A DNA stretch of 42,222 bases from a virus. The DNA is taken from the IMG/VR virus record IMGVR_UViG_3300017527_000118, positions 1-42,222 of that record. The stretch is one strand, 5' to 3'. Numbering within the stretch: position 1 is the stretch's first letter; each line of letters begins with the position of its first letter. The translations under genes were made by a program, and so were the position numbers. Shown here piece by piece: positions 1 to 42,222 of the stretch. The notes below the pieces were generated by a model. It was not told the DNA's origin. It did not search any database and was given only the letters and a program-made list of their open reading frames with translations.

Positions 1-2
1 CG

Positions 3-173
3 ATACCGTCCAGGTTCGAGGTCTGGAAGATCATTAGGTGGTCACAAACCATCAAGGGGAAGAAGCGCCAGCGCGTGAAGTGGGAGGTGGTTTGGAGTTA
101 CGGCCGCACTAGCTACCTTGGCAGGGACTTCCCGACGTTCAGGGCTGCTCGAGAGTTTGTAGTAGGGAGGTAG
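3..173 (+). CDS. C-terminal end of an unknown protein (cut by window start)
   Basis: An open frame runs from the first bases to a TAG at 171-173 and gives 56 residues with no start inside the window. The piece is basic and aromatic, with VKWEVVWSYGRTSY followed by FPTFRAAREFV. I do not recognise a family. The next gene starts 2 bases after the stop, and an AGGGAGG just before the stop serves as its ribosome binding site, so the two are probably co-transcribed. Reading the window as a circle does not give a convincing upstream extension. Confidence 0.5.
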   Translation: MPSRFEVWKIIRWSQTIKGKKRQRVKWEVVWSYGRTSYLGRDFPTFRAAREFVVGR

Positions 174-175
174 CC

Positions 176-409
176 ATGCCGAGAACAGTGAGAGACGGCC
201 CACCGTGCGAGGAGATCGCGTTGAACCTCGCAACTGATGACAACTTGAGCTCGAGGACGCTTGCCGAGGAGGCGGGAGTTACTAGGACGCACGCCAGGAG
301 GGTGATTAATTTCCTGCGTGTCGAGGGCCTGGTGAAGCAGATCGCCACCGATGCCGAGGGCGTATGCCGGCCTTGGAAGGTGTTCGGGCTGGGGATGGAG
401 GAGATCTAA
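176..409 (+). CDS. small winged-helix DNA-binding protein
   Basis: This 77-residue protein looks like a single winged helix-turn-helix. The segment SSRTLAEEAGVTRTHARRVI (about residues 25-44) has the pattern of a helix, turn and recognition helix, followed by NFLRVEGLVKQI as the wing-side helix. This resembles MarR/GntR-type reading heads without an effector domain. The start at 176 has AGGGAGG about 7 bases upstream. The stop overlaps the next gene's ATG by one base (TAATG). A local transcription regulator is likely, but its target cannot be seen. Confidence 0.6.
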   Translation: MPRTVRDGPPCEEIALNLATDDNLSSRTLAEEAGVTRTHARRVINFLRVEGLVKQIATDAEGVCRPWKVFGLGMEEI

Positions 410-645
410 TGAGCCGTTTAGAGGAGATCCGCAAGAGGTGTGAGAATGCGTCTGAGGGGCCATGGGTGTCATCAGAAATGATCGGGGACGAGTACGTGTC
501 AAACGCTGACGCCGCCTTCATCGCCCACGCCAGGGATGACGTGCCGTGGCTCCTAGCGCGTATCGAGGAGCTAGAGGCAGACCTTGTGCAAGCCGAGTAT
601 GAGCTAGATGCTGCTCTTCAGGAGGCGTTGGACTCAACCCCCTAG
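409..645 (+). CDS. small acidic coiled-coil phage protein (Ead/Ea22-like pattern)
   Basis: This is a 78-residue acidic protein. NADAAFIAHARDDVPWLLAR is followed by IEELEADLVQAEYELDAALQ, a short coiled coil. The ADAAFIAHAR-DVPWLL pattern recurs in small early phage proteins of the Ead/Ea22 type, whose role is not settled. I chose the ATG at 409 because it overlaps the preceding stop; a longer frame reaches back to 364 but runs inside the upstream gene. It is the last rightward gene before the hairpin at 669-701. Confidence 0.6.
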   Translation: MSRLEEIRKRCENASEGPWVSSEMIGDEYVSNADAAFIAHARDDVPWLLARIEELEADLVQAEYELDAALQEALDSTP

Positions 646-660
646 CCCGCACGCCTGCTC

Positions 661-701
661 AAAAAGGTGGCCCCCTCGAGCTGTTTGCCAGCGAGGGGGC
701 C
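661..701 (-). terminator. hairpin terminator between converging gene sets
   Basis: A perfect 10-bp stem (669-678 pairs with 692-701, GGCCCCCTCG) encloses a 13-base loop. Read leftward, the stem is followed by ACC and then five T (complement of 661-665), so it fits a Rho-independent terminator for the leftward early operon ending at 754. Read rightward there is no T run, but the same hairpin may also slow transcripts from the small rightward genes. Confidence 0.75.
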
Positions 702-753
702 TCTCCATGTCCGCTTGGAGGTAGACTAGGAGCGAGGTCAGTCTAGCACAGGA

Positions 754-1047
754 TCACGCGCCGCAGCCAGGGCAGGTTTCGTGGTGGGATTTCCTCATTC
801 GCCCACAGTAAGCACATCGCTTGGCCTTCTCGGCCTCGATAGCCCTAATCCCCGTAGCTGTGGGGCGAGCAGCCTGAGCTAACCCAAACGCATACTCGCC
901 CGAACCGACCATACCGGAGCGGACGAAGCGCCTGGCGTGATCAGCCTGGTGCTTGCACTCTCGACAGAACGAAAGCACAGCGCTAGGAGCTTCAAACCAC
1001 TTGACGTGAATAGTTGCTGGAGATCCACAGAGGCGGCACTCAGCCAT
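754..1047 (-). CDS. small zinc-ribbon protein
   Basis: A 97-residue protein with three Cys pairs: CRLCG near the N-terminus, CREC about 25 residues later, and CAYCG with CPGCG near the C-terminus. This points to one or two zinc ribbons. I preferred the ATG at 1047 to one at 1077 because it overlaps the upstream stop (CATGGCTGA). It is the last gene of the leftward early operon. DNA or protein binding is possible; there is no evidence for a specific role. Confidence 0.6.
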   Translation of the reverse strand: MAECRLCGSPATIHVKWFEAPSAVLSFCRECKHQADHARRFVRSGMVGSGEYAFGLAQAARPTATGIRAIEAEKAKRCAYCGRMRKSHHETCPGCGA

Positions 1048-1366
1048 GATCCACCACAGTGGTATCCACCTTCCCATTCCTCCAAGGCCACAGCCAGCAC
1101 TTCGGGGCGGGGCAGTTCCGAATCGCTTCCGTGAGCGTTCCAGTCATGTCTGGCTCCCATCCGTGACATTCCCTGCAAAAATTCATGATTGCGTACCTTC
1201 TGTTGGGAATTTCATGTGGGAGTCTACGACGTCGCTCCAATTTGTTGTGGTTGCCCCCATAGGGGGTCTTGGGGACTCTAGGACTGCTCCTGGGGTCCTG
1301 GTCCATACCCGAGGTCGTGTCGGGGTCTAAAATCGATTCTTCGCTCTCAAATTCGCTCTCTCGCAT
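1040..1366 (-). CDS. small Cys-rich phage protein
   Basis: This 108-residue protein has an acidic, disordered N-terminal half. Its C-terminal half carries FCRECHGW, then RNCPAPKCWLWPWRNGK. The pattern CxxC, about 16 residues, C-x4-C-x-L-x-P-x-R is one I associate with a recurrent small phage/bacterial family of unknown role, probably a zinc knuckle. GGAGGG lies upstream of the ATG at 1366, which follows the resolvase stop by 2 bases. The C-terminus overlaps the next start by 8 bases. Confidence 0.6.
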   Translation of the reverse strand: MRESEFESEESILDPDTTSGMDQDPRSSPRVPKTPYGGNHNKLERRRRLPHEIPNRRYAIMNFCRECHGWEPDMTGTLTEAIRNCPAPKCWLWPWRNGKVDTTVVDHG

Positions 1367-1368
1367 GT

Positions 1369-1833
1369 TTACCCTCCATACCTCTCATGCCAGATCCGGC
1401 GCCCATACTCAGCGAGGAGGAGCGCATCAGCGGTGGCGTGGGTGATCTTGATGTCGGGGAACAGCCGTTGAGCTGCCGCCTTGGTGACGTTCTTGTCGCC
1501 CTTTGAGAGACATCCGAGCTTGCGTTGCCATACGGCTGGGGACACTAGCTCATGCGGGATACCAGCAGCTACGAGATACCCCTCGAGCATCCCGAATGAC
1601 TGACCGAACTTGAATGTGGAGCTGACGCCTTGTTTGGGCATGGCGTGGACCTTCTCGAGGATGGCGAACGCGTCCTGCCCAGGCCGCGAAAAGTGGATCA
1701 TGTGGTAGATCTCAAGCGGTGTCTTGTTCTTGAATCCATCTGCGTGGTAATTCCTCAGTCTCCCATCAGACAGGCGAACACTAAGATTTCCCACCCCCCC
1801 GCTGGCCCCTGGATCAATGCCTAGAAAGATCAT
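1369..1833 (-). CDS. RuvC-like Holliday junction resolvase
   Basis: The 154 residues have the RNase H-fold layout of RuvC. IDPGASGG carries the first catalytic Asp (D7), AILEKVHAM carries the Glu (E60), and HATADALLLAEYGRR carries the last acids (H132, D136). The region VSPAVWQRKLGC followed by KAAAQRLFP matches the helical part that precedes the final motif in phage RuvC-type enzymes. It should cut branched DNA formed during recombination or replication, before packaging. It sits in the same operon as the nuclease and recombination genes at 5925-7506. The length is normal for the family. Confidence 0.85.
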   Translation of the reverse strand: MIFLGIDPGASGGVGNLSVRLSDGRLRNYHADGFKNKTPLEIYHMIHFSRPGQDAFAILEKVHAMPKQGVSSTFKFGQSFGMLEGYLVAAGIPHELVSPAVWQRKLGCLSKGDKNVTKAAAQRLFPDIKITHATADALLLAEYGRRIWHERYGG

Positions 1834-2059
1834 TGTCTACCTCCAGGTCAAACCACTCCCCTAGCCTGTAGCAGCAGTACGCCGCTGCAAGGTACAGAGA
1901 GCCCACGAGAACGCACCAGGTAGCTACACGTAGTGCACCTAGCCCAGAGAGCGAACCTCCCGCTAGAGCACACGAGAAGTGCCAGTACGCAGAAGGGACG
2001 AAGAGGGCCATGAGTAGCACCGGGAGCGTCAGCCATAGGCGCCAGGTGTAGGGGGTCAT
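1814..2059 (-). CDS. small two-span membrane protein
   Basis: An 81-residue protein with two hydrophobic stretches, about residues 9-30 (LTLPVLLMALFVPSAYW) and 42-64 (LRVATWCVLVGSLYLAAAYC), and an acidic tail. The start at 2059 overlaps the upstream stop as ATGA. The last 20 bases overlap the resolvase start. No family recognised. A superinfection or membrane-stress role is possible but not shown. Confidence 0.55.
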   Translation of the reverse strand: MTPYTWRLWLTLPVLLMALFVPSAYWHFSCALAGGSLSGLGALRVATWCVLVGSLYLAAAYCCYRLGEWFDLEVDNDLSRH

Positions 2060-2391
2060 TGGAATTCCTTTAGCAGTGAACCGGAACCGTAACCGTAACC
2101 GGAACCGGAACCGGAACCGTAACCGTCACCGTAACCGTAACCGTAACCGTCACCGTAACCGTAACCGTAACCGTCACCGTAACCGTCACGCGCTACTGCC
2201 CAAAGCGGCAGGTTGATGTCTGACTCAGCTCCAGCAATAAGGCTTGGCGCGTTGGCCTCAAGCCACACAACATCATCCTGGCGGAGTTCGGTCACATCCA
2301 TTCCTACACTGAAAACGTCAAGGCGATCACGGCACGCTCCTGCCTTGCGGGCTGCGTCGAGATGTCTCTGGGTGATCTTCAGCTTGCCCAT
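2056..2391 (-). CDS. protein with long Gly-X dipeptide repeat tail
   Basis: The 111-residue protein has a normal-looking N-terminal part, with MGKLKITQRHLDAARKAGAC and then WLEANAPSLI. Its tail of about 37 residues alternates Gly with Tyr, Asp or Ser. I chose the ATG at 2391 because it overlaps the stop of the upstream gene by 13 bases; the open frame upstream runs inside that gene. The tail is encoded by a 6-bp tandem repeat (2078-2189), so its length probably varies by slippage in steps of two residues. No function recognised. Confidence 0.6.
   Translation of the reverse strand: MGKLKITQRHLDAARKAGACRDRLDVFSVGMDVTELRQDDVVWLEANAPSLIAGAESDINLPLWAVARDGYGDGYGYGYGDGYGYGYGDGYGSGSGSGYGYGSGSLLKEFQ
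2078..2189 (-). repeat. hexanucleotide tandem repeat (GGTTAC-type, coding)
   Basis: About 18 to 19 units of six bases, reading GGTTAC, GGTGAC or GGTTCC on the coding strand. They encode Gly-Tyr, Gly-Asp and Gly-Ser. The unit length is a multiple of three, so changes in copy number keep the frame. The units are adjacent without spacers, so this is not a CRISPR array. Confidence 0.95.
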
Positions 2392-2681
2392 GGCTGCTTC
2401 TCCCAGGCCAGGACGGCCATTTCGGTGCAGTCCATCACGCAGGTGACACCGCGCACCTCGAACTTGGGGATGGACTTCGAGATGCGGCAATCCTCAGTAG
2501 GCCCTGTCGCCGCAAGGCCGAGGACACCCTGGACATCAAACGACCAGTACACCACCATCTGGCAGTCGGTGAGAACGAGGTCATCCTTGCCCTTGGTTGG
2601 GCCTGTCACCCAGCCGAAGAACACACCGCGCTTGTCTTTGTCGGTACACACCACTACGGGACGCTTCTTTGCTGTTGTCAT
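2379..2681 (-). CDS. conserved phage protein, DUF6948-like
   Basis: A 100-residue protein. KRPVVVCTDKDKRGVFFGWV, then LTDCQMVVYWS, GVLGLAATGPTEDCRIS and a final VTCVMDCTEMAVLAW form the conserved blocks of a small phage family I take to be DUF6948 (assignment from memory). That family has no known activity. It lies just after the helicase loader. The stop overlaps the repeat protein's start by 13 bases, consistent with translational coupling. Confidence 0.55.
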   Translation of the reverse strand: MTTAKKRPVVVCTDKDKRGVFFGWVTGPTKGKDDLVLTDCQMVVYWSFDVQGVLGLAATGPTEDCRISKSIPKFEVRGVTCVMDCTEMAVLAWEKQPWAS

Positions 2682-2684
2682 TTC

Positions 2685-3359
2685 TTACTCCTCCAGCTCA
2701 TGTTTGCCACGTTGATCGGGGATCGTCTCTGGGAACTCAATCCACATACCGCCACCACGGAGCCGGCTAAGGAACCGCTCGCCGTACCTCTTGCCGATCA
2801 CTCGCTGGCTGAGGTTGGTGGTGATGAGGGTTCCCGCTTGCTCACGGTTGCGTGCCTCGAGAACAGCGAACGCACGCTGTACGATCCAGTCCGGGACGGT
2901 CGCGCTATGCTCATCGGCCTCAGTGCCGAGGTCGTCGATGACCAGGAACCTGGCCCGCGTAGCGTCATGTATCACAACACTCTCGGTCCCACCCTCGTTG
3001 CCCCAAGTGTCCTTGATCTCCTGGAGAAAGCGCAGCCAACGAAGGTAGCGACAGGTGCTCACACCCATCCTGGGGACAATCCGAGCTAGGGTGGAGACGG
3101 CCAAGTGAGTCTTACCCCTTCCGGCAGGGCCAGAGAGAACGACGCACCAAACATCGAAGGAGCGATCCCACTCATTGACTGTCCAGTCGATTAGCTTGAT
3201 GAGGTCTGGAGTCATCCCCTTGACATCCTCATCCCAGTTACCCCAGCGACAACGCACGTCAGACGTTGGCACACCAACCATTGCCAGCTTCTCAGTGGTG
3301 GAGAGCTTGAGGTACTCGATGCCGTCGCGCTCAATGATGTTGTCAGGTAGAAGATCCAT
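2685..3359 (-). CDS. DnaC-like helicase loader ATPase
   Basis: A 224-residue AAA+ protein. Walker A is GPAGRGKT (residues 77-84), Walker B is FLVIDDLG (138-145) and sensor 1 is TLITTNLS, as in DnaC/IstB-type loaders. The start at 3359 has GGAG 7 bases upstream and overlaps the initiator stop by 17 bases; an earlier ATG at 3392 lies inside the initiator gene. It should deliver the host replicative helicase to the phage origin in the cytoplasm, working with the O-like protein encoded directly upstream, an arrangement like phage lambda O and P. No phage helicase is visible in the window. Confidence 0.85.
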   Translation of the reverse strand: MDLLPDNIIERDGIEYLKLSTTEKLAMVGVPTSDVRCRWGNWDEDVKGMTPDLIKLIDWTVNEWDRSFDVWCVVLSGPAGRGKTHLAVSTLARIVPRMGVSTCRYLRWLRFLQEIKDTWGNEGGTESVVIHDATRARFLVIDDLGTEADEHSATVPDWIVQRAFAVLEARNREQAGTLITTNLSQRVIGKRYGERFLSRLRGGGMWIEFPETIPDQRGKHELEE

Positions 3360-4119
3360 CAGCCCTCTCCTTCGCCCTACGCTGCCGCTCAATAACGTCG
3401 TCGATATTCATGAAGCCCTCGTCGCCCTCGACGTCGTACTCCTTGCGGAGTGGTTTGTCGTCTGGTGCGTTCTTGGTGCCTACCTCGTCGTTCCAGCCGT
3501 GGGCACGGAGCCAGCTAGCGGGGTATGGGATGAACTGCCCACCCTCGCGCTTCCACTGGTAGCTGGCAGCAAGGTTGGCCACCTTGAGGGTCAACTCGTC
3601 GAGTGGTGGTCTCTCCTTGGCCGTCTGCCCCCACGCTTTGAGGGCATCCCCCTTGCTGGCCTTCCGAGGGTACGCCTTCCAAAACTCTTCGAACTCAAGA
3701 GGGTACTCCCCATTTGCTAGCATGTTGCTAGCACTCTCTAGTGTGTCTCTACTCTCACTCTGCCTCTGATCTGTCTCTGTCTCTGGGCTAGCATGTTGCT
3801 TGCAAGTCGCTAGCGCTGTGCTAGCGCGTGATATAAACCCTTGGTTTTCAAGCTCTTCCAAGGCCCGCTCAACTTTTTGCTTTTTTGGAGCCCGAATTCT
3901 GAATGCTAGCATCTTGCTATCATCATAGACGAGTCCATCGTCCCGTTCGCTGGCGATTAGCCACACAAATATGAGGACCCTGACGGCAAAATCGGAGAGG
4001 GCCGCGAACTCCATATTGTCGAGCAGCTCCCTGTAGAGCTTGATCCAAGGTGGTCTCCGCTTCCCGTAGTGTTGGTAGCGATCCCAATTGACAACCTCGA
4101 TCATGCCATCGGGCGGCAT
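3343..4119 (-). CDS. O-like replication initiator
   Basis: A 258-residue protein in two parts. The N-terminal part (about 1-95) begins VNWDRYQHYGKRRPPWIKLY and contains a winged-helix-like segment ending in VERALEELENQGFISR, typical of phage replisome organizers. The C-terminal part has FEEFWKAYPRKASKGDALKAW and then FIPYPASWLRAHGW, seen in O/DnaD-related phage proteins that contact the loader. The linker (about 98-137) is low-complexity and is encoded by the DNA that carries the iterons. The start at 4119 has GGGGGAG upstream and overlaps the preceding stop (TGATG). It is expected to bind the iterons inside its own gene. Confidence 0.8.
   Translation of the reverse strand: MPPDGMIEVVNWDRYQHYGKRRPPWIKLYRELLDNMEFAALSDFAVRVLIFVWLIASERDDGLVYDDSKMLAFRIRAPKKQKVERALEELENQGFISRASTALATCKQHASPETETDQRQSESRDTLESASNMLANGEYPLEFEEFWKAYPRKASKGDALKAWGQTAKERPPLDELTLKVANLAASYQWKREGGQFIPYPASWLRAHGWNDEVGTKNAPDDKPLRKEYDVEGDEGFMNIDDVIERQRRAKERADGSST
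3714..3924. other. putative replication origin: 11-bp iterons inside the initiator gene
   Basis: Eight 11-base units with a GCTAGC-type core lie in three blocks: 3714-3735 (two units), 3785-3828 (four contiguous units) and 3903-3924 (two units). Six of the eight keep the core GCTAGC exactly. Units are contiguous at one helical turn, and 11 is not a multiple of 3, so the repeat is not a by-product of protein repeats. Between blocks lie a pyrimidine-rich tract (3736-3784) and an AT-richer stretch with T runs (3829-3902) that could unwind. The layout parallels the lambda origin inside gene O. Confidence 0.8.
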
Positions 4120-4316
4120 CAGGCTCCCCCGGACTCTGCCCCTGCTGATTCCTCAAGCAACTCAAGCCTGGTGGCTAGGTAACTGTCTGGTCTCTTGACT
4201 TGACGCTCCCAAGCCTGAATGACTGCATAGGAGCAACCAAGGCGAGCAGCAAACTCCTGTTGGGTCATTCCCAGTTTGACTCTGAGAGCCTTTACCCTGT
4301 CGGCCCAAGTATCCAT
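4119..4316 (-). CDS. Cro/CI-family helix-turn-helix regulator
   Basis: A 65-residue protein of the HTH_3 type. VKALRVKLGMTQQEFAARLG, then CSYAVIQAWERQVKRP, give the Gln-rich helix-turn-helix and recognition helix. There is no room for a dimerisation or cleavage domain, so it is Cro-sized. The ATG at 4316 has AGGAGGAAAG upstream and its own promoter (4334-4362). It is read together with the initiator and helicase loader, so it may time replication gene expression. No CI-type repressor is visible in the window. Confidence 0.8.
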   Translation of the reverse strand: MDTWADRVKALRVKLGMTQQEFAARLGCSYAVIQAWERQVKRPDSYLATRLELLEESAGAESGGA

Positions 4317-4333
4317 CTTTCCTCCTACGTGTA

Positions 4334-4362
4334 AGTGTAAGCCCAAGCGCGAGAGATGTCAA
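4334..4362 (-). promoter_or_regulatory. sigma-70-type promoter for regulator and replication genes
   Basis: Read leftward: TTGACA (4362-4357), 17-base spacer, TACACT (4339-4334). The predicted start of transcription is close to 4327, leaving a very short leader that begins at the ribosome binding site of the HTH gene. A short direct repeat, CTTACACTTACAC, overlaps the -10 and could be a regulator site. Confidence 0.7.
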
Positions 4363-4363
4363 C

Positions 4364-4666
4364 TCACCCAGCCAGCGGTCCCTCGCTGATCCTCTGGTAC
4401 ATCGGCTCAGGCGCCTCGCCCTCAACGAACCCCATCGGATTGACCACAAGGTGGAAGGTGCAGCCTGCTGGCTTCTCAGCGCTGTGCTCCTTGGTCACGA
4501 TGTTGTAGTACATGTCCTTCGGGGGCCGGCAGCCACGGGTGTAGTCCTCCAGGTGGAAGCGGCACCATGGCAGGCAGATGCCGGTGAGGTCGTAGGTGCC
4601 TACCCAGCCCGGCATGGGCTCAAGCTCGACACGGACTGGGATTGCGATTGTTTCTTGGATGTTCAT
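4364..4666 (-). CDS. hypothetical protein
   Basis: A 100-residue soluble protein with a Cys/Trp-rich middle (GICLPWCRFHLEDYTRGC) and a C-terminal EGEAPEPMYQRISEGP. No family recognised. The start at 4666 overlaps the upstream stop as ATGA and has GGAAGGAAAG before it. The stop falls at the -35 of the internal promoter, so this gene ends the first section of the operon. Confidence 0.5.
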   Translation of the reverse strand: MNIQETIAIPVRVELEPMPGWVGTYDLTGICLPWCRFHLEDYTRGCRPPKDMYYNIVTKEHSAEKPAGCTFHLVVNPMGFVEGEAPEPMYQRISEGPLAG

Positions 4667-4866
4667 GCGTCTTTCCTTCCCGGCTTGAATACACCAACTG
4701 GTCTGTTCTCTACAGCCTCATCCAACGCTTCGATCAACTCAGTGATCTCACTAGCCTCACAAGGCACATTCCCGGCGCTGTGCTTCATCTCAAGAAAGTT
4801 GTGAGCAGCGTTGATCAACCGTTGGAAGCTCGCCTTTTTTGACATTTTTGATGGCTTCTGTGTCAT
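4663..4866 (-). CDS. hypothetical small protein
   Basis: A 67-residue protein with a Lys-rich N-terminus and an acidic helical middle (ASEITELIEALDEAVENRP). No family recognised. Both ends overlap neighbours as ATGA, which supports translation. Confidence 0.5.
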   Translation of the reverse strand: MTQKPSKMSKKASFQRLINAAHNFLEMKHSAGNVPCEASEITELIEALDEAVENRPVGVFKPGRKDA

Positions 4867-5072
4867 GCTTCCTCCAAATCCACAAGCCTTTGAGATTCAA
4901 CCCACTCATCAAACCTCTTATTGTCGATGTAGACCCGGCCACCGATTTTCACAATGGCACGGTCAAGGCCATTTTCCTTCGCGTTGAATACCCACCAACG
5001 GACGGTGCTTATTGAGATCCCGGGGTTTTCATCTACCTTCTGTTGGATTGTTCGCAAATCTCCATAGTTCAT
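4863..5072 (-). CDS. excisionase/AlpA-like helix-turn-helix protein
   Basis: A 69-residue protein. ISISTVRWWVFNAKENGLDR, then AIVKIGGRVYIDNKRFDEWV, follow the pattern of MerR-like winged helices in phage excisionases and AlpA-type regulators: recognition helix, hairpin wing, then the IDxxxFDxWV end. With no integrase in view, a regulator is more likely than an excisionase. The stop overlaps the next start as ATGA. Confidence 0.65.
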   Translation of the reverse strand: MNYGDLRTIQQKVDENPGISISTVRWWVFNAKENGLDRAIVKIGGRVYIDNKRFDEWVESQRLVDLEEA

Positions 5073-5081
5073 GCGTCCTCC

Positions 5082-5756
5082 TTAACTCGCAATCGACTTC
5101 TTCTTCACCAGCCTGCACCCAGGGAGCTTGAACGCCTGACGCTGGGAGCGAGCCATTTGATTGAGTGCTGCCGTGTCGAAGGTCTTGATGAGATAATGCA
5201 AGCTCTCGTTGGCTGAGATGTATTTGACGAGCGCCCCTTTATCGACCACCTCCGCGCTGTAGAGCGTCCTCACGGCCACCCCCTCTACCTTGGGTGCGTG
5301 GTCCTGCGCGATGGGCACAGGGAGCGTCTCAGGCTCCATATCGAGGATCTCGTCTGCGAGGGCGGCATCCCCAGCAGCTTCAGCCGCAGCCGCCTCGGCA
5401 AGCCTCTGCTCCTCTTCACGGGCTCGTGCCTCGGCCTCAAGGCGCCGCTGCTCCTCACGCCTGACCCTCTCGAGCTGCTCCTGGTACTCGCCCATCTTGC
5501 CGGAGATGATGCGCTTGGCCTTGTCGAGGGGCTCCACGACCTTCTTCTTCATGGCGACAGCGGCCTTGTGGGCTGTGTGCGCTGCCTTGATAGTCTCGTC
5601 GAACACTTCATCAGCCTCAGCCTTGAGTGCCTTGATGCCTTTGAGGAGCAAGGCGCCGGCCTCGTATGATCCAGTGTCGCTAACGGTGAGTGCGGAGGCG
5701 GTTTCAGGCCACTCCTGCGCCACCTCGGTGATCTTGTCCTGGGCTTCAGTCGCCAT
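5082..5756 (-). CDS. coiled-coil phage protein of the recombination cluster
   Basis: A 224-residue protein. The middle (about 75-150) is a long charged coiled coil containing KMGEYQEQLERVRREEQRRL, followed by Ala/Glu repeats. The C-terminal domain has VRTLYSAEVVDKGALVKYI and ends in FKLPGCRLVKKKSIAS. This shape, with the tail motif LPGCRLV, recurs in phage operons next to recombinases and nucleases, but the role is not known. I chose the ATG at 5756 because AAAGGAGG lies upstream; an earlier ATG at 5813 would lie inside the zinc-finger gene. Confidence 0.65.
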   Translation of the reverse strand: MATEAQDKITEVAQEWPETASALTVSDTGSYEAGALLLKGIKALKAEADEVFDETIKAAHTAHKAAVAMKKKVVEPLDKAKRIISGKMGEYQEQLERVRREEQRRLEAEARAREEEQRLAEAAAAEAAGDAALADEILDMEPETLPVPIAQDHAPKVEGVAVRTLYSAEVVDKGALVKYISANESLHYLIKTFDTAALNQMARSQRQAFKLPGCRLVKKKSIAS

Positions 5757-5925
5757 TAGAGACCTCCTTTTTGAAGCCTGCGACGAGGGTGTTGTTGGCG
5801 AGAATATCAACACAGGTCACAACACACTTCTCACAGATATAGACTCTCGGCGATGCCTTTATTAGCACCCTGCATTTGAATCTATTTACCCCACAGAATG
5901 AGCATTTCTCATTCCCCTCTTTCAT
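5746..5925 (-). CDS. stand-alone ClpX-type C4 zinc finger
   Basis: A 59-residue protein that consists of little more than a ClpX N-terminal zinc-binding domain. CSFCG (Cys8, Cys11) and VYICEKCV (Cys31, Cys34) are followed by VTCVDI, with the same spacing as the CSFCG...YICDECV...C-DI pattern of bacterial ClpX. No AAA+ part follows. In ClpX this domain dimerises and binds adaptors and some substrates. A free copy could compete for adaptors or bind host ClpX; this is inference. The start at 5925 overlaps the nuclease stop (TGATG) and has GGGGAG upstream. Confidence 0.8.
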   Translation of the reverse strand: MKEGNEKCSFCGVNRFKCRVLIKASPRVYICEKCVVTCVDILANNTLVAGFKKEVSNGD

Positions 5926-6524
5926 CAGATCTCCCCTTTCCATCTCAGTAGTGTCAGCGCCGCAGTGAACACGGCGAAGTGAGTCTTGACGGACGTGAAT
6001 GGGTAGATGCTCAAGCGGAACTGCCCGTCCGGTTGTAGGCGCACGGCCATGAGGTCTGGAGTAAGGCCAGCAGAGGGAAGGCGAGTTGTTGCAGCATTGG
6101 CATACGCCGCCATCTGTACGACTGTGGCCTTCCCCGGATCTCCCGTCTTGATGTCCACGAGGGTAGCCCTCGGCTGGTTCCTCACATGTCCCAGGCGGTC
6201 AAGGGTGCCAGCGTACTTCCAAAGGGGGTCGTGCACCGGCTCCTCCCCAAAGTCCCACGCAGGCTCCATCTCCTCGGTAAACCGCTTCCAAGCGTCGAGG
6301 TAGGGCTGTATGCGGTCGTCTACGGTCTTCGGATCAAGGGTGCCGAGGTCCCAAAGCTCACACGCCTTGTGCACCGCAGAGCCCCGCACCCTCCCGAACT
6401 CAGTCCACCATGTGTCATCCACGAGACCAGCCTTGAGGAGCACCTCGGTCACGCTTGGCAACCGTTCGTCCCCAAGCCAGTACTCGTGCTTCTCAGGGTC
6501 GTAGCGGAACTCGGCCTCACTCAT
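5925..6524 (-). CDS. PD-(D/E)XK nuclease, RecB/Cas4-like exonuclease
   Basis: A 199-residue protein. GSAVHKACE (48-56) gives the helix with the conserved His, GTLDR (106-110) the first acid (D109), LVDIKTG (122-128) the D-x-K core (D124, K126), and VVQMAAYANA (135-144) the Gln of motif IV. This is the RecB-nuclease/Cas4-like layout used by phage recombination exonucleases. It probably resects double-strand ends for the partner encoded just upstream (6517-7506), whose stop it overlaps by 8 bases. Confidence 0.85.
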   Translation of the reverse strand: MSEAEFRYDPEKHEYWLGDERLPSVTEVLLKAGLVDDTWWTEFGRVRGSAVHKACELWDLGTLDPKTVDDRIQPYLDAWKRFTEEMEPAWDFGEEPVHDPLWKYAGTLDRLGHVRNQPRATLVDIKTGDPGKATVVQMAAYANAATTRLPSAGLTPDLMAVRLQPDGQFRLSIYPFTSVKTHFAVFTAALTLLRWKGEI

Positions 6525-7506
6525 CAGCCTGATACCTCTCCATCTCTAGGATGTCCTTGCCGTACTGGCTCTCGATGTACTCGATCTTGACCGGAGTACC
6601 AGTGCGCTTGCAGGAGTCACCCATCTCGCCAAAGGTGTCGGAGAAGGTGTTGTACCACTGATCCACGATCTTGAACCCGTACCGATGCCCGTTCTTCACC
6701 GCCTTCTTGGAGAACGCCTCGATCACGCCGATCACAGTGAGGCTCCCGGTGCTAGCCTCTTCCTCGTGATACTCCTCATCAGGCTCGGGCTCAGCGGGGA
6801 CGGGCTCTTGTGGGTCAGGCGCATCTGTGGCCATGGGGGGCGCTGAGGGCTCTTCTGCTGGCTTTGGGGCCGGAGGAGGGGTGGGAGTAGGCTTGGGGGT
6901 CTGGATGGGCTTAGGCGCGGGCTCAGGCCCTCCTAGGAGGTGCTCAGGGAGATCCTCTACGTCTTGGGTGAAGATGTCAGAGGCGGCAGTGGCGAGAAGG
7001 GCAACGGCAACATAGGCACGCTTGTGCGCCATCTTGATCACCGTGTTGTCCATGTCAGCGGGGTTGCTGCGAACCTGCTGCACCTTGCGGCCGTCCTTGT
7101 AGTACTTGGTCCTGCGCTTGGTCTCGTCGGTCTCCTCCCATTCCTCCTTGCAGACAGCGGCTCTCCACGCGTACTTCTCCTCGCGAGTCGAACAGGTGCC
7201 TGGAGCGGAGCAAACGAAGATGCCATCTGCGGTGGTCACTACTGCCTTGACCAGATAGTCACGGTCGTAGTGATCCGAGCGGTCCTCAGCGTCATAGTCC
7301 ACAGAGAGGTGAAAGGTGGAGAGGAGCTTCTCGGCGCCGGGTTTCCAGAGCGACGGCTTCTTGGTGCCAGGGATGATCCCGTAGTGATGCCCCTTCTGCA
7401 TCACCGCTTCCATGATCTTCTGAATGTGGTTCACCTGCGTCCGAACCTGCTCGGGGCTCATCGGCAGTCGGCCCTCGTCCATTGCTACGATTGCGTCATT
7501 CGGCAT
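6517..7506 (-). CDS. KPGAEKL-family phage protein with C-terminal OB-like domain (recombination partner?)
   Basis: A 329-residue protein. The N-terminal part has HHYGIIPGTKKPSLWKPGAE, CSTREEKYAWR and MAHKRAYVAVALLATAASDI before FTQDVEDL, the conserved blocks of a widespread phage family normally left unnamed. A Pro-rich linker (about 190-250) leads to a C-terminal unit, VIGVIEAFSKKAVKNGHRYG and then FKIVDQWYNTFSDTF, that looks like an OB fold. Pairing with a RecB-like nuclease suggests a DNA-binding or annealing role, but I see no definite RecT, Erf or Rad52 signature. The start at 7506 overlaps the upstream stop (TGATG) and has GGAGGAG upstream. Confidence 0.7.
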   Translation of the reverse strand: MPNDAIVAMDEGRLPMSPEQVRTQVNHIQKIMEAVMQKGHHYGIIPGTKKPSLWKPGAEKLLSTFHLSVDYDAEDRSDHYDRDYLVKAVVTTADGIFVCSAPGTCSTREEKYAWRAAVCKEEWEETDETKRRTKYYKDGRKVQQVRSNPADMDNTVIKMAHKRAYVAVALLATAASDIFTQDVEDLPEHLLGGPEPAPKPIQTPKPTPTPPPAPKPAEEPSAPPMATDAPDPQEPVPAEPEPDEEYHEEEASTGSLTVIGVIEAFSKKAVKNGHRYGFKIVDQWYNTFSDTFGEMGDSCKRTGTPVKIEYIESQYGKDILEMERYQADE

Positions 7507-7775
7507 CAGTCTCCTCCTTCGATCAGTTGAATCTCGTCCATGGTTTGCGCGCACAGCTCCACAAGCTCCACCTTACTCACCCTCAGCCCGCGCTGGCGCA
7601 AGAACTCGTACAGCGTGGGGATGTACCGCACTGGCCAAGGGCGCCGGCCTGCGAGGTAGCCAGAGATGGTGCTCGACGCCGGCCTGTGGCCAAACTCAGC
7701 CCCAATGGCAATCGCTATGTCGCGGTTCCTGATCCACACATGGTGCACTCTAATGCGCTGTCGAAGTGTCCTCAT
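7506..7775 (-). CDS. small helix-turn-helix protein
   Basis: An 89-residue protein. RDIAIAIGAEFGHRPASSTI and then SGYLAGRRPWPVRYIPTLYE resemble a CI/Cro-like helix-turn-helix in which SSTISGYLAG is the recognition helix. The C-terminal part is helical and acidic. It could be a second regulator of the early operon. The stop overlaps the next start (TGATG). Confidence 0.55.
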   Translation of the reverse strand: MRTLRQRIRVHHVWIRNRDIAIAIGAEFGHRPASSTISGYLAGRRPWPVRYIPTLYEFLRQRGLRVSKVELVELCAQTMDEIQLIEGGD

Positions 7776-8025
7776 CCTCCCTCCTTCCGCTCACGGCCGC
7801 GACCAGCTCAGCAGTTGACGTGCGCAGGCCAGCGTCATACCCCCTGAGCCAGATCACAGCCTTGTCTACAGTGTCAGCCTCGTAGGCGATGCCGAGGATG
7901 GTCGCTGTGAACCTAAAGACGCCATTGGCATCACTCGCCAGCAGGCCCAGCCTGTCAGCGCACTCAAGCACCTTGGCGCGATCCCAGAACATCACACAGT
8001 CAGTGGGTCTCTCTTCGGCTGGCAT
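7750..8025 (-). CDS. hypothetical protein
   Basis: A 91-residue soluble protein; the N-terminal part contains DRAKVLECADRLGLLASDAN and the C-terminus is highly charged. No family recognised. GGGGGAG lies 6 bases before the ATG at 8025. It overlaps both neighbours (34 bases upstream, 26 downstream), as expected in a packed early operon. Confidence 0.5.
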   Translation of the reverse strand: MPAEERPTDCVMFWDRAKVLECADRLGLLASDANGVFRFTATILGIAYEADTVDKAVIWLRGYDAGLRTSTAELVAAVSGRREDEDTSTAH

Positions 8026-8306
8026 GGGTTCTCCCCCCTCTCATGCTTCACGTCAGCGATGTACTTGAGCCAATCCCTCATTGAGCAAGCGTCGTCAAAG
8101 GGCCGAGGGCCACCCCTCCCGTAGACAAACCACATCTTGTCTATGTACCTGACCTTGAGGCCGAGGATGGCAGCAAGGTTACGGCTCTCACCAATGACCC
8201 TGCGAGCAGCCATCTCACGACAGCACTTCTCACAGACCCCATCGGTCCCCTGTGGGTAACTGAGGTTAATCCACTCCCCACAACGCTTGCACCTGATTGC
8301 TTCCAT
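7992..8306 (-). CDS. zinc-finger protein, first gene of the leftward early operon
   Basis: A 104-residue protein. CKRCGEW (Cys6, Cys9) and GVCEKCCREM (about 24-33) make one CxxC...CxxC zinc finger. The rest carries GLKVRYIDKMWFVYGRGGP and a charged tail. No family recognised. It is the first gene after the leftward promoter (8324-8352), with GGAGG about 7 bases before the ATG, so it is probably made early and in quantity. Confidence 0.6.
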   Translation of the reverse strand: MEAIRCKRCGEWINLSYPQGTDGVCEKCCREMAARRVIGESRNLAAILGLKVRYIDKMWFVYGRGGPRPFDDACSMRDWLKYIADVKHERGENPCQPKRDPLTV

Positions 8307-8323
8307 ATCTTACCTCCGCATTC

Positions 8324-8352
8324 AATGTACATGCTCTCACGCTCCGCGTCAA
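8324..8352 (-). promoter_or_regulatory. leftward early promoter
   Basis: Read leftward: TTGACG (8352-8347), 17-base spacer, TACATT (8329-8324). Transcription would begin near 8317, at the edge of the GGAGG before the ATG at 8306, giving a leader of only about 10 bases. It faces away from the rightward promoter at 8370-8398, and the two -35 elements lie 17 bases apart. Confidence 0.75.
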
Positions 8353-8369
8353 GTGCGACGCGCTATGGG

Positions 8370-8398
8370 TTGACATCTGCGCTGGCACCGCCTATCTT
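8370..8398 (+). promoter_or_regulatory. rightward promoter with consensus -35
   Basis: TTGACA (8370-8375), 17-base spacer, TATCTT (8393-8398). Transcription would start near 8405, only a few bases before the GGAGG (8408-8412) of the gene at 8419. This is probably the promoter for the whole rightward cluster up to 10658. Confidence 0.8.
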
Positions 8399-8418
8399 TG
8401 TGGTGATGGAGGTGGCTT

Positions 8419-8748
8419 ATGGAGAGAGACGATCTCAAGGTGCTGGCCCGCGCGCTGTCGCCGGATGATCCCCCGCACGTTATACAGCTCGCCATATCGG
8501 CGTGGATCGATGGTTGCCGTGTTGGGATAGACGATCTTGCAAGCCCAATTGACTCCCACGACACGGTGTTCGCCATCGAGGAGACGCTGACGCCAGAGCA
8601 GTTCGATGATTACTTAGATGGGCTCCAGTACACCCTGAAGCTCAAGAAACGTGTGCCAGATCTCTTTCAGGAACGGAAGTGGCTCCGCCACGCCCCCGCC
8701 GAGGTGTGCGCGATGGCGCTGGTCGAGGTGCTGAAGGTGAGGGAGTGA
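8419..8748 (+). CDS. hypothetical protein, first rightward gene
   Basis: A 109-residue acidic helical protein; HVIQLAISAWIDGCRVGIDD and LTPEQFDDYLDGLQYTLKL are notable stretches. No family recognised. The ATG has GGAGG 6 bases upstream and lies about 20 bases downstream of a consensus-like promoter. The stop overlaps the next ATG (TGATG). Confidence 0.6.
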   Translation: MERDDLKVLARALSPDDPPHVIQLAISAWIDGCRVGIDDLASPIDSHDTVFAIEETLTPEQFDDYLDGLQYTLKLKKRVPDLFQERKWLRHAPAEVCAMALVEVLKVRE

Positions 8749-9029
8749 TGAGCTTCCCACACGACTTGAAGTTCTTCCCATGCGATTGCGGCTGTCACGC
8801 AGTTGCGTTCTATGGGGATGATCTCGATTCATACGTTTCGTTTTCGTGGTGGACCGACATCGGCGACCCGCCGTTCTGGCAGAGGCTCAAGGCGGCTTGG
8901 CAAGTTCTGAAATGGGGGCGCACGTCCTGCGCAGAGGTTCTGTTTAACCGAGAAGCTGCGATTGGTTTCGTGAAGTTCATCACTGCCGAAATAGACCAAC
9001 TGCCCGACGCGGAGGAAGACGATGGCTGA
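8748..9029 (+). CDS. conserved small phage protein with Cys-Cys-His motif
   Basis: A 93-residue protein. FFPCDCGCHAVAFYGDDLDS, then VSFSWW and LKAAWQVLKWG, and a C-terminal LFNREAAIGFVKFITAEI, form a pattern I associate with a recurrent phage family of unknown function. The Cys-x-Cys-x-Cys-His cluster may bind metal. I chose the ATG at 8748 because it overlaps the preceding stop and has GGGAG upstream; an earlier ATG at 8679 is inside that gene. Confidence 0.6.
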   Translation: MSFPHDLKFFPCDCGCHAVAFYGDDLDSYVSFSWWTDIGDPPFWQRLKAAWQVLKWGRTSCAEVLFNREAAIGFVKFITAEIDQLPDAEEDDG

Positions 9030-9153
9030 TATAGCCGACGCTCTCGAGAGAGATTACGAGATCATCCATTTCGAGAATCTCCTCGACCGTCACGACGCAG
9101 CCGCGATCCTGGCGCGAGCTATCGCGGAGGAGGTGACGCGTGTCAAGTCTTGA
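9022..9153 (+). CDS. hypothetical 43-residue protein
   Basis: A short open frame, ATG at 9022-9024 to TGA at 9151-9153. It starts MADIADALERDYEIIHF and ends AIAEEVTRVKS. GGAGGAAGAC lies just before the ATG. It overlaps the upstream gene by 8 bases and the next by 14. The packing and ribosome binding site support translation; no family recognised. Confidence 0.5.
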   Translation: MADIADALERDYEIIHFENLLDRHDAAAILARAIAEEVTRVKS

Positions 9154-9355
9154 CGAGCTTATTTCTGCTCTTACGATATTCCGCAAGTACGGTAACCCGA
9201 AGTACCCAACACACTGCGAACACGATGAACTCACAATCTGTGGAATAGACCCAGCAAATGTCAGTGCCGAGGACATTTCTAGACTGGAGGAAATGGGGTT
9301 CATCGTAAACGATGCCGAGGGGTGCTTCTATTCGTTTCGTTACGGAAGCGCATGA
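9140..9355 (+). CDS. conserved small phage protein (GTG start)
   Basis: A 71-residue protein. FRKYGNPKYPTHCEHDELTI followed by CGIDP, then LEEMGFIV and GCFYSFRYGS, form a compact conserved pattern seen in small phage proteins, function unknown. His and Cys at HCEHD and the terminal Cys could bind metal. The GTG at 9140 has GGAGGAGGTGA upstream; no ATG would keep the first conserved block. Confidence 0.6.
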   Translation: MSSLDELISALTIFRKYGNPKYPTHCEHDELTICGIDPANVSAEDISRLEEMGFIVNDAEGCFYSFRYGSA

Positions 9356-9368
9356 CTGGAGTAACACC

Positions 9369-9452
9369 ATGACCACCCGCTCCCTAATCGTCAACGACCG
9401 AGAAGCGCGGGCCTGGGGCGTCGGGGTGGGACGAGTGGAGGTGACAGGGTGA
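9369..9452 (+). CDS. possible 27-residue peptide, perhaps a remnant
   Basis: ATG at 9369 to TGA at 9450-9452. The peptide begins TTRSLIVNDREARAWGVG. The RSLIVNDREARA start resembles the N-terminus of small phage proteins that continue much further, so this may be a cut-down copy. The stop overlaps the next GTG start. No clear ribosome binding site is seen. Confidence 0.3.
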   Translation: MTTRSLIVNDREARAWGVGVGRVEVTG

Positions 9453-9703
9453 GCATTACACCGATGGCACACAGCAGCATGAATGAGCGGGAAGTTATTT
9501 CAGTGTGGAGCCCGGACGGCGAATCCTCGTGGATTGTTGGGGCTGAAAGCGAACACACGGTAAAGCGAATCCGCCTGTACTCCGAGGCCGGCGAAATGGG
9601 GATGGTCCCATACCTCTGCATCGAGCACCACGATGGAAGAGAGACGCGGACCGCTGCTCGTCACTACGACGTGACGTTCCCGGCTGAGGAGGTGACGCCA
9701 TGA
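9449..9703 (+). CDS. hypothetical protein (GTG start)
   Basis: An 84-residue protein that seems to be a small beta-rich fold: EVISVWSPDGESSWIVGAES, then IRLYSEAGEMGMVPYLCIEH. No family recognised. The GTG at 9449 has GGAGGTGACAGG before it and overlaps the preceding stop; an ATG at 9464 is an alternative. Both ends overlap neighbours. Confidence 0.5.
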   Translation: MSITPMAHSSMNEREVISVWSPDGESSWIVGAESEHTVKRIRLYSEAGEMGMVPYLCIEHHDGRETRTAARHYDVTFPAEEVTP

Positions 9704-9933
9704 CCGACGAACGAAGCGACGACCACACCTGTATGCAGGAACTCAAGCCGGGAAGCAGGCTCGGACCGCGAGGGCCTGATAGTTGCGAAGCGTGTGCCGA
9801 CGACGAACGCACCACATCCCTGCGCGTGTTGACCCTCGAGAACCTCCTCTCCCGCTGCCAAGACCACCTCGACGGCAGTGAGGGCGGGGAAGAGCTGTTC
9901 TGCGAGATCAACGAAACGCTGAAGGGGGAATGA
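9700..9933 (+). CDS. hypothetical small protein
   Basis: A 77-residue acidic protein with a Cys pair (SCEAC) in the middle and a helical end, LRVLTLENLLSRCQDHLDGS. No family recognised. The start overlaps the upstream stop (ATGA) and has GAGGAGGTGAC upstream. The stop overlaps the next ATG. Confidence 0.5.
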   Translation: MTDERSDDHTCMQELKPGSRLGPRGPDSCEACADDERTTSLRVLTLENLLSRCQDHLDGSEGGEELFCEINETLKGE

Positions 9934-10658
9934 TGAGTGAGCACCGCCACACCCCGGAAACGATCTACATAGACTGCGGCGGCGAGTACACCACAAACGA
10001 CGAGGACCACCGTAGCCTCATGCGTGCGTGCGCTGACCAGTGGGAGAGGGATCTCGCCCGCGCCGAGGAGTCGGAAGCAGACTACCGCGACCTCAAAACC
10101 GCCTACACGCTCCTGCGTGGCGGGATCGACCCAGTGCAACGGCTCGACGAGTACAACGGCAGGATGCAGATTGCCGAGGCCCGAGTCAAGTCTCAGCAGG
10201 ACGCAGCGATGGATACGCAGGACATCCTCGACGAGCGTGACCGGCGGATTGAAGGGCTTGAGATTGTCACTGACCGTCAAGTGGAGACGGTACTGCGGAA
10301 ACAGCGCATCATCAGACAGCTCAAGCAAGCGGTGCGAAGGAAGCACCTAGAGGCGAAATTGGCCAAGGAGGACTCAGCTTGGTGGCATAGATTCTCTGAG
10401 AAGACCGAAGCCGAGCGCGACCGACGCATCACGCCAGAGCGGGTGCGGGAGGTCACGAGGTCCGTCCTCTGCCGGCGTCAACTCTGGTGCTCAATCCACG
10501 CCATGGATGAAACGATATCCGAGATTATGAATGAACTCTGCATCGAAGAAAAAACCGGGGCTCCGAAGAACCCCGGTCCGGGAGGAGACGCCGAGACAAC
10601 CCCGACGTCAACCGGGAAAAGAATCAGTCAGGAGGCTCAACCGGCGCCGGAGGAGTAA
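9930..10658 (+). CDS. coiled-coil hypothetical protein
   Basis: A 242-residue mostly helical protein. Residues about 30-150 form a charged coiled coil, with WERDLARAEESEADYRDLKT and then ERDRRIEGLEIVTDRQVETV. The tail is disordered (GAPKNPGPGGDAET). No family recognised. Its last 35 bases overlap the oppositely read lipoprotein gene (10624), and its 3' part contains the leftward terminator at 10549-10577. The disordered tail may therefore be shaped by that DNA signal. Confidence 0.6.
   Translation: MMSEHRHTPETIYIDCGGEYTTNDEDHRSLMRACADQWERDLARAEESEADYRDLKTAYTLLRGGIDPVQRLDEYNGRMQIAEARVKSQQDAAMDTQDILDERDRRIEGLEIVTDRQVETVLRKQRIIRQLKQAVRRKHLEAKLAKEDSAWWHRFSEKTEAERDRRITPERVREVTRSVLCRRQLWCSIHAMDETISEIMNELCIEEKTGAPKNPGPGGDAETTPTSTGKRISQEAQPAPEE
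10549..10577 (-). terminator. Rho-independent terminator of the late operon
   Basis: Read leftward: ACCGGGG stem (10577-10571), 10-base loop containing TTCTTCGG, stem CCCCGGT (10560-10554), then a T run to 10549. It lies about 45 bases after the last late gene (ends 10624) and inside the oppositely oriented coding region 9930-10658. Confidence 0.85.
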
Positions 10659-10977
10659 TGGCCCCGAGAGCCGACTTGACCGACAACAGCTCGAGCACAG
10701 CGGTGTGAGACAAGTGCTCAAGAGCCGTAATGTAAACCAGTGCAGCGCGTATCCACGCCGCGTCATCACCCTCACCCGTCAAATCAGCCGGCCGCTCGAC
10801 AGGCTCAGGGATCACAATGTTCGGAGTCCTGAGTGTGATCTCGCGAGGAGCCCCCTCTACGTAGACCACCTCCGCAGGGCAATCTGCACAGCAGGAGGGA
10901 TCGCAGTTCACCGTAGACGCACAACCTGCCCCCAACACCGCAATAGAGAGCACTGAGAGCCCTAGAATCAATTTCAT
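10624..10977 (-). CDS. small lipoprotein, candidate outer-membrane spanin (Rz1-like)
   Basis: A 117-residue protein. It starts MKLILGLSVLSIAVLGAGCA, a lipoprotein signal peptide with the lipobox LGAGC (Cys19 lipidated after cleavage). Residues after the Cys include several more Cys (NCDPSCCADC) and a Pro-rich end. It follows a single-span coiled-coil protein by an ATGA overlap, the order of inner and outer spanins in phages of Gram-negative hosts, which join the two membranes at lysis. It is longer than a typical Rz1, so the assignment rests on the lipobox and its place. Confidence 0.6.
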   Translation of the reverse strand: MKLILGLSVLSIAVLGAGCASTVNCDPSCCADCPAEVVYVEGAPREITLRTPNIVIPEPVERPADLTGEGDDAAWIRAALVYITALEHLSHTAVLELLSVKSALGAITPPAPVEPPD

Positions 10978-11378
10978 GGTGCCTCCCCAGGGTAGGGGCT
11001 AGGGGGATGGGCTAAAAGCCATTCACGGGCCTCAGAGACCGCCTGAGAGCATGGTGTGCCAGGAGCGGCCACCTCTACCGGGACCTCGACCCTCTCAGGG
11101 GGGGTCGCCCTCAGTCTGTCGATCTCTTCTGACCATGCACTGTTGATTGCTTCGATCTCGTCCACTCGTTCAAGACAGCGAGTGCTCTCAGCCAGGCAGA
11201 GTTCCAGTCTCTCAGCGTTTGTCCTGTAGAGCGCGAGCTGTTGGCGCAGGGATCGGTTCTCGGTTCTGAGTTGTTTCCGTTCCTCCCAAACGTTAGCGGC
11301 CTTCCATCCCACAAGGACGAGGATGAGCAGACCGGCAACGGGTAGGAGCTTCTTAGCGACACTGAGATAGTCGATCAT
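10974..11378 (-). CDS. single-span coiled-coil protein, candidate inner-membrane spanin (Rz-like)
   Basis: A 134-residue protein. One N-terminal membrane helix (LLPVAGLLILVLVGW, about 11-25) is followed by a long coiled coil (VWEERKQLRTENRSLRQQLA and then ERLELCLAES), giving a type II inner-membrane protein with a periplasmic rod, as in Rz. The C-terminal part is Pro-rich. The stop overlaps the lipoprotein start. Together they would form the spanin complex needed for the last step of lysis. Confidence 0.65.
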   Translation of the reverse strand: MIDYLSVAKKLLPVAGLLILVLVGWKAANVWEERKQLRTENRSLRQQLALYRTNAERLELCLAESTRCLERVDEIEAINSAWSEEIDRLRATPPERVEVPVEVAAPGTPCSQAVSEAREWLLAHPPSPYPGEAP

Positions 11379-11599
11379 GGCGTCTTCGGCTTTGGTGGCT
11401 TGCCGTTGAGCCGACCGGCAACGCCCTCAGCCGCAGCAGAGACCATGAAGCTGCCACCAACCCACTTCAAAAGATCAACCCACTGCCCACCGTTGATCTT
11501 GTCGATGTACAGCGCCGCAGATGAGAGGACAAGGACGACGACCACGAAGAGGAACTTGCGCCCTCCTGCGCTGCCGATGAAGCGCGGGAGCCAACTCAT
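11375..11599 (-). CDS. small membrane protein, holin candidate
   Basis: A 74-residue protein. One strong membrane helix, FLFVVVVLVLSSAALYI (about 16-32), and a second, weaker one, LLKWVGGSFMVSAAAEGVA, are followed by a basic tail (KPPKPKTP). Size, topology and position fit a class II-like holin. I chose the ATG at 11599 because GGAGGTGGAGG lies before it and it overlaps the preceding small gene's stop; an earlier ATG at 11719 lies inside that gene. Confidence 0.5.
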   Translation of the reverse strand: MSWLPRFIGSAGGRKFLFVVVVLVLSSAALYIDKINGGQWVDLLKWVGGSFMVSAAAEGVAGRLNGKPPKPKTP

Positions 11600-11748
11600 C
11601 CTCCACCTCCCAGCCATCCCGGCACTCGCCTCATGATAGAGGCCCTCTGCCTCTCCAGCCACTCCTTCATGAAGAGGGCCAAGATAGCCGCCGTCGTGAA
11701 TCCCAGTACGAGCCCGCATAGCAGTAGCAGCCAGTTAACCGTGCTCAT
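11596..11748 (-). CDS. 50-residue single-span membrane protein (lysis cluster)
   Basis: A short gene, ATG at 11748 to TGA at 11598-11596. It starts MSTVNWLLLLCGLVLGFTTA, an N-terminal membrane helix of about 20 residues, followed by a basic cytoplasmic or periplasmic tail (EWLERQRASIMRR). It overlaps its neighbours at both ends (ATGA upstream and downstream). It could be a second holin or an antiholin; size and topology alone cannot decide. Confidence 0.5.
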   Translation of the reverse strand: MSTVNWLLLLCGLVLGFTTAAILALFMKEWLERQRASIMRRVPGWLGGGG

Positions 11749-12374
11749 GGGTCGATTGGGGTCGAGGGTGACCCACTCCCGCTAGTGTCAGGCTCACGGT
11801 CAGGACGCACTGGATTTCCAGGGCCACCAAGGGCCATCCCTAGCTTGTAGAAGGCGTCACCTAGGGCAGAGACGGCATCAGCAACATTCTTCTCGTTGTA
11901 CACACGGTTCCCATTGGGGAGGGTCTGGTAATCACCAAATGTGCTTGCGAGTTCCCCATACGCAGCTTCACATCCGTACTTCAGGCAGCAGAGGACAGCG
12001 GCGAGGTCTCGGCCGTCGTACAACCCGAGTGCTTTCAGAGCAGTCTTGGCGTGGGGGGCGATGTGAATCGGCGTGGCGTTGTTGATGGGGTTCGGGGAGG
12101 CGCAGTCAACCATAATTTCGAGCCTGATCGCCACATCCTTGGCAGAGATTGGTTCCTCTTCAGCAGCCCACGCCTTCAGGCAGGCGATGATTTCAACCGA
12201 CCTATCTTCAGCCGGAACAACCCCCTCCCACATTGACGCATCCTCCTCAACCGCCTCAGCCGGTGGCCCGTAGGCGTATGCCTCAAGGTTGTCCACCTTC
12301 TCAGTCAGCACATCCTGTCCAGTCTTCAGTTCCTCGATCTTGTCTCCATCGCTCATAGTTTCCCAGTCACTCAT
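11745..12374 (-). CDS. hypothetical protein of the lysis-end cluster
   Basis: A 209-residue soluble protein. A short N-terminal coil (DKIEELKTGQDVLTEKVDNL) is followed by an acidic domain with several Cys (VLCCLKYGCEAAYGELASTF) and a Gly/Pro-rich tail. No family recognised. GGGAGGAC lies upstream of the ATG at 12374; an internal ATG at residue 7 is an alternative. The stop overlaps the next gene (ATGA). Confidence 0.5.
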   Translation of the reverse strand: MSDWETMSDGDKIEELKTGQDVLTEKVDNLEAYAYGPPAEAVEEDASMWEGVVPAEDRSVEIIACLKAWAAEEEPISAKDVAIRLEIMVDCASPNPINNATPIHIAPHAKTALKALGLYDGRDLAAVLCCLKYGCEAAYGELASTFGDYQTLPNGNRVYNEKNVADAVSALGDAFYKLGMALGGPGNPVRPDREPDTSGSGSPSTPIDP

Positions 12375-12401
12375 TGTGTCCTCCCGTCAAAAAGTGGAGG
12401 C

Positions 12402-12458
12402 TCACCACCAGGGGCGGGGAGCAGGGTATTTCCCAGCGGTGAAACCTCCGTTACTCAT
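12402..12458 (-). CDS. possible 18-residue peptide ending PRPWW
   Basis: ATG at 12458 overlaps the stop of the upstream gene and TGA falls at 12404-12402. The peptide is MSNGGFTAGKYPAPRPWW. Apart from this frame the 76-base gap holds only the ribosome binding site of the next gene and a weak GTGG/CCAC hairpin followed by five T (read leftward). There is no clear ribosome binding site for the peptide. Translation is unproven. Confidence 0.3.
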   Translation of the reverse strand: MSNGGFTAGKYPAPRPWW

Positions 12459-12864
12459 GCGTGTTATCCCAAGCCGACGTGTCCCCTGACTCAAACCCAT
12501 CAGAGAATAGCGATACGCTCTCGATCTCGACCATGGCAGTAGACGACCATGGGGAACCAAGGACATCATGGGCGTACTGCGCCGTCAGCCTGATGCCATA
12601 GGTGCCAACGTCAGCGAAGACATAGGTTGTCACGGGCTCTGTGGAAATGGTGCGCCAAGTGTCCCCCGGTGGCTGGACCTCCCAAATGTAGCCGATTGGG
12701 CTTCCCTGGGAACCTAGCGCCGAAAGGTCGTATGAGCCGCCCGCGTCCTCTCCCTGACACGTCATGGCGATCACCAGGATGATGAAGATGAAGCCAATGA
12801 CGAGGATGCAGCCTAGCCCGAGATCGTCATCCTGTTGTGGTCCGGAGCGGTAGTCACCCCTCAT
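12451..12864 (-). CDS. single-span protein with PKD-like domain and DGFESGDTSAW tail
   Basis: A 137-residue protein. A membrane helix (GLGCILVIGFIFIILVIAMT, about 16-35) is followed by an outside domain whose YIWEVQPPGDTW, TYVFADVGTYGIRLTA pattern resembles a PKD/Ig-like beta sandwich. The end reads LFSDGFESGDTSAW, a motif I know from the C-termini of secreted bacterial proteins rather than phage lysis proteins. The start at 12864 overlaps the endolysin stop (ATGA). It may anchor or display at the envelope; acquisition of the domain from a host is inferred. Confidence 0.6.
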   Translation of the reverse strand: MRGDYRSGPQQDDDLGLGCILVIGFIFIILVIAMTCQGEDAGGSYDLSALGSQGSPIGYIWEVQPPGDTWRTISTEPVTTYVFADVGTYGIRLTAQYAHDVLGSPWSSTAMVEIESVSLFSDGFESGDTSAWDNTHE

Positions 12865-13355
12865 ATCACTGTCCACCCAAGAACGAGGTTAGGTCGGTGT
12901 CCATCTGACAGGGCTCCATCTACCGCAGCCCTCATCTCGTCCATGTCCCACATCAGGCCAGGGCACGTCTTACCGGCCTCGTGCTCAGAGTGCCCGAAAA
13001 CACGCTCAGGAGCGATCCTATGCACGAGAGAGAGCCAGGCAAGGGCATCAGCCACAGCCCACCACTCAGTGCGCCTGGGGGGCTCTACGTCGAACTCCCC
13101 GATGATGCAGATCCCGATAGCGCGATGGTTCATGCCGTTGGCTCGGCAGTGAGCCCCTACGGCCCAGACCGGCCTACCGGCATGGAGCACAATCTCGTTG
13201 TCAATCCACTCGATCCCATAGTGGTAGCCGACATCATCCCAACCACGGTCATTGACGTGATACGAGATCACAGACGGCCAGTCCTCGAGCTTCCGGTCAG
13301 GACCAGCAGAGCAGTGAAGGATCAATGAGTCAGGGGGGTCTGCAAACTGAATCAT
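12861..13355 (-). CDS. endolysin: N-acetylmuramoyl-L-alanine amidase (T7 lysozyme type)
   Basis: A 164-residue zinc amidase of the PGRP/amidase_2 fold. ILHCSAG holds the first zinc His (H14); GYHYGIEWIDNEIVLHAGRP holds Tyr44/Tyr46; FGHSEHEAGKTCPG holds the other ligands H122 and C131 with K129 between. This matches the H17, Y46, H122, K128, C130 set of T7 lysozyme. It cuts the amide bond between MurNAc and L-Ala in peptidoglycan. There is no signal peptide, so it needs a holin to leave the cytoplasm. The ATG at 13355 has GGAGGTAGAC upstream. Confidence 0.9.
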   Translation of the reverse strand: MIQFADPPDSLILHCSAGPDRKLEDWPSVISYHVNDRGWDDVGYHYGIEWIDNEIVLHAGRPVWAVGAHCRANGMNHRAIGICIIGEFDVEPPRRTEWWAVADALAWLSLVHRIAPERVFGHSEHEAGKTCPGLMWDMDEMRAAVDGALSDGHRPNLVLGWTVI

Positions 13356-13380
13356 GTCTACCTCCTGCAATCAGTGTACA

Positions 13381-13773
13381 TCAACTCTTCAGGAGTAGCG
13401 CAATGATGATCACAACCAAGCTGGTGAGAAGAGCTACGGGAGCGGCGATGGTGGCGATATTGGTTTTGAACCTCGACAGCTTGTCGGTCATGCTGTCCTT
13501 GAGTGTGTGGTGCTGGTATGACAGGTGCTCAATCTTGGCCTCGTTGTTCTCGACGTTCTCTCTGGTGTGCTCGTAGTCGGACTTCACCTTCTCGATCATG
13601 CGGAGTAGATTGGTTTGGGCGGTGGTGGTCTGCTTCAGGGTTTCAGTGTGTTCGCGTTGACGCTCCTCAAACCCCTCAAAGATGAACTTACACTCCTTGA
13701 TCGGTCGCGCCTTGGCGTCCATTCTTTGCATAACGGCTTCAGCAACAGCAGTAGCGAGTTCTTTGTCAGTCAT
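13381..13773 (-). CDS. C-tail-anchored coiled-coil membrane protein
   Basis: A 130-residue protein: a long coiled coil (about 30-100, including EERQREHTETLKQTTTAQTN) and one C-terminal membrane helix, TIAAPVALLTSLVVIIIALLL, close to the end. No signal peptide. It sits between the ejection-type protein and the endolysin, so a lysis or membrane-attachment job is possible; small pinholins and phage membrane coils share this shape. The start overlaps the stop of the giant gene (ATGA). Confidence 0.6.
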   Translation of the reverse strand: MTDKELATAVAEAVMQRMDAKARPIKECKFIFEGFEERQREHTETLKQTTTAQTNLLRMIEKVKSDYEHTRENVENNEAKIEHLSYQHHTLKDSMTDKLSRFKTNIATIAAPVALLTSLVVIIIALLLKS

Positions 13774-16700
13774 ACGCCAGCCTCCCTTGCCAGCCGATTG
13801 AACTCACGCATGAGTCGATCCCTCTCGGCTGCTGTCTTGGCCTTCTTCAGCTTCTTGCGGTAAACCGCAGCCCTCCTCAGCAGAAGCAAAGCCGCCTTCT
13901 TACGCTCCGCATACTCCTCAACTTGCGTTGGAGCGTTCTCCTTCAACCATTTAACATCTTCCTCGGCACCGTAGATGGTTTCTAGGTTCGCGTAGAACAG
14001 TGTCGAGTCGAACCATTCATTCTTCTCACCCATGAGAGCACGAAGCATCGGGATTCGCCGGATCGGTAGCCTGTCACCACCCTTGGTGGCGTTCCAAATC
14101 GCCGCGCCAGTGTCAACGATGAACTTGCCCGCACCGGAGGTGTAGTAGTCGAAGAGGTAGTCCATGTTCTCAGGACTCATGTCCAGGTAGCGGCCTAGAG
14201 CATTCTCACTCTGGGTCGCAGCCTCAACCCCTCCCAACTTGGCAAGCATCTCAGTGATCGCCTTACTGGCCCCCCTGGCACTGTTGAAGTACCTAGTGTA
14301 GTCAGGAGGTTTCCCGCCAGCCTGCTCGTACTTTGTCCACCCTCTGTTCTCGGGAGCAATCGGCCCCCCGTACCAGTTCCGGTTAAGAGCAATGTCCATG
14401 ATTGGCTTGGCGGCAGAAGGCATCACAGTCTGGGCAAGTGCCTTGACCTGTTCGTCGTCCTTGAAGTCAACGTCGCCAAGCGGGTTGAATGCAGTCACAA
14501 AGGCCGAGAAAATATCCAGAGATGCCGTAACCGGGTCCTTGTCCTCCTGGAACATCGAGTAGAACTGGTTCCCGATCACCCACGGAACGTTGAACCCATA
14601 CGGCAGGGGTATCTTGTAGTACTTCCCTTCGGTGCCTGGGCGCATGATCACGAAGTTGCGCTCTCTCACGAACTCGGGCACCTTCTCGTAGTAGGGGATA
14701 CCGTCGTCGTCCTCGCCACCCATGGCTCGAGCAAGCTGAGCGGCGCCGTAGCCCATCATCCCCAGCCCAACAGCAATCGCTTGACCCTTCTTCGATCCGA
14801 GCATGGTGCGCAGAGCGATGGCAGAGCCCTGAATAGAGGCGTTGGCGAACATGTACACAGCGGAGATCGTGCTGCCCCACTCACCGGACTGATTGAAGTC
14901 AACGGTGATGTTACGGCTCAGCTTCGCCGCTTTACGGGGGTCAACTCCAGCATCCACCGCAGCCTTGAACACAATCAGCCTGGTGGCGTTCTCCACCGAT
15001 GTCTGCGCGTTCTCGAATGTGTTGAGCAGCGCCGATGTCCAGCGAGCGATGAGATGCCTGTCGCCGGCAGAGTCAGCGGCCATCTTCTGGAGCTTCTTCA
15101 TCTGGCGGTCGAGGTCCGGGAGAGCCCAGAACTCCACCTTGCCGCCGTGCTCACGCCAGAGAGTCGCAGCCTCGTTCCATTCACCCGTCAAGGTCCCGTC
15201 AGACTCAAGCGACTTGTACACCGCCTGGAGACTCTTGAGGTAGTCGCGGAACAGCTTGGCCTTGACCTTCTTGTACTGCTCGTTGGTGAGGTTGATCTTC
15301 GCAGTCTGAATGTCACGAATCGCGTTGCTGAAAAGGAACTGAGGGTTCCACTTCGTAGCCAACCCAGAGAGGATGCGAGTGAACGCTGCCAGGGTGCGCA
15401 TGCCCTTTTTCAGCTTCGGCGCGTTGAGGTTCTGAAGAGCAGAGGCCAGCCGCACATGGTTGATCGTGAGGTAAACGTCCTCACCCTTAACCCTGATTGG
15501 GATGACGTTGTTCCGACCCTGGCTCATGATGCTAGCGGCCCAGTCGCTCGAATGCCGCCAGTCAATCGTCCCATCCTCGTTGGCGACCTTGCGCCACACC
15601 TTCTTGTCTATCTCGAAAAGGGGATCACCCTGGTCGTTGATAGCGTTGAGGTGCTTCTCTGCGAACTTCAGCAGCGTGACCTTGACGCGGTTCTCCTCAC
15701 CCGACTTGATTGCTGACTGCACGTCACTCACGAGCTGCGGGATGATCATGTTCTGCGCCCGCTCGACCCTACCAAGCGCCCTGCGAGCCTTGTAGGTGGC
15801 GCTGATGCCCTGCCCGCCCTCGGTTGATACAGCCCCCTTCTTGCCGCCGAGGAGTTCCACCACCACTGGGCTCAACTGCTCTTGCAGCTCGGGCGTCAGG
15901 ATGTCCTCAAGACCCTTTATGCGGTCCTTGATGGTGGGCGTGCGACCCTTCAGCGGAGCGTAGTACTTGTAGCCGCGCCACCGGTTCGCCACCTCTTCTG
16001 ACAGCAACCCGTACTGGACAAGGGTCTGGATCTTGAATTGCTCCATGTCGGAGAACCGCTTACCAATGGTTCCCAGCTTGCCCTTGTAGGTGATCTCTCC
16101 ATCCTTCGTCTCCCACTCAACCCAGCCCTTCTCTTTCATGGTGTCGAGGATCTTCTGCGCCTCGGCATCACTCATGCCTGAGAGTGACTTGTAGCTCTCC
16201 TCCTTCGCTTTCAGAGTCTCAAGGTCTTTCTGGAGCTTCTTGGTTCTCTTCGAGTCTGGGCGCCCCTTCTTGATTTGACTCTCTAGCTTCTCAACACGCC
16301 GAGTGTATATGTCCTTGAAGATACGAGCGTTGCGCTCCTTGGCATGGCGAGCGTAGAGGAAGTCATGGACAGCCATGTCCCACGCCTCTATGCCTGTCAG
16401 CGACTCTGTTTCGCCCTTCTCGTTCTCCCTGGTGTACTCCACCTTGTCAGGCCGTAGTTCACCAATGGCGTTCATCAACGGCTCAACGTACTTCTTCTCA
16501 AAGAACGTGATGCGTGCGCCGGCCTTGCCCACAAGGCTCCCAAGCGCAGTGTGAACGTCAAGTGCAGCAGCAACCTTCTCACCGGCAATCTTCGTCTGAG
16601 CGGTCAGCCATGGGTAGTACTTGTCCACCACCTTCCGCATGAACGTCTGCCGTGCGGTCTCGACATCGGCAACCTGCGCAGGCGCCTCACCCTTGATCTC

Positions 16701-19700
16701 GTACATGGCGTAGGGGCTCGGCTGGGGCCTTGGAGTAGGAGGAGCCTTCTTCGCCTGTGGAGCCCTGGCGATGTCCTTGACACTCCAGCCGGCACGGGTC
16801 AGAGCAAGGTTGTGCGCCCGCTGCCATACGCCGGCCCACTCCTCGGTGTTTGGCTTCCTGCCTGGCGCCTCGAGTGCCCACTCACTCACGGTGGCATCTG
16901 CCTTCATCTTCGCGTCTGATAGCACCCTCTTCTGTTCTGTAGTCAGATTCTCAGAAGTAGCATGGATGATCTGGCCACCCTCATCACGGATCTCGTACTG
17001 AGCCCTCGCCCCCGCGAATAGCTGCGCACCAGGAGGAGCGATCTCGGCACGCTCAGGACCCTTGATCTTCTCCATCGTCTCCCGGAACTGCTGAGCCACG
17101 ATACGCATGTCACGCTCACGGTTGCCTGAGAGTAGGTTGGTGCCCAGCGCCTTGTCGATAGTGCGGAGGATCTGGTAGATGCGGTCAGCAAGCCTCTGTC
17201 GCACGGGGGTCTTCTGGGTTTGCCCCAAATCAGCCGCTAGAGCCTCCCAGACTTGATCTGGGGACATGGTGAGGGCATAGGTGGCAGTCTCTCTCAGAAT
17301 GTCCTTCTGCGAGGGCTCACGGCCTATTTTACGCAGCTTCTCCTCAGCCATCTTCTGAGCATCAGCCCACACGCTAGGCGTGCTCTCCCTGACAAACTGC
17401 GTGAACTCGTTCCAGAGGCCAGGGCTCTGCTCCTCAAGAGCGTGGATGCTCTCATGGGCCATTGAGGCCACCATCGCGGCTGGCTTCTGACCCTTCCTCA
17501 CTGCGATCAGCCCAGGCTTCAGCCTGATACCGCTGATTGGCAGATCCTCAGACGCCTCGAAAAAGACAAGCTCATTCCCACGCTGAGCAGCCCACTTCAC
17601 AGCGGCTCTCTCGATGTTGGAGTCTGGGTCTACCCTGCCGATGCGGATGTTCTGATAGCGAGCCCTTGTAGCCTCGTCGATGTCTGTGCGGGCGGCAATG
17701 TGCTCCTGCACCCCAGAGCGCAGGGCATCCATGGTGGCGCGAAGGGGGCCGGTTTCCTTGGCTTCTAGGGCTTGAGGAAGAGCCGCGCCCTTGGTTTCGC
17801 CCATCTCATACGCAGGGCTCCCCTCGGCCAAGATGTCACCAAGCATGTCCTCGGTGGCATTGGCAGGCATCAGTCCAGCTTCGATCACAGACTTGAGCAC
17901 CTGATCGTAGGAGAACTTGGAACCCTTGCGCTTGAACGCTCTCGAGGTGCGCTTGAGGACATCCTTGAAAGAGTTGGTTTTCTGACCCTGAAGCGTGTTG
18001 AAAACTTCCCTCGTCGGATTGATACCACCCATTTCGCGGACACGCTGACGGATCTTGTACCGTGGGCTCTCAGCCTTCTGGGCGGCAATGCGCTCCCTAC
18101 GTTCCGCAGCATCGGCCTCTTCCTGATCTCGCCGCATCTCCTCCCTCTGCTGCTCAGTGAGGGGGCGATCAGCCGCCCTTGAGCGCAAATCCTCTGGGGT
18201 CGGAGAGGCGGTTGTGTCTGAGTCGTAGTACTCCTCCCTGGGGATGAATCCAGGCTCCGTTTCCCTCGGCACCATGGCGGGGCTACCCTCTTGGAGAATA
18301 CCAGCGAGCCGGCGCTCAACCTCTTCGCGAACCTCAATCCAACCCTCACGATCTTTCATCTGCGACTCAAGGTTCTCGGTCTGGGATCTGATGAACCTCT
18401 GGTCTCTGCTCTCAGCCATTTCTTTGCGAATCTCTACCTCGAACCTATCAACATCGGCTATCTGCTTGTTGAGGATCTCAAGGTATCCTTCCAACTTCTC
18501 ACGCCCTGGCTTGTCTGCCAGCGCAGCGAGGCGCTCCCTTCTTGTTGGGGGTGTCTCCTTTTCCTCTATGGTCCTCCATTCCTCTTCCTCTGGCACCACC
18601 GCAGGCTGAGTTTCACGTGGAACCTTTCCGGACTGAGTTTCGACACGGACTCCAGGTAGCGTCTCGCGTGAAGGAGGGATCATCATGTCCCCATCACGAG
18701 ACCATCCATCAGGGGGCTTGATCTTGTATTCCTCAAGCGCCGCAGCCGACACTGGCCTGCCAACCTCCAAAGCCTCGTCGATAGTCAGGGCATGAGCGAC
18801 ATCTACAGCCTGATCAAGGCGGCGGGCGACCTTCCCGCCATAGCCCTGCCACCTCTTACGAATCACACCCTCCGGCCTTCTCTGTGGGAACTTGCGCCAT
18901 TGGGCTGGAGTGAACTGCTCTGGTGGTAGATCTGGTGCAGGCTCCTCTGCCTGAGAAATGTCTGCGAGGGGGGTACGCTCTGGCTTAGCCGGGATCTCCT
19001 CAGTGAGAGGCTCCGCCCTCACCTCGGTTACAGCGGTCTCTTCACGAGGCTCAACCGGGGGCACCGGCACTGCTGCCGCCCCCTCCTCAACCCCGGCCTT
19101 CTCGGCAATCTCAGGAGTCGCTACACGCCCCTTCTCAACCAGGAGACGGGCTTCCTCCTCCGCAGCCTCAAGCTCAGCGAGGCCAACCTTCGGATCATCA
19201 GCAGCGAACGCCACTTCGTCATTGCTAACCTCACCCTCTACCCACTGCCCTACAAGATGCTGCGGCACCCACTTCGGGATACGCTCCGCTCTAGCGTCCT
19301 CAATGCCTCCCACGAACGCAATAGAGGGCTCCTGTGGCCCTGTAACGGCTTCTGGAGCTTCGGCAATGGGTAGGGCAGAGGGTTGCCCCTCAATGGCCTC
19401 TGGGGCTGTCTCAGGCTGCACAGGGGCAGTTTCAGCACCAGGGGCGGTCTCTGCCTGCCTGCCCATACCCATGCCACCACCGATGAGCCCACCAAGGAAA
19501 CTAGCGTTAGCGACCTCCCATGCGGTCTCGACTCTGCCCTCATGGGTGGTGAGTTTGATCTTCTCGAGATCTCCCCTGTGAGCGTGCGCCCAGTCCACCG
19601 TGGCCCGTTCTACGATGGTCTGAAGGGCCTCTTCACTGGCTTCTATCGCAACCTGCGGCAAAACCCGTTTCATGATGAAGTTAGTCAGGGGCCTGCCAAC

Positions 19701-20630
19701 GCCGGGGACCTTACGAAAGAAGTTGAAAATTGGGACTGAACCAATTAGGCCAGCAATGGCACCGCCAGTGAGTGAAATGCCTGGAGATGGCGCTCCGCTT
19801 TCCTCTTGGATTTGGGAAGATATCTCCCCAGCCTCAACCGCGCCCTCAAGAGCGCCTGCGGCAACACCGGCCCCGACTGGACCACCAGCGACAAACCCAC
19901 CAAGACCAGCAAGGCCAGCACCAAGAACGACCGGGATTTGACCGCCAATGCCAGCAGCGATTAGATCGACCAGATCCCTTGTGGATTTGACATCCTCTAG
20001 CCCATGGACCCTCTGCCCCGGTGCTCTGGTCCTTGCGCCTTCTCTTGCCAGCCTTGCCAATTCGTAGAGCCTAGACGCAATCGTTGGGTCTCCGGCTACC
20101 TCTTCAGGGGAACTGCCAAGCTTCTGCGCGACCTGAGCAATCAAGTCAGGGGCAGCCGCAACAAGCACCCCAGATTGCACCTGAAGCAGGTTTATAAGCT
20201 CTTGCCATGGTGTGGTTTCCTCTGGAGTTTTTGGTGGCGCAGGAGCACCAGTCCACGCCGTGCCCTCTTCAGAGAGCCCAGGAGCCATCACTACCTTCTT
20301 GCGTAGCTCCTGACGGTACTTCGGGGGGAGGCCCTCGAAAGCAGTAGACTGCTGGACAAGGTTGTTGAAAAGCTGGTGTCGCTGGTCTACAGGGCGCTGG
20401 TCCCAACCCTCAGACCCGATGAGCTTCTTGAGGGCTAGGTTTGTCCACTCGGGAGAGCCTATCTGCTTCTGAACGATCTGGTCTACCTGGCCGATGGGTG
20501 TGCCGGCAGCGGCCTCTTCGCCGTACATCTCTTCCATGTAGCGACGACGAAGCTCCGCAAGCTCCTCCGGGGTCAGGCCGCGCTGTCTAGCTAGAGCCTC
20601 GACCTCCGGCCAAGGGGCGAGTGAGGACAT
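13770..20630 (-). CDS. 2286-residue polyvalent/ejection-type virion protein with HEXXH site and LPD38-like region
   Basis: The largest gene, about 16% of the window. Residues about 218-300 are Gly/Ala-rich and hydrophobic (AAGIGGQIPVVLGAGLAGLG), able to insert in membranes. Residues about 400-840 are acidic and Pro-rich. MAHESIHALEE (HESIH at 1059-1063) is a zincin-type HEXXH site. Residues about 1750-2000 (NPQFLFSNAIRDIQTAKINL, then NASIQGSAIALRTMLGSKKG) match my memory of the LPD38 region of large polyvalent phage proteins. Such proteins are carried in the virion and injected with the DNA. Enzyme activity is unproven. The start at 20630 has GGAGAG upstream. Confidence 0.75.
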   Translation of the reverse strand: MSSLAPWPEVEALARQRGLTPEELAELRRRYMEEMYGEEAAAGTPIGQVDQIVQKQIGSPEWTNLALKKLIGSEGWDQRPVDQRHQLFNNLVQQSTAFEGLPPKYRQELRKKVVMAPGLSEEGTAWTGAPAPPKTPEETTPWQELINLLQVQSGVLVAAAPDLIAQVAQKLGSSPEEVAGDPTIASRLYELARLAREGARTRAPGQRVHGLEDVKSTRDLVDLIAAGIGGQIPVVLGAGLAGLGGFVAGGPVGAGVAAGALEGAVEAGEISSQIQEESGAPSPGISLTGGAIAGLIGSVPIFNFFRKVPGVGRPLTNFIMKRVLPQVAIEASEEALQTIVERATVDWAHAHRGDLEKIKLTTHEGRVETAWEVANASFLGGLIGGGMGMGRQAETAPGAETAPVQPETAPEAIEGQPSALPIAEAPEAVTGPQEPSIAFVGGIEDARAERIPKWVPQHLVGQWVEGEVSNDEVAFAADDPKVGLAELEAAEEEARLLVEKGRVATPEIAEKAGVEEGAAAVPVPPVEPREETAVTEVRAEPLTEEIPAKPERTPLADISQAEEPAPDLPPEQFTPAQWRKFPQRRPEGVIRKRWQGYGGKVARRLDQAVDVAHALTIDEALEVGRPVSAAALEEYKIKPPDGWSRDGDMMIPPSRETLPGVRVETQSGKVPRETQPAVVPEEEEWRTIEEKETPPTRRERLAALADKPGREKLEGYLEILNKQIADVDRFEVEIRKEMAESRDQRFIRSQTENLESQMKDREGWIEVREEVERRLAGILQEGSPAMVPRETEPGFIPREEYYDSDTTASPTPEDLRSRAADRPLTEQQREEMRRDQEEADAAERRERIAAQKAESPRYKIRQRVREMGGINPTREVFNTLQGQKTNSFKDVLKRTSRAFKRKGSKFSYDQVLKSVIEAGLMPANATEDMLGDILAEGSPAYEMGETKGAALPQALEAKETGPLRATMDALRSGVQEHIAARTDIDEATRARYQNIRIGRVDPDSNIERAAVKWAAQRGNELVFFEASEDLPISGIRLKPGLIAVRKGQKPAAMVASMAHESIHALEEQSPGLWNEFTQFVRESTPSVWADAQKMAEEKLRKIGREPSQKDILRETATYALTMSPDQVWEALAADLGQTQKTPVRQRLADRIYQILRTIDKALGTNLLSGNRERDMRIVAQQFRETMEKIKGPERAEIAPPGAQLFAGARAQYEIRDEGGQIIHATSENLTTEQKRVLSDAKMKADATVSEWALEAPGRKPNTEEWAGVWQRAHNLALTRAGWSVKDIARAPQAKKAPPTPRPQPSPYAMYEIKGEAPAQVADVETARQTFMRKVVDKYYPWLTAQTKIAGEKVAAALDVHTALGSLVGKAGARITFFEKKYVEPLMNAIGELRPDKVEYTRENEKGETESLTGIEAWDMAVHDFLYARHAKERNARIFKDIYTRRVEKLESQIKKGRPDSKRTKKLQKDLETLKAKEESYKSLSGMSDAEAQKILDTMKEKGWVEWETKDGEITYKGKLGTIGKRFSDMEQFKIQTLVQYGLLSEEVANRWRGYKYYAPLKGRTPTIKDRIKGLEDILTPELQEQLSPVVVELLGGKKGAVSTEGGQGISATYKARRALGRVERAQNMIIPQLVSDVQSAIKSGEENRVKVTLLKFAEKHLNAINDQGDPLFEIDKKVWRKVANEDGTIDWRHSSDWAASIMSQGRNNVIPIRVKGEDVYLTINHVRLASALQNLNAPKLKKGMRTLAAFTRILSGLATKWNPQFLFSNAIRDIQTAKINLTNEQYKKVKAKLFRDYLKSLQAVYKSLESDGTLTGEWNEAATLWREHGGKVEFWALPDLDRQMKKLQKMAADSAGDRHLIARWTSALLNTFENAQTSVENATRLIVFKAAVDAGVDPRKAAKLSRNITVDFNQSGEWGSTISAVYMFANASIQGSAIALRTMLGSKKGQAIAVGLGMMGYGAAQLARAMGGEDDDGIPYYEKVPEFVRERNFVIMRPGTEGKYYKIPLPYGFNVPWVIGNQFYSMFQEDKDPVTASLDIFSAFVTAFNPLGDVDFKDDEQVKALAQTVMPSAAKPIMDIALNRNWYGGPIAPENRGWTKYEQAGGKPPDYTRYFNSARGASKAITEMLAKLGGVEAATQSENALGRYLDMSPENMDYLFDYYTSGAGKFIVDTGAAIWNATKGGDRLPIRRIPMLRALMGEKNEWFDSTLFYANLETIYGAEEDVKWLKENAPTQVEEYAERKKAALLLLRRAAVYRKKLKKAKTAAERDRLMREFNRLAREAGV

Positions 20631-20633
20631 TGG

Positions 20634-21770
20634 TTACTCTCCACCTCGACCGCCATGTTGCCAATTGAGGCCCCTCAGAAACTCCTCAACCTTGGAGAAT
20701 GGCCCTCTACTGTACTCCCCGGGCTGGTTTCTAAGTTCGGTCTGGAGCATCTCCTCAATTTGCTCAAGTGTGTACCCCTGCTCCAAGAGGTAACGTACAA
20801 CCCCCCGCTCCTTCCCAGCCTGCTCAGCCATGGACTCTAGCTGCTGAATCTGCTGGTCTTCACTCCCTACACCCTCGCTACCCCAACCATCCCCTGTTCC
20901 TGGGCCACCCGGAGGGGCATCACCTGGGCCACCAAGCCCGGCTCCGATCCTCTTCATAGTCTCCTCGGCGCTCACCGGCTGATCTGCCGGCTCCCCAAAG
21001 CCCCCGCTCAGCGAGCCCCGATGCTTCTCTGGGATTGCGCCCATCGCGTAGGTCTTCCCACCGATCACAACCCCGCCCTGCGAAGAGGTGATGCCTCTCA
21101 TGGCGGTGTTGAGTGCCTGTATCTCGGCCTGTTTCCGAATGATCTCTTCATCGAGGTTGCCGAGGGCCTGTTTCAGACCTGTGGCCTTCTCGGGAGATGC
21201 CTCCTCAGCCTCCCTCTCGAGAACTTTTCGACGTTCGGTCATCATCTTGAGTTCACCCTCAGCCGCCTCGCGCCTCTTGTTCATCGCCTCAGCTTGGGCG
21301 TATGTGGAAGTGCCCATGGGGGGGCCACCCACACCGCCAGCCATGCCTGGGGGGCCTCCCCCGGCCATAGAGCCCATCATCTGCAAAGCAGTACTGACCT
21401 CCTCTGGACGCACTCCCATCCTCTCGGCCATGGCAGCAGTGTTCGCCAGACGGGCCTCGGCAGAGTCAGGCTGAGCAATCCCTGGAGGACCCGGAGGACC
21501 AACCTGGCCAGGCTCCATCGGGACTACTACATCCTCGGCACCACCATGCCCCTCGAACCCGCTCATCCCCAGTCCGGCCATATTGCCGAAGCCACGAATT
21601 CCGGACTCCACCTGCTGCTCGAGGATCTTAGCTTGTGCCTCTTGAGCCCTCTGATGGATTTTGTTTCGCTTCTCCTCGTCCCGACGACGCCTCATCTCGT
21701 CTATCCAGGCGAAGGGATCGTGATACCAGGGCTCCTGCCACTGGCGGCTGTAGTAGTTACCGTATGCCAT
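20634..21770 (-). CDS. probable virion-associated protein, coiled and Gly/Pro-rich
   Basis: A 378-residue protein: Tyr/Trp-rich start (YGNYYSRQWQEPWYHDPFAW), charged helix (MRRRRDEEKRNKIHQRAQEA), Gly/Pro-rich middle, a coiled coil (about 150-210) and a C-terminal helix, YLLEQGYTLEQIEEMLQTEL. No family recognised. It lies directly before the giant ejection-type protein and after the tail genes, so an internal virion or ejection protein is likely. Confidence 0.6.
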   Translation of the reverse strand: MAYGNYYSRQWQEPWYHDPFAWIDEMRRRRDEEKRNKIHQRAQEAQAKILEQQVESGIRGFGNMAGLGMSGFEGHGGAEDVVVPMEPGQVGPPGPPGIAQPDSAEARLANTAAMAERMGVRPEEVSTALQMMGSMAGGGPPGMAGGVGGPPMGTSTYAQAEAMNKRREAAEGELKMMTERRKVLEREAEEASPEKATGLKQALGNLDEEIIRKQAEIQALNTAMRGITSSQGGVVIGGKTYAMGAIPEKHRGSLSGGFGEPADQPVSAEETMKRIGAGLGGPGDAPPGGPGTGDGWGSEGVGSEDQQIQQLESMAEQAGKERGVVRYLLEQGYTLEQIEEMLQTELRNQPGEYSRGPFSKVEEFLRGLNWQHGGRGGE

Positions 21771-21780
21771 AGCTCACCTC

Positions 21781-22530
21781 CTACCCGAACAAGCCAGCGT
21801 AAGCCTGCGGATTCGCTGTGTAGCCCTGCCCCTGCATCATGGCAATCAGTTCCATGATGTACGGGAGTTGCTGATTCCACCGATCATCCCTGCGTTCGCC
21901 CATCCCCTGCTCGTTCTCCCCGGCGCGCATCTTCCAGTCACCGTACTGACCCCAACCACCAAATAGGCGGTCAAGGCGGTTCTGGATCGACTGCTGCTCC
22001 CGGTCGGCTTGCTCACGGGCAGTCTCGTGGACGGTGTCAGCAATGAGGGAGCCGATCTTGTCGGTGGCGGCAGATGCTTCCTGACCAAGCTCAGTGGCGT
22101 ACCCGCCACCAGTGAGCCCACCGCCCATCCCGAGCCTCATCCCCACATTGGCCATGTTGCGGTCAAGCTCCCTGTCGATCACAGGGCGGGCAGCGTGAAC
22201 CTTGGCCATGGGGTCGATGCTCAACTCGGAGGCGTCAAGATCCTCGCTGTACTCCCCCGGCATCTCGCCCTCGAACCACTTGCGCCAAGAGAAGTCGCCT
22301 TCACCCTCACCCTCACCACGACCAGCAAGAGAACGCAGAAGTGCCGTCATGTCAGGCTTGCGAGAGGTTGTCAGCCTGTCAGGGCGCCAAGACTTCCCCG
22401 GTCGCAGCAGGTAGTTGAAGTCTGCCCCGGTCGGCCCAGAGAACTCCTGCGGGGGCCTCCCTGGAGAAACATAGCTGCTCGGGTTCTGCATCCCGGCACC
22501 GAATCTTCCGTCTCGTCCCCAGTAAGACAT
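21781..22530 (-). CDS. probable virion-associated protein
   Basis: A 249-residue protein. It starts with a Gly/Pro/Tyr-rich, poorly ordered segment (MSYWGRDGRFGAGMQNPSSY). A middle part, RELDRNMANVGMRLGMGGGL, then ATELGQEASAATDKIGSLIA, and a helix DTVHETAREQADREQQSIQN follow. No family recognised. This helical Gly-rich pattern and its position suggest an internal head or ejection protein. GGAGGC lies before the start at 22530. Confidence 0.6.
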   Translation of the reverse strand: MSYWGRDGRFGAGMQNPSSYVSPGRPPQEFSGPTGADFNYLLRPGKSWRPDRLTTSRKPDMTALLRSLAGRGEGEGEGDFSWRKWFEGEMPGEYSEDLDASELSIDPMAKVHAARPVIDRELDRNMANVGMRLGMGGGLTGGGYATELGQEASAATDKIGSLIADTVHETAREQADREQQSIQNRLDRLFGGWGQYGDWKMRAGENEQGMGERRDDRWNQQLPYIMELIAMMQGQGYTANPQAYAGLFG

Positions 22531-22539
22531 AACGCCTCC

Positions 22540-23031
22540 TTATGGCGGGCCGGGCCATTGCTGCCGCCCGCGCTGAGCACTCCTTCTGGCGCGGCCAAAC
22601 GGGTCATAAGTCCCGCCCCCAGGACCAGCAGTGCTCTGGGTGCCCATTTGGCCCTGGCTCCCTTGCGGACTCATCACATGCTGCTCATTGAAGGAGTCAA
22701 CCCGCTCGCGCATCTCACGGAGCCTATCCTGAAGATATGCAACCTTGGTCTGCAAGGCCGATACCTGCTGCTCTTTCGCGTAGGCTTGCTCTTCATTCTT
22801 TGGGATCATGTTCATGGCACTGAAGAGCTGAGACTCAGCCCTCCTAAGTTCCTGAGCTAGCCGCTCAAGAGAGCCATCGCCAGGCTGCTGAGCAGCCCCA
22901 GATCCAGGACGCCCAGGAGGAGGTACCACAAACCCAGCACCACCCGCCTGCGGTCCACCAACGCGACCGCCAGCCCTCATGGGGCCTCTGCCGCCCGCCA
23001 TCTCCCACAACTCACCGCCATTCATCGGCAT
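22540..23031 (-). CDS. hypothetical virion-region protein with coiled coil
   Basis: About 163 residues. Gly/Arg/Pro-rich ends flank a helical middle, LAQELRRAESQLFSAMNMIP and then VAYLQDRLREMRERVDSF. Two adjacent ATGs (23034 and 23031) follow GGAGGCGG; the second has the better spacing. A longer frame from 23070 overlaps the previous gene. No family recognised. Confidence 0.55.
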   Translation of the reverse strand: MPMNGGELWEMAGGRGPMRAGGRVGGPQAGGAGFVVPPPGRPGSGAAQQPGDGSLERLAQELRRAESQLFSAMNMIPKNEEQAYAKEQQVSALQTKVAYLQDRLREMRERVDSFNEQHVMSPQGSQGQMGTQSTAGPGGGTYDPFGRARRSAQRGRQQWPGPP

Positions 23032-23041
23032 CATCCGCCTC

Positions 23042-23395
23042 CTATCCCATTGGTCCCCATGGGCTTCCACCGCCCATGCCCCAGATCATATCCCCAATCC
23101 CGGACGGGGACATCATTCTGTCGTATCTCCCGGCTCCACTCGCCCCCATCCATGTTGGGATTTGTGGTAACTGCCTGTCATACCAACCCCCGCCGCCCCA
23201 AGGATTCTCCCATGTCGGGATTTGCCCGGTCTGCTGCCGATCCATCGTAGTGATCCCGGTTGTCCCAAGTACGCCGGGGATCTGCGGTGCCTGCTCCGGA
23301 GAGCTTGGAGGTTCAACCCCGGCACCAATCGTCAACCCACCCCCGCGAGGACGACTGTGGATTTTCTTCTGCGCCTTCTTCCTCTGGATCATCAT
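23042..23395 (-). CDS. Pro/Gly/Trp-rich hypothetical protein
   Basis: A 117-residue, low-complexity protein with a basic start (MMIQRKKAQKKIHSR) and repeats such as QIPTWENPWGGGGWYDRQ and QIPTWMGASGAGRYDR. No family recognised. The start overlaps the upstream stop (ATGA) and has AAGGA before it. Composition and place suggest a disordered virion or assembly protein. Confidence 0.5.
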   Translation of the reverse strand: MMIQRKKAQKKIHSRPRGGGLTIGAGVEPPSSPEQAPQIPGVLGTTGITTMDRQQTGQIPTWENPWGGGGWYDRQLPQIPTWMGASGAGRYDRMMSPSGIGDMIWGMGGGSPWGPMG

Positions 23396-26300
23396 GAATC
23401 CTTTTTCAGTTCGCGCCCAAGGGAGCTGTAGGTGATTACGAAACTCGAGACCTTGGCTGCATCAGCCTTACCGCTACCACGGGGGATGATGCGAATCTTC
23501 CAACGGAAGCGCCCAACCTGCGATCCCACTCCCAAGATAACCTCTCCGCTCTCATCTGGAATCTGACCAGCAGGAACGTGTACCGCCGCCTCAGTCGCGG
23601 TTGGAGTGGTGGCGAGTGTCGCCGAAGTGGCTGTCTCAATCGAAGAGATGCGATAGGCGTTATCAGAAGTGGCACCAATGAAGTAGTCATTGGCAGCGGT
23701 CGTGACGACGGGGCTCCCAAGCCACTGCGCGTTGAGATCAGTCCCAGCAACCAGCCCAACCACGAGAGTCACCTGATGAGTGCCAGAGATCGTGTAGTCG
23801 GTTGTCTCGACCAGTGCCGTGTGAGAGCCTCCAGTGAGCTTCGTATACGAGCACAGCGCCGCTGGCCGAGGTGTAGTGAACACGGTCCCGGAGTCTTCAC
23901 CAAGGATGTGTGACCACGCCGTGGTAGTGCCAGCAATCGTGGTTGAGCCAGATGTGATGTTCGCGGTGCCAACATCGGTCCCACCAGAGACCCAACTCGA
24001 GTGGTGCTCGGCCTGGACCTCGAACGTCAAATCAGGATTGACTGCGGCATTTGTGTTGTTGCTGTAGGTGTCCAGCTCCACCTCGCTCACAATGGCCCTG
24101 AGACCCTCTCTAACCAACTCCTCCTGCCCTCCCTCTATCACGGCATGGTAGGGGACAGTGATGCCGGTATCGAGCGTGTCAACACCAGTGGAGACAGCCC
24201 CGGCATCGACATACGATGAGTAGGTCTTCGTGTCGTCAGTCGAGAGCTGAGCGTATGCCGCAGCGAGTCTCCGCACCTCTGGGTCAATCGTCGGGAAAAC
24301 GTGCTGGGGGTCCAGGTCAGTATCGTCATCATCGTAGACCGGGAGTTGGAAGTGAGTGACCGCGTCCATCTCCGGTGAGATCATGTAGAGCTTGAACGGG
24401 GCAGTCTGCCCATGCTCGAAAGCGAAGAGGCAGGCGTGGCCTTTCTCATACCCGAGAATTGTGTCGTTGATCGTGCGCCCCTCAATGTAGGGCTCGATGT
24501 CAAAGGTGCCGACCTCTTCAACTCCAGATGCCGATGCCGCGTACAGATGCCCGGTGTTCCCGATGAACCAGACCCGGTTCTGCCACACAACGCCGTTAGA
24601 CACAGCGAAGATGCCAGTCTTCAGCTTGCGGTAGAACCACGGGCTGTCGAGGTTGCCGGTGTGGCTCAGTAGTCCGATGCCGTTCTCCTCGAGAAGAACG
24701 CAGTGGCTACCCAGTGAGTGGATGTCCCGAAGGGCGCCAACTCCAGGACAGTCAAGGAACGTAGCTCCCTCGCCGTCGAAGTTCTGGACGGTCCCTGGGG
24801 ATGTCCACCTGACGCGGCGAGTGTGTAGCTGCCAAGTGCTCGACTGCTCGTCCCACTCCAGGACGCAAGCCAACATCACATACCCAGGAGACCCGGCAAC
24901 ACAGAAGGCCCTGGCCCTGTAGGCATCAGAGATGGGCTGGAAATCCCCAAACTGGACCTCTGGGGTTGCGTCAACTGACGCGTAATGCCCAAGGTGCCTA
25001 TGGCTTGAAGATGAGGCGTCGTAAGAGTAGGAGTACGCGTAGATGTTGTCCATCGCTGCGTTTTTGGGGCATCCAAGCCTCATTGGGTTGCCGTCAGGCT
25101 GAGAGGTGGCCAAGTCATACCACTTGTCCCCGTCCTGGCTGTAGTACATGAACCCTTGATTACCGGCCCAGCCAGTAGCCAAGAAGTAGGTGCCAGTCCA
25201 GCGAACGTCATTCCAGTGAACCGCTGGAGGAGAACCAAGGGACGCGGCCTGCTCCCAGCCCGATGCGTCTACATTCCTCAGAATGGTGTTGCGGCTCCCA
25301 ACCGCCACGTCAACCGTGGACGAGCACGCTACAGCCCAGAGGTGCTCGTCAGTGCTCGACTCCTCATCCTGCCATGTGTCAGTGGGATCAGAAGCAACCG
25401 TGACCTTTCCGTACCGTCCAACAACAACCCAGCGAGACCCGAAGTCAACGCCCTCCCAGCCTCCTGACCGGCTCCAGTTTGTCCAGTTGCCTGTCAAATC
25501 CTCGCTCACGTCAATGTTGTCGGGACCAACCGCAACGTAACAGTTACCACCAACACCGCCAGCAGCGTCATACCTAACGGCGGTACACGAGACAGTCATC
25601 TCGAGATCAACGGCATCCCCATCTACGAATGTCGCGGCCGTGCCATCAGACGAAAGGTAGGCCACAGTGCTGTCGATAGCGAGCCACTTCCCGCCCTCAG
25701 CCAGGGTGATCGCGGCCGGTGAGGCAGCAATGCCCCCAGAGTTCGACCAACTCCCACTAGGATCGGTCGTGTACTGGACATCCGTATTTGGGCCGCTCCT
25801 GACCCAGTTCGTGCCGTCACACTCGATTGCCACAATCGCCGCAATTGGGTAATCAACAGCCCATGTGTAGCTGGCGAGAGCCTGAGTCTTCTGGACAAAC
25901 GGGCCAGAGATCTGAGATGCGGCGATTGCACTCGTAGGACGGTTGACCGAGTACAGCATCCAGTTGCCGAACTCCTCGATGTTCAACGCCGAGCGCACAT
26001 TGGTGCGATTGTGGGTCCTGTAGACCTCGTAAGCGCTGCCAGAGTAGTTCCCATCCTTGTTCGTCGCCAACACGAGCACAGTGTCAGAGGTGATGGAAGC
26101 AACCTCGTAGTAGTTAGTATCCCCAGAGAAGAGCACCCAGCACCCAACCCAGACCTCACGGAGAAAGTTGGTGCTGGTGCCGGTGACAGTCGTTGTGCCT
26201 GTGTTCACCACCACCGAGCCCTCACTGTAGACCGAACTCGCGATGGTTTTGGTGGCTCCACTCCCAGTCCAGGGCGCAAGGTTGGTGAACGAGACAAGTT

Positions 26301-26544
26301 GCCCAGTGGCGTTCGTCACGTACCCGATCTGGAACTCTGTGAGAGTCGCAGTGATGTTCTCAGCCAGCGCCGTAGTGCTCATCCCGGACATGCTAGAGCG
26401 CAGCATTGGGCAGGCATCACCAACTGCCGGGTAGCAGTTCTTGATTCTTGAGACTCGAGGGAGTTGCGAGTCAACCTCGTGGTGCCGGTGGTTCTCACTG
26501 GCCCTGACAAGGCTGAAGCGGCGGTATTTCTTCTCTCGAGCCAT
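23392..26544 (-). CDS. large beta-rich tail protein (propeller-like, tail nozzle candidate)
   Basis: A 1050-residue protein. After the N-terminal RIKNCYPAVGDACPMLRSSM, residues about 190-700 hold repeated WxxV/G, YSQDGDKWYDLA and WVVVGRYGKVTVA-like strands, typical of beta-propeller blades. Beta-sandwich segments follow, and the C-terminus has GRFRWKIRIIPRGSGKADAA with a final strand, KVSSFVITYSSLG. Tail nozzle proteins of short-tailed phages (T7 gp12 and P22 gp10 kind) are propellers at this place after the connector; that match is by layout, not by a recognised signature. The start at 26544 overlaps the preceding stop. Confidence 0.65.
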   Translation of the reverse strand: MAREKKYRRFSLVRASENHRHHEVDSQLPRVSRIKNCYPAVGDACPMLRSSMSGMSTTALAENITATLTEFQIGYVTNATGQLVSFTNLAPWTGSGATKTIASSVYSEGSVVVNTGTTTVTGTSTNFLREVWVGCWVLFSGDTNYYEVASITSDTVLVLATNKDGNYSGSAYEVYRTHNRTNVRSALNIEEFGNWMLYSVNRPTSAIAASQISGPFVQKTQALASYTWAVDYPIAAIVAIECDGTNWVRSGPNTDVQYTTDPSGSWSNSGGIAASPAAITLAEGGKWLAIDSTVAYLSSDGTAATFVDGDAVDLEMTVSCTAVRYDAAGGVGGNCYVAVGPDNIDVSEDLTGNWTNWSRSGGWEGVDFGSRWVVVGRYGKVTVASDPTDTWQDEESSTDEHLWAVACSSTVDVAVGSRNTILRNVDASGWEQAASLGSPPAVHWNDVRWTGTYFLATGWAGNQGFMYYSQDGDKWYDLATSQPDGNPMRLGCPKNAAMDNIYAYSYSYDASSSSHRHLGHYASVDATPEVQFGDFQPISDAYRARAFCVAGSPGYVMLACVLEWDEQSSTWQLHTRRVRWTSPGTVQNFDGEGATFLDCPGVGALRDIHSLGSHCVLLEENGIGLLSHTGNLDSPWFYRKLKTGIFAVSNGVVWQNRVWFIGNTGHLYAASASGVEEVGTFDIEPYIEGRTINDTILGYEKGHACLFAFEHGQTAPFKLYMISPEMDAVTHFQLPVYDDDDTDLDPQHVFPTIDPEVRRLAAAYAQLSTDDTKTYSSYVDAGAVSTGVDTLDTGITVPYHAVIEGGQEELVREGLRAIVSEVELDTYSNNTNAAVNPDLTFEVQAEHHSSWVSGGTDVGTANITSGSTTIAGTTTAWSHILGEDSGTVFTTPRPAALCSYTKLTGGSHTALVETTDYTISGTHQVTLVVGLVAGTDLNAQWLGSPVVTTAANDYFIGATSDNAYRISSIETATSATLATTPTATEAAVHVPAGQIPDESGEVILGVGSQVGRFRWKIRIIPRGSGKADAAKVSSFVITYSSLGRELKKDS

Positions 26545-27284
26545 CAGCCCTCCCCGCCTCCTGCCACAGCCTCATACCGGCCAGAGCCAAGACCCATGAA
26601 GCCACCGTAGAAATCGAAGTCCATAGTCGATGTCTCTGGATTAGCGCCGTCCAGAACATTATGTGTGGCGTGGATAGACAGCGAGTCCCCAGACTGGAGA
26701 TACCGCAGTACGGGACCGACGTGAGCCGCTCTATCCTCGGGCTGGTAGCCAGCAGTGGCACTATTGACCTTGGCGTACCGAGCAGCTACAACGTCGTTAA
26801 CCTTAATCGTGTATATAATATACGACGAATCGAACCCGCCAGTGGCAAGGTCCCCGGTAGCCAACCCAACCTGCAAGCTCAGGAGATACCAACCATCGAG
26901 GCCCCTGGGAATGGTAACCCTGAGCCCATCATAAAACCCGTGAGTCTCCAGCTTCACGTCCAGCGCAACCTCAACTTCCGTGCCGGCACCGGCAACCTCA
27001 AGTTCAGTCTTGCTGTGGTGCCAGCAGATAGCATCGAGCCACGGCTTTGTTGTCACCGCGTCGGCTCGGTCGCCGATCTTCACCACATGCCCGCCGCGAC
27101 GCTTGAAATCCATGGGCTCAGTGTCATTCAGCTTCGTGAACGCAAGCTCCGACTTGTACGCCTGCGACTGAATCCAATTCGACACAAACGCCTTCAGCTC
27201 CGGTGACTCTACTAGCTTGTCTGAAAGCTCAGCAAAGCTCTCTGCGTTCCCCAGGGGCTTACCGGCAAACTTGTCGATTGGCAT
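26544..27284 (-). CDS. virion protein with C1q/TNF-like jelly roll
   Basis: A 246-residue protein. The N-terminal 80 residues are helical. The rest, with GFYDGLRVTIPRGLDGWYLL, then YTIKVNDVVAARYAKV, LRYLQSGDSLSIHATHNV and FYGGFMGLGS, follows the strand pattern of C1q/TNF-like jelly rolls (aromatic strand, GxYxL strand, L-GDxIx strand, FxGFxL end). Such domains form trimers at the tips of phage fibres and spikes. It is likely a tail or connector spike. Confidence 0.65.
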   Translation of the reverse strand: MPIDKFAGKPLGNAESFAELSDKLVESPELKAFVSNWIQSQAYKSELAFTKLNDTEPMDFKRRGGHVVKIGDRADAVTTKPWLDAICWHHSKTELEVAGAGTEVEVALDVKLETHGFYDGLRVTIPRGLDGWYLLSLQVGLATGDLATGGFDSSYIIYTIKVNDVVAARYAKVNSATAGYQPEDRAAHVGPVLRYLQSGDSLSIHATHNVLDGANPETSTMDFDFYGGFMGLGSGRYEAVAGGGEG

Positions 27285-27994
27285 CAGTACTTCCGCCTTG
27301 TCCCGGCCTTGGTGCTAGGTGCCACCCGGCTCTGGAGTGCGAACTCATGCTCTGGCGGTCCCTGGCCGCCCCTGCCAGCGAGCCCAGCGGCCTCGCCCTC
27401 AGCTCGCTCCTGAGCCTGGATTTGTGACCTCTGCTGGTCCTCGTTGAGTAGGAGCTTGATGGCGTGTTGCAGGATCTCGTTGTCATGCCTCTGCGGCAGC
27501 AAGGAGTAGGTATCTGCGGCAGCGCCGCCAACTCCATTCGCCTGTACCCCGGTCGGGAACTGCCCGTACCAGAAGCGGATGGTCTTCGTGCCGTTCGGAG
27601 TCGAGAGAAACGAAACCTGCGGCCTGTCATTCGAACCCGTCCCATTCACGAGGTACCTGTAGACAGTGCCCTGCGGTGCCGTCGTGCCTTGGGTTTGGTT
27701 CATGTAGCTTGTCCAGGAGGTTGGTTTCACCTTGTTGCCATCAGTGACGTTCTTGGCAAGCTCCTCAATCCATAGGGGACGGACGGAGAGTTCGTAGGTG
27801 GCCGTTCCTGACGAGGTGGTCACGTCAGTTGAGGTTCTGAGTTCTGGGGGCCGATGGCGCAGGGCAACGTCAACCTCAGCCTGCTGGACTACTTGGAGGA
27901 TCTCAGCGTCAGACCAGTCGTCGGTAGATGGGTTGCCCATGGCCTTCCGACCACGAGAGATGTAGTCAGCACCAGTGAGTCTTGAGATCGCCAT
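27284..27994 (-). CDS. head-tail connector/adaptor-like protein
   Basis: A 236-residue protein. DDWSDAEILQVVQQAEVDVA (helical), then SGTATYELSVRPLWIEELAK and FWYGQFPTG, and a C-terminal helix with LLPQRHDNEILQHAIKLLLN follow the pattern of the small adaptors that join portal to tail (P22 gp4 and T7 gp11 kind). I chose the ATG at 27994, just after the upstream stop; the frame runs further upstream but only inside that gene. Basic, disordered tail. Confidence 0.6.
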   Translation of the reverse strand: MAISRLTGADYISRGRKAMGNPSTDDWSDAEILQVVQQAEVDVALRHRPPELRTSTDVTTSSGTATYELSVRPLWIEELAKNVTDGNKVKPTSWTSYMNQTQGTTAPQGTVYRYLVNGTGSNDRPQVSFLSTPNGTKTIRFWYGQFPTGVQANGVGGAAADTYSLLPQRHDNEILQHAIKLLLNEDQQRSQIQAQERAEGEAAGLAGRGGQGPPEHEFALQSRVAPSTKAGTRRKY

Positions 27995-27995
27995 T

Positions 27996-28772
27996 CTACA
28001 AATCCTGTATCTCTTCCCGAATGTCCACCATGTCCTCGAACCGAGGGTCGCCCTCGAACTCAGAAGGCTTGTGGAGGTACTCGGGAGCGCACTTGGGGCA
28101 GAGGACCGGCAACAGCATATTGAAGGAGTTGCCGGTATAGCTTGCCGCTGTCCCACTTGTGAATGGGAGATGATCCCAGTTTGGCTTGACGGCATCGTGA
28201 ACGCAGTGGTGGTCGATCCACCAGTCATCAGTGGCGTTGGTCGCGGTGATGTCAACATAGAAGTAGACGGCTGAGCTTGAGGGGGTCACCGCAGCGCTCA
28301 ATGAGGCGACTGGATACGTCACCCAGCACGCACGCATACCAGGGACCGTCCAGGTGCCCAGAGCCTCCTTAGAAACGCCGTCAGACGTGCATACGCCCAG
28401 TACGGCGCTGATCTCCTGGACAGTAGCGGCGTGGTAGGCCCCAACCCACGTCACAAAGAGAAGGTTGGTGTTCCCGCTCAGGTCGGTAGCAACCGTAGAG
28501 CGGTAAGTGCCAGAGGCCCCCGTCCACGTCTGGGAGCCCCTGGCTTCGGTCAGCGTAGTGCCATCAGTGACGTAGGGACGGAATTCGTCAGCGTAGACCC
28601 CCATTGAGACCTCGCCGGCATCCGCCGCGTCACACGTCCAGAAGGCACTGTTGTAGCTCGAGTAGAGCAGTTGGTTGACTCCAGACCGATACCCATACGG
28701 GCGCAGTTTCCTGACGAGAGTCTCTCGTGGGACCTCATCACCACACTCGAAACAGAGTTCGATCTGGGGCAT
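27996..28772 (-). CDS. virion-region protein with flanking Cys pairs
   Basis: A 258-residue protein. An N-terminal CFECGDEVPRETLVRK and a C-terminal VLCPKCAPEYLHKPSEFEGD give two CxxC pairs that could close one zinc site around a beta-rich middle (TWTGASGTYRSTVATDLSGN, then VYFYVDITATNATDDWWIDH). No family recognised. The middle may be a carbohydrate-binding-like sandwich. Position suggests a connector or decoration protein. Confidence 0.55.
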   Translation of the reverse strand: MPQIELCFECGDEVPRETLVRKLRPYGYRSGVNQLLYSSYNSAFWTCDAADAGEVSMGVYADEFRPYVTDGTTLTEARGSQTWTGASGTYRSTVATDLSGNTNLLFVTWVGAYHAATVQEISAVLGVCTSDGVSKEALGTWTVPGMRACWVTYPVASLSAAVTPSSSAVYFYVDITATNATDDWWIDHHCVHDAVKPNWDHLPFTSGTAASYTGNSFNMLLPVLCPKCAPEYLHKPSEFEGDPRFEDMVDIREEIQDL

Positions 28773-28774
28773 TG

Positions 28775-28993
28775 CTAGCCCTTCTTCTTGGTGGTGGCCT
28801 TCTCGCCACCCTCGAGAATCCGAAGAATGCGGTTGAGCTTGGTGGTGAGCCGTGAGAGATCAATCTCTCCAGCCGAGATTGAACCACTAGCCCCACAGTG
28901 CGGACACGGACGAGTTCCGCCGCCGCCAACAGGGTTAATCTTAATCTCTCCAGCGCCTTTGCAGATTCCGCAAGCCTGAGTGATGTCTACCAT
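28775..28993 (-). CDS. small zinc-ribbon protein (DnaJ-type CxxCxGxG)
   Basis: A 72-residue protein with ACGICKGAGEI and CPHCGASGSI, two CxxCxxxG motifs of the DnaJ cysteine-rich kind, and a C-terminal helix, DLSRLTTKLNRILRILEGGE, with a Lys-rich end. One zinc ribbon is likely. I chose the ATG at 28993, only 4 bases after the upstream stop; the frame continues upstream in an unlikely composition. It may be an assembly helper; no evidence for more. Confidence 0.6.
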   Translation of the reverse strand: MVDITQACGICKGAGEIKINPVGGGGTRPCPHCGASGSISAGEIDLSRLTTKLNRILRILEGGEKATTKKKG

Positions 28994-28997
28994 CGTC

Positions 28998-30008
28998 TTA
29001 CTCAGCAGTGTCGATGGTAGTAGCAATGCCCATATTGGCGACGTCACCGGCGTCGGTGTGGGTGTGGCACATGAGCCAAATGTTGGTTTCGTCGGTTCCA
29101 GCCCCCCAATCAGTAGCACCGATAAGAGCGCAGTCCTTGATGATCACATCGCCACCTGCGGATGCGTGAACGTTCATCGCGGAAGTCATGGTCGTGCTGC
29201 CAGCGCCGGTCGGGTTGTAGAAGATGCAGTTGTCGAAGACAACCTCTCGGTCGATGTCACCCGAGCCGTCAATCTTCACGAACAGCACACCGGCATTGTC
29301 AGAGTACACGGTGAAAAAGCAGTCCTTGAACCAGTTGCGGGTGGCCGCGCCGGAAAGTTCAACGTTGGCGTTGGTGGTCGAGCGAGTCACAGTGTTGGCA
29401 CCGAAGTAACACCGCTCGAACATGTTCTCCGAGCCAGTGAGCAGAAGGTCGCAACAGTCCGTTTCGTCACCAGTGTGAGCATTTGGGACACCCACGAAGT
29501 GGACGTTGTAGAAGTAGTTGCGGTTGCCAGAGACATCCACGCCGCGAGCGCCGATGGTATTGGTGTCTGCACCCCAGTGAGCGATCTGGAGGTTCGAGAA
29601 CGTGTTGCCGTGCCCAGTCACCTCAATCACCGGCTCCTCGGTCAGAGCCGCAGTAGCCACCGGAGTGACGCGGCACCGCTGTGACATCGGCACCGGAGCG
29701 CAGGCACCAACAAGGTGCGTGTTGTCGTTGGACCACACCAGCGGAATGGTCGCCTCACGGGATGAGCCCGTGGTGTTGCCATCGTTGAGGTAGTGGATCA
29801 CGTCGCCCTGCTTATCGGTCGTCAGAGCGTAGGCGGCACCAACAGTATCCATCGCGATGTCCTGCTTCTTGCCGCTGTTGTTGTCAGACCCATTAGCAGG
29901 GTCCACGAAGAACACGGTGGCTGAGCCACCCATGATACCCATGCCAAGAGCGCCGCCCCCAACCGGGACGCCGCCGAACTGGAAAACCTGATCACCAAAA
30001 GTCGTCAT
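28998..30008 (-). CDS. right-handed beta-helix virion protein
   Basis: A 336-residue protein. FFVDPANGSDNNSGKKQDIA, then AAYALTTDKQGDVIHYLNDG, is the usual N-terminal cap of pectate-lyase-like beta helices. Repeated strands such as NTFSNLQIAHWG, NYFYNVHFVG, NMFERCYFGANTV and NWFKDCFFTVYSD follow. It lies just after the capsid gene, an uncommon place for a tailspike, so it may decorate the head or form a head fibre. The ATG at 30008 has GGAGAC upstream; an earlier one at 30038 lacks a binding site. Confidence 0.7.
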   Translation of the reverse strand: MTTFGDQVFQFGGVPVGGGALGMGIMGGSATVFFVDPANGSDNNSGKKQDIAMDTVGAAYALTTDKQGDVIHYLNDGNTTGSSREATIPLVWSNDNTHLVGACAPVPMSQRCRVTPVATAALTEEPVIEVTGHGNTFSNLQIAHWGADTNTIGARGVDVSGNRNYFYNVHFVGVPNAHTGDETDCCDLLLTGSENMFERCYFGANTVTRSTTNANVELSGAATRNWFKDCFFTVYSDNAGVLFVKIDGSGDIDREVVFDNCIFYNPTGAGSTTMTSAMNVHASAGGDVIIKDCALIGATDWGAGTDETNIWLMCHTHTDAGDVANMGIATTIDTAE

Positions 30009-30052
30009 CTCATGTCTCCTTCGTTTGTAACCGCCCACTCCCTTTCGGTACA

Positions 30053-30122
30053 GCCTGCCGAGACAGGCCAGCGGGCACTGTGAGGAAGGGGCGAGCCTAG
30101 CTCGGCTCGACCCGCCCCCTCG
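30053..30122 (-). other. hairpins between capsid gene and downstream gene
   Basis: The 146-base gap holds two hairpins. One has stem CGAGCC/GGCTCG (30092-30097 with 30104-30109), extended outward by GGG/CCC with a one-base bulge. The other has stem GCCTG/CAGGC (30053-30057 with 30064-30068). No T run follows in either direction, so they look more like message-stabilising or attenuating structures than full terminators. They separate the highly expressed capsid gene from the genes behind it. Confidence 0.45.
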
Positions 30123-30154
30123 ATTGAACGCGGTGTTTTATGCACCCCGTTTAC

Positions 30155-31072
30155 CTACGCGCCAGGATTCCCCACTATGAACCGATAGTCGGTGAATCCG
30201 TACCCGATCCGCTTGTGGTTACGGCACTTCCGGCCGATGACCTCGAATGCGTCCTTCCACTTGACGGTCAAGGGCTTCTTGACCATGAACAAGAGGTGCT
30301 CCTTCATCTTCTTGCCGAGGACGAAGAAGGAGGTTGTGGAGGACTGCTTCCGGCAATAGCACGCCTTCAAGCCCTTGTCCTTGAGAGTGTTCGCGTTGTT
30401 GTCGCCAGTGTCCGACTCGAGCGGAGACTTGAGGATCTTCTCGAGAGTCTCGCGGTTCGTCGGATGGGTGACCAGACGCCACGGCATGTCGTTGACCTCG
30501 AGACCGGCCTCATCGTAGATCTGGTAGTCGAAGTACCGGACCATATCCCAAAGGGTGTCCTTCGAGATCGAGGTGGGGCCAAGGTCATTGTCAATGGCCG
30601 TTCCATCGTTGGCAGTGTGGGAATCACACATGGCCTTCGAGTCCCAGCCTGGGTAATTGGTGGTATCAAAGGCGTTATCGAAAACAGAAGCGGTGACAGA
30701 GGCGTCAACGTTGCTCATGCCGGTGCCGACTGAGCTGGTCATCTTCTTCAGGAGGCCCTGAATCTGAGTGTTGTCCTCTTCCCACTCCTCGGAGATCACG
30801 AAGCCGAGGGCGTACTTGACGGCGGTGATGGTGTAGTCACCAAGCTCGTAGCCCTGGTTGAAGACGACTGGCTGAAGCTCAGTACGCAGGTTCGGCACTC
30901 CGAGACCCGTGTAGTGGTAGAACTTCATCTGGCCGGCTTTGTTCATCTTGCCCATGGTGAAGATGTCGGGGTAGTTCCAGACCTCGGAACCCTTCGCGGC
31001 TTCGACCTTCATGGGCTTTTCGTAGTCGGTGAGACCTACGGTTTTGGACCAAGTGGTTGTGTTCATTGCCAT
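30155..31072 (-). CDS. major capsid protein
   Basis: A 305-residue protein. The N-terminal segment MKFYHYTGLGVPNLRTELQP, then QGYELGDYTITAVKYALGFV followed by ISEEWEEDN, matches a phage major head protein pattern I know (HK97-type fold, Mu-like head protein group). The later MPWRLVTHPTNRETLEKILK and C-terminal YGFTDYRFIVGNPGA also fit. It is encoded after the scaffold and a small capsid-linked protein, the usual order. No processing site is obvious, in line with a separate scaffold. The start at 31072 has GGGGG upstream. Confidence 0.85.
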   Translation of the reverse strand: MAMNTTTWSKTVGLTDYEKPMKVEAAKGSEVWNYPDIFTMGKMNKAGQMKFYHYTGLGVPNLRTELQPVVFNQGYELGDYTITAVKYALGFVISEEWEEDNTQIQGLLKKMTSSVGTGMSNVDASVTASVFDNAFDTTNYPGWDSKAMCDSHTANDGTAIDNDLGPTSISKDTLWDMVRYFDYQIYDEAGLEVNDMPWRLVTHPTNRETLEKILKSPLESDTGDNNANTLKDKGLKACYCRKQSSTTSFFVLGKKMKEHLLFMVKKPLTVKWKDAFEVIGRKCRNHKRIGYGFTDYRFIVGNPGA

Positions 31073-31082
31073 GATCTACCCC

Positions 31083-31589
31083 CTACGCCGCGTTCGATCC
31101 GTCAGCGTCCTGGAGAACGCTGGAGATGAACTTGAAATGACCCCAGACGTTGTGAGCGCCTTTGGCGTTCTTCTCGGCGGCAACGAAGAAGAGGGCATCG
31201 TTGGTGACGTTGTCGAGTTCTGCGTAGCAGATGTTCGAGTCCACTTCGACACCGATCAACTGGGTGTGGCTACAGTTGGTGGTAGTCGTTTCAGCCCCAC
31301 TGTTCCAAACCCTCATCCGCACAATGTCGGTTGGGTAGATCGGGCAGACGGCGATGTTGGCGTTGTTCGTGTCGTTGGCGCCGTCCTCAAGGGCGATGCC
31401 ATAGATGACAACCGCATCATCAGCGCAGGCGTTGATTCTCCAGTTGGTTGTGTCGATATAGACCAACTGTCCAGCCTTGAAAGTCTGCGAGTCCGCTTCT
31501 GGGATGAGTTGGATTCGATCCTCAATGCTGGCGCCGCCTGTGGAGATGATCTGCGGGTTCTTTGCGAGATAGCTCGCAGTCACAGTCAT
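31083..31589 (-). CDS. capsid-associated protein, head decoration candidate
   Basis: A 168-residue beta-rich protein without a signal or membrane segment. ADSQTFKAGQLVYIDTTNWR and then VVIYGIALEDGANDTNNANI resemble small head-decoration proteins (the TFKAGQ...LVY, GIAL pattern). It directly precedes the major capsid gene. GGAGAC lies before the start. Decoration is inferred from the pattern and place. Confidence 0.6.
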   Translation of the reverse strand: MTVTASYLAKNPQIISTGGASIEDRIQLIPEADSQTFKAGQLVYIDTTNWRINACADDAVVIYGIALEDGANDTNNANIAVCPIYPTDIVRMRVWNSGAETTTTNCSHTQLIGVEVDSNICYAELDNVTNDALFFVAAEKNAKGAHNVWGHFKFISSVLQDADGSNAA

Positions 31590-31600
31590 GTTAGGTCTCC

Positions 31601-32329
31601 TTACTCTTCATCAAAGAAAGCCTCCCCGCTCTCGCCCTCTGCCGGAACGAACCCGGACTCAGCTCCAGGGCGAGGAGCTTTGACGACTTCCCTACTGATA
31701 GCGATGTCGTGGCCTTCCGCGTAGCCCTTCTCTTCGAAGTCTGCGGATTGAGCCGCCTTTTTGTCTGCATCGACCGTACCCTGCGGGAGCGCTCTCTCGA
31801 AGTTCTTCTTGGCCAGCTTTCTGACGTTTTCCAAGTGGAGTTCGCGCTTCTCGTTCTTGATTGCACAGAGGAGGATCTCCCCCGAGCGTCCCCAGCGGAT
31901 AGTGCCATCAACGTGAATGAAGCAGTGAAGACTGCGGGCGATTGAGTCGTTCATGGTTGGCTTTCCATCAGAACCGTCAGGGAACAGGGACTTGGTGAGC
32001 ACCTGATACCCAATGGTCCTCATGCCTGGGATGTCCTCTTCCGTGAACATCCCGACGGTGTACTTGTAGTAGCCACCACCAAAGACCTCGGCAAGGTGGG
32101 CCTCCATGAAAACCCTGACTTGCTTGATCTCGGGAGCGGCCATGTCGATGACTGTATCTTCACGGTCCCAGTATGCGTTGAAGTTCTTCACCGCCTGCCT
32201 GTAAGCCTCTGTTTCGCGCAGATCTTGAGGCTCACGGGCGATGTCACTGGCTTCAACCTTCCGGCGTCGAGCCTTCTCAACCGTGATTGTGCTGTCGTCC
32301 GGTACTTCTAGTGCTTGTCCCTGTCCCAT
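31601..32329 (-). CDS. structural-region protein of unknown function
   Basis: A 242-residue protein: a charged helical start (TVEKARRRKVEASDIAREPQ), a mixed core (YYKYTVGMFTEEDIPGMRTI, then SIARSLHCFIHVDGTIRWGR) and an acidic tail. No family recognised. It lies between the scaffold and the capsid-linked genes, a place where head proteins are usual. Confidence 0.55.
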   Translation of the reverse strand: MGQGQALEVPDDSTITVEKARRRKVEASDIAREPQDLRETEAYRQAVKNFNAYWDREDTVIDMAAPEIKQVRVFMEAHLAEVFGGGYYKYTVGMFTEEDIPGMRTIGYQVLTKSLFPDGSDGKPTMNDSIARSLHCFIHVDGTIRWGRSGEILLCAIKNEKRELHLENVRKLAKKNFERALPQGTVDADKKAAQSADFEEKGYAEGHDIAISREVVKAPRPGAESGFVPAEGESGEAFFDEE

Positions 32330-32337
32330 GATCCCCC

Positions 32338-33189
32338 CTACTCGCCGTCGTACGCCACGTCGGAGCCGTACTCCTTGATGTCCTTGATGTGGTCAGCTTC
32401 GGAGATGCCACGCTTCTTGAGCCAGGCTCGAACCTCTGGATCTAGCGAGGTTCCGGAGTCACCGGCAGGAGAGGCGCTGGTTTCGACGTGGGCTCCGGCA
32501 GGCGCCGCTGGCTTCTCGATTGGAGCAGCATCAGACGGCGCACCGCTTGTGATCCTGTGAAGCTCCTTGGCACCACCGACGACGAGAGCCTGGAAGATCG
32601 GCGACTCGATGAACTCGGCTCGGCCGGTGTCACCGTACTGCCTGGCGATCTGTACCGCCTGCTCGGTGAACTTGCCGGCGAAGAAGTCAACGTAGCCCCG
32701 CACCGTCTTGTTACCCATGACTTCGGGGTCGTTCGCGAGCACCTCTGGGTAGAAGTGGTTGTCGAGGAAGCTGGTCGTCCTACCGAGGGCTTTCTCGACC
32801 TCTGCCGCCCTGTGCTGCCTGACCTCGGTTCTGGTGGCACCGATCTCATCCCTGATCTTGCCTTCCATGTCTGTCCGCTCGGTGGCGATAAGGTTTTTGA
32901 TCTGGTCGATTGTGTGCTGATCCAGAGACGACTCGGTGAAGTCCGGCGCGGTCGGTGCATCTCCAGGCTTCGCTGGCTCATCCGGCACATCAGGTCTGTA
33001 GTTGAGCACATCCTGGAGCCACGCTGGCCGTGGAGTCTCCGTAGCGCCCTCTATTGGGGCTTCTGGGGCCGTTTCCTGCGCTTCAGCGTCAGGAACCGCA
33101 GTTGGTACAGCCTGAGCCTCTGGAGCCGTAGAATCGCCCTCAGTGGCCTCTACGGCGGTGCCCTCTTCTGCAATCGCTGTTTCAGTCAT
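32338..33189 (-). CDS. scaffolding protein
   Basis: A 283-residue protein. The first 95 residues are acidic, Ala/Pro-rich and disordered (TAVPDAEAQETAPEAPIEGA). A helical middle (TIDQIKNLIATERTDMEGKI) leads to FLDNHFYPEVLANDPEVMGN and an Ala/Pro linker, then a compact helical end (EVRAWLKKRGISEADHIKDI). This is the usual look of phage scaffolds, which fill the procapsid and leave. It sits between portal and capsid genes. The ATG at 33189 has GAGGAG 7 bases upstream; a longer frame starts at 33207. Confidence 0.75.
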   Translation of the reverse strand: MTETAIAEEGTAVEATEGDSTAPEAQAVPTAVPDAEAQETAPEAPIEGATETPRPAWLQDVLNYRPDVPDEPAKPGDAPTAPDFTESSLDQHTIDQIKNLIATERTDMEGKIRDEIGATRTEVRQHRAAEVEKALGRTTSFLDNHFYPEVLANDPEVMGNKTVRGYVDFFAGKFTEQAVQIARQYGDTGRAEFIESPIFQALVVGGAKELHRITSGAPSDAAPIEKPAAPAGAHVETSASPAGDSGTSLDPEVRAWLKKRGISEADHIKDIKEYGSDVAYDGE

Positions 33190-33409
33190 CCCGGTTCTCC
33201 TCTCCATCCTTCAGTTTTCTCGGCTCCTGAGCCATGAGCACATAGAGCCGGCGTATCACTCGCATCTCGACAGCAATCTCAAGGCGTTCCTCGTTAGTCA
33301 AATCAGAACCCTCCACCGCCTGGGCCAGTTGGAGGTGCCATTTCTCCAGCTCCTGGAGGAGCACCTTCCATTGGGGGAAGCGCTTCAGCTTGTCCAGCGT
33401 CTCTCTCAG
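33182..33409 (-). CDS. small helical protein overlapping the portal end (start uncertain)
   Basis: The frame after the portal reads LRETLDKLKRFPQWKVLLQE, then ERLEIAVEMRVIRRLYVLMA, ending at 33182. It is a short amphipathic helical protein of the kind often found beside phage portals. It overlaps the portal's last 107 bases in another frame, where no ATG or TTG start exists. The CTG at 33409 follows GGGGAGG by about 11 bases; a GTG at 33364 is the alternative (60 residues). The stop overlaps the scaffold start. Confidence 0.45.
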   Translation of the reverse strand: MRETLDKLKRFPQWKVLLQELEKWHLQLAQAVEGSDLTNEERLEIAVEMRVIRRLYVLMAQEPRKLKDGEENRDD

Positions 33410-35441
33410 GTATGGGGGGTACCTCCCCTGTAGTCCGGAGATAGTGCTCGGCCAGGGAGTTGAGTTGTCCTGTGACCTCTCCGAGCTTGGCTTCGAGTTC
33501 GGCTCCCTGCTGCTGAGCCATGCCCAACTGCTGCTGGAGCCCCTCAATGATCTCGGTAAACATCTGACCCACTTGCAAATCCTGCGTAACATCAAGGAAC
33601 TCCTTACCGAGAACCGAGAACTCGTGCATCCACGGCTGGATCACGAAGTTGAGGTACCAAGTGACGAACTTCGCGGCGACAGGAGCGAGCGGCCCAGGCT
33701 GAGAGGCGATCTCCATGTACTTGAGGAGGTTGTCGAGAACCTGGGGTACCGCCTGCACGAGAGCCAGCCACTCCTGCTTCCGCAGCTCCTTGTTGATCCG
33801 CTGCGAAGAGGCATAGGTCTCAACGATGATCTGATCGCGCCAGAACTCAGCAGGCCACTTGAGCACCTTCTCGGTCAGCTCTTGGTTCTTCGGGTCGGAC
33901 TGGACGTAGTACTTGATCCCAGTCGGGTAGTACTGCCGGTAGCGAGAAAGCTGCATCAGGAGCCCATCCTTGAGAAATGCGCGGAAGCTCTCAAGGCGGT
34001 TGAAAAGGGGCTGGTTGCCCTCGTTGATCAGCGCCACCTGACCCGTGGCGGTTGGGCGCTCGATCTGCTCCTGGCCGAAGTTGTACGGGTTGAGGCCAGC
34101 GAGTTTCTCCTGATCACGGCGAATGTCCTGCTCGAGCGTCTGAATCTGCTGGAACCCGGACGACAGGTCAAGCTCGTAGATGTCATCTCTGAGCTTCGCA
34201 ATCGAGTCAACGATGAACACACCATCCCTGGGCTTATTGTTGTCATCAAAGTACTTCTCAGCACCACAGCGCCGAGAGATGAACACCATCTTCGACAGCG
34301 CCCTGGACGCAGCGTCGAGGCGCTGATTGAGGATCGCCGAAATCGCCCTGTGCCCAGGCTCAAGCTGGAAGCACAGCGAGATGCCATCGACGTTGTTGAG
34401 CACCTCTTCGTAGGACCAAGTCACGGCAGGCCGCTTGTACTCGTGGAACCAGTTCTTCTTGGCCCGGAACACGCATCGACTCGCCCGCTCGACGGTGATG
34501 ACTGATTCCATGCCCCCGAGGGTCGTCCAGCTCTCCAGAACCTCGAATAGCTTGCCCTTGTCCGCGATCTCCTGCCGTTCCTTCCCAGGCTCGGAAAGCT
34601 CAAGCTCCGGGTCGGGCTTGGAGTCGGGGTCACCGAGGCGTTCGAGGATAGGCTCCTGATCCTCGTAGTCCTTCTCGTCGTAGATCCCCTCCTCGATCCT
34701 CGCCTGGATCTGCTCCTTGGTCAGCCATGTACGATGAGTCCAGCGAGGAGAAGACTTGAGATCACTGACGCCCATGGGGTGGATGCTGTCGGCCCAGGGG
34801 ATGACCTCTGGGAAGCACCCCGCGCGGACAGTCACCCTCTTCGGCTTAGTCTTGTACTTCCCGGTGGTGACGTCGGCCTTCGCCTCCCACTGCGTCTCGA
34901 GGACACCACCACCCTTGTCGCGATCCCAGTAGTAGGCGTCAACGGTCTCGACCTCATGGGTGAACCCATACTTGACGGTGACCTTCGGGAACACCTCGGC
35001 TTGCCTCAGAGACATCTCAAGGTGCTTGCGAAACTCAGCGCGGTCGGTGATGTAGTCGGTGAACTCGTCTACACCCTTGGAGAAGTCATACGCCTCCTTG
35101 GTGGCGCGGCGAGCCTTCGATGCCCACACCTCTTCGTACTGCATGAACGGGTTGATGAGCCGTGCGGCGCCGCCCTCGCAGAACTGACGGGTGGAGGGAA
35201 CGTCGATTTCAGAGTCCGTGCCCTTGTTCTTCTCTTCGGGCTCAAGCATCGAGTGGTACTGCGCCACGGCGATCTTGGCGGTCTCCTCAAGCGGCTCACG
35301 GTCCTTGAGATCCTGCTCGATCGAGTCAACGAGGGCGCCGATGAGGCGCTTCTTCTCCTTGTCATCCTTGAACTTGATGTCCTCTACGGCCTCAACCTCG
35401 CCGCCCTCTAGTGCCGGGGGTTGGTCTAGGGTGTGTTCCAT
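33303..35441 (-). CDS. portal protein
   Basis: A 712-residue protein. It starts acidic, then EQDLKDREPLEETAKIAVAQ, a clip/stem region (VPSTRQFCEGGAARLINPFM), RVTVRAGCFPEVIPWADSIH, and a long helical end (FTEIIEGLQQQLGMAQQQGA). Large size with a helical C-terminal barrel and Gly/Pro-rich tail fits P22-type portals of short-tailed phages. It forms the ring through which DNA is packed and ejected, and lies next to the large terminase as usual. A TACTC-type gap of 8 bases separates it from the terminase stop. Confidence 0.85.
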   Translation of the reverse strand: MEHTLDQPPALEGGEVEAVEDIKFKDDKEKKRLIGALVDSIEQDLKDREPLEETAKIAVAQYHSMLEPEEKNKGTDSEIDVPSTRQFCEGGAARLINPFMQYEEVWASKARRATKEAYDFSKGVDEFTDYITDRAEFRKHLEMSLRQAEVFPKVTVKYGFTHEVETVDAYYWDRDKGGGVLETQWEAKADVTTGKYKTKPKRVTVRAGCFPEVIPWADSIHPMGVSDLKSSPRWTHRTWLTKEQIQARIEEGIYDEKDYEDQEPILERLGDPDSKPDPELELSEPGKERQEIADKGKLFEVLESWTTLGGMESVITVERASRCVFRAKKNWFHEYKRPAVTWSYEEVLNNVDGISLCFQLEPGHRAISAILNQRLDAASRALSKMVFISRRCGAEKYFDDNNKPRDGVFIVDSIAKLRDDIYELDLSSGFQQIQTLEQDIRRDQEKLAGLNPYNFGQEQIERPTATGQVALINEGNQPLFNRLESFRAFLKDGLLMQLSRYRQYYPTGIKYYVQSDPKNQELTEKVLKWPAEFWRDQIIVETYASSQRINKELRKQEWLALVQAVPQVLDNLLKYMEIASQPGPLAPVAAKFVTWYLNFVIQPWMHEFSVLGKEFLDVTQDLQVGQMFTEIIEGLQQQLGMAQQQGAELEAKLGEVTGQLNSLAEHYLRTTGEVPPIPERDAGQAEALPPMEGAPPGAGEMAPPTGPGGGGF

Positions 35442-35449
35442 ACTACTCC

Positions 35450-37075
35450 CTATCTCCAGATATGCTGCCTAGCAAGCTGTCGGGCTCGCGAGAAGAGGCC
35501 ATAACGCGGCCGGTCGTCCACCTTGGCCTTGGCGTAGTTGGGTTCCTCATAGCGGATCTCGTCGGTGTTGCGAATGGGTGGGTTCCTCATCCAGTACTCA
35601 GGGTGGTAAGCGAGGGCATCGACCATGTTCGGTGAGCGCCCCCGGATTTCGTTGTCCCAGATGACGAGGTTGGTCAGCTCGTGAATGATCGCGGGCTGGT
35701 CGCGTCGGAACCTGATCTGCTGGTTAGCAACGTAGCCCTGGAGGTTTTCGATGATCCTGACCGCCTTGCTCTTGATGCCGGGGCGGACAGGGTCTACCGG
35801 GAAATGCCGCTGACTCTTGATCATCGCATCTCTGAGGTAGCTGTCGAAGGCAGAGAGGCCGGCAGCGACCTCTGGGCGCATCACATGCACCTTCCACTTC
35901 TCAGCCATGTTGAGGGCGATGTCACAGAGTTCGTTGATCAGAACCCTGTCAGCCCACACATCGAGCACCACCGCGACACCGAGGCCCCTGATCCAGCCAG
36001 TGACGACGATTGCAGACTCGTCAGTGTTGGCTGAGACTCCAGTAGCGGGGTCGATGGTGAGCTGCCGGTACATGGTCGAGATCGGCACCTGAGTCTCGCC
36101 GTCGAGGATGATCGCAGACTTCCCGTCGGTCCAGTGGTAGTACTTGCAGTCTTCTTTCTTGAAACGCTTGAACTGATCGACGTAGGGCAGGTTGAGCATC
36201 TGGTGGACGAACTTGCCCTTGAAGAAGACCTTGGCGCGGTCGAGAGACTCCTTGGTCTCCCTCTCGTAGATCGGCTCGCCATCCTTCGCGTCCACCACTT
36301 CGACGCCGTTCTCGGTCATGAACCTGCGGTACCGCTCATCGACATAGCAGCCCATGACGACCTTGGTGTACTCCTTCATGGCCACGATCTGCTCATAGTA
36401 GCCATCAGGGCCACCAGGCCAGAAGGTGCCGACAATGAGCTGGTGATCTTGGTTGCGGTTGACCCAGTAGCCTTCACAGCGCTCGAGGTGCCCCACGGCA
36501 TTTCTCATCTGGATCGCAGAGTCCTCGGCCATGCCGTCAACGAGATCATCGAGAACCTGACGGGTGAAGTGCTTGCCGGTTTTCGACTTGTCCGCACCCA
36601 TCGCAGTGAACGTCGCGTCCTCCCAGTCAATCGGCCGGACAAGGTTGCACTCTGTGCGGTTCCAGCGGCTAGCAGTCGGCCCCTTGGTCTTGTCGGGGAC
36701 GAGGTGACCGTAGAAGTGCCGGAAGGCGGGGCTTAACAGGACATCCTCAAGCCTGAGCAGCTTCTCAGAGGCGACTTGGGTGGTGTTCATCATGAGCCCA
36801 ACGCGCTCGTCTGGGTCGTCCTTAGCCCAGAAAATCGGCAACCCGATAGTGAAGGTGGTCGTCTTGAGGTGCCCGCGAGGGAGCATGATGAGGAACCTGT
36901 TGTGTCCCGCAGCCACCTTCTTCTGATACCAGTCACAGACCACCTTGTGCAAACCAGGAGAAACCCAGTCTGAGACGAAGTAGTACGTGAACCAATACAG
37001 CGAAGTCTGCGTTAGGTCGGCCACCTCCTGATGGTCCCAACCTCTCTCAGCGCAGAATTCGCAGCTACCGCTCAT
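35450..37075 (-). CDS. terminase large subunit
   Basis: A 541-residue protein. The ATPase part has FLIMLPRGHLKTTTFTIGLP (Walker A variant, about 65-72) and RQVLDDLVDGM as a Walker B candidate. The nuclease part has LTIDPATGVSANTDESAIVV (first acid) and the late SPNMVDALAYHPEYW (last acid), as in RNase H-like terminase nucleases. It packs DNA into the procapsid through the portal. An N-terminal CEFC pair is unusual. The ATG at 37075 follows directly on the stop of an 18-residue gene, with AGGAAG as binding site. Confidence 0.85.
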   Translation of the reverse strand: MSGSCEFCAERGWDHQEVADLTQTSLYWFTYYFVSDWVSPGLHKVVCDWYQKKVAAGHNRFLIMLPRGHLKTTTFTIGLPIFWAKDDPDERVGLMMNTTQVASEKLLRLEDVLLSPAFRHFYGHLVPDKTKGPTASRWNRTECNLVRPIDWEDATFTAMGADKSKTGKHFTRQVLDDLVDGMAEDSAIQMRNAVGHLERCEGYWVNRNQDHQLIVGTFWPGGPDGYYEQIVAMKEYTKVVMGCYVDERYRRFMTENGVEVVDAKDGEPIYERETKESLDRAKVFFKGKFVHQMLNLPYVDQFKRFKKEDCKYYHWTDGKSAIILDGETQVPISTMYRQLTIDPATGVSANTDESAIVVTGWIRGLGVAVVLDVWADRVLINELCDIALNMAEKWKVHVMRPEVAAGLSAFDSYLRDAMIKSQRHFPVDPVRPGIKSKAVRIIENLQGYVANQQIRFRRDQPAIIHELTNLVIWDNEIRGRSPNMVDALAYHPEYWMRNPPIRNTDEIRYEEPNYAKAKVDDRPRYGLFSRARQLARQHIWR

Positions 37076-37132
37076 CTACTTCCTGTGAGTCTTCTTCTTG
37101 GTTTTCTTGCGCGGCTTCTTCTTGCACGGCAT
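37076..37132 (-). CDS. 18-residue Lys/Arg-rich peptide before the terminase
   Basis: ATG at 37132, TAG at 37078-37076, directly joined to the terminase ATG. The peptide is MPCKKKPRKKTKKKTHRK, with 12 of 18 residues basic. GGTGG precedes it and its own last codons supply the terminase ribosome binding site. It could bind DNA or RNA, or act as a leader that couples terminase translation. Translation is likely from the packing but unproven. Confidence 0.45.
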   Translation of the reverse strand: MPCKKKPRKKTKKKTHRK

Positions 37133-37134
37133 GT

Positions 37135-37509
37135 CTACACCACCTTCTTCATGCGGGGGGCGTTGTCGATAACCTCAGATAGAGGCTTGGCGGCATCCCT
37201 GTGCGGCCTACCGAAGCTCTTCTCGTAGGCCACCTCCCTGTCCACGGCGAACGCAGCCTCAGTGCTGCCCATGCAGATATCGCAGCGACAGGCTCTCGTC
37301 ACGTCGAACCCGAGGTACATCTGGATCTGAGCGATGTCCTGTCCGACCTTCTCTTCCATGGCGTTGACCTTCTCGGCCAAGCTCATCACGGCGGCAGTGA
37401 GATCGGCAACGGACACCGAGCCATCGGAGGATGTCTCCCCAGCCTTCAGCCCCGCCACCTCTGCCTTCAGCTCTTCGACTGTCTTGTTGAGTTCCTTGTT
37501 AGTCGGCAT
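37135..37509 (-). CDS. coiled-coil protein before the terminase (small terminase candidate)
   Basis: A 124-residue protein. An N-terminal coiled coil (KELNKTVEELKAEVAGLKAG, then LTAAVMSLAEKVNAMEEKVG) leads to ACRCDICMG, a possible zinc knuckle, and a basic end. The size and place just upstream of the large terminase suit a small terminase, but no helix-turn-helix is clear, so this is only a candidate. I chose the ATG at 37509 because it overlaps the preceding stop. Confidence 0.5.
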   Translation of the reverse strand: MPTNKELNKTVEELKAEVAGLKAGETSSDGSVSVADLTAAVMSLAEKVNAMEEKVGQDIAQIQMYLGFDVTRACRCDICMGSTEAAFAVDREVAYEKSFGRPHRDAAKPLSEVIDNAPRMKKVV

Positions 37510-37687
37510 CTTCCACCCCCGCATCTTCAGTTGTGGTTACGTTCTCGGGAGTGGGCGGGATGAGCGGCTCAAGGTCTGCCAGCTTCATCTCCACAGCACT
37601 CAGTTGATGGTCTGTCACCCGTCGCCACCTCCCAGTAGCGAGTAGGTGCAGAAGTTGATCCCGGAAGTCCTCCTCAATCAGAAGCAT
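37499..37687 (-). CDS. hypothetical small protein
   Basis: A 62-residue protein. MLLIEEDFRDQLLHLLATGR and LSAVEMKLADLEPLIP are helical; the end is acidic. No family recognised. AAGGAGGAT lies upstream. It overlaps the next gene by 11 bases. Confidence 0.5.
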   Translation of the reverse strand: MLLIEEDFRDQLLHLLATGRWRRVTDHQLSAVEMKLADLEPLIPPTPENVTTTEDAGVEDAD

Positions 37688-37696
37688 CTATCCTCC

Positions 37697-38044
37697 TTAC
37701 ACAACCACCGGATCAGGCCCGAAGTTGGCATATGCCATCAAGTCGAAGATGGGCTCAATGGCAGTCTTGGCTCCAGGGAACGTGACAGAAGACCAATCAG
37801 TGTCGTTCCCGTCTCCACACCGCTCAGCCTGAGCCGCTTCAGCCAAAACTTGTGCCTTGCTCCCAGGATGAGAGAGAACATCCCTCGCCAAGAGAAGCTC
37901 GGCAAGTTCGTAGTCATCAACCGGGGCGGTCCCGCCAAAGTGCGAGTCGTAGAGTTCTACCTTGTCGATGCAGATCGAAACTACGACCTGCTCAATCATG
38001 TACTTCTTGTTTTCAGGAATCTGCTGTGGGTCTGTGCAAGCCAT
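37697..38044 (-). CDS. hypothetical protein
   Basis: A 115-residue mixed alpha/beta protein with YMIEQVVVSICIDKVELYDS and ELAELLLARDVL. No family recognised. GGAGAAAAC precedes the ATG. It lies between the tail-fibre-like genes and the packaging genes. Confidence 0.5.
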   Translation of the reverse strand: MACTDPQQIPENKKYMIEQVVVSICIDKVELYDSHFGGTAPVDDYELAELLLARDVLSHPGSKAQVLAEAAQAERCGDGNDTDWSSVTFPGAKTAIEPIFDLMAYANFGPDPVVV

Positions 38045-38053
38045 GTTTTCTCC

Positions 38054-39385
38054 TTATGCCACGGCACACACGGTGCCGGATTTGACGGTTGAACCATCCT
38101 CTTCCTTGATCTTTACCATTAGATTGCCGGCTGTTTCATCCATGTAGAAGCACGCCGAACCTGCGATGAGAACTGCATCTGCCGGGACAGCATCGCGGGT
38201 GAGCTGCACAACAAAGAGGTCACCATCCTCGTCGAGACGAATCCCCTCGACCCCGCCGGCGATTAGGGAGAGTTGGTCGGCTCCAGGGACGGCACCAACT
38301 CCCGTATCCTGATTCCCCCTGTCCGGCCAAATGGTCGGGTTTGTTGCTGATGTGGCATCACTCTCTATGCCAGCCCCGTTTGAGTTAGCGGACAGGATTG
38401 TATTGCCGAAGAAAGTCCACCTCGTGGCGGTCCCGAGAGAAACCTTGAGTGTGTCATCACCGTCCTCAAAGATTCCAGAATCTCCGTCCCCAAACGCCAA
38501 CGATGGGGTAGCCGCCCCGCCCAGCGTAGCCCCAGGACTCACGATGAACTGCGTGGTAGCAGCGGAACCACCCTCGGAAGCACGGGCTACCTCGACACCG
38601 CCTGCGATTAGGGAGAGCGCATCTGTGTCCCCGGGAGTCCCGCCAAGGCCGGTGTTGGCGTCGGCTTTATCTGGTATAAGAGTTGGTGTTGTGGCCGCAG
38701 AGGCAGCGTTGTTTACCAGAGGGCCATTTGTGTTGATGCCGTAGATCCCGCCGCCAAAAAATGACCAGTGCTGAGTTGCCCCAATAACAACCCGAATATT
38801 ATCGTCTCCATCCTCGAAGAACCCCGTATCACCATCACCAAACGCCAACGATGGCGTAGCTGTTGCCCCCAGCGTCGCTCCAGGACTCACGATGAGCTGC
38901 GTGGTAGCAGCGGAACCACCATTGGATGCGCGGGCTACCTCGGTGCCGCCTGCGATCAGGGAGAGTTGGTTGGATCCATTGCCGCCGATCCCGGTATCTG
39001 GGTCATTCCTGTATGGGAGGAGTGTTGGATTTGTAACAGAGCATGTTTCGTTCCGCAGAGATGGCCCAGTGGAATCACTGTCACCAAAATAGTCTGCTGT
39101 ACAGTACCACTTGGCCGCACCGGCGATTGCAATGGCCAAATTGTTATCAGAAAGCTCGTAAAACCCGGTGTTCCCATCCCCAAAGCTCAAGCTTGGTTTC
39201 GTAGCATCATTCCCGGGAGTGGGAGCGATATTCACCTGTGCTGTCGAAAGCTGAAGGATAGACGACGTATCCTCACCATCAACGATGGTACGCAACGTTG
39301 CATCGAGACCTACATTGCCCGTGATTTTCAACGACCCAGTCCCCCCACCCCCGCTACCACCACCTGACCATGCGTTCCAGGCCAT
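38054..39385 (-). CDS. repeat-built fibre-like protein
   Basis: A 443-residue protein with a Gly/Ser-rich start and three repeats of about 110 residues. Each has PSLAFGDGDTGFFEDGDDNI followed by a WSFFG-like strand, DTGLGG, and LSLIAGGVEVARASEGGSAA in changing form. The two best copies are almost identical even in DNA (about 38490-38620 and 38830-38960). This beta-rich repeat with a DTGIG motif is common in phage fibres. It is the second gene after the late control region. Fibre or virion-surface role inferred. Confidence 0.7.
   Translation of the reverse strand: MAWNAWSGGGSGGGGTGSLKITGNVGLDATLRTIVDGEDTSSILQLSTAQVNIAPTPGNDATKPSLSFGDGNTGFYELSDNNLAIAIAGAAKWYCTADYFGDSDSTGPSLRNETCSVTNPTLLPYRNDPDTGIGGNGSNQLSLIAGGTEVARASNGGSAATTQLIVSPGATLGATATPSLAFGDGDTGFFEDGDDNIRVVIGATQHWSFFGGGIYGINTNGPLVNNAASAATTPTLIPDKADANTGLGGTPGDTDALSLIAGGVEVARASEGGSAATTQFIVSPGATLGGAATPSLAFGDGDSGIFEDGDDTLKVSLGTATRWTFFGNTILSANSNGAGIESDATSATNPTIWPDRGNQDTGVGAVPGADQLSLIAGGVEGIRLDEDGDLFVVQLTRDAVPADAVLIAGSACFYMDETAGNLMVKIKEEDGSTVKSGTVCAVA
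38280..39240 (-). repeat. three tandem protein-coding repeats of about 330 bp
   Basis: The repeats encode the PSLAFGDGDTGFF...LSLIAGG unit three times. The second and third copies share long identical DNA stretches (for example GATTAGGGAGAG versus GATCAGGGAGAG near 38605 and 38955), so recent duplication or recombination between copies is likely. The first copy (toward 39240) is more diverged. Confidence 0.8.
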
Positions 39386-39394
39386 AACAGCCCC

Positions 39395-39814
39395 CTACGC
39401 CTTGTTACGGCAGACGATGACGATCACGCTCGTACATGCCGCCACGTTGTTCTCAGTGACCGAGATCTTGTAAGCACAGAACGGATACGCGATCTCATCC
39501 GGTGGGTCGTACCTCAGCCACGTCGCTGCCGTAGTCTCGTTGGCCTTGACCGCGACTGTGATGTCATTGGTGTCGCTGCCCACCGTCGCCCCTGGCGTGA
39601 GGTCAAAGGTGTTGGTACTCGTCACCGACTTACCCATCGGGTGCAGCCAGTAGATGAAGTTGAGGGAGACGTCGGCCGCCCCCGCACTCTCGAACTTCAA
39701 GGCGAAGTGGTAGTTCTCACCCCCGCGACAAGGGTTCCACGCGCTAGTCTCGGTCGCATTCTGAGCCAAGGCGCCGAAGTCGAAGACATCAGCTCCAGCA
39801 TTCCACTGTCCCAT
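39395..39814 (-). CDS. beta-rich virion-region protein, first late gene
   Basis: A 139-residue protein. Strand-rich pattern: NYHFALKFESAGAADVSLNF, then TNTFDLTPGATVGSDTNDIT and YPFCAYKISVTENN. It resembles a small jelly-roll or fibre cap. No family recognised. GGAAGG precedes the ATG at 39814; frames from 39847 lack a binding site. It lies right after the terminator at 39854-39881. Confidence 0.6.
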   Translation of the reverse strand: MGQWNAGADVFDFGALAQNATETSAWNPCRGGENYHFALKFESAGAADVSLNFIYWLHPMGKSVTSTNTFDLTPGATVGSDTNDITVAVKANETTAATWLRYDPPDEIAYPFCAYKISVTENNVAACTSVIVIVCRNKA

Positions 39815-39853
39815 TACCCACCTTCCTTCCATCCCCACTGGGTTCATATAGCG

Positions 39854-39881
39854 AAAACCCCCGGAACCCTGACTCCGGGGG
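39854..39881 (-). terminator. terminator ahead of the late operon
   Basis: Read leftward: stem CCCCCGGA (39881-39874), 8-base loop, stem TCCGGGGG (39865-39858), then four T (39857-39854). It lies between the late promoter candidate and the first late gene, so it would stop transcripts unless they are antiterminated. The stem is perfect over 8 bp. Confidence 0.8.
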
Positions 39882-39905
39882 CTTTCTCACGTTCGAAAAA
39901 CGCAG

Positions 39906-39951
39906 TTCGGCATCGTGCCGAATTTGGCCGTACCCGGTCGAGGGCCGGGTA
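39906..39951 (-). promoter_or_regulatory. two adjacent hairpins in the late leader
   Basis: First on the leftward transcript: stem TACCCGG/CCGGGTA (39945-39951 with 39931-39937, 7 bp, 7-base loop). Then, 8 bases on, stem TTCGGCA/TGCCGAA (39916-39922 with 39906-39912, 7 bp, 3-base loop). They lie between the promoter candidate and the terminator. A role in antitermination is inferred. Confidence 0.6.
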
Positions 39952-39961
39952 GGAGGGTGTG

Positions 39962-40000
39962 TTGCGTTATGCACCATGTGCGTGTTGCAAAATGCACCAT
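39962..40000. repeat. direct repeats TTGCnnnATGCACCAT, 23 bp apart
   Basis: ATGCACCAT occurs at 39969-39977 and 39992-40000, each preceded by TTGC plus three variable bases. Spacing is 23 bases, about two helical turns. They lie just downstream of the leftward -10 candidate, a place where a protein could block or aid transcription. The same TTATGCACC core recurs once at about 30133-30143. Confidence 0.7.
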
Positions 40001-40009
40001 CACACACAA

Positions 40010-40054
40010 TGTATACCACAAGCTGGGCAAATGCCACAGCTAATGAATTTAGCT
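40010..40054 (-). promoter_or_regulatory. candidate late promoter (extended -10) with upstream inverted repeat
   Basis: Read leftward: TGG then TATACA (40018-40010), an extended -10 (TGnTATACA). The -35 position (40038-40033, TGTGGC) is far from consensus, which fits a promoter that needs an activator. AGCTAA and TTAGCT (40038-40043, 40049-40054) form an inverted repeat touching the -35, a possible activator or repressor site. Confidence 0.55.
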
Positions 40055-40061
40055 AGACTAC

Positions 40062-40451
40062 TTAAATCCGCGCGCGCGAGCGTCGCGCGTGAGAGGCTGG
40101 ACTGTGGGGAAAAATGCAGGCAGTGTCCGGGGAGCTGGTCATTCGGAGTTCTCTCAGTCGGGCGTCGGATGTTCTCAGCAATCGGGTACTCGGGTCTTCA
40201 CCGTCAGCGACTCGGGTAGTAGCAGTTCCCCCAGCCATTAAGGTCGGCCAGAAAACCTTGCATCCACCTTGGATTAACTGTCCAGTGGCAACGGGCCGGC
40301 AAAACCCTGAAGATAGCCCCCAGAGTTCTGACGGCCCGTCGCCGTGGTGTGTATTCACAGTCGTGCAACGAAGAAACCAGTCCCTTCTAACCGGATTACG
40401 CGCCGGTTGCCCCGCGTCACCCCGCGCCCACTGCCTGCTGTCTCTTGTCAC
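40062..40451 (-). CDS. possible 129-residue protein (GTG start), weak
   Basis: An open frame begins with GTG at 40451, directly after the preceding stop, with GGAAG seven bases upstream. The product is Arg/Pro/Ser-rich (SRQWARGDAGQPARNPVRRD) with no recognisable domain and an odd basic end (HARRSRARI). Open frames also exist on the other strand here, so the region may be non-coding. The bases 40291-40298 and 40332-40339 form an 8-bp inverted repeat (ACGGGCCG/CGGCCCGT). Confidence 0.25.
   Translation of the reverse strand: MTRDSRQWARGDAGQPARNPVRRDWFLRCTTVNTHHGDGPSELWGLSSGFCRPVATGQLIQGGCKVFWPTLMAGGTATTRVADGEDPSTRLLRTSDARLRELRMTSSPDTACIFPHSPASHARRSRARI
40291..40339. other. 8-bp inverted repeat with 33-base loop in otherwise unassigned DNA
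   Basis: ACGGGCCG (40291-40298) pairs with CGGCCCGT (40332-40339). No T run follows closely. It lies inside the 40062-40451 stretch for which I see no convincing gene, and could be a structured RNA or a protein site. Confidence 0.4.
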
Positions 40452-40796
40452 CTAGTCACTTCCGTAGTCGAACCTGTCGTCCTTGACACCGGAGGCATCC
40501 TCGGCAAACTCAGCCATCACCGACTCCTGGACCTCGATGGTGGTCTCCCAGTTCGCCCGCTGGATCGCAGCATCGACCAAGCGCAACTGCCGTGCGTGCC
40601 AGTCATACGCAGCCTTCAACTGCCCAATCGTCACAATTGGAACCTCAGCCTTGATGTCATCGAGGTTGTCAGTCACGTTGACCCTGCGAACAACCGCACG
40701 GATCAGATCGTGATCCTTGATCGGCCGTAGCTGGTCAACCTTCTGCTGCAACTCCTTGCGCCGCAGCAACGCCTCTGCCAACTGTACCTTCTTCAT
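40452..40796 (-). CDS. helical protein, DIP1984/DUF6847-like
   Basis: A 114-residue protein. KKVQLAEALLRRKELQQKVD then QLRPIKDHDLIRA, and LRLVDAAIQRANWETTI, match the two-helix pattern LAEALxxRxxLQxKxxQL...LxxxIxxxN of a small family I know as DIP1984 or DUF6847, of unknown role. The ATG at 40796 has GGGAGGAG upstream; a longer frame begins at 40853 without a binding site. Confidence 0.55.
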   Translation of the reverse strand: MKKVQLAEALLRRKELQQKVDQLRPIKDHDLIRAVVRRVNVTDNLDDIKAEVPIVTIGQLKAAYDWHARQLRLVDAAIQRANWETTIEVQESVMAEFAEDASGVKDDRFDYGSD

Positions 40797-40867
40797 GGTG
40801 TACTCCTCCCTGTTATGTGTTCTCAGTTCATCGTAGCACAGGCTACTCTCCAAGACGGAAGATCTCC

Positions 40868-41653
40868 CTACGGTTCACAACTGCACCTCCGCTCATCCGG
40901 GCTCAACCGAGCACTGCAACGAGGGCAAATCCAGCCAACCCTCTCGTGCGCGTCCCACTGGGCAGCCACGAGGCCATCCCACATCAGCATCATGGTGCCA
41001 CGCACGTCCTCGTCGGAGGGAGGCTCAATCGCCGGGCCTACAAATGCCGTCTTGTGCCCCCTCACCTCCTCTGGATTCTTCATTTCCTCAGCAACAACTC
41101 CCAATCCCGCCAGAGCTAACGCCTCCTTGAACACCTTCGTCCTACGACAGTTCTCACACGTCACGTCCGAGGGGGAGCCCTTCGAATTCTGCCACTCAGG
41201 GATCACCGACACACCGTATGTGTGACACGCAGAATCTACTTCAGGCGATAAAGGCCCAAACACATCCATGTGAACCTCACCAATGCTCTTGAATTTGAAT
41301 ACCCTCATGTCTGCCCCCCCCCTCGGCTCACCCTCTGCCCATCGTCGTATCCACCCCAGCATCCACTCCAGTGCAGGCAAAATCAGCTCCTCCCGCTTCA
41401 CTATCACCCCAAACTTCGCCCCCTTCTGATCCCCCTGCCCTACAATGCACCAAACCCGCCACCGCACCTCCCCAGCCCTCGGATTCAACTCGCCTGGCAC
41501 CTCAAAGGACTCATCAGGCTCGATGTGCTTGTCAACCCGTATAGGCCCCAGTAGGCACTCCTCCGGCCAGTCACACATGGAAAATGTCGGTAAGACCTCA
41601 AGCTCACCTAGCGGCTTAGAAAATCTTTTCCTGATGTCTTCTGTGGATTCCAT
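40868..41653 (-). CDS. hypothetical protein with C-terminal zinc ribbon
   Basis: A 261-residue protein. A mixed N-terminal part (ESTEDIRKRFSKPLGELEVL) and GEVRWRVWCIVGQGDQKGAK lead to VTCENCRRTKVFKEAL and, at the end, WICPRCSARLSPDERRCSC. The two Cys groups suggest one or two zinc ribbons. No family recognised. The ATG at 41653 has GGGAGGTAGAC upstream and follows the methyltransferase remnant's stop by two bases; the frame further upstream is the methyltransferase DNA read in the wrong phase. Confidence 0.55.
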   Translation of the reverse strand: MESTEDIRKRFSKPLGELEVLPTFSMCDWPEECLLGPIRVDKHIEPDESFEVPGELNPRAGEVRWRVWCIVGQGDQKGAKFGVIVKREELILPALEWMLGWIRRWAEGEPRGGADMRVFKFKSIGEVHMDVFGPLSPEVDSACHTYGVSVIPEWQNSKGSPSDVTCENCRRTKVFKEALALAGLGVVAEEMKNPEEVRGHKTAFVGPAIEPPSDEDVRGTMMLMWDGLVAAQWDAHERVGWICPRCSARLSPDERRCSCEP

Positions 41654-41655
41654 GT

Positions 41656-41996
41656 CTACCTCCCTAGAAGCGCCCTCACTATCCATCCGATGACCTCCGC
41701 GCACTGAGGGACGACGGCGTTGCCGAGGGCTCGCTGGTGGTCCATTCGTCTGGGAAACCCATGTACCACTGCATCCACCGCGGGGAGAGCGGTCCACCCA
41801 GAATGGAGCTGAGGCTTTGTCGTTTCGTTCCCACTCTCCCACCTGCGCCGCCTTGATTGCTTCCGTATGTCGATGCCGTCAGCGTTGGCAGCAGGTTCCG
41901 CCACATCTCCCGTGATCCGTGAGAGTCTGGGAGTCCCCAGCGGTTTGCTCGCAAGGTGGGCAACGACGAAAACACGGGCTCGATCGTGTGGAGCTC
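41656..41996 (-). pseudogene. C-terminal half of a C5-cytosine DNA methyltransferase, frameshifted
   Basis: Read leftward, PHDRARVFVVA (motif VIII region) is in one frame, then LPTLRANRWGLPDSHGS, TASTYGSNQGGAGGRVG and GGPLSPRWMQWYMGFPDEWT are in a second frame (41679-41975), and finally HQRALGNAVVPQCAEVIGWI (motif X region) is back in the first frame. The order of blocks is that of phage C5 methyltransferases, but two compensating one-base shifts are needed. Motifs I to VI are missing on this strand. The gene is therefore broken, or the sequence has errors here. Confidence 0.75.
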
Positions 41997-42222
41997 TGAC
42001 AGCTTTTGCCGACACAGGGCTCGGACCAGTCGTGTGGCAAATCGAAAGCGACGAGTTCTGCCGGCGAGTGCTCGCGAAGCACTGGCCCGATGCAGACCGG
42101 AGCGTGACCGATGTCAGACGAGCCACCGCAGCAAACCTCACTCCCGTTGACCTGGTCTGCGGAGGGTTCCCCTGCCAGGACGTGTCCAGCGCAGGAGCGG
42201 GCGCGGGCCTTACTGGAAGCCG
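41987..42222 (+). pseudogene. N-terminal piece of a C5-cytosine DNA methyltransferase, opposite strand, runs off the window
   Basis: Read rightward: ALTAFADTGLGPVVWQIESD, then EFCRRVLAKHWPDAERSV and LVCGGFPCQDVSSAGAGAGL. FPCQ is motif IV with the catalytic Cys. The motif I block (FxGxG) that should precede is missing, because the similarity starts at the junction near 41991. The piece points away from the C-terminal half and ends at the window edge, so what follows is not known. Confidence 0.75.

Follow-up and report, generated by a model that had tools for sequence, protein, structure and literature searches.

The phage studied here probably starts its replication inside its own initiator gene: eight repeated units (iterons), together with the purine tract beside them, constitute its most likely replication origin, and we put the probability of this reading at about 0.87. 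The analysed stretch of DNA, referred to below as the window, is an entire IMG/VR virus record of 42,222 bases. Relatives sharing the same layout, which amount to hundreds of phages and prophages, very probably start DNA copying at the same place, as far as sequence comparison can tell. An origin is the best reading because the protein encoded around the units matches initiators and the neighbouring genes are helicase genes. A preliminary description of this DNA had proposed an iteron origin inside an initiator gene with a DnaC-like gene next to it, and the core of this proposal is supported (Table 1).

Table 1. Location of the iteron units, the purine tract and the genes of the putative origin region in the window.
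Feature	Position	Strand	Details
Iteron block, first in coding order	3903-3924	minus	2 units, 11 bp apart: GCTAGC 3905-3910, GCTATC 3916-3921
Iteron block, second in coding order	3785-3828	minus	4 units, 11 bp apart: cores 3820, 3809, 3798 (GCTTGC), 3787
Purine tract	3746-3784	minus	AGAGACAGAGACAGATCAGAGGCAGAGTGAGAGTAGAGA on the coding strand; candidate unwinding or single-strand-binding element
Iteron block, third in coding order	3714-3735	minus	2 units, 11 bp apart: cores 3727, 3716
Initiator gene	3343-4119	minus	258 aa; PHROG 270 replication initiation protein, 1.5e-24
Initiator domains (AlphaFold2)			N-terminal winged helix, residues 6-98; linker, about 103-135; C-terminal domain, 139-211
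DnaC/IstB-like helicase-loader gene	2685-3392	minus	PHROG 50 DnaC-like loader, 2.4e-35; Pfam IstB_IS21, 1.2e-8

The loader gene is located directly downstream of the initiator gene on the same strand, and its likely ATG start is near 3359. The initiator protein matches replication-initiation PHROGs by sequence and phage replisome organizers by fold. Its comparison with viral folds gave 27 matches at E≤0.001, the top one being Gp04 of PhiPLPE (7e-10). No family match was found in Pfam or NCBIfam, and a search of PDB by sequence and fold returned nothing significant, with DnaD as the best weak match. The AlphaFold2 model has a mean pLDDT of 80 and a low-confidence linker; a winged-helix model built from a single sequence had low confidence (pLDDT 45) and was left out of the analysis. 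Megablast found no close relatives of the window phage, so conservation was measured across distant relatives only. A scan with its DnaC-like protein gave no matches, and a terminase scan gave distant matches only. Elsewhere in the window, AACCGT is repeated 18 times (91% match) at 2079-2186, within an ORF (2056-2490, minus strand) encoding a YGDGYGYGYG-type repeat protein. A tRNA-Val is predicted on the minus strand at 28154-28232, inside overlapping ORFs, and may be a false positive.

All eight 11-bp units with a GCTAGC-type core reported for the initiator gene were confirmed, in three blocks. Six of the cores are exact GCTAGC and the remaining two are GCTTGC and GCTATC. The units are 8-bp near-palindromes (TGCTAGCA) spaced 11 bp. 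The blocks had been described as phased. This holds within the blocks but not between them, as the core-to-core distances of 60 and 85 bp correspond to about 5.7 and 8.1 turns at 10.5 bp. The second block in coding order is located immediately before the purine tract, a gene position matched in most relatives, and the third block lies on the opposite side of the tract. The units had also been assigned to a low-complexity linker, which is correct for these two blocks according to the AlphaFold2 model, but the first block encodes residues about 66-72, within the predicted winged-helix domain (helix 68-74, confident).

GCTAGC is the sole non-satellite hexamer reaching 6 copies per 211 bp in the whole 42-kb window. 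As an unbiased statistic we used the best of all hexamers, counting exact copies having a neighbour 11 bp away. Its value is 6 in the initiator gene, against a maximum of 4 in 1000 synonymous-codon shuffles, and 6 is reached at no other site of the window phage. The gene contains 7 exact copies of GCTAGC, compared with a maximum of 5 over 3000 synonymous shuffles. The near-match count (one mismatch allowed) of 8, against a shuffle mean of 3.3, is unconvincing alone, because the shuffles reach 10.

Relatives of the initiator N-terminal domain were found by alignment-based scans in at least 556 viral contigs and at least 50 genome contigs, and the motif NWxxFQHYKDRxPPWIKLY is common to distant phages. 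GCTAGC or GATATC units at 11-bp multiples are present inside the gene in 121 of 134 sampled relatives (GATATC in 74, GCTAGC in 47, neither in 13). TGCTAGCA units are found in the initiator genes of Cylindrospermopsis phage Cr-LKS3, Iodobacter phage PhiPLPE, Vibrio phage phiV208 and a Manatee Spring podovirus; in those of Xanthomonas phage PBR31 and Limnohabitans phage DC33, the core of the 11-bp units is GATATC. The largest arrays have up to 11 units, as in locus L020. The iteron sequence was thought to differ from that of lambda and to be a type of its own. It does differ, but it is not private to the window phage: the GCTAGC type occurs in phages and prophages from several bacterial phyla, with the GATATC type as its sister. 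Two of the 13 genes with neither core (L001 and L044) have two copies of a third repeat type, TAACGAAACCG, 11 bp apart and next to a GAGACA tract. The 11-bp iteron origin family, as defined in this analysis, combines a winged-helix domain with the NWxxFQH[Y/F]..R.PPWIKL motif, palindromic TGNTANCA units at 11 bp and a GA-rich tract, and the window phage has all of these. The next gene codes for a DnaC-like loader in the window phage, PhiPLPE, phiV208 and L120, for DnaB in Cr-LKS3 and L128, for a Toprim-DnaB primase-helicase in L114 and L118, for a DnaB_C protein in L012 and for an SF2 helicase in L110.

Two further arrangements were seen among the initiator genes. In L138 (about 500-700 of the locus) and L007, an HNH-endonuclease domain is located between the N- and C-terminal parts of the initiator, where the units usually lie; it may represent a homing endonuclease lodged at the origin. 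Arthrobacter phage LittleTokyo (L023, 1548-1596) has four copies of GAACCGTCC at 11, 11 and 13 bp in a more distant initiator gene, and the 11-bp rule may extend beyond the initiator family of the window phage.

Self-similarity was assessed in 81 dereplicated genes, chosen by protein only, in comparison with synonymous shuffles. At lag 11 it was 455 against 47 in the shuffles (z 39); z was 17 at lag 22 and 22-29 at lags 6, 12 and 18. A reverse search relied on DNA spacing alone. Three GCTWGC at 11 bp occur in at least 120 viral loci, and 82 of 120 among the matches listed fall in a gene with the initiator motif; for three GATATC at 11 bp this is 95 of 120 among the matches listed. At control spacings the proportion was 9 of 60 loci (10 bp) and 1 of 120 among the matches listed (12 bp). 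In 38 of the 120 GCTWGC loci among the matches listed (e.g., L196, L201, L237) the array lies outside a recognised initiator gene, and such arrays possibly mark divergent initiators. Some of these 38 loci have two arrays about 170-310 bp apart.

In an Oxalobacteraceae clade (L109-L134) the initiator gene is cut short behind the winged helix, at about 100 aa, and this clade accounts for 8 of the 13 genes without GCTAGC or GATATC inside the gene. In most of its members, GCTAGC units (predominantly 11 bp apart) and a CAGAAGAGAAGAG tract are located past the stop codon, where they encode something else or nothing; in L110, where the following ORF was traced, they lie within the first codons of the SF2-helicase ORF. 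As the units and tract persist beyond the stop codon of the shortened gene, the conserved element is, judging from these sequences, the DNA and not the encoded protein. The preliminary description had likewise claimed selection on the DNA itself and regarded the loss of units in relatives that keep the protein as a refutation. The opposite was observed: the 11-bp units are retained in relatives with a different encoded protein, also past the stop codon. L110, L112, L129 and L134 are prophage-like Oxalobacteraceae loci in which a shortened initiator is followed by iterons and a purine tract.

The stretch first described as T-rich is pyrimidine-rich on the plus strand, between the first two blocks as read on that strand, and is thus a GA-rich purine tract on the coding strand. 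It is not strongly AT-rich (local GC of 0.50 vs about 0.58), and across relatives its sequence is of the GAGACA type. An A/G tract of at least 36 nt adjoins the units in 69 of 86 dereplicated genes, compared to 32 of 1010 control windows. In the relatives, Glu is encoded by GAG in 307 of 341 tract codons vs 458 of 1000 outside the tract, and Thr by ACA in 197 of 202 vs 155 of 568. Since this choice of Glu and Thr codons departs from the rest of the gene, the ETETET linker encoded by the tract looks DNA-driven.

Could the repeats be a mere by-product of the protein sequence, with Ala/Ser/Leu-rich and ETETET linkers reusing a few codons? The linker is of low complexity, and the loosest near-match count is unexceptional against synonymous shuffles, but the 11-bp spacing is out of frame and some units encode a folded helix. 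The lag-11 excess over synonymous shuffles and the units and tract persisting outside the gene in Oxalobacteraceae contradict this explanation, which we find hardly credible. It is also very improbable that the palindromes act in mRNA as hairpins regulating translation or transcript stability: folding of the region is a little stronger than in shuffles (z -2.6), but palindromes give some folding by themselves, and both the strict helical spacing of 11 bp and the replacement of GCTAGC by GATATC as the core fit DNA binding and not RNA hairpins.

Somewhat more weight, while still improbable, can be given to the units being binding sites through which the initiator, or a different regulator, controls loader gene transcription, with no origin there. 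Iteron initiators often autoregulate, and the units are located upstream of a helicase or loader gene wherever the next gene was identified. However, transcription control explains neither the conserved purine tract beside the units, nor their position in the gene far from the start codon, nor arrays as large as that of L020. Moreover, it and an origin role are not mutually exclusive. A change of cumulative GC skew, expected in the preliminary description near 3.8 kb, was not seen there, which counts against the origin reading; GC skew is weakly informative in the window phage, since nearly all of its genes are on one strand. The lack of a strong AT bias in the purine tract, the 38 GCTWGC loci outside a recognised initiator gene and the restriction of the conservation data to distant relatives count against the origin reading as well.

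For an origin at this site, we infer protein binding to the units, opening at the tract and hand-over to the helicase. The winged-helix domain of the 258-aa protein would bind the near-palindromic TGCTAGCA cores. The 11-bp spacing is close to one helical turn, so the bound protomers would be found on one face of the DNA and would build a nucleoprotein complex resembling the O-some of lambda. Such a complex would open the adjoining purine tract, with the single strand held or exposed for helicase loading. The C-terminal part of the initiator would then hand over to the DnaC-like loader encoded next or recruit the helicase machinery.

That an initiator gene can contain the origin has been known since lambda, where iterons in the middle of gene O are followed by a tract that is A/G-rich on the coding strand and then by the loader gene P (PMC7466680). 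In lambda O, the A/G-rich stretch comes directly after the fourth iteron. The layout of iterons, A/G-rich tract and loader gene is common to lambda ori (also to the Stx phages P27 and 933W) and the window phage, with direct repeats inside the initiator coding sequence and the loader gene directly downstream. However, lambda has four annotated 18-bp iterons of a different sequence about 20-24 bp apart, in contrast to the 11-bp spacing of the window phage, and its tract is AT-rich, while that of the window phage is GAGACA-like with about 50% GC. The match of the window initiator to the O-like PHROG 345 is weak (E 0.0012), and homology to lambda O with 18-19-bp iterons was not found. The differences from lambda are the initiator family, which has no model in Pfam or NCBIfam, the palindromic units of 11 bp and the GAGACA tract. 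The best reading is that the window origin would work like lambda ori, with its own initiator family and iterons.

By sequence and fold, the window protein belongs with phage replisome organizers and DnaD-like and RepA-like initiators (PHROG 270, 26426, 186), but it is not covered by a Pfam or NCBIfam model and lacks a convincing counterpart in PDB. Iodobacter phage PhiPLPE (gp04) has GCTAGC units at 11 bp, just as the window phage. Iteron plasmid origins of the RepE, P1 RepA and TrfA type combine a winged-helix initiator, direct repeats and an adjacent opening element; unlike them, the window array is located inside a coding sequence and consists of 11-bp units. No relative was found among 72,556 plasmid records of PLSDB, which speaks against an iteron plasmid replicon. 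A search of the open full-text literature found no description of these iterons.

In TGNTANCA, positions 3 and 6 are the only ones that distinguish the GCTAGC and GATATC cores. The iteron type tracks the initiator protein across relatives, and on the tree the GATATC genes branch from within the GCTAGC type. Just one residue outside the iteron-coding positions separates the types perfectly, being Tyr18 (window numbering) in the GCTAGC type and Phe in the GATATC type. When only clearly typed genes are considered and the type is read from the block adjoining the tract, all 77 Phe genes of the protein-selected set have GATATC and no Tyr genes do; the pattern-selected set (84 Phe and 75 Tyr genes) has zero exceptions. 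Of the apparent exceptions, L028 and L227 were regex mis-reads, and L056, L061 and L105 have GATATC units by the tract and a GCTAGC-like block early in the gene. In the latter three genes, the GCTAGC-type and GATATC-type blocks are located at gene positions 114-147 and 264-286, and may represent a relict or a two-code origin. Residues 95-105 separate both types too but were set aside as candidates for specificity, since they are encoded by the iterons themselves. The Tyr/Phe residue may be a mere clade marker, because the tree needs only about one switch. We consider it possible, if rather doubtful, that these phages form a large undescribed origin family with two DNA codes, TGCTAGCA and TGATATCA, where Tyr18/Phe sets or helps to set the code.

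For uncultivated phages, the replication origin is hardly ever pinpointed. Palindromic cores spaced exactly 11 bp and adjoining a GAGACA tract in a gene with the PPWIKL motif provide a signature for a probable origin, and this signature marks such a probable origin in hundreds of phages and prophages from several phyla. The two iteron codes with their matching initiators are a natural pair for studying the evolution of initiator specificity, and the layout shows the extent to which a coding sequence bends to carry an origin.

Follow-up and report, generated by a model that had tools for sequence, protein, structure and literature searches.

The DNA analysed here, referred to below as the window, is the whole stretch of 42,222 nt of the IMG/VR virus record IMGVR_UViG_3300017527_000118. 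The contig lacks a terminal repeat, is probably incomplete, and ends on the right in a truncated DNA methyltransferase (phrog_32758, phrog_363; 41656-42222, minus strand). A noncoding gap of 604 nt (39848-40451) separates a gene for a DUF6847 protein from the late genes. This gap is far longer than the region (39850-40060) that an earlier sequence-only reading had described as a late-gene control region, and a structured RNA of about 330 nt at 40438-40110 (minus strand) had been overlooked. ORFs across 40062-40455 on both strands were rejected as coding, with a codon score of -0.21 vs +0.08 to +0.33 for genes. On the side of the late genes, the gap contained the following features:

40073-40089, minus strand: hairpin CGCGCGA-CGC-TCGCGCG, between the structured RNA and the promoter (hairpin search)
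40038-40054, minus strand: operator-like inverted repeat AGCTAA-attca-TTAGCT (sequence)
40009-40018, minus strand: weak extended -10 (TGGTATACAT) of a putative late promoter (inspection)
39959-40000, minus strand: two direct repeats ATGGTGCATNNNGCAACAC, 23 bp apart, at about +1 to +45 (repeat search and shuffles)
39931-39951, minus strand: leader hairpin HP1 (fold and hairpin search)
39906-39922, minus strand: leader hairpin HP2, then CTGCGTTTTT (terminator scan and hairpin search)
39853-39886, minus strand: leader hairpin HP3, terminator-like (hairpin search)

The inverted repeat (40054-40038) is present as had been reported, but it could be placed either at the -35, as claimed, or just upstream of it. 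The extended -10 (TGnTATACA, 40018-40010) was also recovered, yet the promoter is weaker than had been stated: the -10 is missing its final T, the -35 matches at 4/6 positions at best with a spacer of 16 bp, and the putative promoter was absent from the list given by the consensus promoter scan. The two direct repeats 23 bp apart proved longer than described, with ATGGTGCATNNNGCAACAC occurring at 40000-39982 and again at 39977-39959. Two such matches arose in 2 of 100 shuffles, and the pair is the only one of its kind in the window, the hexanucleotide tract at 2075-2190 excepted. That tract consists of AACCGT/AACCGG/CACCGT repeats within ORF 2056-2391. Both 7-bp hairpins were confirmed, namely HP1 (TACCCGG-7-CCGGGTA, 39951-39931) and HP2 (TTCGGCA-CGA-TGCCGAA, 39922-39906), the latter followed by the T-run of CTGCGTTTTT and itself scored as terminator-like. 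As for the strong terminator previously placed before the first late gene, the hairpin HP3 (39886-39853) exists, with a 14-bp stem and -23.9 kcal/mol, but its U-run comprises only four U, which are paired within the stem. Four of the 13 perfect 7-bp hairpins of the window fall within 40089-39859 (binomial P 6e-7), the leader fold is stronger than that of shuffles (z -2.9), and 39841-40000 (minus strand) ranked sixth among 1052 windows in an excess-folding scan of the contig. Translation of the first late gene most likely starts at 39814, with the SD sequence GGAAGGAAGG, and the late genes downstream of the leader, as claimed earlier, encode a terminase (phrog_38), a head-tail connector (phrog_332), a capsid homologue, and an amidase.

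It is plausible that 40054-39853 represents an attenuated late leader, i.e., a separate promoter-leader-terminator that would probably attenuate late transcription until a phage factor relieves the attenuation. The leader, for which such an attenuated promoter is the simplest reading, is an element distinct from the conserved RNA lying directly upstream in the same gap. A repressor-controlled or Q-type attenuated promoter, in which a protein would act on the inverted repeat or the 23-bp repeats and HP1-HP3 would be ordinary terminators, is a serious candidate that falls somewhat short of an even chance. The direct repeats, which span the start site at a spacing of about two helical turns, resemble protein sites, as does the inverted repeat near the -35, whereas the promoter is weak by consensus and the scanned proteins of the window (PHROGs), many of which match no family, included neither a recognisable Q homologue nor any other Q-/N-like antiterminator. 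The earlier suggestion that the two hairpins within 39850-40060 act on RNA polymerase, like the put sites of HK022, and allow it to pass HP3 appears distinctly unlikely. The promoter-like site, the hairpin cluster, and the terminator do stand in the right order ahead of about 29 kb of late genes, but the presence of two hairpins is the one put-like trait that was recovered, the put sequence differs, as conceded when the idea was raised, HP2 with its own T-run may be a terminator, and the leader has no relative that could be compared. Searches for such relatives in phage records and IMG/VR via DNA, repeat pattern, terminase, portal, capsid, and the 2286-aa protein found none: blastn of the gap against phage records gave no match, and only loci that were 22-31% identical or unrelated came back when the query was the repeat pattern, a Walker-A DNA pattern, or one of four proteins, namely the terminase (as one sequence and as an alignment), the portal, the capsid, and the 2286-aa protein. 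The likeness to the HK022 put RNA and to lambda Q-type late leaders, a comparison that covers 40054-39853 alone, consists of a promoter and a short leader with hairpins or a terminator with the late operon downstream; the difference is that no sequence relation was shown and no Q was found.

The closest capsid relative of the window, ct2G2228 (locus L097, MW202785.1), showed no similar structured RNA. Near the start of its leftward operon, 29242-29790 (minus strand) carries an RfaH-like annotation; the encoded protein has an NGN-KOW (NusG) look by eye, yet no Pfam NusG match, and could be a late antiterminator.

The remainder of the gap and the gene flanking it harbored the following features:

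40452-40796, minus strand: DUF6847 (PF20935) gene encoding 114 aa, adjoining the RNA on its 5' side and proposed to supply its protein partner (Pfam 3.9e-7, codon score)
40110-40438, minus strand: structured noncoding RNA, from the closing stem P1 to the U-run, with inferred 5' and 3' ends (codon score, fold, homology)
40429-40438, minus strand: P1 5' strand GCAGGCAGTG (cognate-arm pairing across 56 loci)
40398-40417, minus strand: pseudoknot helix S1 ACGCG/CGCGT, 40417-40413 with 40402-40398 (S1 equivalent covaries)
40389-40408, minus strand: pseudoknot helix S2 AACCGG/CCGGTT, 40408-40403 with 40394-40389 (left out of the model, yet covaries)
40370-40387, minus strand: hairpin P3 GAAGGGA-CUGG-UUUCUUC, then GUUGC (descriptor, tetraloop covariation)
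40287-40343, minus strand: long window-specific hairpin in the variable middle domain (surrounding 160-nt fold window ranks 1 of 1052)
40270-40284, minus strand: UGGACAGUUAAUCCA, resembling the anticodon arm of tRNA-Asn (GUU), possible remnant of a tRNA-like domain (inspection only)
40132-40199, minus strand: CCGA-repeat domain (CCGAUUGcUGAGAACAUCCGACGCCCGACUGAGAGAACUCCGAAUGACCAGCUC) (model R2)
40116-40125, minus strand: P1 3' strand CACTGCCTGC (pairing with GCAGGCAGTG)
40110-40115, minus strand: ATTTTT following P1, probably an intrinsic terminator that sets the 3' end (U-run count across loci)

In the excess-folding scan, which was regression-corrected and covered the whole contig, 40241-40400 (minus strand) ranked first of the 1052 windows, and the fold of 40445-40106 had a z of -4.2. 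The P1 arms form a perfect 10-bp pair followed by ATTTTT, a pairing that is not significant in the window alone (38 of 300 shuffled arm pairs were equally good). The pseudoknot reads ACGCG-gggc-AACCGG-CGCGT-aat-CCGGTT, and the loop of P3, CUGG, is self-complementary via two G-U pairs; a descriptor combining S1/S2, P3, and UNGC gave the window a score of 49.4, which none of 1000 shuffles reached. The covariance model R2, built from a seed without the window, matched 40199-40132 as its sole match in the window (48.7 bits, E 2.4e-14, covariance-model E-values being rough). The narrow model R1 misses the diverged 5' domain of the window, and its match at 7898-7924 (E 0.23) was set aside as chance. 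Elsewhere on the contig, excess folding was second strongest at 28721-28880, on either strand, in a stretch surrounding a gene boundary (28772-28775) and a 7-bp hairpin (28861-28881).

The DUF6847 protein of the window shared 42-64% identity with 38 homologues, in which LLRRKEL and IQ..NW were invariant; these motifs are compatible with RNA binding without proving it. Its AlphaFold model (pLDDT 73) showed two long helices and a beta hairpin, and a structure search with the model revealed no confident fold match. In the PDB, the sequence closest to the DUF6847 profile was 3kdq, a conserved Corynebacterium diphtheriae protein with no known function, over residues 48-85; this match is weak (E 0.0024) and was not confirmed by the structure search (E 1.7). 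In Vibrio phages with DUF6847 relatives (45% identity), a noncoding gap of 300-370 nt follows the gene as well, and it shares CCGACT...AG.A.TCCGAATGACCAGC with the gap of the window.

A total of 80 IMG/VR loci were retrieved with an alignment of DUF6847 proteins, and the RNA (R1 or R2 match) was detected in 78 of them, always on the strand of the gene, with L108 and L166 lacking a clear RNA match. The R2 matches mostly started 100-700 nt past the stop codon (70 of 75), the median distance from the stop to the CCGA domain being 263 nt, and the RNA lay 0.9-1.25 kb downstream of the DUF6847 gene in L113, L115, and L141. In the controls, 55 terminase-selected phage loci comprising 701 kb, R2 matched nowhere and R1 once, by chance. 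The CCGA domain was located upstream of the DUF6847 gene in L158 (2904-2970) and L183 (2264-2331), indicating that the linkage is independent of order. Between the window and the DUF6847 loci, whose phages are otherwise unrelated to that of the window, no gene sharing was found beyond the DUF6847 gene itself, one Holliday-junction resolvase, and weak matches, and no late gene was common to them, so that the DUF6847 gene and the RNA travel together. Where neighbours at the DUF6847 loci could be recognised, replication genes predominated (clamp loader, polymerase, primase, SSB, and resolvase). Only four loci were found in bacterial genomes, including Legionella maceachernii and a Desulfosporosinus MAG, and cultured Vibrio phages, such as 1.264.O and PS32B.1, have the RNA as well. 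Two small genes come after the RNA in Vibrio phages (L101, 4677-5236; L102, 4603-5162); the annotations given to them in 1.264.O are sigma-70 region 2 and sigma factor region 3/4.

Across loci, the RNA showed a common anatomy of about 260-460 nt, composed of P1, an H-type pseudoknot, P3, a variable middle, a CCGA-repeat domain, and often a U-run. The P1 arms pair within each phage while their sequences are wholly different between phages, and cognate arms paired far better than non-cognate arms over 56 loci (p 4e-22). At least five T within the 8 nt after P1 were found in 23 of the 56 loci vs a background of 4.2%, suggesting that P1 and the U-run probably end the transcript. Counting from the 5' arm of P1, the H-type pseudoknot (e.g., AAGGC-cgc-TAGGA-GCCTT-aa-TCCTA) comes first, followed by P3 and then UNGC. 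The 3' CCGA domain is conserved in sequence; four loci (L172, L176, L180, and L185) carry a lineage-specific insertion within it (e.g., CCCCGCAGTGACGACACAGGGG).

Covariation was analysed in an alignment (A9) whose members were collected and aligned by a covariance model holding S1 and P3 only. Overall, 97.6% of the cells were paired, and the covariation was 0.579 compared with 0.133 in shuffled and 0.04-0.10 in slid alignments, although these counts favour S1 and P3, which are in the model, and not S2 or the tetraloop. S2, outside the model, was paired in 100% of the cells, and all four of its pairs change on both sides. The P3 tetraloop was self-complementary by Watson-Crick pairing in 23 of 31 distinct hairpins and in 30 of 31 with G-U allowed, a result reached in 0 of 2000 column shuffles; the loop bases were mostly GGCC, GCGC, UGCA, GUAC, UCGA, ACGU, or CCGG, and two loop positions covaried with 98.6% paired. 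Since adjacent bases cannot pair within one chain, the self-complementarity points to a contact between two copies of the RNA. The tetraloop covariation, a pattern read from aligned sequences, can be regarded as the signature of a homodimeric kissing loop, and copies of the RNA probably pair.

In addition, the middle domain, between P3 and the 3' domain, contained a complete tRNA recognised by ARAGORN in at least 27 loci (about 30). These tRNAs have more than ten anticodons, covering Ile, Gln, Asn, Lys, Thr, Arg, Ser, His, and a stop-codon type. In approximately 18 loci, motif order and inspection place the T arm ahead of the D arm, as in a circularly permuted tRNA attached via its anticodon arm. 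An embedded or permuted tRNA is frequent in the class rather than universal, and the window is without one: ARAGORN recognised no tRNA in its RNA, and no permuted tRNA was recognised there either. We infer that the tRNA domain is reduced in the window phage. Separate tRNA genes lie directly downstream of the RNA in L109 (3652-3726), L140 (3619-3693), and L160 (3661-3731), recalling the tRNA islands of GOLLD/ROOL. ARAGORN also called a tRNA-Val (CAC) at 28154-28232 (minus strand) of the window, inside the same-strand ORF 27996-28772; both can hardly be right.

Taken together, 40438-40110 very probably belongs to a new class of structured phage noncoding RNA with the fold given above, shared by descent, its newness being that neither Rfam 15 nor the open-licence literature searched contains it. 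The RNA would be made as its own transcript ending at P1 plus the U-run, and its copies would associate through the palindromic P3 loop. Gene linkage makes the DUF6847 protein a candidate partner that on balance we expect to bind the RNA. In an infected cell, the RNA-DUF6847 complex may carry or mimic tRNA: it would present a phage tRNA, or a bait with the shape of one, to the host factors that handle tRNA, or else keep it from them. The connection of the tRNA to the body would differ between phages, being made via the acceptor stem or, in circularly permuted form, via the anticodon arm. A tRNA-bearing role of the RNA is put forward tentatively, as the less probable side of the question. The fuller proposal is a new phage RNA-protein particle in which copies of the RNA associate via the P3 loop and DUF6847 is the bound protein; by exposing or sheltering a tRNA or its mimic, the particle would supply, protect, or counterfeit tRNA in infection. 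This proposal has an appreciable chance, if still below an even one.

The location of the RNA also invites the explanation that the structure is a cis-acting 3' UTR of the DUF6847 mRNA, in which binding of the protein or a ligand would tune the gene's own message and no free RNA would exist. The RNA is always on the strand of the gene and usually directly after its stop, and the U-run after P1 suits an mRNA end. However, P1, the pseudoknot, the embedded tRNAs, and a length of about 260-460 nt exceed what is usual for autoregulatory UTRs, the RNA is upstream of the gene in L158 and L183, and an embedded tRNA would be excised from the mRNA, all of which make this explanation unlikely.

Even less likely is an origin of the RNA by divergence within one of the known ornate families (GOLLD, ROOL) or among the Y RNAs (YrlA). 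GOLLD is likewise phage-encoded, with a tRNA in a variable linker and a palindromic loop (PMC12286853), and two loci gave sub-threshold YrlA matches. Nevertheless, Rfam 15 gave no match other than tRNA, with YrlA and tmRNA falling below threshold. GOLLD/ROOL models remained unmatched even at permissive thresholds (none at E<=1 in the window, at <=0.5 in 11 loci, or at <=1 in two Vibrio phage loci), and 260-460 nt is below the size of GOLLD, many members of which exceed 800 nt. Matches to the YrlA model were restricted to L116 and L133, at 32.9 and 29.7 bits vs a gathering score of 69. ARAGORN found no tmRNA in the window or 24 loci, and the ends of the RNA form P1 and no acceptor stem. The Rfam matches to mir-4872 and ST7-OT4_3 in the window (E ~0.4) were dismissed as chance, and a group I intron or RNase P RNA, considered from size alone, had no Rfam match. 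The open-licence literature searched contained no description of the RNA class. Finally, that the palindromes and stems are DNA elements (an origin, or a resolution or integration site) is extremely improbable: P3 reads in many cases as a perfect 16-bp palindrome, tRNA genes such as the embedded ones can act as attachment sites, and replication-gene neighbours are frequent, but the compensatory changes on both pseudoknot helices, the G-U wobbles, the fixed strand relative to the gene, and the U-run after P1 speak for an RNA.

The new class adds to a short list, large structured phage RNAs being few, with GOLLD and ROOL the known examples, and their functions being unknown. The DUF6847-linked RNA is small enough for ordinary biochemistry, and almost all of the retrieved loci supply a candidate protein partner; its dimerisation signal is readable from covariation, and it carries tRNAs in native and apparently permuted connectivity. 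As cultured Vibrio phages carry it, its expression, binding, and oligomerisation are open to experiment. The RNA may bear on how phages manage tRNA, for example against host defences that destroy tRNA.

Among the known systems, YrlA and other Y RNAs resemble the DUF6847-linked RNA in having a tRNA-like module; their partner is the Ro protein, and YrlA is without the pseudoknot, P1, and CCGA domain. ROOL is larger than the DUF6847-linked RNA, and we know of no protein partner for it. ROOL is a phage/prophage RNA that lies close to tRNA islands and contains pseudoknots as well as quaternary kissing loops (PMC12286853), features that constitute the likeness, whereas no Rfam match was obtained here. 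OLE differs in being bacterial rather than phage-linked and in its other structure, with no match to the present RNA. It is an RNA dimer whose palindromic loop L9.3 switches among GGCC, GAUC, and AGCU (PMC12286853); this switching resembles that of the P3 loop and provides the same argument for pairing between copies. GOLLD is distinguished by the size of many of its members, by its other sequence and structure, by the lack of an Rfam match here, and by the fact that no DUF6847 partner is named in the passages of PMC12286853 consulted. The rating as a new class was adopted because GOLLD, ROOL, and OLE resembled the RNA in style but none matched it. In that style GOLLD, a phage/prophage RNA of unknown function with tRNAs sometimes in its linker, shares with the DUF6847-linked RNA the phage origin, the tRNA in the linker, and the covariation of a palindromic loop, which in L21a of GOLLD reports a homo-oligomer contact (PMC12286853).
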